Positions 1 through 33,619 of a stretch of DNA of 33,619 nt are shown piece after piece. Below the pieces are notes generated by a model. That model ran no database searches and was not told the origin of the DNA. It saw only the letters and a list, made by a program, of their open reading frames with translations. Source of the DNA: Acetobacteraceae bacterium. GTDB taxonomy: Bacteria; Pseudomonadota; Alphaproteobacteria; Acetobacterales; Acetobacteraceae. The stretch is from NCBI GenBank assembly GCA_027449745.1, contig DAIDKZ010000016.1:1-33619 (forward strand), given 5' to 3'. Numbering within the stretch: the stretch's first letter is position 1; each line of letters opens with the position of its first letter. The translations under genes were made by a program, and so were the position numbers.

Positions 1-166
1 TCCCGGCACCTGCCGCGCGGCAGGTCTCATGCGGGCCGTCACGCGGCAAGCGACGCAGGCCGTCACGGCAGGCGCTCGGGTTGGCGCCTGCTACGCTGCT
101 ACGCCGCTTCGCAGCCGCCAACCCGAAGGTGCACCAGTGAGGCTGCGCCGCACCGGTGGAGCAAGC
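1..166. other. Leader upstream of the sensor kinase; no convincing gene
   Basis: No recognisable protein is encoded here. The stretch is full of short repeats. The 10-mer GGCCGTCACG occurs at 34-43 and 58-67, and the 8-mer CTGCTACG is duplicated in tandem at 88-103. Two mutually exclusive hairpins can form (see the repeat entry at 68-126). One frame ends in TGA at 138-140 and overlaps a GTG at 137. That could be the tail of an upstream gene, but its translation does not resemble the end of an OmpR-type regulator, so I leave it unassigned. Confidence 0.5.
68..126 (+). repeat. Two overlapping, mutually exclusive inverted repeats
   Basis: An 8-bp perfect stem pairs 68-75 (GCAGGCGC) with 84-91 (GCGCCTGC). 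An 11-bp perfect stem pairs 76-86 (TCGGGTTGGCG) with 116-126 (CGCCAACCCGA). They share bases 84-86, so only one can form at a time. The layout could be an attenuator-like switch, a terminator of an upstream gene, or a chance product of GC-rich DNA. No T-run follows either stem. Confidence 0.4.
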
Positions 167-1525
167 ATGAGGCTGCGCCTCTGGCCCCGCAGCCTGGCGG
201 TGCGGACCGCCATCATCCTGTTCACCGGCCTGGTGCTGGCCCAGACCGTCGGGCTCGGCATCGAGACGATCGGCCGCGCCGGGCTGCAGCGGCTCGAACA
301 GGGGCGGCATCTCGCGCTGCGGGTGATGGAGCTCTACATCACTGTGGCCAAGACGCCGCCGGCCCAGCGCGCCATGGCGCTGCGCGAGCTGCGCCTGCCG
401 GCGGGCCTCACCGCCCAGCTCGACAGCGCGCCGCCGGCGCGGCTGCTGGTGAGCCCGTTGCCGGTGCAGCAGCTCGTCCGGCTCAACATGGCCCTCGTGC
501 CGCTGCCGCCGTCGCTGCGCCCGGCGGAGGTCGTGCTGCTCGGCAGCCCGGCGCAGGAGCAGATGATGATCGGCCTGCGTCTGGTCGATGATCCCGCTCT
601 CACCGAGCCGCAATGGCTCAACGTCACCGCTGCGCTGCCGGCGCCGCGCCCCTGGCAGGAGCCGGACCTGCTCGCCGCCTTCCTGCTGATGACCGCGGTG
701 GCGGCGGCGCTGACCGGCTGGGCCGTGGTGCGGCTGAGCGCCCCGGTGGCAACGCTCGCCGCCGCCGCCGAGCAGCTGGGCGCCGACGTGAACGCCGCCC
801 CCTTGGCGGAGGTCGGGCCGAGCGACGTGACGGCAGCGGCGGCGGCCTTCAACCGCATGGCGGCACGGCTGCGCCGGTTCGTGCAGGACCGCACGCTGCT
901 GTTGGCCGCGATCGGGCATGATCTGCGCACCCCGATCACGCGGCTGCGGCTGCGCGCGGAGTTCGTCGCCGACGAGGAGCTGCGGGCCAAAATGCTGGCC
1001 GATCTCGATGATCTGGAAGCGCTGGTCACCGCGACCCTGGCCTTCGGGCGCACCGCGACCAGCCGCGAGCCGGCCGCGCCGCTGGACCTTGCCGTGCTCG
1101 CGCGCACCCTGCTCGACGAGGCCGCCGATGCGCGCCCGGAACTGGCGGAGCGGCTCGTCTATGACGGGCCCGAGCATCTGACGGTGCGGGCGCGCTCGAT
1201 GGCGCTGAAGCGCGCGCTCGGCAACCTGGTCGCCAACGCCATCGCCTATGGCGGCAGCGCGCGCATCCGGCTGCTTCCACCCGAGGCCGCGGGGGCGCCG
1301 GTGCGCATCGAGATCGAGGATGACGGGCCCGGCCTGCCGCCGGGCGAGACCGAACAGCTCTTCGACCCGTTCCGCCGCGGCGAGGAGAGCCGCTCGCGCG
1401 AGACCGGCGGCGTCGGGCTCGGCCTGACCATCGCGCGCGACATCCTGCGCGCGCATGGCGGGGAGGTGACGCTCGCCAATCGCAGCGAGGGCGGCGCGCG
1501 CGCCTCGGTGCGCCTGCCGGCATGA
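167..1525 (+). CDS. Sensor histidine kinase, EnvZ/OmpR-partner type
   Basis: This is an inner-membrane sensor kinase of about 452 residues. Two hydrophobic segments, near residues 10-30 and 170-195, bracket a periplasmic domain and are followed by a HAMP-like linker. The HisKA box GHDLRTP puts the phospho-accepting histidine at about residue 251. The ATPase domain has an N-box (GNLVANAIAYGG), DDGPGLPPG and GVGLGLTIA. I chose ATG 167 because GGTGGAG lies just upstream and the membrane anchor follows directly. A GTG at 137 in the same frame is an alternative and begins with a near-copy of the same codons. The cognate response regulator is not visible and may lie just outside the window. The stop overlaps the next start (ATGA), which suggests co-transcription with the repair genes. 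The ligand is unknown. Confidence 0.85.
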   Translation: MRLRLWPRSLAVRTAIILFTGLVLAQTVGLGIETIGRAGLQRLEQGRHLALRVMELYITVAKTPPAQRAMALRELRLPAGLTAQLDSAPPARLLVSPLPVQQLVRLNMALVPLPPSLRPAEVVLLGSPAQEQMMIGLRLVDDPALTEPQWLNVTAALPAPRPWQEPDLLAAFLLMTAVAAALTGWAVVRLSAPVATLAAAAEQLGADVNAAPLAEVGPSDVTAAAAAFNRMAARLRRFVQDRTLLLAAIGHDLRTPITRLRLRAEFVADEELRAKMLADLDDLEALVTATLAFGRTATSREPAAPLDLAVLARTLLDEAADARPELAERLVYDGPEHLTVRARSMALKRALGNLVANAIAYGGSARIRLLPPEAAGAPVRIEIEDDGPGLPPGETEQLFDPFRRGEESRSRETGGVGLGLTIARDILRAHGGEVTLANRSEGGARASVRLPA

Positions 1526-2559
1526 CCGTGCCGGCGGCCGAAACCTGGCTCCAGGTCCGCCCGCAGGGGCTCTATTGCGTGCCGGGCGATTTCTTCATCG
1601 ACCCGCTGCGCGCCGTGCCGCGCCCCGTGATCACCCACGCTCACGCCGATCACGCCCGCCCCGGCCACGGCGCGGTGCTGGCCAGCGCCGAGACGCTGGC
1701 GCTGATGCGCGCGCGGCTCGGCGCCGGCGCGGCGGGGGCGAGCCAGCAGCCGGCAGGGCTGGGCGAGGCGCTGACGCTGGGCGAGGTTCGCCTCTGGCTC
1801 GCCCCGGCCGGGCATGTGCTCGGCTCGGCGCAGGTGGCGATGGAGTATCGCGGCCGGCGCGTCGTCGTCAGCGGCGACTACAAGCGCGCCGCCGACCCGA
1901 CCTGCGCCGGTTTCGAGCCGGTGCGCTGCGATGTGTTCGTCACCGAGGCGACCTTCGCCCTGCCGGTCTTCCGCCATCCGCCGGCTGGCCGCGAGATCGC
2001 CAAGCTGCTCGCCAGCTTGGCGCTGTTCCCCGAGCGCAGCCACCTGATCGGCTGCTACGCGCTCGGCAAGTGCCAGCGCGTCATCGCGCTGCTCCGCCAG
2101 GCGGGCTGGCAGCGGCCGATCTATCTGCACGGGGCGCTGATGCCGCTCTGCCGCCTCTACGAGGCGTTCGGCGTGCCGCTCGGCGACCTGCGGCCGCTCG
2201 CCGGCGCCACCAGGGCCGATCTGGCCGGCGCGATCGTGCTCGCCCCGCCCTCCGCCCAGACGGATCGCGGGACCGGCCGGCTCACCGACCCGGTGACGGC
2301 GCTGACATCGGGCTGGATGCAGGTCCGTGCCCGAGCCCGTGCCCGTGGCGTCGAACTGCCGCTGGTGATTTCCGACCACGCCGACTGGGATGCGCTGAAT
2401 GCCACCATCGACGAGACCGGCGCCGCCGAGGTCTGGGTCACGCACGGGGCCGAGGCGGCGCTGATCCACGCCGCGACGCGCCGCGGCGTGCGGGCGCGGG
2501 CGCTGCGGCTGGTCGGCTACGGCGAGGAGGCGGGCGAGGACGGCGGCGGGAGGCAATGA
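1522..2559 (+). CDS. Ligase-associated DNA exonuclease, metallo-beta-lactamase fold
   Basis: The 345-residue protein belongs to the MBL-fold nuclease group (beta-CASP-like) found beside bacterial ATP-dependent DNA ligases. The metal-binding signature THAHADH puts ligands at H39, H41, D43 and H44. Further fold landmarks are GHVLGSAQ, SGDYKR and the late SDHADWD segment. In other bacteria this gene sits with the ligase, an Lhr-like helicase and the PdeM phosphoesterase, a set linked to DNA damage responses. Here it overlaps the kinase upstream and the ligase downstream, each by four bases, so exonuclease and ligase are probably translationally coupled. The cytoplasmic nuclease role is inferred from the family. 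Confidence 0.88.
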   Translation: MTVPAAETWLQVRPQGLYCVPGDFFIDPLRAVPRPVITHAHADHARPGHGAVLASAETLALMRARLGAGAAGASQQPAGLGEALTLGEVRLWLAPAGHVLGSAQVAMEYRGRRVVVSGDYKRAADPTCAGFEPVRCDVFVTEATFALPVFRHPPAGREIAKLLASLALFPERSHLIGCYALGKCQRVIALLRQAGWQRPIYLHGALMPLCRLYEAFGVPLGDLRPLAGATRADLAGAIVLAPPSAQTDRGTGRLTDPVTALTSGWMQVRARARARGVELPLVISDHADWDALNATIDETGAAEVWVTHGAEAALIHAATRRGVRARALRLVGYGEEAGEDGGGRQ

Positions 2560-4142
2560 GACCCTTCGCCGCCCTGCTCGAACGGCTCGCTTTCACCCAC
2601 GCCCGCGGCGCCAAGCTCGCTCTGCTGCAGCGCTATTTCGCCGCCACGCCGGATCCGGACCGCGGCTTCGGCCTCGCCGCGCTCACCGGCGGGCTGCGCC
2701 TGGCGACGGCCAGGCCGGCCCAGATCCGCGCCCTCATCGCCGCGCGCACCGATCCCGAACTGTTCGCGTTCTCCTACGACCACGTCGGGGATCTGGCCGA
2801 GACGGTGGCGCTGATGTGGCCGGGCGGCAGCCCCGGCGGCGAGCCACCCGGCCTGGCCGAGGTGATCGGCGAGCTGGAGCGCGCCCCGCGCTCAGAGGTG
2901 CCGGCCCGGCTCGCCGCCTGGCTCGACCGCTGCGATGCCTCCGAGCGGCTGGCACTGCTCAAGCTCATCACCGGCGGGCTACGGGTCGGCGTCTCGGCGC
3001 GGCTGGCCAAGGTCGCGCTGGCCGGCCTCGGCGACGGGCGTGTCAGCGTCGAGGAGATCGAGGAGGTCTGGCACGCGCTGGCGCCGCCCTATGGCGCCCT
3101 GTTCGCCTGGCTGGAAGGGCGCGGGGAACGGCCCGATCCGGCCGGGGCACCGAGCTTCCGCCCCCCGATGCTGGCCCATCCGCTGGAGGCCGAGGATTTC
3201 GCCCGGCTCGACCTCGCCGATTATCGCGCCGAGTGGAAATGGGACGGCGTACGCGTCCAGCTCGCCGCCGGGCCGCGCGGGCGGGCGCTGTTCTCGCGCG
3301 GCGCGGAGGATATTTCCGCCGCCTTCCCCGACATCGTGGCCGCGATGGCATTCGCCGCCGTGCTCGATGGTGAGTTGTTGGTGGTGCGCGAGGGCGCGGT
3401 GGCGCCGTTCGCCGATCTCCAGCAGCGCCTCAACCGCAAGGCACCGTCGGCCCGCCTGCTCGCCAGCCATCCGGCCTGCGTGCACCTCTACGACATGCTG
3501 TTCGAGGGCGAGGAGGATCTGCGCGCGCTGCCCTTCGATGCGCGCCGGGCGCGGCTGGAAGCCTGGTTCGCCCGCGCCCGGCCGGCGCGGATGGCGCTTT
3601 CGCCGCTGGTGCCGGTCTCCGGCCGCGCGGCCCTGGCGGCATTGCGCGATGGCGCCCGTGAGGCCGGCATCGAGGGGCTGATGCTGAAGCGCGCCGACAG
3701 CCCCTATCTCGCCGGACGGCCCAAGGGGCTGTGGTGGAAATGGAAGCGCGCGCCGCTCAGCATCGACGCCGTGATGCTCTATGCCCAGCACGGCCACGGA
3801 AGGCGAGGCGGCCTCTATTCCGACTACACGTTCGGCCTCTGGCGCGATGATGGCGTGCTAGTGCCCGTGGGCAAGGCCTATTCCGGCTTCACCGACGCCG
3901 AGCTGACCTTTCTCGACCGCTGGATCCGCGCCCACACCGTCGCCCGCTTCGGCCCCGTCCGCGAGGTCGAGAAGGCGCTGGTGCTGGAGGTCGCGTTCGA
4001 TGCGGTGCAACGCTCGTCCCGGCATAAATCCGGCGTGGCGCTGCGCTTCCCCCGCATCAGCCGCATCCGCACCGACAAGCCGGCGGCGGAAGCCGATCGG
4101 CTCGCCACGCTGCTCCGCCTGATCGGGCCTGGAGACGATTGA
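2556..4142 (+). CDS. ATP-dependent DNA ligase, exonuclease-associated type
   Basis: This is a 528-residue nick-sealing ligase that forms an enzyme-AMP intermediate. The nucleotidyltransferase motif I is EWKWDGVR, with the adenylated lysine at about residue 228. Later motifs are visible as LDGELLV, EGLMLKR and WWKWKR, followed by an OB-fold C-terminus (VLVPVGKAYSG, LVLEVAFD). The N-terminal 200 residues form the DNA-binding domain of this class. ATG 2556 is chosen because it overlaps the exonuclease stop and the conserved N-terminus starts there. The same frame is open further upstream, but only antisense to or over the exonuclease gene. The helicase and PdeM partners do not follow; an unrelated aldolase does. 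Confidence 0.9.
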   Translation: MRPFAALLERLAFTHARGAKLALLQRYFAATPDPDRGFGLAALTGGLRLATARPAQIRALIAARTDPELFAFSYDHVGDLAETVALMWPGGSPGGEPPGLAEVIGELERAPRSEVPARLAAWLDRCDASERLALLKLITGGLRVGVSARLAKVALAGLGDGRVSVEEIEEVWHALAPPYGALFAWLEGRGERPDPAGAPSFRPPMLAHPLEAEDFARLDLADYRAEWKWDGVRVQLAAGPRGRALFSRGAEDISAAFPDIVAAMAFAAVLDGELLVVREGAVAPFADLQQRLNRKAPSARLLASHPACVHLYDMLFEGEEDLRALPFDARRARLEAWFARARPARMALSPLVPVSGRAALAALRDGAREAGIEGLMLKRADSPYLAGRPKGLWWKWKRAPLSIDAVMLYAQHGHGRRGGLYSDYTFGLWRDDGVLVPVGKAYSGFTDAELTFLDRWIRAHTVARFGPVREVEKALVLEVAFDAVQRSSRHKSGVALRFPRISRIRTDKPAAEADRLATLLRLIGPGDD

Positions 4143-4198
4143 CCGCAGCGCGCCGGCGTGATGCGCTGATGCCAAGCAGAAACGAGGGGAGCAGCGCC

Positions 4199-4981
4199 AT
4201 GACCATCATTCCGAACCATGCCTTGCGCACGCTGCGCTCCGGCGGATTGGCGCTCGGCCTCGGCGTGCACCATCTGCGCACCGCCGCGACCGCCATGCTG
4301 GCCGCGGCCGGGGACTTCGACTGGCTGTTCATCGACACCGAGCACGGCGCCTTCTCGGTGCACGAGGCGACGCAGCTCTGCCTGGCGGCGTTGCCGACGC
4401 GGGTGAGCCCGATCGTGCGCATCTGCCACGACGCGCTGGATGAGGGCACGCGGGCGCTGGACAACGGCGCCATGGGCATCGTCGTGCCGCACGTCGATAC
4501 CGCGGCGCAGGCGCGGCGCATCGCCGAGGCTTTCCGCTTTCCGCCGCTCGGCCATCGGTCCTGGGGCGGACCGCCCGCGATCTACGGGTTTTCTCCCCCG
4601 GACGCGGCGATCGCCCAGGCCGAGATCAACCGCGAGATCATGACCATCGCCATGATCGAGACGCCGCTCGCGGTGGAGAACGCGGACGCCATCGCCGCCG
4701 TCGAAGGGATCGACGTGCTGATGTTCGGCACCTCCGACCTCACCGCCGAAATGGGCATTCCGGGTCAGATCGGCCATGAGCGGGTGCAGGCCGCCTATGC
4801 CGGCGTCGGCGAAGCCTGCCGCCGGCACGGCAAGTTCCTCGGCATGGGCGGCGTCTATGACCGCGAATGGGCGGGACGCTACCTCAAGATGGGCGTCCGC
4901 TTCGCCCTCGGCGCCGGCGATCACGGGCTGATCCTGGCCGGCGCGAAGGAGCGCTCCGCCTTCCTGCGCGCGCTGCTCTAG
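4199..4981 (+). CDS. HpcH/HpaI-family aldolase (class II pyruvate-aldolase fold)
   Basis: The 260-residue protein matches the HpcH/HpaI aldolase/citrate-lyase family, metal-dependent enzymes that cleave 2-keto-hydroxy acids to pyruvate plus an aldehyde. Family landmarks are FIDTEHG at about 45-51, GIVVPHV, SWGGPP, MIETPLAVEN (with the metal-binding Glu) and GTSDLTAEMG (with the metal-binding Asp). The length is normal for the family (about 250-265). ATG 4199 follows a clear GAGGGGAG ribosome site. A TTG at 4139 in the same frame would add an unrelated N-terminus and is rejected. The stop codon TAG is the TAG of the first CTAG of the palindromic element that starts at 4978. The physiological substrate cannot be read from sequence. 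Confidence 0.85.
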   Translation: MTIIPNHALRTLRSGGLALGLGVHHLRTAATAMLAAAGDFDWLFIDTEHGAFSVHEATQLCLAALPTRVSPIVRICHDALDEGTRALDNGAMGIVVPHVDTAAQARRIAEAFRFPPLGHRSWGGPPAIYGFSPPDAAIAQAEINREIMTIAMIETPLAVENADAIAAVEGIDVLMFGTSDLTAEMGIPGQIGHERVQAAYAGVGEACRRHGKFLGMGGVYDREWAGRYLKMGVRFALGAGDHGLILAGAKERSAFLRALL

Positions 4982-5106
4982 AGCACGGTCCGATCGGAAG
5001 GAATCATCCGATCGGACGGTCGTGCTCTAGAAACCATATGATTAGAGCAACTTTGCCCGATCAGACTGACCGCGAAGCGGTTCAGTCTGATCGGACGTTG
5101 CTCTAG
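4978..5106 (+). repeat. Composite palindromic element, copy 1 (hairpins A and B)
   Basis: Two long hairpins lie in tandem. Hairpin A (4978-5030) has arms starting CTAGAGCACG and ending CGTGCTCTAG, an eight-base loop containing GGAATC, and a 3-base asymmetry in the right arm. A spacer (AAACCATATGA) follows. Hairpin B (5042-5106) starts TTAGAGCAAC, ends GTTGCTCTAG, has a GAA loop and a T-rich bulge in the left arm. A second copy lies inverted at 32570-32699. The element separates the aldolase from ispF and may terminate both. It resembles intergenic mosaic elements of other bacteria (BIME/RIME class), but I cannot assign it to a named family. Confidence 0.9.
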
Positions 5107-5112
5107 GCTCGC

Positions 5113-5619
5113 TCAATCGGGCAGCAGCAGCATCACCGCGGCCTGCGCGGCGATGCCTTCGCCGCGGCCGGTGAAGCCGAGGCGCTCGGTGGTCGTCGCC
5201 TTCACCGAGATCCGCGTCTCGGCGACGCCGAGCAGAGCGGCGAGGCGGGCCATCATCGCCGGCGCGTGCGGGGTGATTTTCGGCCGTTCGCAGATCAGCG
5301 TGACGTCGGCGTTGACCAGCCGCCCCCCGCGCGCGGCGATGCGCGCAGCGGCGTGGGTGAGGAAGCGGGCGCTGTCGGCATCGCGCCAGGCCGCCTCGGA
5401 GGGCGGGAAATGCCGGCCGATGTCGCCTTCGGCCAACGCCCCGTAAATTGCGTCGCACAGCGCGTGGATGCCGACATCGGCGTCGGAATGGCCGGCGAGC
5501 CCGAGCGGATGCGGCACGCGCACCCCGCACAGGATCAGCGGCCGGTCGGGGGCAAAGCGATGCACGTCGAAGCCCATGCCGACTCGTGGCGCAAACTCCC
5601 TCGATTCTGCCTCGCTCAC
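5113..5619 (-). CDS. ispF: 2-C-methyl-D-erythritol 2,4-cyclodiphosphate synthase
   Basis: IspF makes methylerythritol cyclodiphosphate in the non-mevalonate isoprenoid pathway. The 168-residue product carries [11 protein letters not shown] with the metal ligands D18 and H20, then [12 protein letters not shown] with H52, GDIGRHFP, and the C-terminal [17 protein letters not shown] chose GTG 5619 because GGGAGAG lies six bases upstream and it keeps the conserved RVG strand. An ATG at 5577 would cut that strand. The gene stands alone. IspD, often fused to IspF in alphaproteobacteria, is not in the window. It is divergent from dusB and runs toward the palindromic element, which ends seven bases past its stop. 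Confidence 0.93.
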
Positions 5620-5640
5620 GCAACTCTCCCGGATTCCTGC

Positions 5641-5700
5641 TGCACGAGGTGCAGGGTTGCGGCCGGGTGATTGCGCGTCAATGGGGTTTGCCGCTACCTT
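5641..5700. promoter_or_regulatory. Divergent ispF/dusB control region with a small dyad
   Basis: TTGCGCGTCAA (5671-5681) can serve as a -35 in both directions. For dusB, TTGCGC is followed 18 bp later by TACCTT at 5695-5700. For ispF, TTGACG is followed 17 bp later by AACCCT, a weak -10. A perfect dyad TGCAC-GAG-GTGCA (5641-5653) covers the predicted ispF -10/start region and could be an operator. The dusB ATG at 5710 would be nearly leaderless, and no ribosome site precedes it. All of this is motif reading only. Confidence 0.3.
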
Positions 5701-5709
5701 GCACAAATC

Positions 5710-6807
5710 ATGAGCAGCACCGTCTCCTTCGCGCCGGACATCCCGGATGCCCCGGGCGCATCCGAGGCCCGGCCGATGCCCGGACTGCGGCCGATCGATC
5801 TCGGCGGCCCCGTGCTGGCGGTGCCGGTGATCCTGGCCCCGATGTCCGGCGTCACGGACCTGCCGTTCCGCCGCCTCGCCGCCCGACTCGGGGCCGGCAT
5901 GGTGGTCTCGGAAATGATCGCCTCCTGGGCGATGGTGCGGCAGAACCGCACCACCCTGCGCATGGCCGAACTCGATGACGGCGTCTCGGCCGGCCCGCGG
6001 GCGCTGCAGCTCGCCGGCTGCGACCCGGCGGCGATGGCCGAGGCGGCGCGGCTGGCCGTCGATCGCGGCGCCGAGGTGATCGACATCAATTTCGGCTGCC
6101 CGGTGAAGAAGGTCGCGGTCGGCCAGATGGCCGGCTCGGCGCTGATGCGCGACGAGGCGCTCGCCGGCCGGCTGCTCGAGGCCACGGTCCGCGCCGTTCC
6201 GGTGCCGGTGACGCTGAAGATGCGCATGGGCTGGGACCATGCCAGCCTCAACGCGCCGGCGCTGGCGCGCATCGCCGAAGCCGCCGGCATCCGCATGCTC
6301 ACCGTGCATGGCCGCACCCGCCAGCAATTCTACACCGGCCAGGCCGACTGGGGCTTCGTCGCCCGCGTCAAGGCCGCGACGCGCCTGCCGGTGATCGTCA
6401 ATGGCGACATCCTGCGCGAGGGGGACGCCGCCACCGCGCTCGCCGCCTCCGGTGCCGACGGGGTGATGATCGGCCGTGGATGCTACGGCCGCCCCTGGTT
6501 CCCCGCCCAGGTGGCCCATTTCCTGCGCACCGGAACCCGCCGTCCCGAACCGTCGCTGGCGGCGCGGAAATCCGTTCTGCTGGAGCATTACGCGGCGATG
6601 CTGAGCCATTATGGCAACGAGCCCGGACTCCGGCTCGCGCGCAAGCATCTCGCCTGGTACACGCGCGGCCTGCCCGGTTCGGCGGAGTTCCGCGCCACCG
6701 TGAACCAGCTCGACCGCCTCGCCGACGTCCACGCGCTCATCGACCGGTTCTTCGACCCCCTCATCGCCGGCGCCGCCTCGCCCGAACCGGTGGGACTGGC
6801 GGCATGA
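5710..6807 (+). CDS. dusB: tRNA-dihydrouridine synthase B (NifR3 family)
   Basis: DusB is an FMN enzyme that reduces uridine to dihydrouridine in tRNA. The TIM-barrel start [16 protein letters not shown], the catalytic-cysteine segment [11 protein letters not shown] (C130 from this start), MRMGW, the HGRTRQQFY segment and VNGDI are all present. From ATG 5710 it is 365 residues. From ATG 5776, which begins [11 protein letters not shown] like most DusB proteins and has GAGG upstream, it is 343 residues; either start is possible. In alphaproteobacteria this gene (nifR3) commonly leads the ntrBC operon. The same holds here: its stop overlaps the ntrB start (ATGA). Confidence 0.93.
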
Positions 6808-7937
6808 AGGCGAAGCCGTTCAGCCTCGGGCGGGCCAGCGCGCTGCAGCCCGACGCGGCCGCCGTGCTCAGCGGGTTGCCGGTCGCGGTGGCCGTGCTCG
6901 ACGCGGAGAACCGCTTCCGTTCGGTCAATCCCGCCGCCGAGCAGTTCCTGGGCCTCTCCGCCGTCCAGCTCGACGGCAAGCCGCTGGCCGAGCTGATCGC
7001 GGCGGACCATCCGATCTTCCTGCTCATCGAGCAGGTCCGCCGCACCGAGTTGTCCGTCGCCGACTACGACATGGACCTCGAAGGCCCGCGCTTTTCCAAG
7101 CACGGGATCACCGTCCAGGGGACACGGCTCGCGGAACTGCCGGACGCGGTCGTGCTAGTGCTGCAGGACGCCTCCACCGCCCGCAGCCTGGACCGCCAGC
7201 TCAGCTTCCGCGGCGCCGCGCGCAGCGTCTCGGGCATGGCGGCGATCCTTGCCCACGAGGTGAAGAACCCGCTCTCCGGCATCCGCGGCGCCGCCCAGCT
7301 ACTGGAGGCCAGCGTCGGCGCCGCCGACCGCGACCTCGCCGTGCTGATCCGTGACGAGGCCGACCGCATCCGCGCCCTCGTCGACCGCATGGAGATGTTC
7401 GGCGAGAAGCCGATCGCACGCGAGGCGGTGAACATCCACCGCGTGCTCGAGCATGTCCGCCGTCTGGCCCAGACCGGGTTCGCCGCCGCGGTCCGCTTCC
7501 AGGAGCTTTACGACCCCTCGCTGCCGGCGGTCTGGGGTAACCGTGACCAGCTCGTGCAGGTGCTGCTCAATCTTGTGAAGAATGCCACCGAAGCGATTGT
7601 CGATGCGAATGTCGAGGCCGGCGAGATCACCCTGATGAGCGGCTACCAGCACGGCGTGCGCGTGGCACTCCCCGGTTCGGGGCGGGCGCAGCAGCTGCCG
7701 ATCCTGGTCGTCGTGCGCGACAATGGTCCGGGCATCCGCGAGGACATCCGGCGCGATCTGTTCGAGCCGTTCGTCACCTCGCGCGCCTCCGGCAGCGGGC
7801 TGGGCCTGGCGCTGGTGGCCAAGATCGTCGGCGATCACGGCGGGCTGATCGAGGTCGAAAGCCGTCCGGGCCGGACCGAGTTCCGGCTGCATCTGCCGAT
7901 GATCCCGGAAGGGATCCGTCCGCCCGACAACGAGTGA
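6804..7937 (+). CDS. ntrB: Nitrogen regulation sensor kinase NtrB
   Basis: This is a soluble histidine kinase/phosphatase of 377 residues that controls NtrC in response to PII signalling. A PAS domain (about residues 20-130) contains [16 protein letters not shown]. The H-box is [16 protein letters not shown] with the phospho-histidine at H151. The ATPase domain shows [25 protein letters not shown] and SGSGLGLAL. No membrane segment is seen, as expected. The start overlaps the dusB stop and the ntrC start follows within a few bases, so dusB, ntrB and ntrC form one transcription unit. Confidence 0.93.
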
Positions 7938-7948
7938 GCGAGAGGCCG

Positions 7949-9394
<1,446 letters not shown>

Positions 9395-9405
9395 CGGCCG
9401 GGCCC

Positions 9406-11628
9406 ATGGACGCCGCGCCGCCGGAGCGCGCACGGACGGCCGAGGAGGCGGGGGGCGCGGCGCGCGCCGGGCGGCTGCAGCGTCTCATCGAGGTCCTGCT
9501 CGGCAAGTTCGTCACGCTGGCGCTGGCGGCGGTGGCGCTGGTGCTCGGCATCGCCACCTTCTCGCTGCTGGCCGGCGGCGTGCCGCTCGGTCTGCGGCCG
9601 AACTTGGCCTTTGCTCTGGTGCTGGCGAATGCCGCCGTGCTGCTGCTGCTCGCGGTGGTACTGGCCGGGCGGGTGACGCGCGTCCTCGTCGACCGCAGGC
9701 GCGGATCGGCCGGCTCGCGGCTGCATGTGCGCCTGGTGCTGCTCTACAGCGGCGTCGCCGTCGTGCCCGCCATCGTCGTCGCCGCCTTTGCCACCGCCTT
9801 CTTCGATCTCGGCATCCAGGCCTGGTTCAACGACCGGGTGCAGACCGCGCTCGAGGAGAGCCTGCAAACGGCGCAGGGCTATCTCGACGAGCACCGCAAC
9901 ACGATCCGCGCCGACGCGCTGGCGATGGCGAACGATCTCGGGCAGGCGGGGCACATTCTCGGCGAAGATCCGGACCGGTTCGCCAGGCTGCTCGCCACCC
10001 AGGCGGCGCTGCGCGGCCTGACGGAGGCGGTGGTCTATGAGCCGGTGACCGGGCAGGTCGTCGTCGCCGCCGGGCCGATGGCCGGGCTCGCGGACGAGGC
10101 GCCGCCGAGCTGGGCTACCGACACGGCGCGTCGTGGCGAGGTGGTGGTGATGGATGCCGGCGCCGGCTCGCGCGTGCGCGCGGTGGTGCAGATCAACACC
10201 ACGCCGGCGCTGATGCTGATGATCGACCGCCCGGTCGATCCCGAGATTCTCGACCATATGGGCCGGGTGCAGAAGGCGGTCGCCGAGTACGACCGGCTGA
10301 CGCAGAACCGCTCCGGGCTGCAGATCACCTTCGTGCTGATCTTTGCCGTCGTCACCATGCTGGTGCTGGCCGCGGCGATCCTGATCGGGCTGGTGCTGGC
10401 CAACCAGATCGCCCGCCCGATCGGCGCCCTAATCCTCGCCGCCGAGCGGGTGCGCGCCGGCGACCTCTCGGTGCGCGTTCCCGAGGCGATGACGGCGGAC
10501 GAGATCGCCGGTCTTTCGCGCGCCTTCAACCGCATGACCGGCCAGCTCGGCGCCCAGCGCAGCGAGCTGATGGACGCCTACCGCCAGATCGACGAGCGCC
10601 GGCGCTTCACCGAGACCGTACTCTCCGGCGTGTCCGCCGGCGTCATCGGGCTTGACGAGGCCGGCGCGATCGAACTGCCCAACCGCGCTGCGGGCGAACT
10701 TCTGGGCGAGGACCTGATGGGCGCCATTGGGCGCAAGCTCGCCGACGCGGTGCCGGAGTTCGCCGCGCTCGCCGCCGCCGCTGCCGCGGCGCCGGATCGC
10801 GCGCATACCGCGGAGGTCGAAATCGGCCCCCCCAGCCGGCGGCGCACCCTGCTCGTGCGCATCGGCGCCGAGCGCGCCGCCGGGCACACGAGCGGCTTCG
10901 TCGTCACCTTCGACGACATCACCGAGCTGCAATCGGCCCAGCGCAAGGCAGCCTGGGCCGACGTCGCCCGCCGTATCGCCCACGAGATCAAGAACCCGCT
11001 GACCCCGATCCAGCTCGCCGCCGAACGGCTGAAGCGCCGCTTCACCCGCGAAATCACCTCCGATCCCGACACGTTCGCCCTCTGCGCCGATACCATCGTC
11101 CGCCATGTCGCCGATATCGGGCGCATGGTGGACGAGTTCTCCGCCTTCGCGCGCATGCCCCAGCCGGTGATCCGCCCCGAGGATGTCGGGCGCATCGTGC
11201 GCGAGGCGCTGGTTCTGCAGCGCCACGCCCACCCCGAGATCAGCTGGGAGACGGCGCTGGCCGAGCGCGGTCCGGTCGCGCCGTGTGACCGTCGCCTGCT
11301 CGGCCAGGCGCTCACCAACCTCCTGCAGAACGCCGCCGATGCCATCGCCATGCGGCCGGGCGGCGCGGGCGGGCATGTGTGGATCGCGGTGCGGACGGAG
11401 GTCGACCAGGTGCGCATCCGCGTCGCCGACGACGGCATCGGCCTGCCGGAGGGCGACCGCGCCCGGCTGACGGAGCCCTATGTCACGCACAAGCCGAAGG
11501 GAACCGGCCTTGGTCTTGCCATCGTCAAGAAGATCATGGAGGACCACGGCGGCACGCTGAGCCTCGACGACCGCGCCGGCGGGCAGGGCACGGAGGCGGT
11601 CCTGGCCTTGCCGTTGCGCCGGGGATAG
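9406..11628 (+). CDS. ntrY: Nitrogen/redox sensor kinase NtrY
   Basis: This is a membrane-bound sensor kinase of 740 residues, paired with NtrX. The N-terminus has several transmembrane helices (about residues 28-50, 65-85, 107-127) and a large extracytoplasmic region. A further helix near 305-330 leads into HAMP ([20 protein letters not shown]). A PAS domain follows ([20 protein letters not shown]). The H-box is [20 protein letters not shown] with the phospho-histidine at H526. The ATPase motifs are [16 protein letters not shown] and [13 protein letters not shown]. It begins 11 bases after the ntrC stop. In related bacteria NtrYX responds to nitrogen status and to redox or oxygen. Confidence 0.92.
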
Positions 11629-11674
11629 CAGATTGGCGTATGCTGGATTGAAATGACCAGGACCAACCAAGCGC

Positions 11675-13102
11675 ATGGCGCATGAGATTCTCATCGTCGA
11701 CGACGAGCCCGATATCCGGCTGCTGATCGAGGGCATCCTCGGGGATGAGGGCTATGAGACCCGGCAGGCGGGCGACTCCGACGCCGCCATCGCCGCGTTC
11801 CGCGTGCGGCGTCCGGGGCTCGTGGTGCTCGATGTCTGGTTGCAGGGCTCGAAGCTGGATGGGCTCGGCCTGCTCGATCTTTTCCGCCGCGAGGAGCCGG
11901 CGCTGCCGGTGGTGATGATCTCCGGCCACGGCACCATCGAGATGGCGGTCGGCGCGATTCAGCAGGGCGCCTACGACTTCATCGAGAAGCCGTTCCAGTC
12001 CGACCGGCTGCTTCTGGTCATCCGCCGCGCGCTCGAGGCGGCGCAGTTGGTGCGCGAGAATGCCGAACTGCGCCTGCGCGCCGGGCCGGAGAGCGAGCTG
12101 ATCGGCGACAGCGCCGCCATCGCCGGGTTGCGCGGCGCCATCGGCAAGGTCGCGCCCACCGGCTCGCGGGTGCTGATCCAGGGTCCGGCCGGCTCGGGCA
12201 AGGAAGTGGCGGCACGGATGATCCACGCCCGCTCGCGCCGGGCAGAGGGGCCGTTCGTGGTGCTCAACTGCGCCACGCTGCATCCGGCCCGGTTCGAGGA
12301 GGAATTGTTCGGCATCGAGGCCGGGCCGGACCCGCTCGCCCGGCCGCGCCGCGCCGGGGTGCTGGAGCGCGCCCATGGCGGCACGCTGCTGCTCGACGAG
12401 GTCTCGGACATGCCGCTCGAAACCCAGGGCAAGATCGTCCGCGCGCTGCAGGATCAGACCTTCGAGCGGCTCGGCGGGTCGGCGCGGGTGCGGGTGGATG
12501 TGCGCGTGCTCGCCTCCTCCAACCGCGATCTCCAGGCCGAGATCGCGGCCGGCCGGTTCCGTGAGGATTTCTATTACCGCCTGGCCGTGGTACCGCTGCG
12601 GGTGCCGAGCCTGAAGGAGCGCAACGAGGACGTGCCGCTGCTGGCGCGCCATTTCCTCGCCCGCTCGGCCGAGAGTGCCGGCGCGCCGCGGCGGGAGATT
12701 TCCACCGACGCGCTGACCGCGCTCCAGGCCCATGACTGGCCGGGCAATGTGCGCCAGCTGCGCAATGTCATGGAATGGCTGCTGATCATGGCACCCGGCG
12801 CACCCTCCGAGCCGATCCGCGCCGACATGCTGCCGCCCGAGATCGCCGGCGCCGCGCCGCCGCTGCTCAATCTCGACCCGGCCGCGGACCTGATGGCGCT
12901 GCCGCTGCGCGAGGCGCGGGACCTGTTCGAAATTCAATATCTTCAGGCCCAGCTCCTGCGCTTCGGCGGCAATATCAGCCGCACCGCGCTGTTCGTCGGC
13001 ATGGAGCGCAGCGCCTTGCACCGCAAGCTGAAGCAGCTCGGCGTCACCACCGAGGACCGCGCTGCCGCCGAGCCGGCCGAACGTCCCTACGGCGCCAGAT
13101 AG
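11675..13102 (+). CDS. ntrX: Response regulator NtrX
   Basis: The 475-residue partner of NtrY has a receiver domain with the acceptor aspartate at about D53 (LVVLDVWLQG) and KPF near residue 109. The AAA+ domain has Walker A GPAGSGKE and Walker B LLLDEVSD. The C-terminal helix-turn-helix is GGNISRTALFVGMERSALHR. Where NtrC has GAFTGA this protein reads GIEAGPDPLARP, so the sigma-54 contact loop is missing, as is common for alphaproteobacterial NtrX. It probably regulates without sigma-54. The 46-bp gap after ntrY has no strong promoter. The 3' end overlaps the convergent livF gene by 16 bases. Confidence 0.92.
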   Translation: MAHEILIVDDEPDIRLLIEGILGDEGYETRQAGDSDAAIAAFRVRRPGLVVLDVWLQGSKLDGLGLLDLFRREEPALPVVMISGHGTIEMAVGAIQQGAYDFIEKPFQSDRLLLVIRRALEAAQLVRENAELRLRAGPESELIGDSAAIAGLRGAIGKVAPTGSRVLIQGPAGSGKEVAARMIHARSRRAEGPFVVLNCATLHPARFEEELFGIEAGPDPLARPRRAGVLERAHGGTLLLDEVSDMPLETQGKIVRALQDQTFERLGGSARVRVDVRVLASSNRDLQAEIAAGRFREDFYYRLAVVPLRVPSLKERNEDVPLLARHFLARSAESAGAPRREISTDALTALQAHDWPGNVRQLRNVMEWLLIMAPGAPSEPIRADMLPPEIAGAAPPLLNLDPAADLMALPLREARDLFEIQYLQAQLLRFGGNISRTALFVGMERSALHRKLKQLGVTTEDRAAAEPAERPYGAR

Positions 13103-13788
13103 CGCTGCCGCGCCGGGGCGTCCGCCGCGAGCGCGGCCTGGCTGCCGGACCAGACGATGGCGCCCTTCTCCATCACCAGCACCTGATCGGCGACGGCGCG
13201 GGCGAAGGCCGGTCCCTGCTCGGCGATCAGCAGGCTGACGCCCTCGTCGCGCAGCGCCCGCACCGCTTGCTCGATCTGGCGCAGCATCAGCGGCGCCAGG
13301 CCCTCGCCGGGCTCGTCGAGCAGGACCAGGCGGGGATTGCCCATCAGGGTGCGCGCGATGGCGAGCATCTGCTGCTCGCCGCCGCTCATCCGCCCGGCGG
13401 GCCGGCGGCGAAGCTCGGCCAGCGCCGGGAACAGCGCGAACAGCCGCGCCTGCGTCCACGGCGCCAGGCCCGGGCGCGGCGGGTGGCGGCCGGTTTCGAG
13501 ATTCTCGGCCACCGTGAGATCGGCGAACACCCGCCGCTCCTCGGGCACGTAGCCGATGCCGGCGCGCGCGATGCGGTGCGGCGGCAGGCCGGCAATGTCG
13601 GCCGTCTGGAAGCGGATCCGCCCCGCCCGTGGCGGCACCAGTCCGATCAGCGATTTCAGCACCGTGCTCTTGCCGGCGCCGTTGCGCCCGAGCAGCACGG
13701 CGACGCTGCCGGGGGCGATGGCGAAGCCGACATCGTGCAGGATCTGGGCGCGGCCATAGAAACTGCACAGACGCTCGACCTCGAGCAT
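13087..13788 (-). CDS. livF: Branched-chain-amino-acid-type ABC transporter ATPase (LivF-like)
   Basis: This is a cytoplasmic nucleotide-binding subunit of 233 residues. Walker A is GRNGAGKST, the ABC signature MSGGEQQMLAIAR, and Walker B LVLLDEPGEGLAP. The GYVPEERRVF segment is typical of LivF. The start codon ATG 13788 shares its A with the stop of livG (TGATG); a GTG three bases upstream is also possible. It is the last gene of the eight-gene operon, and its 3' end overlaps ntrX on the other strand. The transported solute is not necessarily an amino acid; the operon suggests an aromatic heterocycle. Confidence 0.9.
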   Translation of the reverse strand: MLEVERLCSFYGRAQILHDVGFAIAPGSVAVLLGRNGAGKSTVLKSLIGLVPPRAGRIRFQTADIAGLPPHRIARAGIGYVPEERRVFADLTVAENLETGRHPPRPGLAPWTQARLFALFPALAELRRRPAGRMSGGEQQMLAIARTLMGNPRLVLLDEPGEGLAPLMLRQIEQAVRALRDEGVSLLIAEQGPAFARAVADQVLVMEKGAIVWSGSQAALAADAPARQRYLAP

Positions 13789-14531
13789 CACGCCTCCACC
13801 CCAAGATAGACTCGTTGCACTTCGGCATCGGCACGGATATCCGCCGGGCGGCCGGCGGCGATCAGCACGCCGCGGGCGAGCACCAGAATCCGGTCGGCGG
13901 TGGCGAACACCGCGTCCATGTCGTGCTCGGTGAAGAGCACGCCGAGCCCGCGCTCGCCGGCGAGGCGGCGGATCAGCGCCATCAGCGCGCCGCGCTCGCC
14001 CGGCGCCATCCCGGCCGTCGGCTCGTCCATCAGCAAAAGGCGTGGCGCGCCGGCGAGGGCGACGGCGAGTTCGAGGCGCTTCAGATCGCCATAGGCGAGC
14101 ACCGCGGCGGCGCGATCGGCCTCGGCCGCCATGCCGAGTTCGGCGAGCAGCGCCTCAGCTTCGGCGCGGAAAACGGCGGCGGCCGGGCGCCAGAACCGCC
14201 AGATCTGCCGGTGATGCGCGAGCAAGGCGAGCTGGACGTTCTCGCGCACCGTCATCGAGGCGAAGGTCGCGGTGATCTGGAAGCTGCGCCCGACGCCGCG
14301 CCGGCAGATCGAGGCCGGGTCGAGGCCGGTGATGTCCCGCCCGTCGAGGCGGATCCGCCCGGCGCTCGGGCGGAGCTGGCCGGAGAGCAGGTTGAAGCAG
14401 GTCGATTTGCCGGCGCCGTTGGGCCCGATCAGCGCCACCACCTCGCCGGCGGCGACGGCGAAGGAGACATCGCGCAGCGCGGCGACGCCGCCGAAGCAAC
14501 GCGCCAGGCGCTCGGCGGCGAGCAACGTCAC
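13788..14531 (-). CDS. livG: Branched-chain-amino-acid-type ABC transporter ATPase (LivG-like)
   Basis: This is a 247-residue nucleotide-binding subunit. Walker A is GPNGAGKST, the degenerate signature LAYGDLKRLELAVALA is the form usual in LivG, and Walker B is LLLMDEPTAGMAP followed by the switch H in FTEHDMD. The segment RRGVGRSFQ is also LivG-like. The GTG start at 14531 overlaps the permease stop (GTGA). It would pair with LivF to drive the fused permease. Confidence 0.9.
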   Translation of the reverse strand: MTLLAAERLARCFGGVAALRDVSFAVAAGEVVALIGPNGAGKSTCFNLLSGQLRPSAGRIRLDGRDITGLDPASICRRGVGRSFQITATFASMTVRENVQLALLAHHRQIWRFWRPAAAVFRAEAEALLAELGMAAEADRAAAVLAYGDLKRLELAVALAGAPRLLLMDEPTAGMAPGERGALMALIRRLAGERGLGVLFTEHDMDAVFATADRILVLARGVLIAAGRPADIRADAEVQRVYLGVEA

Positions 14532-16357
14532 GCCCGCACCCGCCGCGCCGCCGCCCCGGCGATGCCCTGCGGAAACAGCAGCACCATGGCGACGATGGCC
14601 GCCCCGAGCACCAGCCGCCAGGCATCGGTCGCCAGCAGCAGCGCGTCGTAGAGCCCGGTATAGACCACCGCGCCGACGAACGGCCCGCTCATCGTGCCGA
14701 TACCGCCCAGCAGCACCATCAGCAGCGCGTCCACCGAGCGGCCGAGGCCGAGATAGGTCGGGAAGACGCTGCCCTTGGCGAAGGCGAACAGGGCGCCGGC
14801 GAGCCCGGCGGCGGCACCGGCCAGCGTGAAGGCGGCCCAGCGCAGCCGCGTGATGTCGAGCCCGATGGCCGCCGCGCGCTGCGGCGCGTCGCGCGCGCCC
14901 CGCAGCGCATAGCCGAACGGTGCCTGGAGCGCGCGGCGCAGCACCAGCGCGCCGCCGACGCAGAGCGCCAGGGCGAGGAAGTAGAACCCGACCGGCCCAC
15001 CCAGCCAGCGCGGCGGCCAGACGCCGAGCAGCCCGTTGTCGCCGCCGGAAATCTCTCCGAACTGCATCGCCCCGGCCCAGACGATCTGCGCGAAGGCAAG
15101 GGTGAGCATGGCGAGATAGACGCCGGCGAGGCGCACGACGACCAGCCCGAACAGGGCGGCGACGGCGCCGGCGAGCAGCATCCCCATCACCAGCGCCAGC
15201 GGCAGCGGCGCGCGCAGGGCCAGCGCGGCGAGTGCCGCCCCGTAGGCGCCGAGCCCGAACCAGGCGGCGTGGCCGAAGCTCGCCATGCCGCCCGGCCCCA
15301 TCATCAGGTGCAGCGAGGCAGCGAAGAGCAGCGCGATCAGCGCCTCGGTGGCGACCGAGAGCAGGAACGGCCCGGCGACGAAGGGCAGGGCCAGGGCGGC
15401 GAGGAGGGCGGCGAGGGCGAGGGCCCGCAGCGCCGGCGTGGCCGGGCGGATGAGGTCCGGCATAGCGGCTCGCCCCGTCTCGTCCGGCACGCGGCCGAGC
15501 AGCCCGTGCGGGCGCAGCACCAGCGCCACGGCCATCACCACGAACACCAGCACCAGCGTGCTGCGCGGGACCAGCGCGATGCCGAACGCCTGCAGCAGCC
15601 CGATGAGCAGGCTGGCCAGCGCGGCGCCGGACAGGCTGCCGAGCCCGCCGACGACGACGACCACGAAGGCGTCGGTGACACTGGAAAACCCCATCTGCAG
15701 CGTCGCCGTCGCGTCCGGCAGGCCGAGCGCGCCGCCGAGCCCGGCTAGTCCGGCGCCGAGGGCGAAGACACCGGTGAACAGCCAGCGCTGATCGACGCCG
15801 AGGCAGGCGAGCATGTCCCGATCCGCGGTCGCGGCGCGCACCAGCACACCCCAGCGCGTGGTGCGGAACAGCGCCAGCAGGGCGAGGTAGACCGCGGGGC
15901 CGAGCCCGATCAGCACCAGATCGTAGAGCGGGAACCGGGCAGCGCCGATGCGCACTGCGGCGGCGAGAAAGCCGGGGCGGGGCAGGGCTAGATCCTCCGC
16001 GCCCCAGACCCGCTGGGTGAGATCCTCGGCCATCAGTGCGACGGCGAAGGTGGCGAGGAGCTGGAACAGGTCCGGGGCCCGGTAGAGCCGCCGCAGCAGC
16101 CCGATTTCGAGCGCCGCGCCGAGCGCGGCGACGATGGCGGCGGTGGCGAGCGCGCCGAGCGCGAAGCCCACCGGCGTCGGCGGCGCGCGGGTGATCAACG
16201 AGTAGCCGAGATAGGCGCCCAGCATGTAGAGGCTGCCATGGGCGAAATTGACCACGCGGGTGACGCCGAAAATCACCGTCAGCCCGGCGGCGAGGAGGAA
16301 AAGTTGGGCGGCGGTGGCGAGCCCGGTGAGCAGCTGGAGGAAGAAAAATCCGTGCAT
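14528..16357 (-). CDS. livHM: Fused LivH-LivM ABC transporter permease
   Basis: One open frame of 609 residues carries both permease subunits of a HAAT-type transporter. Residues 1 to about 290 match LivH (GLTVIFGVTRVVNFAHGSLYM; VVVGGLGSLSGA; LRPHGLLG). From about residue 299 the chain matches LivM (MGPGGMASFGHAAWFGLGAY; AMQFGEISGGDNGL; VLLGGIGTMSGPFVGA). No stop codon separates them. An ATG at 15463 (MPDLIRP) lies at the junction and could also start a free LivM. About 16-18 membrane helices are expected. ATG 16357 lies 16 bases after the upstream stop. No periplasmic binding protein gene is present in the operon. Confidence 0.88.
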   Translation of the reverse strand: MHGFFFLQLLTGLATAAQLFLLAAGLTVIFGVTRVVNFAHGSLYMLGAYLGYSLITRAPPTPVGFALGALATAAIVAALGAALEIGLLRRLYRAPDLFQLLATFAVALMAEDLTQRVWGAEDLALPRPGFLAAAVRIGAARFPLYDLVLIGLGPAVYLALLALFRTTRWGVLVRAATADRDMLACLGVDQRWLFTGVFALGAGLAGLGGALGLPDATATLQMGFSSVTDAFVVVVVGGLGSLSGAALASLLIGLLQAFGIALVPRSTLVLVFVVMAVALVLRPHGLLGRVPDETGRAAMPDLIRPATPALRALALAALLAALALPFVAGPFLLSVATEALIALLFAASLHLMMGPGGMASFGHAAWFGLGAYGAALAALALRAPLPLALVMGMLLAGAVAALFGLVVVRLAGVYLAMLTLAFAQIVWAGAMQFGEISGGDNGLLGVWPPRWLGGPVGFYFLALALCVGGALVLRRALQAPFGYALRGARDAPQRAAAIGLDITRLRWAAFTLAGAAAGLAGALFAFAKGSVFPTYLGLGRSVDALLMVLLGGIGTMSGPFVGAVVYTGLYDALLLATDAWRLVLGAAIVAMVLLFPQGIAGAAARRVRA

Positions 16358-16373
16358 CAGAAACGCGCGGCGC

Positions 16374-16949
16374 TCACCGCAGCCCGTCCTTGCCCTCGAT
16401 CTGATCGGCGCTGAGCCCGCCGATGCGCGGGAGCGGGCGGCCGGAATCGGTGACGACGACGGCAACCACGATCTCGTCGCGGCGCGGCGCGTCCGCCACG
16501 CGCACCTCCATGGCGTCGAAATGGCTGCGCACGAAGGCCGCGTCCTTGTGGCCGAGCGGAACGTCGATCGCCGCGCCCATGCCGGCCCGCTTCTTGGCAC
16601 TCGGCACCAGCGCCGCGCCCTTTTCGACCGCCTGGCGCAGCGGCGCGCCGAGCTTGGGATGGAGGATCGCCGCGGCATGCTCCAGCTCGCCATCCTCGCC
16701 GACGATCGCCGCCTTGCCGTAGCTCTGCGCCTCGTGTGGGGCGATGCCGAGCGCGCGCACCGCTCGCTCGCCGAGCAGCCCGCCCAGCATCTCGCCGATG
16801 GCGATCAGCTCGCCGAGATCCTCGACGAAGCGCCCGGCAAAGGGATTGGCGATCACCGCGATGGCGGCGGCCTTGCGGGTTCGCGGGCGGATATCGCGCT
16901 CGGCTTCCCGATGGGTCTCCTCGACGATGGTCAGCAACTTGCGGATCAT
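16374..16949 (-). CDS. AA_synth / DUF1185 family protein
   Basis: The 191-residue soluble protein matches the AA_synth (DUF1185) family. The family name implies amino-acid synthesis, but no reaction is established that I know of. Visible conserved stretches are AVIANPFAGRF near residue 35, YGKAAIVGEDGELEHAAA, and KKRAGMGAAIDVPLGHKDA. The family is often found next to amidohydrolase, UPF0280 or heterocycle-degradation genes. Here its ATG overlaps the UPF0280 stop (ATGA) and the transporter follows. Role in this operon: unknown, perhaps ring-opening or processing of a reduced intermediate. Confidence 0.75.
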   Translation of the reverse strand: MIRKLLTIVEETHREAERDIRPRTRKAAAIAVIANPFAGRFVEDLGELIAIGEMLGGLLGERAVRALGIAPHEAQSYGKAAIVGEDGELEHAAAILHPKLGAPLRQAVEKGAALVPSAKKRAGMGAAIDVPLGHKDAAFVRSHFDAMEVRVADAPRRDEIVVAVVVTDSGRPLPRIGGLSADQIEGKDGLR

Positions 16950-17821
16950 ACGGCATTCTCCATGCGGAATGGCGCCCCGATCGGCGTCCCGGTGACCATC
17001 ATCCGCCCGCGCAGGGCGAGCGCGGCGGCGAGGATGCGGCCTTCGCGGACCCAATGTTCGGCCAGCCGGCGTCCAGCGGCCAGCGCGCGGTCGATCTCCT
17101 CGGCCGCCAGCGGGCCGACCGACCAGGTGACCGCGATCGTGCCGAGATCGCTGTCCGGGTCGATGGCGGCGGCGGGGCGGCGGACGATGGATGGATGGCC
17201 GGGCAGATCGACCGCGTTGGCGATCACCGTGGCGGCGGCGTCGGCCTCGGCGGCGGTCGGGGCCAGCACCGTGACCGCGTCGGCGATGCCGAGCGAAAAA
17301 CTGCGCCCGCCGCGACCCTTGCAGGCGCGCCCGGAGGTGGCGACGCCGCGCCCCGGTGCCGCCGCGTCGAGCAGCAGGATGGCGTCGATGGCCGGGGCGG
17401 CGAGATCCGTGACCATCCCGCACTGGAGCCGCTCCCCAGGTGCGAGGTGGAAGGCGATGTCGCCGCCATTGTCGACGAACGCGCGACCGAGGTGCCGCCC
17501 GCGGATCAGCGCGGCGAGCACATGGTCGGCGACGGCGCCAGCCACCGCCGCCATCGGGGTGATGAAGCGCGCGGCGTAGGGCAGGCAGGCGCGGTGCATC
17601 GCGCGAGCCACCGCGGCGGTCGGCAGCGGCGCCGGCAGCTTTGTGCGCAGCAGCGCCAGCTCGGCGCAGAGCGCCGGCAGGATGGCGGGGAAGGCCGCGA
17701 CGGCCTGCGCGTAGGCGCGGCGGATCTCCTCCGCCGGCCCCTCGGCGCGGCAGAGACAGTCGATCGGCCCGTGCTGCAGATGCAGCCGCCCGTCCGCCAG
17801 CAGCGCGGCGTGCGCGCTCAC
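16946..17821 (-). CDS. UPF0280 family protein (distant ApbE-like)
   Basis: The 291-residue protein matches UPF0280, an uncharacterised family distantly related to ApbE flavin transferases. ApbE/UPF0280-like landmarks are PMAAVAGAVADHVLAAL, FVDNGGDIAFHL and VATSGRACKGRGGRSFS, followed by ADAVTVLAPTAAEADAAATVIANAV. No signal peptide is present, so it should act in the cytoplasm. The GTG start at 17821 overlaps the stop of the reductase-like gene. It may modify or supply a cofactor for the neighbouring oxidoreductases, but that is inference from position and fold only. Confidence 0.75.
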   Translation of the reverse strand: MSAHAALLADGRLHLQHGPIDCLCRAEGPAEEIRRAYAQAVAAFPAILPALCAELALLRTKLPAPLPTAAVARAMHRACLPYAARFITPMAAVAGAVADHVLAALIRGRHLGRAFVDNGGDIAFHLAPGERLQCGMVTDLAAPAIDAILLLDAAAPGRGVATSGRACKGRGGRSFSLGIADAVTVLAPTAAEADAAATVIANAVDLPGHPSIVRRPAAAIDPDSDLGTIAVTWSVGPLAAEEIDRALAAGRRLAEHWVREGRILAAALALRGRMMVTGTPIGAPFRMENAV

Positions 17822-19311
17822 GGCAGCGGAAACCGGGTCGTCGCCGGCAGGTCGGCGACGCGGGTGCGCTGGGCGCGGAGCTCGCCCAGGCTCTGGATGC
17901 GATCGGCGTGGCCGCCCTCGGCGAGGTAGTCGGCGCGCGGGATGAGAAACTCGATCGGCGCCACCAGCGCCGGCGTCGGCACGTCGCCGAAAGCGCGCGC
18001 GGGCATCGCCGCGACATCGACCATGAAGGTGATGCCGCCGCCCGGCCAGACATAGACCGGCGCGCCGCCCGCGGTGACGCGGGTGCGGCCGGCCTGCACG
18101 CTGCGCGTCAGGCGCACCGGGTTGGTGGTCGCGCCGGCCCGCAGCGAGCCGCCGGCGCCGGCCATGAACAGCACCGTGCAGAGCGCCGGCTCGCAGTTCT
18201 CTCCGATCCGCGCCACAACGGACGCCACCGGCTCGGGCATCGGCAGCGGCACCGGGCGCAGCGCCTCATCGAGCACGAACCAGGCGGCGTGCTCGCCGGT
18301 GGTCGAGACCATCAGAAGCCGAAGCCCGGGCCAGGCGGTGCGCGGGTCGATGCGCTCGATGATGACGAGCGGATCGGCGATGTCGGTGCCGCCCCAGCCC
18401 TGGCCTGGCTCGGCGACCTGGAAATAGCGCCCGGGCGTCGAGCGCCGGCCGCGCACGCGGATGCCCGCCGGGCGCATGCCGAGGAAACGGCCCGCCTGGT
18501 GCTCGGTGAGCACGCCGGTGATGTGGTCGTCGACGACGATCACCTCGTCGGCGTGGCCGAGCCATTGGGGGGCGAAAATGCCGATCGTCGCCGAGCCGCA
18601 ACCGACGCGCATGCGCGCCTCGGGCACGCCGTCGATCACCGGGGCGGCGGCGGACTGCACCCGGATGCGCGCGCCGCCATCGATGGCGAGCTCCGCCGGG
18701 CCGCCATTGGCCAGCGCCAGCAGCGTCGCGCAGGTGACGACGCCCTCGCGCTTCGAGCCGCCGGTGAGATGTCGCACGCCGCCGAGGCTCAGCATCTGGC
18801 TGCCATATTCCGCGGTCGTCACATGCCCGACCACCTCGCCCTCGGCCCGCACCAGCGCCGTTTCCGCGCCGAGATGCCGATCGGTGTCGATTTTCACCTT
18901 CAGCCCGCAATAGGAGAAAATCCCCTCGGTGACGACGGTGACCATGTCGATCCCGTCGATCTCGCTGCCGACGATGAAGGGCGCGGGTTTGTAGTCCGGA
19001 TAGGTGGTGCCGGCGCCGATGCCGGTGACGAAGAGATCCCGCCCCGCGATCGGATTGCCGTCCCAGTCCGGCCCGAGGAAGCGGACCGCCGCCGGTGCGC
19101 GGGCAAGCACGGCGAGCGGATCGCGCCGTGTCAGCACGCCGTCGACATTGGCGTAGCGGTCGCAGGCACCGGTCTGGCCGAGCCGGATGCGGCAGAGTAC
19201 CGGGCAGGCGTCGCAGGTGACGATGTCCGGCGCCGCTTGCGTCGCCGCGGTCAGCGCCGCCGCCGCCGGCGCGTCCGTGGCCGCATGGGTGGTGCTGGGC
19301 GGGCGGCTCAT
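17818..19311 (-). CDS. 6-hydroxynicotinate reductase-like iron-sulfur protein
   Basis: The 497-residue protein resembles proteins annotated as 6-hydroxynicotinate reductase, the ferredoxin-linked enzyme that saturates the pyridine ring in reductive nicotinate degradation. Near the N-terminus CDACPVLCRIRLGQTGAC gives cysteines at 33, 36, 40 and 50 (CX2CX3CX9C), a likely [4Fe-4S] site. Further recognisable blocks are GIGAGTTYPDYKPAPFIVG, FSYCGLKVKID, AEYGSQMLSLGGVRHLTGG and YVWPGGGITFMVD. A GATT motif sits near residues 393-396. The ATG at 19311 overlaps the upstream Mo-subunit stop. The assignment is by family resemblance; the true ring substrate could differ from nicotinate. Confidence 0.68.
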   Translation of the reverse strand: MSRPPSTTHAATDAPAAAALTAATQAAPDIVTCDACPVLCRIRLGQTGACDRYANVDGVLTRRDPLAVLARAPAAVRFLGPDWDGNPIAGRDLFVTGIGAGTTYPDYKPAPFIVGSEIDGIDMVTVVTEGIFSYCGLKVKIDTDRHLGAETALVRAEGEVVGHVTTAEYGSQMLSLGGVRHLTGGSKREGVVTCATLLALANGGPAELAIDGGARIRVQSAAAPVIDGVPEARMRVGCGSATIGIFAPQWLGHADEVIVVDDHITGVLTEHQAGRFLGMRPAGIRVRGRRSTPGRYFQVAEPGQGWGGTDIADPLVIIERIDPRTAWPGLRLLMVSTTGEHAAWFVLDEALRPVPLPMPEPVASVVARIGENCEPALCTVLFMAGAGGSLRAGATTNPVRLTRSVQAGRTRVTAGGAPVYVWPGGGITFMVDVAAMPARAFGDVPTPALVAPIEFLIPRADYLAEGGHADRIQSLGELRAQRTRVADLPATTRFPLP

Positions 19312-22049
19312 GCCCGCCCCCTGTCCTTGGCGGCGCGGATGGCGGCGAGGACGCGCTCGGGCGTCGCTGGAACGCGGGTGATGCGCGCGCCGGTGGCGGC
19401 GGCGATGGCGTTGAGGATCGCCGGCGCGGTGGCAACCAGAGCCGGCTCGCCCACCCCCTTGGCGCCAAACGGGCCGAGCGGGTCCGCTTGCTCGATCAGC
19501 ATCACCTCGATCGGCGGCACGTCGCCGATGGTCGGGATCAGATAGTCGTGCAGATTTTCGGTGCGGCCGGGCACATACTCCTCCATCAGCGCGAGGCCGA
19601 GCCCCTGCGCGATGCCGCCGTGGATCTGGCCTTCCACCAGCGTCGGGTTGATGGCGCGCCCGACCTCGTGGGCGGCGGCGATGCGGCGGACGGTAACGGT
19701 GCCGAGCGCGGTATCCACCGCCACCTCGGCGATCTGCGCCGCGAAGGCGAAGCTGGCATAGGGAATGCCTTGCCCGTCCTGGTCGAGCGGGGTGGTCGGC
19801 GGGTCGAATTCCCCTTCGCCGCGCAGCACCATGCCGTCGGCGTCGGCGGGCAGGGCCCCGAGCGCGAGGGTCGTGGTGCGGCCGGCATCGCTCACCTGCA
19901 ACGCACCCGGGAGGAACGCGATGCGCGCCGCCGGGCCGGCGTTGGCGCGGCGCAGAATCTCGGCCCTCAGCGCCCGCGCCGCCCGCAGCGCCGCATTGCC
20001 GCTGACGAAGGTCTGGCGCGATGCACTGGTCTTGCCTGCGTCGAGCGTACGGTCGGTATCCCCGGTGACGAGATCGATCATGGCCAGCGGCGCGCCGAGC
20101 GCGTCGGCCGCGATCTGCGCCAGCACCGTGTTCGAGCCCTGGCCGATATCGACGGCGCCCGAGAACAGCACGACACGCCCCGTGCGGGCCAGGCCGATCG
20201 CCATGGCCGAAGGGTTGGAGAGGCTGGTATTGCCGATGCCGTACCACATGCAGCCGATGCCGACACCGCGCCGTTCCGGGTCACGACGCGCGGCGTTGAA
20301 GACTTCGGCCTCGTCCCGCCAGGCGCGCCAGCGCGGCCGCAGCGCCTCCAGGCACGCCGCCAGCGCCGCGCCGGCGCCCAGCACCTGCCCGGTCGGCGTG
20401 CGGCTTCCAGGCCTGAGCGCGTTGCGCAGGCGGAACTCCAACGGGTCGAGGCCGAGGCGATCGGCCAGCATGTCCATCAGCGCCTCGTGGGCGATCGCCG
20501 CCTGCGGCACGCCGAAGCCGCGGAAGGCGCCGGCCGGCGGATCGGTGGTGTGGATCGCGGCGCTGGTGCAGAGGACGTTCGGCGCCGCGTAGGGACCGGT
20601 CGCGTGGACGGGGACGCGGCTGGCCACCGTCGGGCCCCAGCTCGCATAGGCGCCGGTGTTGAAATCGCCATGGAACCGCACCGAAAACAGCCGCCCGTCC
20701 GCGCCGGCGACGGCCTCGGCGCGGATGCGCGCGGGGTGGCGCTTGGTCGTGCTCCCCATGCTCTCGGGGCGGGAATAGACCATGCGCACCGGCCGGCCGG
20801 TGAGCCAGGCGGCGATGGCGATCAGCGGCTGGATGGACAGATCCAGCTTGCCGCCGAAGCCGCCGCCGACCGCCGTCGGCACGATGCGTACCTGCTCGGG
20901 CGTGATGCCGAGGATGGCGGCGATCGCGTCGCGGTCCATGTAGGGGGTCTGGGTGCAGGCGACGATCTCGATGCGGTCGCCGACGCGGCGCGCATAGCCG
21001 GCCTCCGGCTCGATATAGGCGTGCTCGACGAAGCTCGTCTCGATGGCGATGGCGGCCCGCACGGCGCCCGCCGGCGGCGCGGCGTCCGGCTCGCCGGCAC
21101 GGACGCGGCCGCGGCAGAGAATGTTTTCCGGCGCGTGCGCGTGCAGCGGCTCGGCGGCGCTCGCCCCGTCGAAGCCGACCGGCGGCAGGATCTCCCAGGT
21201 GATCGGCAGCTCGGCCTCGGCGATCGCCGCTAGCGCCTCGGCCGGCCCGACCAGGGCACAGACCGGCTCACCGCGATGGCGCACCCGCCCCTCGGCGAGC
21301 ACCGGCTGATCCTTGCCGGTGGCGTAGATGCCGTAGTGCAGGCTGCCGGGCACATCGGCCGCCGTCAGCACCCGCGCCAGGGCGGGATGAGCGGCGAAGA
21401 GTGGGGCGAGATCACCGATCGTGAAACGCGCGTGGGAGTGAGGGGAGCGAATCGCGCGCACGGTGAGGAACGGCCCGGCGGGCAGGGCGTCGGCGCCGAA
21501 CCGTTCGCGGCCGGTGACCTTCTCCACCCCGTCGCGCCGCGCGACCCGCGCGCCGACGGCCGCGCCGGAGGGTGGCTCGTCGGGCAGCGTGGCGGCGGCG
21601 TCGGCGACGGCAGCGATGATGGCGCGATAGCCGGTGCAGCGGCACAGCACGCCGCCGAGCGCATCGGCGATCGCCGCCTCGTCCGGGTGCGGCGTGCGCG
21701 CCAGCAGGGCCGCGGCGGCCATCAGCATGCCCGGGGTGCAGATGCCGCACTGCGCCGCACCGTGGCGGAGAAAGGCGCGCTGCAGCGGCGCCAGGCCTCC
21801 GGTGCCGGGCTCCGCCAACCCTTCGACGGTGGCGACGGCACGGCCCTCGACCTGGCCGAGCGCGGTGAGGCAGGCGCAGACCGGCGCGCCGTCGAGCAGC
21901 ACGGTGCAGGCGCCGCAATCGCCGGCGTCGCAGCCGATCTTGGTGCCGGTGAGGCCGAACTCGTCGCGCAGCACGGCGGCCAAGCGGCGCGCCGGCGAGG
22001 TCGTCGCGACGACCGGTCTGCCGTTGAGGACGAACCCGATCACGCTCAC
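19308..22049 (-). CDS. Molybdenum hydroxylase, fused [2Fe-2S] and molybdopterin subunit
   Basis: The 913-residue xanthine-oxidase-family enzyme hydroxylates a C-H bond, usually next to a ring nitrogen, with water as oxygen donor. Residues 1-150 hold both [2Fe-2S] clusters: C40, C45, C48 and C60 (plant type), then C101, C104, C136 and C138. The molybdopterin domain follows, with GGGFGGKLD, AFRGFGVPQA, GAVDIGQGSNT and the active-site glutamate of GAKGVGEP at about E868. There is no linker FAD domain; FAD comes from the upstream gene. This FeS-Mo order resembles Desulfovibrio aldehyde oxidoreductase, but the separate FAD subunit points to a dehydrogenase. The GTG start at 22049 overlaps the FAD-subunit stop. 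Confidence 0.88.
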   Translation of the reverse strand: MSVIGFVLNGRPVVATTSPARRLAAVLRDEFGLTGTKIGCDAGDCGACTVLLDGAPVCACLTALGQVEGRAVATVEGLAEPGTGGLAPLQRAFLRHGAAQCGICTPGMLMAAAALLARTPHPDEAAIADALGGVLCRCTGYRAIIAAVADAAATLPDEPPSGAAVGARVARRDGVEKVTGRERFGADALPAGPFLTVRAIRSPHSHARFTIGDLAPLFAAHPALARVLTAADVPGSLHYGIYATGKDQPVLAEGRVRHRGEPVCALVGPAEALAAIAEAELPITWEILPPVGFDGASAAEPLHAHAPENILCRGRVRAGEPDAAPPAGAVRAAIAIETSFVEHAYIEPEAGYARRVGDRIEIVACTQTPYMDRDAIAAILGITPEQVRIVPTAVGGGFGGKLDLSIQPLIAIAAWLTGRPVRMVYSRPESMGSTTKRHPARIRAEAVAGADGRLFSVRFHGDFNTGAYASWGPTVASRVPVHATGPYAAPNVLCTSAAIHTTDPPAGAFRGFGVPQAAIAHEALMDMLADRLGLDPLEFRLRNALRPGSRTPTGQVLGAGAALAACLEALRPRWRAWRDEAEVFNAARRDPERRGVGIGCMWYGIGNTSLSNPSAMAIGLARTGRVVLFSGAVDIGQGSNTVLAQIAADALGAPLAMIDLVTGDTDRTLDAGKTSASRQTFVSGNAALRAARALRAEILRRANAGPAARIAFLPGALQVSDAGRTTTLALGALPADADGMVLRGEGEFDPPTTPLDQDGQGIPYASFAFAAQIAEVAVDTALGTVTVRRIAAAHEVGRAINPTLVEGQIHGGIAQGLGLALMEEYVPGRTENLHDYLIPTIGDVPPIEVMLIEQADPLGPFGAKGVGEPALVATAPAILNAIAAATGARITRVPATPERVLAAIRAAKDRGRA

Positions 22050-22891
22050 GCCGCCCGGGCGCTGGGCGTGCCGAGCGCGGCGAGCGCGCGGCGCAGCAGT
22101 TCGGCGGTTGCCACCAGCCGGTAGCCCGCGCTGGCCCGGACATCGTCGATCGGCGTGAGCGGGGCGAGATGGGCCGTGGTGACGAGAGCGGGCTCGGGGC
22201 GGCGTCCTTCCAGCGCCGCTTCCAGCCCGGGCAAACGCACCGCCCTGGGGCCGCAGGCGCCGACGGCGATGCGGGCGCGGCGGACCGCTCCGGCCGCGTC
22301 GTATTCGGCGACCGCCGCGACCATGGTGATCGAGATCACCAGATAGCGCCGCGCGCCCAGCTTTTCGAACACACCGCGCGCCGGACCGGGGGGACGGGGA
22401 ATGCGCAGCGCCACGGCCAGCTCGTCCGGCCGGCGCGCGGTGCGGCGGTTGCCGAGAACGAAGTCCTCCAGAGGCAGATGGCGCGTGCCGGCGCGCGAGG
22501 CGAGCTCGATCGTGGCTTCGAGCGCCAGCAGGTTCGGAACGCCATCGGCGGCGGGCGAGGCGTTGCAGAGATTGCCGATGACGGTTCCGGCGTTCTGCAC
22601 CTGCACGCCGCCCACCTGGCGCGCGGCGGCGCGCAGCCCGTCGAAGACCGGCGGCAGGTCGGCACCGGCGATGTCGGACCAGGTGGCGAGACAGGGGATG
22701 CGCCAATGGTCCGCGTGCGTCTCGATCCGGCGCAGGCCGGGGAGGGCGGAGATGTCGAGGATCGGGCCGGGGAGGGGGGTGGTGACATGGGACGGGTAGA
22801 GGTCGGTGCCGCCGGCGAGGATGACGCGCGGCGCGGCGGCGAGCGCGGCCAGCGCATCGGCCAGCGATGTCGGGCGCAGCCAGGCGTCCAT
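22046..22891 (-). CDS. FAD-binding subunit of the molybdenum hydroxylase
   Basis: The 281-residue subunit belongs to the FAD-binding family of xanthine dehydrogenase medium chains. ILAGGTDLYPSH near residues 24-35 and AGTVIGNLCNASPAADGVP near 100-118 are the two flavin-contact loops. The C-terminal CODH-like domain includes KLGARRYLVIS and AVGACGPRAVRLP. It passes electrons from the FeS/Mo chain to an acceptor. ATG 22891 is the first gene of the operon, preceded by a weak GGCGGAA ribosome site and the divergent control region. Downstream overlap is GTGA. Confidence 0.9.
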   Translation of the reverse strand: MDAWLRPTSLADALAALAAAPRVILAGGTDLYPSHVTTPLPGPILDISALPGLRRIETHADHWRIPCLATWSDIAGADLPPVFDGLRAAARQVGGVQVQNAGTVIGNLCNASPAADGVPNLLALEATIELASRAGTRHLPLEDFVLGNRRTARRPDELAVALRIPRPPGPARGVFEKLGARRYLVISITMVAAVAEYDAAGAVRRARIAVGACGPRAVRLPGLEAALEGRRPEPALVTTAHLAPLTPIDDVRASAGYRLVATAELLRRALAALGTPSARAA

Positions 22892-22944
22892 GCAGATGTT
22901 CCGCCGGTTTTTCAGCCATCACGATCGGCCGGGCGGAGCGGGCT

Positions 22945-22982
22945 TGTCAAACCCGTCCGGTTCGGGGTTTGCTGGCCGGCAA
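22945..22982. promoter_or_regulatory. Divergent promoter with two overlapping dyads
   Basis: In the 111-bp gap between the Mo-hydroxylase operon and the MFS gene, CAAACCC (22948-22954) and GGGTTTG (22965-22971) form a dyad with a 10-bp spacer. TTGC (22969-22972) and GCAA (22979-22982) form a second dyad around TGGCCG. On the minus strand a perfect -35 TTGACA (22950-22945) overlaps the first dyad; the matching -10 is poor. This looks like an operator covering a repressible or inducible promoter. No regulator gene is in the neighbourhood. Confidence 0.4.
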
Positions 22983-23002
22983 TCGTCCTCGGGAGAAGAA
23001 AC

Positions 23003-24292
23003 GTGTTCGCGGGCCGCTATCGCTTCGTCGTTGCGTCGCTGCTGTTCGGCGCCGGCATGATCAACTACATGGACCGCGCCGCGCTCTCGGTGACGGCGCC
23101 GCTGGTGCGCAAGGATCTCGGCCTGAGCGCCTCCCAGCTCGGGCTCATCTTCTCCAGCTTCTTCTTCGGCTACGCGCTGTTCTGCTTCATCGGCGGCCAT
23201 CTCGCCGACCGGTTCGGGCCGCGCCGGGTCTATGGCTGGGCGATGGCGCTGTGGTCGGTGTGCTGCGGCCTGACCGCGCTGGTCTCCGGCTTCTTCACCC
23301 TGCTCTTCGCCCGCGTCGCCTTCGGCGTCGGCGAGGGACCGATGTGCTCGACCACCAACAAGGCGATCTGCAACTGGTTCCCTCGTCACGAAACGGCGAC
23401 GATGATCGGCGTCACCTTCGCCGGCCAGCCGTTAGGCTCGGCGCTGGCCGGGCCGGTGGTCGGGCTGATCGCCGCGTCCTATGGCTGGCGCATCGCCTTC
23501 GTCGTCATTGCCGTCATCGGGCTCGGCTGGGCGCTGGCCTGGCGGGCGCTGGTGACCGATCTGCCGGCGCAGCACCCGAAGGTGCGCGCCCCGGAACTGC
23601 GCATCATCCAGGAGAGCCGCGCGGCGCACGTGCCGAGCGAGGCGGCGCACGCGAGCAGCCTCGGCGCCTATCTGATCCGCCCCAGCGTGCTCGCGCTTGC
23701 CGCCGGCCTGTTCTGCGGCAACTACGTTCTCTATTTCTTCCTCTCCTGGCTGCCGAGCTACCTCGTGGATGCGTTCCATCTCAGCCTTCGCACCATGAGC
23801 ATCGTCAGTGTCATTCCGTGGATCGGCGGCATGATCGGCTACACCGCCGGCGGCATGCTCTCCGATGCCTTGCTCAAGCGCAGCGGCAACGGGTTGTGGG
23901 CGCGCAAGACGGTCGCGATCGCCGCGCTCGGCTGCGCCGCGGCCTGCATCTTCCTCACCATTCTCGCTGCCAGCGCGGCCCAGGCGCTGGCGCTGCTGGC
24001 GCTGGCGACGCTGTTCATCGTCGCCGTGCCGCAGGCGCTGTGGGCGATGAGCCAGGAGCTGGTCGATGCCGAGCATGTCGGGGGTGTGAGCGGGTTCACC
24101 CATGCGCTGAGCAACATCTCCGGCATCATCGCCCCCTCGGTGACCGGGTTCGCCCTGCAATGGACCGGCAGCTATGCCTCCTCCTTCGTCGTCGCCGGCA
24201 TGGTGGCGCTGACGGGGATGGTCGTGCTGGCGCTCGGCATCCACAGCCGCGCCGTGCCGGCCGTGCCGATCGCCACAGGCTCCGCCGCCTGA
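23003..24292 (+). CDS. MFS transporter, anion:cation symporter (ACS) type
   Basis: This is a 429-residue inner-membrane permease with about 12 helices. The opening YMDRAALSVTAPLVRKDLGL, the loop GGHLADRFGPRRVYG, and the segment GVGEGPMCSTTNKAICNWFP are typical of ACS-family carriers for organic acids such as hexonates, phthalates or nicotinate-like acids. GTG 23003 is preceded by a strong GGGAGAAGAA ribosome site and begins just before the first helix. It is divergent from the Mo-hydroxylase operon, so it probably imports the same carboxylated substrate. Its stop lies only 10 bases from the end of the convergent ABC permease gene. Confidence 0.85.
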   Translation: MFAGRYRFVVASLLFGAGMINYMDRAALSVTAPLVRKDLGLSASQLGLIFSSFFFGYALFCFIGGHLADRFGPRRVYGWAMALWSVCCGLTALVSGFFTLLFARVAFGVGEGPMCSTTNKAICNWFPRHETATMIGVTFAGQPLGSALAGPVVGLIAASYGWRIAFVVIAVIGLGWALAWRALVTDLPAQHPKVRAPELRIIQESRAAHVPSEAAHASSLGAYLIRPSVLALAAGLFCGNYVLYFFLSWLPSYLVDAFHLSLRTMSIVSVIPWIGGMIGYTAGGMLSDALLKRSGNGLWARKTVAIAALGCAAACIFLTILAASAAQALALLALATLFIVAVPQALWAMSQELVDAEHVGGVSGFTHALSNISGIIAPSVTGFALQWTGSYASSFVVAGMVALTGMVVLALGIHSRAVPAVPIATGSAA

Positions 24293-24302
24293 ACCGTGGC
24301 TT

Positions 24303-25409
24303 CTAATAGACCCGGCGGCGAAACATCACCGTGGCGGCGATGAGGCTGACGCAGCCGATCGCCGCCATGGCGGCGATTTCGGTCGAGAGCGACGCGAGGC
24401 TCGCCGCCTGCAGGAACACGCTGCGCACGACAACCAGGAAATAGCGCAGCGGGTTGACTAGGGTCAGCCACTGCACGAACTGCGGCATGTTGGCGATGGG
24501 TGTTGCGAAGCCGGAGAGGATGATCGACGGCACCATGAACAGGAAGGCGCCGAGCAGCGCCTGCTGCTGGGTCGCGGACAACGCGGAGATGAGCAGGCCG
24601 ATGCCGATCACCGCGATGATGAACACCACCGCACCGAGATAGAACACGGCCACGGCGCCGCGTAGCGGCACGCCGAACCAGAACACTGCCGCCACCAGGA
24701 TCACGCTCGCCTCGGCAAGGCCGATCAGCAGGCCGGGAATGCCCTTGCCGAGCAGGATATCCACCGGGCGCAGCGGCGTGACCAGCAATTGATCGAACGT
24801 GCCGGCCTCGCGTTCGCGCGCCACCGTCAGCGCCACGACGAGCAGCGTCACCACCTGCGCGAGCAGCGCGATGATGCCGGGAATGATGAACCAGCGCGAT
24901 TCCAGGTTCGAATTGTAGCGGGCGCGCACGGCCAGCACCGATGGCGCGCTGGCGCCGTGCTCGCCCGCCCAGCTCGCGGCATAGTCGGACAAGATCTGGT
25001 TGGCGTAGCCGAGCGCGATCACCGCCGTGTTGGAGTTGCGGCCATCGACGATGACCTCGACCGGCGCCGGCCGGCCGGTGAGGAGATCGCGGGTGAAACG
25101 CGCATCGATGGCCAGCGCCATCTCCGCCTTCCGCTGCTCGATCAACGCCGGGATCAGCGCCAGGCTTTCCACCGTGGCGACGAGGTGAAAGGTGGGGGTG
25201 CCGGTGAAATGCGCGATCAGGTCGCGCGACGCCGCGCTGCGATCCGCATTGTAGACGACGAACGGGACCTGATTGAGATCAAACGTCGCGGCATAGCCGA
25301 ACACCACGAGTTGCAGCAGCGGCGGGCCGATCAGCACCATGCGGCTCTTCGGGTCCTTGAGCAGCGCCAGCAGTTCCTTGACGATCAGGGCGAGCACCCG
25401 CGCCAGCAT
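24303..25409 (-). CDS. ABC-2 type exporter permease (YbhR/YhhJ-like), second subunit
   Basis: This is a 368-residue permease. One N-terminal helix (residues about 22-42, IGPPLLQLVVFGYAATFDL) is followed by a large extracytoplasmic domain. Five to six C-terminal helices include the segment VVALTVAREREAGTFDQLLVTP, diagnostic of ABC-2 permeases, and GFATPIANMPQFVQWLT. ATG 25409 starts six bases after the stop of the first permease. With the sister permease it probably forms a heterodimer driven by the double ATPase. Substrate unknown; related systems export drugs or other toxic compounds. Confidence 0.88.
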   Translation of the reverse strand: MLARVLALIVKELLALLKDPKSRMVLIGPPLLQLVVFGYAATFDLNQVPFVVYNADRSAASRDLIAHFTGTPTFHLVATVESLALIPALIEQRKAEMALAIDARFTRDLLTGRPAPVEVIVDGRNSNTAVIALGYANQILSDYAASWAGEHGASAPSVLAVRARYNSNLESRWFIIPGIIALLAQVVTLLVVALTVAREREAGTFDQLLVTPLRPVDILLGKGIPGLLIGLAEASVILVAAVFWFGVPLRGAVAVFYLGAVVFIIAVIGIGLLISALSATQQQALLGAFLFMVPSIILSGFATPIANMPQFVQWLTLVNPLRYFLVVVRSVFLQAASLASLSTEIAAMAAIGCVSLIAATVMFRRRVY

Positions 25410-25414
25410 CGCGC

Positions 25415-26539
25415 TCAATCCAGCCGCTTGCGCGTCACCAGCCGCGCCAGGCCGAGGAAGATCGCGGCCATCACGACGAGTGCGGCGGCGTTCGGCAGGA
25501 TCACCGACCAGACATCGCCGGCGAGGAACACGCTCTGCAGGATGGCGACGAAATAGCGCGCGGCGACGAGGTAGGTGAACAGCCGGATCGGTTCCGGCAT
25601 GCTGCCGATATCGAAGATGAAGCCGGAGAGAATGAAGGCGGGCAGGAACGTGACGATGATCGCGATCTGGCCGGCGACGAACTGGTTGCGCGCCACCGAG
25701 GAAATCAGCAGACCCATGCCGAGCGCCGCGCCCATGAACAGGCTCGCGGCGAGCACCAGCACGGCGAACGAACCGCGCAGCGGCACGTCGAACAGCCACA
25801 CCGCCATCGCCACCGACACCGCCATGCCACCCATGCCGAGCACGAAATAGGGCGCGAGCTTGGAGATGATGATCTCGCGCAGGCTGACCGGCGTGACCAT
25901 CAGCGCCTCCAGCGTGCCGCGCTCCCACTCGCGGGCGATGACGAGCGCGGTGAGCAGCGCGCCGGTGAGCGTCATGATCACCGCTATCAACCCGGGCACC
26001 AAATAGTCGCGGCTCTGGACCGCCGGGTTGAACCAGACCCGCGACGTGACGGCCAAGGCGCCCGGAATCGGCGCGCCGCTCTCGGCCGCCCGCGCGGCGA
26101 GCCATGTCTGCCATGTCTGCTGCAGATAGGCTTCGACGATGCGCGCAGTGTTGGCGTCCACGCCGTCGAGCATGACGCCGATCGGTGCCCCGCCCGGCGC
26201 CAGCAGCTTGCGGGTGAAATCCTCGCGCAGCCAGAGAATGGCGGAAATCTCGCGCCGTCCGATGGCCCGCTCGGCGGCCTGGATATCGGGCAGGGCGACC
26301 GGCGCGAAATAGGGCGAATGCTGCAGATGGCTGGTGAAGCTCGCCGTCTCCGCGGTCGGCTGCGTCACGACGACGCCGACGCGGACATGGTGCGCGTCGA
26401 GCGAGACCCCGTAGCCGAACAGCAGAAGCAGCAGCGTGGGCAGCAGGAAGGCGATGGCGAGGCTCGACGGGTCGCGCCGGATCTGCACGAACTCCTTGTG
26501 CACGAGGCCCCGCAGCCGGCGGCTGATGCGCACGCTCAC
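25415..26539 (-). CDS. ABC-2 type exporter permease (YbhS-like), first subunit
   Basis: The 374-residue permease has the same layout as its neighbour: an N-terminal helix near residues 28-48 (AIAFLLPTLLLLLFGYGVSL), an extracytoplasmic domain, and C-terminal helices with ALVIAREWERGTLEALMVTP and GFIFDIGSMPEPIRLFTY. The GTG start at 26539 overlaps the ATPase stop (GTGA), so ATPase and permease are translationally coupled. The pair of dissimilar permeases matches the YbhS/YbhR arrangement. Confidence 0.88.
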   Translation of the reverse strand: MSVRISRRLRGLVHKEFVQIRRDPSSLAIAFLLPTLLLLLFGYGVSLDAHHVRVGVVVTQPTAETASFTSHLQHSPYFAPVALPDIQAAERAIGRREISAILWLREDFTRKLLAPGGAPIGVMLDGVDANTARIVEAYLQQTWQTWLAARAAESGAPIPGALAVTSRVWFNPAVQSRDYLVPGLIAVIMTLTGALLTALVIAREWERGTLEALMVTPVSLREIIISKLAPYFVLGMGGMAVSVAMAVWLFDVPLRGSFAVLVLAASLFMGAALGMGLLISSVARNQFVAGQIAIIVTFLPAFILSGFIFDIGSMPEPIRLFTYLVAARYFVAILQSVFLAGDVWSVILPNAAALVVMAAIFLGLARLVTRKRLD

Positions 26540-28302
26540 GCGGCGATCCCCCGCGGCGCGGCGGCTTCCACCAGGGCGATGAAGGCATCCTCCATGCTCG
26601 GCTCAGGCAGTGTGGCGCTGCGCGCCCGCGCTTTCACGGAGTCCGAACTGCCCTCGGCCAGCACCTGCCCCTGCGCCATGATCAGCAGGCGGTCGCAATA
26701 CTCCGCCTCTTCCATGAAGTGCGTCGTCACCAGCACAGTCACCCCGGCCTCCGCGAGCCCGTTGATGCGGCGCCAGAATTCGCGCCGCGCGAGGGGGTCC
26801 ACGCCGGAGGTCGGCTCGTCGAGAAACAGGATGTCAGGCGCGTGCATCAGCGCGGCGGCGAGCGCGAGGCGCTGCTTGTAGCCGAGTGGCAGATCGCGGC
26901 TGGTGGCATCGGCCAGTCCGGCCAGCTCGAATTCCTCCAGCGCCCAACCGATCCGTTCGCGCTGGCGCTGCCCGCTTAAGCCGTAGGCCGCGCTGATGAA
27001 GCGCAGATTCTGCATCACCGAGAGATCGCCATAGAGCGAAAAGCGCTGCGCCATGTAGCCGATGCGCGCCCGCGCCGCGGCTGCCGCGACCCGCAGATCC
27101 ACGCCGGCAACGCGCAGCGTTCCAGCACTCGGCGGCAGCAGCCCGCAGAGCATTCGGAAGGTCGTCGACTTGCCCGCCCCGTTGGCGCCGAGCAGGCCGA
27201 AAATCTCGCCGCGGCGGACGCGAAAACTGACATCCTTCACGGCATAGAAATCGCCGAACCGGCGTGTCAGCCCATCCACGACGATTTCGTCCGGCTCGTC
27301 CTTCGCCGTGCCGACACTGGGCGGAGGCGCCGCTAGCTTCGTCTGCGCCGCGCCGTGTTCGCTTAGCAGATCGATGAAGCTGTCCTCGAAGCGCGGCGGC
27401 ACGGCAACGAGGTGCGCGCCGGGGAGGGTGGGAAGCAGCGCCGCCGCGGTCGCCGCCGCGCCTGGGCGGGTGACGATGCGGACACGGCTGCCCTGGATCA
27501 CGGCATCGAGCACGCCCGGCGCCGCGGCGAGCAGCGCCTGCAGTCTCCGCCTCCCGGTGCCCTCGGCATCGACGTGGAAGCTACGCCCGCGCATGGTCTC
27601 CGTGCGCTGCTTCGGGTCGCCATCGCCGACGAGCTGCCCCTCATGCATCAGCAGCACCGATCGGCAGCGCTCGGCTTCGTCGAGATAGGCGGTGCTGAGC
27701 AGCACCGTCATGCCCTCGGTGCGCGTCAGCGTATCGATGATCTGCCACAACTCGCGCCGCGACACCGGATCGACCCCGACCGTGGGCTCGTCGAGCAGCA
27801 GCAGTGCCGGGGCGCGCACCAGCGTGCAGGCCAGGCCGAGCTTCTGCTTCATACCGCCGGAGAGCTTGCCGGCGAGACGGGCCGTGAACGGGCCAAGGCC
27901 GGTCATGTGCAGAAGTTCTGCATAGCGCGCCGGACGCCCGGCAGGATCGACATCGTGCAGATCCGCGTAGAGATCGAGATTCTCGCGTACGGTGAGATCC
28001 TCATAGAGGCCGAAACGTTGCGGCATGTAGCCGATGGTGCCCTGCACGGCGAGCGGGTCGGCGCGGACATCGATGCCGAGCACGGTGATGCGCCCGGAAT
28101 CGGGCCGCAGCAGACCGGCGATCAGACGCATCAGCGTCGTCTTCCCCGCGCCGTCCGGCCCGATCAGCCCGGTGACGCCGCCGCGCTGCACCGTCGCGGT
28201 GAGCGCCTTGAGCGCGGGGACGTCGCGGCCACGCTCGCGGAATCGTTTGACGACCGCCTCGATCGCGATCGCCGCAGTACCGGTCTCAGGGTTTGGGGCC
28301 AT
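26536..28302 (-). CDS. Double nucleotide-binding-domain ABC exporter ATPase (YbhF-like)
   Basis: This is a 588-residue protein with two ATPase domains in tandem. Domain 1 has Walker A GPDGAGKTT near residue 48, signature LSGGMKQKLGLA and Walker B LLLLDEPTVGVDP. Domain 2 (from about residue 340) has Walker A GANGAGKSTT, a degenerate signature LPLGYKQRLALA (usual in this family) and Walker B ILFLDEPTSGVDP. ATG 28302 lies inside the end of the adaptor gene (17-base overlap). It energises the two ABC-2 permeases downstream. Confidence 0.9.
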   Translation of the reverse strand: MAPNPETGTAAIAIEAVVKRFRERGRDVPALKALTATVQRGGVTGLIGPDGAGKTTLMRLIAGLLRPDSGRITVLGIDVRADPLAVQGTIGYMPQRFGLYEDLTVRENLDLYADLHDVDPAGRPARYAELLHMTGLGPFTARLAGKLSGGMKQKLGLACTLVRAPALLLLDEPTVGVDPVSRRELWQIIDTLTRTEGMTVLLSTAYLDEAERCRSVLLMHEGQLVGDGDPKQRTETMRGRSFHVDAEGTGRRRLQALLAAAPGVLDAVIQGSRVRIVTRPGAAATAAALLPTLPGAHLVAVPPRFEDSFIDLLSEHGAAQTKLAAPPPSVGTAKDEPDEIVVDGLTRRFGDFYAVKDVSFRVRRGEIFGLLGANGAGKSTTFRMLCGLLPPSAGTLRVAGVDLRVAAAAARARIGYMAQRFSLYGDLSVMQNLRFISAAYGLSGQRQRERIGWALEEFELAGLADATSRDLPLGYKQRLALAAALMHAPDILFLDEPTSGVDPLARREFWRRINGLAEAGVTVLVTTHFMEEAEYCDRLLIMAQGQVLAEGSSDSVKARARSATLPEPSMEDAFIALVEAAAPRGIAA

Positions 28303-29347
28303 CGCCGAGACCCGGTTGAGCCGAGGCACAGCCGGGCGCGTAGCCCTTGGGGGGCGGCGCCAGATCGATCGTCACCGTTGCTGGCATGCCAAGGCGCAGT
28401 TCGTCGCGGGCATTGCAGGCGAAGATTCGGACCTGATAGACCAGTCGCGTGCGCAGCTCGGGTGTTTCGATGGTCTTGGGGGTGAATTCCGCCGTCGGCG
28501 AGATGTAGCCCACCCAGCCTTCATAGGCCTTGCCGGGGAAACTGTCGGTGGCGATGCGCGCGCGCATGCCGAGCGCGACGCGACCGAGATCGGCTTCGCT
28601 GAGATAGGCGCGAACCCAGAGCGGGTCCATCAGGGCGATAGTGTAGACCGGCACCGTTGGCGAGGCCATGTCGCCCGGCTCGAGGATGCGCGCCTCGACT
28701 ACGCCATCGGCCGGAGCGAGGAGTTTCGCGTCCCGGAATTGGTCCTCGGCGAGGCGCGTCGCCGCGGCCGCGGCTTCGGCGGCGGCGCGGCCGGCCTCGA
28801 TATCCTCGGTGCGCGGTCCCTGCAGCGCGAGCAGATAGGCCTGCTCCGCCGCGAGATAGGTATGTTGGATGGATTGGGTCTGGCCGAGCACATCGTCCCG
28901 GCGCTGCTGCATTTCCGCGCCGCTGGGAATGAGGCGGACAACGCGCTCATAGAGCTTCTGCTGTGCATCGTGCAGCGACCGCTGCGCCAGCATGGTCTCC
29001 TGCGCCTGGCGAATCTCTTCCGGCCGGCTGCCGTTGAGCAGACGCGCGAAGGCCTGCTCGCTGCTCTCCTGCTGGTGGCGGCTCTGCCCGAGCGCGTCGC
29101 GGTAGCGCACATCGTCGATCTCGGCCAGAAGCTGGCCCTTGCGTACAACATCGCCTTCCTGGACCAGCATGCGGGCGATCCGCCCGGTGGCGTAGAAGGC
29201 GGGCTGCATTTCGCGCAGGTCTACATCGCCGTATAGCAAGACCACGTTGGCCGGTGCCCTGCTCTCACGCAGGAAGTAAAATCCAGCACCGGCCGCTGCC
29301 AGTATGAGCAGAACCGTGGCGATGACCGCGCGTGCCGAGAGCTTCAT
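28286..29347 (-). CDS. HlyD-family periplasmic adaptor of the ABC exporter (YbhG-like)
   Basis: This 353-residue membrane-fusion protein has one N-terminal membrane anchor (residues about 8-27). A lipoyl half-motif follows (GRIARMLVQEGDVVRKGQLL), then a long helical hairpin rich in Gln and Ala (about 85-200), the second lipoyl half (LLAPADGVVEARILEPGDM) and a beta-barrel. ATG 29347 begins the anchor; upstream ATGs at 29407 and 29413 would lie upstream of the predicted transcription start and are rejected. It leads the operon and lies behind an FNR-type box. No outer-membrane channel gene is present. Confidence 0.88.
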   Translation of the reverse strand: MKLSARAVIATVLLILAAAGAGFYFLRESRAPANVVLLYGDVDLREMQPAFYATGRIARMLVQEGDVVRKGQLLAEIDDVRYRDALGQSRHQQESSEQAFARLLNGSRPEEIRQAQETMLAQRSLHDAQQKLYERVVRLIPSGAEMQQRRDDVLGQTQSIQHTYLAAEQAYLLALQGPRTEDIEAGRAAAEAAAAATRLAEDQFRDAKLLAPADGVVEARILEPGDMASPTVPVYTIALMDPLWVRAYLSEADLGRVALGMRARIATDSFPGKAYEGWVGYISPTAEFTPKTIETPELRTRLVYQVRIFACNARDELRLGMPATVTIDLAPPPKGYAPGCASAQPGLGDGPKP

Positions 29348-29402
29348 CTGCCGAATCCCGTCGGTCCCTGCACCTCTGACCGAGGCCGGATGCACCGGAC
29401 CC

Positions 29403-29444
29403 AGCATAGGCACATAGCGCGCGGCCGGAATTGATCCTGATCAA
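29403..29444 (-). promoter_or_regulatory. FNR/FixK-type box and class II promoter for the export operon
   Basis: TTGAT-CCTG-ATCAA at 29431-29444 is a perfect match to the FNR/FixK/Anr consensus. Reading toward the HlyD gene, a good -10 hexamer TATGCT lies at 29408-29403. If transcription starts at about 29396, the box centre falls at -41.5, the classic position for activation by Fnr-type regulators. This predicts induction at low oxygen. The leader to the ATG would be about 50 bases. Confidence 0.65.
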
Positions 29445-29474
29445 TCAACCCCATCGCGTGTCGCACGCACACCT

Positions 29475-29504
29475 CGGCGCGCGGGCTTCGCGCCCAGCAC
29501 GCCG
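29475..29504 (-). terminator. GC-rich nested hairpin after the HU-type gene
   Basis: On the minus strand CGGCG...CGCCG encloses GGGC-GCGAA-GCCC just past the HU stop codon. There is no T-run, so intrinsic termination is uncertain. It could equally insulate the HU gene from the export operon promoter. Confidence 0.35.
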
Positions 29505-29514
29505 GGGCAGAGAA

Positions 29515-29784
29515 TCAAACGGTCTTTTTCAGCGTCGGCGAGGCCTTGAAACGCACCGTCTTGCCCGCCTTGACCTTGATCTGCTCACCGGTGCGCGGGT
29601 TGAGCCCCTTGCGCGCCTTGGTCTTTCGCACGATGAAGGTGCCGAAGCTGGGCAGCGTGAAGCGGCCGTTCTTCTTCAGCTCCTTGACGATCGCGTCCAT
29701 CAGATCGGTGGCGGCACGGTTGGCGGCGACGCCAGTGAGCTGCGCGGAATCACGAATGACCTGCGCGAGAAAGGCTTTCGACAT
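29515..29784 (-). CDS. HU/IHF-family DNA-binding protein
   Basis: The 89-residue protein belongs to the histone-like HU family and binds and bends DNA. The core signature GRFTLPSFGTFIVRKTKARKG and the arm GLNPRTGEQIKVKAGKTVRF are clear. ATG 29784 has a strong AGGAG site. The open frame continues upstream but only through the promoter region. The N-terminal sequence (SKAFLAQVIRDSAQLTG) differs from housekeeping HU, which usually begins MNKAELI or similar, so it may be an accessory paralogue. A single gene with its own promoter. Confidence 0.9.
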   Translation of the reverse strand: MSKAFLAQVIRDSAQLTGVAANRAATDLMDAIVKELKKNGRFTLPSFGTFIVRKTKARKGLNPRTGEQIKVKAGKTVRFKASPTLKKTV

Positions 29785-29831
29785 GGGGTCTCCTGCGTTG
29801 TCCGGCGCGACCTTTTCACGCCTGGATGGAC

Positions 29832-29859
29832 CGTATACCGGCGAATCGCGGTTGTTCAA
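29832..29859 (-). promoter_or_regulatory. Promoter of the HU-type gene
   Basis: On the minus strand TTGAAC (29859-29854) is followed 16 bp later by TATACG (29837-29832). A start near 29825 gives a leader of about 40 bases before ATG 29784. Confidence 0.5.
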
Positions 29860-30209
29860 GAAACCGCTTTCGGCTTATGCAGGGTTTCAGATGCCGCCTG
29901 CAAGATTTTCCAGCAAGAAGGTGACCGCCTTCGCACCGGCAACCACACCGCCGCCGCACCCCGGCCGGGATTCCCCAGCAATACGCTGAAACGACACAGG
30001 AATTTCGCCGGCACGCCGACCGGCGTCGGGGCGCGGCCGTCTCGGACCAGAAACGGCCCGCCTGCTGCAGGGAGCCGGGGGGCGGATTCGGTCCATCGAG
30101 ACTGCGTCTTTTGCCGTGCGATAGGACTGAAGGGGGCCGTTATCCTCGATGTCGTTGCCCCGCGCGCCCGCTGAGCCCGCCCGATTCGCGAAGGTGGCGA
30201 CAACGCTGC
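29860..30209. other. 350-bp stretch without a recognised gene
   Basis: This stretch holds the space between the HU promoter and the end of the oleate hydratase gene. I see no RNA gene or named repeat. A short dyad ACGCC-GACC-GGCGT lies near 30017-30030. One weak reading frame is listed separately at 29887-30213. Confidence 0.5.
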
Positions 30210-30213
30210 TCAT
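29887..30213 (-). CDS. Doubtful small reading frame after the oleate hydratase gene
   Basis: The frame would give 108 residues with no recognised family. Its ATG overlaps the hydratase stop (ATGA), which is the only argument for it. The composition is rich in Arg, Pro and Gly, as in many chance frames of GC-rich DNA, and a different frame over the same bases is also open. I list it only because the overlap fits an operon. Confidence 0.15.
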   Translation of the reverse strand: MSSVVATFANRAGSAGARGNDIEDNGPLQSYRTAKDAVSMDRIRPPAPCSRRAVSGPRRPRPDAGRRAGEIPVSFQRIAGESRPGCGGGVVAGAKAVTFLLENLAGGI

Positions 30214-31772
30214 GCCAGCGCCTTCAAAGCCCCGTAAAGCGCGTGGGGATCGAATTGCCCCTGGTAGACCGACGGCAGCTCGACATCGAGACCGAGCAGG
30301 GTCGCAACCGCCATGCGCGCGGAGCGGACGGAGTATTCCATGGTAAAGGCGGTCTCGAGCGGCATTTCGGCGAACTGACCGATGAAGCCGATATTCGTCG
30401 AGCCCGTAGGAACCACGCGTGGCCGGTCGGCGTGTCCACGCGGCAACCAGACGCTGCCGGCATACGGTAACAGGCAGGGCACGCAGGTCGACCCCGCCAT
30501 GATTGCATCGGTCTCATGGCCGAATCCGAGATGATGCAACGTTTCCTGTAGAATTTCGGCACCGGTGCACGCCGATGCCGGCTTCGGCACCGAATTGCCT
30601 GGCCGGTCGGGATAGAGTGCGTAGCCCCACCACACGAGCGTGCCCGCCGGCTGCCCGATGAGTTCCGGCTGATGGAAGATCGTCAGCGTGATGAGCCAGT
30701 TCGAATCCCTGAGCGTCAGCAGCCCGCCCCGGCCGGGCTCTTCGCCGGTGAGCTTCGTCATCAATGCGAAGAAGCGCGTTTCGACTGTCGTTACGGTGAA
30801 AGAGAGCCACTGCGTGTCGGGCACGTGCCGGGCGCCGAAAAACGCCGCCGGATTGCCGAAACCGCTCCGCCCGGCCGCCAGGCTTTCCCACAATGCCCAG
30901 GACCGGCCGTCGGAGCGTGCGCGCGGTGGTTCCGTCATCGAGCCCACCGACAAATCGGCGACCTGCGATCCGTTGGTCACGAGCACGATGTCTTTCGGCG
31001 CGATCGTCACCTGGGTCGCGGTGCCATCACGCTCATAGGCGAGGGACGTTGCGGAGAATTCAGCCGCCGACGTTGCAAATCCGATGGCGCGCACCCATGC
31101 TCCGATCAGGAACCGCACGTCGCGCTCCCGTAGCCAGCGGGTCAGCGGCTCGGCGATCGCGTCGTACTGGTTGTAGCGCGTGCGGTACATCATCGTCATG
31201 TCCGACAGGGTCGGCAACAGATGCAGGAAGCGGTTCAAATACCGCCGCATCTCCAGCGCGCCGTGTTGGGGCAGGCAGCCCATGATCGTCGTCCACAGCA
31301 GCCAGAATTCTGTGCGGAAGAACGCCTCGCCGAAGTGTGCCTCGATGCGGCTCCCTTCGAGCATCGCTTCGGGGGTCAGGGCGAGCAGCACGAGGTCGAG
31401 CCGGTCGCGAACGCTCAGGCCGTAATGGCTGCTTCGAACCACGTTGCCGTCCCGATCGATGATATGGGCGGTGTCGCGGAACCCATGACGCGCATTGAAG
31501 TCCAGGATTTCATCTTTGACGGAGATGCCGGGATCGCTGGCCGCCGGGATGTGCGACAGCAGATCGAGCGTGCAACGGTATTCCGCTTCGAAAATCCGGC
31601 CCGCCGGCAGGACGTAGCCGCTCGACGGCCCACCCGCGATCCCCATCGCGCCGCCCAGGCTGCTGCCGGCCTCATAGATGGTGATGTCGCTGCCGGACAT
31701 CCCGCCATCGCGGACGAGATAGACAGCGGCGGAGAGTCCGGCCAGGCCACTTCCAACGATATGTGCGTGCAT
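30210..31772 (-). CDS. ohyA: Oleate hydratase (MCRA-type, FAD-dependent fatty-acid hydratase)
   Basis: The family adds water to the double bond of unsaturated fatty acids, for example oleate to 10-hydroxystearate, using FAD as a structural cofactor. The 520-residue product opens with a Rossmann motif (VGSGLAGLSAA), followed by YEAGSSLGGAMG, GFRDTAHIIDRDGN, NGSQVADLSVGSM and GSTNIGFIGQFAEMP. It is shorter than the long forms (about 560-650). ATG 31772 follows a strong GAGGGAG site. The segment at residues 57-67 reads AGRIFEAEYRC, whereas long forms as I recall read GGREM there. The promoter appears to sit in an old transposase fragment. Confidence 0.85.
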   Translation of the reverse strand: MHAHIVGSGLAGLSAAVYLVRDGGMSGSDITIYEAGSSLGGAMGIAGGPSSGYVLPAGRIFEAEYRCTLDLLSHIPAASDPGISVKDEILDFNARHGFRDTAHIIDRDGNVVRSSHYGLSVRDRLDLVLLALTPEAMLEGSRIEAHFGEAFFRTEFWLLWTTIMGCLPQHGALEMRRYLNRFLHLLPTLSDMTMMYRTRYNQYDAIAEPLTRWLRERDVRFLIGAWVRAIGFATSAAEFSATSLAYERDGTATQVTIAPKDIVLVTNGSQVADLSVGSMTEPPRARSDGRSWALWESLAAGRSGFGNPAAFFGARHVPDTQWLSFTVTTVETRFFALMTKLTGEEPGRGGLLTLRDSNWLITLTIFHQPELIGQPAGTLVWWGYALYPDRPGNSVPKPASACTGAEILQETLHHLGFGHETDAIMAGSTCVPCLLPYAGSVWLPRGHADRPRVVPTGSTNIGFIGQFAEMPLETAFTMEYSVRSARMAVATLLGLDVELPSVYQGQFDPHALYGALKALA

Positions 31773-31831
31773 GCACCACTCCCTCGTCCTGCGAACACCC
31801 TGATCACAGACTTGGCGAACGGCCCTGCGGC

Positions 31832-31860
31832 AAGTTATTCCGATGTCATATTGAGCGCAA
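31832..31860 (-). promoter_or_regulatory. Candidate promoter of the oleate hydratase gene
   Basis: On the minus strand TTGCGC (31860-31855) is followed 17 bp later by TAACTT (31837-31832). The start would be near 31825, about 53 bases before ATG 31772. The -35 lies inside the 3' end of the transposase remnant. Confidence 0.35.
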
Positions 31861-31968
31861 GTCTGCGCAGCGCATCCGCGTCGCTGTCCTGGGCGGCGGG
31901 TTGAGCGGGGCGGCCAGGGCCCATTCCGCGTCCGTCAGATCGCTTGGATAGCGCAGCCGGCTCCGGTC
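31846..31968 (-). pseudogene. IS5-type transposase remnant, N-terminal fragment
   Basis: On the minus strand RYPSDLTDAEWALAAPLNPP reads as the start of IS5-family transposases (usually YPSDLTDAEWALIAPLLPP). It then loses similarity and stops at 31846-31848. Its own start codon is missing: directly upstream is the CTAG end of a palindromic element at 31969. Only about 40 codons remain. Confidence 0.75.
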
Positions 31969-32074
31969 CTAGAGTCTGTCCGCCGCAGGCGGAATCGCCG
32001 GAGGCGGATAAACAGACGCGTAAACAAGGAGCTAGAGTCTGCCAGCGCTTCAATGAAGCGCTGACAGACTCTAG
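31969..32074 (+). repeat. Palindromic elements C (31969-32035) and D (32032-32074)
   Basis: Element C is 67 bp, begins CTAGAGTCTG and ends GGAGCTAG. Inside, GTCTG...CAGAC and TCCGCC...GGCGGA pair with a four-base AT-rich bulge. It matches an inverted copy at 32507-32573 in 62 of 67 positions by my hand alignment. Element D is a hairpin with two 20-base arms (one mismatch) and an AAT loop; its arms also begin CTAGAGTCTG, overlapping the end of C by four bases. Confidence 0.85.
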
Positions 32075-32251
32075 CGTCCGCCGCTCTCCGTCGTACGCAT
32101 CCTACGCTCCTGCGAATCGGCGCTGCAGCCATCGAATCACGGCCGATTCATCAGATTCAACATCTTCGTGGATGGACAATTAGGCCTTGGCGAAGCGGAG
32201 CATCGCGAAACGCCCATTGTGCCGGCCGAGAAAGCTTCGCATCCTGCGGCG

Positions 32252-32506
32252 ATGTCACCGTTTCCGCTACTATTTGGCGCCTGACTGCTCGCAGGGACGA
32301 TGAACGCGCGCGCAGGTGGTGGCTCATTCGTGACTTTGCCAGCGTTGGTCGCGGCTGGCGTGCCTTCGGTTCAAGCAAATGCGTCCAGCACGGTGGCACT
32401 CTGGCCCGGCGGCGCTGCGAGCGCCTGGACCTTTCACGCGGGCTCCCGGCCCCTGGGCTCCCGGCCCCTCTGCGGCGTGCCGCTCCGACGGATGCTCCTG
32501 GCAACG
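32252..32506 (+). pseudogene. TauE/SafE (TSUP) family exporter, N-terminal remnant
   Basis: The frame from ATG 32300 reads MNARAGGGSFVTLPALVAAG and then VQANASSTVALWPGG, the conserved first half of TSUP sulfite/sulfonate-type exporters. The likely original start is ATG 32252 (MSPFPLLFGA), but TGA at 32282-32284 interrupts the first helix. At 32507 the gene is cut by palindromic element C', which continues the frame with a foreign peptide until 32590. A 15-bp tandem duplication (32440-32469) adds five codons. The second half of the gene is absent. Confidence 0.75.
32440..32469 (+). repeat. 15-bp perfect tandem duplication inside the TSUP remnant
   Basis: GGGCTCCCGGCCCCT occurs at 32440-32454 and again at 32455-32469. 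It duplicates five codons (GSRPL) in frame, as slippage during replication would. Confidence 0.9.
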
Positions 32507-32573
32507 CTAGCTCCTTGTTTACGCGTCCGCTTGTCCGCCTCCGGCGATTGCGCCTGCGGCGGACAGACGCTAG
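32507..32573 (-). repeat. Palindromic element C', inverted copy of element C
   Basis: Read on the minus strand it begins CTAGCGTCTG and ends GGAGCTAG, with five differences from element C in 67 positions. It shares its terminal CTAG (32570-32573) with the neighbouring composite element. It interrupts the TSUP gene without breaking the reading frame. Confidence 0.88.
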
Positions 32574-32699
32574 AGCAACCTCCGATCTGACCGAGCCGTT
32601 CCGGCTCGGGCCGATCGGAGATAAGTTGCTCTAGCCATTATGGTTTCTAGAGCACGACCGTCCGACCAGATGATTCCATCAGGTCGGACCGTGCTCTAG
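32570..32699 (-). repeat. Composite palindromic element, copy 2 (hairpins B' and A')
   Basis: This is the inverted partner of 4978-5106. On the minus strand hairpin A' (32699-32647) comes first, then the spacer AAACCATAATGG, then hairpin B' (32634-32570). Ends and loops match copy 1: CTAGAGCACG...CGTGCTCTAG with GGAATC in the loop, and CTAGAGCAAC...GTTGCTCTAG with a GAA loop. The stem tips differ but remain mostly paired. Confidence 0.9.
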
Positions 32700-32868
32700 G
32701 GGTCGACCCTGGCTCCTCTCGGCCCAGAAGCGCCGGCGCGGCAACGGCGCTTGGCGGTCACGGCGTCGATGCAGAGCAGCGGGATGGCGCGCATCGGGTA
32801 CCCGTCTGGAGCGTAGGACCTGACAGTATCGCGGTGCGCCACGGAGGTTGCGGGAAATTGCGCCGGCG
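32700..32868. other. Non-coding stretch downstream of the small membrane protein
   Basis: I see no gene here. A minus-strand frame beginning MRAIPLLCIDAV would run 32 codons and stop at the CTAG of the palindromic element, but it matches nothing I know. Confidence 0.4.
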
Positions 32869-33414
32869 CTACGTGTCCGGCCCCCGCAGCACGCTCGCCA
32901 GCCGCAACGCGATCAGTCCCATCAGGCACGCCGCGCTGAACCCGTTCAGCGCTGCCAGCCGTGCGTCCTCCGCCGCCGTCAGCGCCAGGATCGGCTGTCC
33001 GAACGCCGTTGCCGGCATCAGCAGCGGCAGGATCGGCAGCCCGACCGCCGCCAGGGTCAACACCCGCCCCTGCATAAGCGCGGCCAGCGCGATGCAGGGC
33101 AGCAGGAACAGCCCCACGCCGGTCTCCGGCCCCAGCAGCTTCATGCACCACACCGTGTTGACCGTGCCCACCAGCCACAACGCCGCCCGCGCCGTCTCCG
33201 GCCGCCGCCGCGCCAGCGCCGGGACGGCCAGGAACAGCGGCATCGCGACCATGGTCAGGAACGCCGCGTGGCCGCGCCCCCAGCCCACCGCCGCGATCAC
33301 GTACAGTGGGTAGAACGGCCCGTTGAACCCCAGCACCAGCGCCACGAAACACGCCGCCGCCGTCGCCGGATCGGGATGGGACCCATAGGCGCGGATCGCC
33401 GCGCGCAGGTTCAT
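32869..33414 (-). CDS. Small multi-pass membrane protein, function unknown
   Basis: The 181-residue protein has about five to six hydrophobic segments (for example AAACFVALVLGFNGPFYPLY, VLTLAAVGLPILPLLM and LNGFSAACLMGLIALRLA). I do not recognise the family. ATG 33414 overlaps the stop of the upstream synthase (ATGA), so the two are probably co-transcribed and perhaps act together at the membrane, for example on lipid. The frame is open further upstream, but that part lies over the synthase gene. Confidence 0.7.
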   Translation of the reverse strand: MNLRAAIRAYGSHPDPATAAACFVALVLGFNGPFYPLYVIAAVGWGRGHAAFLTMVAMPLFLAVPALARRRPETARAALWLVGTVNTVWCMKLLGPETGVGLFLLPCIALAALMQGRVLTLAAVGLPILPLLMPATAFGQPILALTAAEDARLAALNGFSAACLMGLIALRLASVLRGPDT

Positions 33415-33619
33415 CGCGGTCGGAGCCGGTAGTGGCTGATGCCCCAGTCTCGGCCCTCGCGCGCACCGAACAGCCCGGCGGTGGCCAGAAAGAACAGCCG
33501 CCAGCGGCGCTTCCACAGCCCCGCCTGGCGGCCGTACACCGCGCGCAGGATCGGATCGATCGCGGCCGCGTTCGCGTCGTAGCGGGCCAGCCAGTCGTTG
33601 GCGGTGCGCTGGTAGTGCA
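33411..33619 (-). CDS. cfa: Cyclopropane-fatty-acyl-phospholipid synthase, C-terminal part
   Basis: Only the last 68 residues are inside the window. They match the C-terminus of CFA synthases: HYQRTANDWLARYDAN, then WKRRWRLFFLATAGLFGARE and the closing WGISHYRLRPR. These SAM-dependent enzymes add a methylene bridge to unsaturated acyl chains of membrane phospholipids. The catalytic core lies beyond the window edge. Confidence 0.82.
   Translation of the reverse strand, partial: HYQRTANDWLARYDANAAAIDPILRAVYGRQAGLWKRRWRLFFLATAGLFGAREGRDWGISHYRLRPR

Follow-up and report, generated by a model that had tools for sequence, protein, structure and literature searches.

A two-hairpin intergenic repeat carrying a CcrM site in Acetobacteraceae is very probably a non-coding MITE of the IS630/Tc1-mariner group

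The window analysed here, a stretch of 33,619 nucleotides from an Acetobacteraceae bacterium, is one contig (C16) of a 3.3-Mb draft genome (262 contigs, 93% complete). With the neighboring IspF protein as query, most matches came from Acetobacteraceae, with identities of up to 86%. The window carries two copies of a short element made of two long hairpins. Copy 1 lies on the forward strand at 4978..5106, between convergent genes. It directly follows an aldolase-like ORF (4139..4981, forward strand), whose TAG stop codon (4979..4981) is formed by the TA on the left of the element and the first G of the element itself. Copy 2 lies on the reverse strand at 32570..32699. The original prediction had proposed that a single two-hairpin unit occurs twice in opposite orientation, with lengths of 129 and 130 bp, and that the asymmetric bulges, the loop of hairpin A (GGAATC) and the start of the spacer (AGAAACCATA) are kept in both copies. 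All of this holds: the coordinates agree, the copies align with 83% identity over 129/130 bp, and the bulges consist of 3 nt in the 3' arm of hairpin A and 4 nt in the 5' arm of hairpin B. The two copies fold with z scores of -11.7 and -10.7 relative to dinucleotide shuffles, none of which (0/200) was as stable. The element proper has 123-124 bp and is flanked by a duplicated TA, with a linker of ~18 bp joining palindromes A and B. In copy 1, which reads C-TA-(4981..5103)-TA-G, hairpin A takes up 47 bp (4981..5027), the linker TAGAAACCATATGATTA follows at 5028..5044, and hairpin B spans 59 bp (5045..5103). Copy 2 proper covers 32573..32696, with hairpin B at 32573..32631 and hairpin A at 32650..32696, both on the reverse strand.

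The window also contains members of a second family of two-hairpin, CTAG-bounded elements (GTCTGTCAGCGC... / ...CGGCGATTCCGCC...), with a GANTC in one loop, which we call type 2. One lies on the forward strand at 31969..32074 (element proper 31972..32071), has TA ends and, counted from the left one, carries GAATC at bp 21-25. Another, partial, at 32507..32572, directly abuts copy 2, which sits at its CTAG end.

We used a covariance model of the composite, built from an alignment of its copies (A3), to search the draft genome and the family. The genome holds 46 full-length copies and further partial ones; the element is thus short, multicopy and dispersed, as MITEs are. The oriented copies are almost identical to one another, as after a recent spread. 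Hairpins A and B also occur alone (A in contig C27, L150; B in C80, L151), as the original prediction had anticipated. It was right that the repeat is mobile and spreading, with a mostly intergenic location, and the many dispersed copies, here and in relatives, rule out a single local duplication. Related composites were found in 46 of 150 Acetobacteraceae genomes (36 of 102 genera), many of which have ~20 or more copies of ~130 bp. In representatives from other genera the stem sequences differ, while the bulges, the TA ends and the order A-linker-B are retained. Of two sister genomes, G002 has dozens of copies with up to 98% identity, and G001 has older, diverged ones. The element has no match in Rfam, and in plasmid records neither it nor the G001 variant gave a match (two blastn searches).

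The hairpins are conserved as structures. Since the RNAalifold structure of the A3 alignment misses most of the stem of B, we used a hand-written structure on a gapless alignment (A5). Among its 33 distinct copies, 16 base pairs change on both sides, and the covariation score of the hairpins was 0.190, against 0.097 in shuffled alignments (0/500 reached it) and a maximum of 0.112 when the partners were slid.

How does the element insert? We deleted the elements in silico and looked for the resulting joined flanks in the sister genomes; the copies of G002 were treated reciprocally. This revealed empty orthologous alleles with a single TA in G001, in G002 and, reciprocally, in G000, where the filled alleles have a TA on either side of GAGC...GCTC. 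For example, the empty allele GGCGACGTAGGCCGG of G002 faces GACG-TA-element-TA-GGCCGG at L006. Further empty alleles read CAGTCTAGCC in both G001 and G002 (L004), GCCTAGCGAA in G000 (L246), CCCTAGTG in G001 (L245), GGGTAG in both genomes (L249) and CCATTAAGG (TTAA, L028), the last of which is probably a stop codon. The empty allele is CTAG at L004, L005, L030, L245 and L246, and TTAG at L023. Among 119 parsed copies, TA is present at the left end of 100 and at the right end of 110. The left flanks are CTA in 91 cases, TTA in 5 and GTA in 1, and the right flanks TAG in 100 and TAA in 9, which gives a preference for CTAG at 91/100 left ends having TA and at 100/110 right ends. Several copies have outer bases that differ from one side to the other (G-TA..TA-G, T-TA..TA-G, C-TA..TA-A); wherever the empty allele is known, it has the same bases. 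Because they vary independently on the two sides, the duplication comprises 2 bp (TA), not 4: the outer C and G derive from the target, and TA is duplicated on insertion at CTAG-like sites. Insertion 3' of a TA by an element that itself ends in TA would produce the same sequence, and the choice between these two descriptions rests on the variation of the flanks at both ends. TA is absent from ~7 of ~20 empty alleles (CCAG, CTGG, CTTG/CTCG and others); mutation may explain these cases, since most are a single base away from CTAG.

Copy 1 illustrates the process. It is inserted at the TA of the aldolase stop codon, and the orthologous site of G002 is empty (GCTGTAGCCC). The first base of the element is G, so that TAG is recreated when it inserts at this TA. 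In G001 (L197, L171), the same stop-codon TA holds a third type of two-hairpin element, of ~110 bp and with GAATC at bp 21-25. Related families thus reuse one site.

The loop of hairpin A contains GAATC, an instance of GANTC, the site of the CcrM methyltransferase (5001..5005 on the forward strand in copy 1; 32672..32676 on the reverse strand in copy 2). GANTC lies at exactly bp 21-25 from the outer end in 98 of 112 parsed A hairpins; within this genome, 36 of the 37 that were parsed have GANTC in the A loop. In the window as a whole the motif is avoided 2.8-fold (46 occurrences vs 130 expected from dinucleotide shuffles). The genome encodes a CcrM orthologue with a RAMA domain, which matches PDB 6pbd with an E value of 2.6e-145 and scores 607 bits against the NCBIfam CcrM model, below that model's cut-off of 830.

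The ends of the element point to IS630. We identified IS630 ends as TA-flanked inverted repeats around the transposase. IS630 is present in 101 of the 150 genomes of the family, including four matches in G002. The ends of these copies are largely GAGC..., and their target and flanks are those of the hairpin element, with CTA (26) and TTA (7) on one side and TAG (27) and TAA (7) on the other. Such a pair is present in only 4 of 216 other loci. IS630 subgroups whose ends are of another kind were left out of the end analysis; one of these, with ends of the form ATA|CCAA..., has a GACTC in its transposase-side end, at bp 19-23 (L421, L422, L425). From 34 distinct upstream ends of the GAG type we built a matrix of 26 bp, which includes no hairpin element, and scanned both strands of the window (~67,000 positions). 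The ends of the type-1 element, i.e., copies 1 and 2, rank 1, 2, 3 and 7. The top match is hairpin A of copy 2, the second the outer 26 bp of hairpin A of copy 1. The right outer end of hairpin B of copy 1 (from 5103, reverse strand) ranks third, and it ranks first with the matrix of downstream ends. Ranks 4 and 9 are the two ends of the type-2 element at 31972-32071.

The genome itself provides a further comparison. It contains a left-end remnant of IS630 (401 bp, L032 2865-3265) that is 93.5% identical to an IS630 of G002 and contains GAGCGTTTTCCGACCTGATGGAATCG. Of the first 25 bp of this remnant, 21 are identical in hairpin A of copy 2, with an uninterrupted run of 17 (TCCGACCTGATGGAATC). 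Nothing else in the window matches the remnant end as well as the two A ends do (21/25 and 18/25, with a background of 16); at bases 5-8 of the ends, the remnant is unlike the element. Apart from the truncated remnant, no match to the DDE_3 (IS630) domain was found in this draft, which is 93% complete; hence, the acting transposase is not seen in this genome. Across the 150 genomes, 34 have both the repeat and IS630, 12 only the repeat, 67 only IS630 and 37 neither; this association is not significant (P = 0.35), although IS630 is very common. That the sequence next to a 1454-bp IS of L032 might be one half of a similar palindrome was rejected, as it is the left end of the IS630 remnant. The 1454-bp IS (L032 1412-2865) immediately adjoins the CTAG end of this remnant, the only trace of IS630 found in the genome.

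A new observation is that GANTC occupies the same position in the transposase-side end of IS630 as in hairpin A. Among the Acetobacteraceae elements, it lies at bp 21-25 of the upstream end in 28 of 34, with A, C, G or T as the variable base, and at the other end in only 1 of 34. In other alphaproteobacteria, it is found there in 9 of 10 resolved IS630 elements, including ISRm2011-2 and ISRm10-1. The IS630 elements of Nostoc and Planctomyces have no GANTC at bp 21-25; the contrast with other phyla consists of these two alone, the ends from Piscirickettsia, Calothrix and two from Bradyrhizobium being unresolvable. The first 80 bp of IS630 contain 27.6 GANTC per kb vs 0.58 in the remainder, and additional sites lie around bp 32 and bp 55. 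None of the control motifs was as enriched in these 80 bp, the largest enrichment being that of TCNGA (11.8 vs 2.3). In hairpin A, the conservation of the variable base is too uneven to demonstrate that methylation is under selection in the MITE itself; the argument for such selection is stronger in the IS630 ends, where this base can be any of the four. Our literature search for GANTC in IS630 ends found no paper, which is no proof of absence.

Taken with the anatomy of the element, the matrix ranks and the match of the remnant to the A ends make it very probable that the element is a non-coding MITE of the IS630/Tc1-mariner group with the build of a CIR repeat. RIME1 of rhizobia, reportedly described by Osteras et al. 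in 1995 as an intergenic, multicopy element of an alphaproteobacterium, of ~108 bp and with two large palindromes, resembles it in these respects. The likeness to ISRm2011-2 and ISRm10-1, of the IS630 family of Sinorhizobium meliloti, extends to GAGC ends, TA flanks and GANTC at bp 21-25 on the transposase side; unlike the gene-less element described here, they are autonomous and have 1.04-1.05 kb. The original prediction knew of no named family with this pairing of hairpins. A named kind of repeat with this pairing exists: according to Delihas 2007 (PMC2229807), the CIR repeats of Chen and Shapiro 2003 (CIR1-CIR4) are CcrM-associated intergenic repeats of alphaproteobacteria, of ~110 bp, in which a linker joins two long inverted repeats, the loop of one arm holds a GANTC, and the termini are TA. 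Judged by this published description, our element likewise has two inverted-repeat arms joined by a linker, TA at both termini and GANTC in the loop of one arm; it differs in its host family, Acetobacteraceae, and in being slightly longer. By mechanism, the nearest case is RUP of Streptococcus pneumoniae, of ~107 bp, which targets TA and was proposed to be a MITE of IS630-Spn1, with similar ends and moved in trans (PMC2229807). Our element would share with RUP the TA target and the mobilization by an IS630 transposase, whereas its sequence is unrelated, no GANTC has been noted in RUP, and such non-CIR elements are stem-loops of their two ends, without arms or linker (PMC2229807). The 2007 review left the mobility of CIR repeats unexplained, described their target duplication as unknown, called for more information on their mobility and asked about the origin of their CcrM site (PMC2229807). 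The present CIR-type case now provides empty sites, shows that TA is duplicated, and has IS630 as a candidate parent, in which the CcrM site is equally distant from the end.

Other explanations fit these observations less well. The genome encodes several transposases of the IS5 type, and two of its insertion sequences, of 860 bp and 1454 bp, are flanked by CTAG, so that the repeat could be a MITE of another transposase targeting TA or CTAG, e.g., of the IS5/IS427 group. We regard this as very unlikely and reject these elements as the parent: their inverted repeats (GTCCTGTGGAC and GCAGCTTGTCGGG) are unlike the ends of the repeat, which IS630 ends match far better, and they use as landing sites the CTAG at the ends of hairpin elements (L014, L033) or of the IS630 remnant (L032). 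The 860-bp element, with ends GTCCTGTGGAC and flanked by CTAG (right flank of L014; L033 1-861), borders on GCTCTAG at both loci, as would result from its insertion at a hairpin element's end. Less probable again is the interpretation suggested by the original prediction, a mosaic of the REP/BIME type whose hairpins are mobilized in single-stranded form by a RAYT (Y1) transposase. The two hairpins with conserved bulges, the tandem copies and the lone hairpins speak for it, and BIME/REP elements are likewise intergenic palindromic repeats with a mosaic organization. However, the linked REP-associated tyrosine transposase that the prediction suggested looking for is missing from the 93% complete draft, where a profile search for Y1_Tnp (RAYT/IS200) gave 0 matches, and we do not class the element as a BIME or REPIN. 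Moreover, transposition by Y1 enzymes leaves no target duplication, whereas here TA is duplicated at CTAG-like sites with target-derived outer bases, and the ends match those of IS630, a DDE transposase.

The least probable of these alternatives is a domesticated element whose copy number is kept by selection for a host role, as a bidirectional terminator, an mRNA-stability hairpin or a CcrM-dependent site. The hairpins are stable and covary, copy 1 lies between convergent genes, and GANTC is otherwise avoided in the window, as would suit such roles. Yet a constraint at the DNA level can also make palindromes covary, and descent from IS630 ends explains the GANTC. In addition, the sister species (~95% identity in the flanks) have copies at different loci, with empty alternatives, as expected of a spreading element.

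If the element is indeed an IS630 MITE, the outer arm of hairpin A would derive from the transposase-side end of IS630 (IRL) and that of hairpin B from the opposite end. The latter arm likewise resembles IS630 ends, although its assignment to the downstream end is weak. Mobilization would occur in trans: an IS630 transposase would bind to the ends of the element, excise it and insert it at TA, preferably within CTAG, and CcrM methylation could regulate the process. The presence of a CcrM site in both the element and IS630 hints that transposition may be timed to DNA replication. In such a mechanism, the GANTC cluster of the transposase-side end (at about bp 21, 32 and 55) would become hemimethylated after replication, and this could switch on the transposase gene, the binding of the transposase, or both. 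Dam control of IS10 is a parallel for such a link between methylation, replication and transposition, and the present case would be a possible alphaproteobacterial counterpart. We see about an even chance that CcrM gates IS630 transposition in alphaproteobacteria in general, and that the CIR-type repeats across the class are MITEs of these elements with a GANTC inherited from the IS end.

The terminal CTAG of existing elements is itself a site of insertion. Tandem arrays of two or three composites share single CTAGs (L155 983-1237; L248 409-801), as expected if one copy inserted into the terminal TA of another. The CTAG of type-2 elements (found at L151, L030, L005 and L016, and in the window at 31969-32074 and 32507-32572) is also often the exact insertion point of a type-1 element or of a lone B hairpin.
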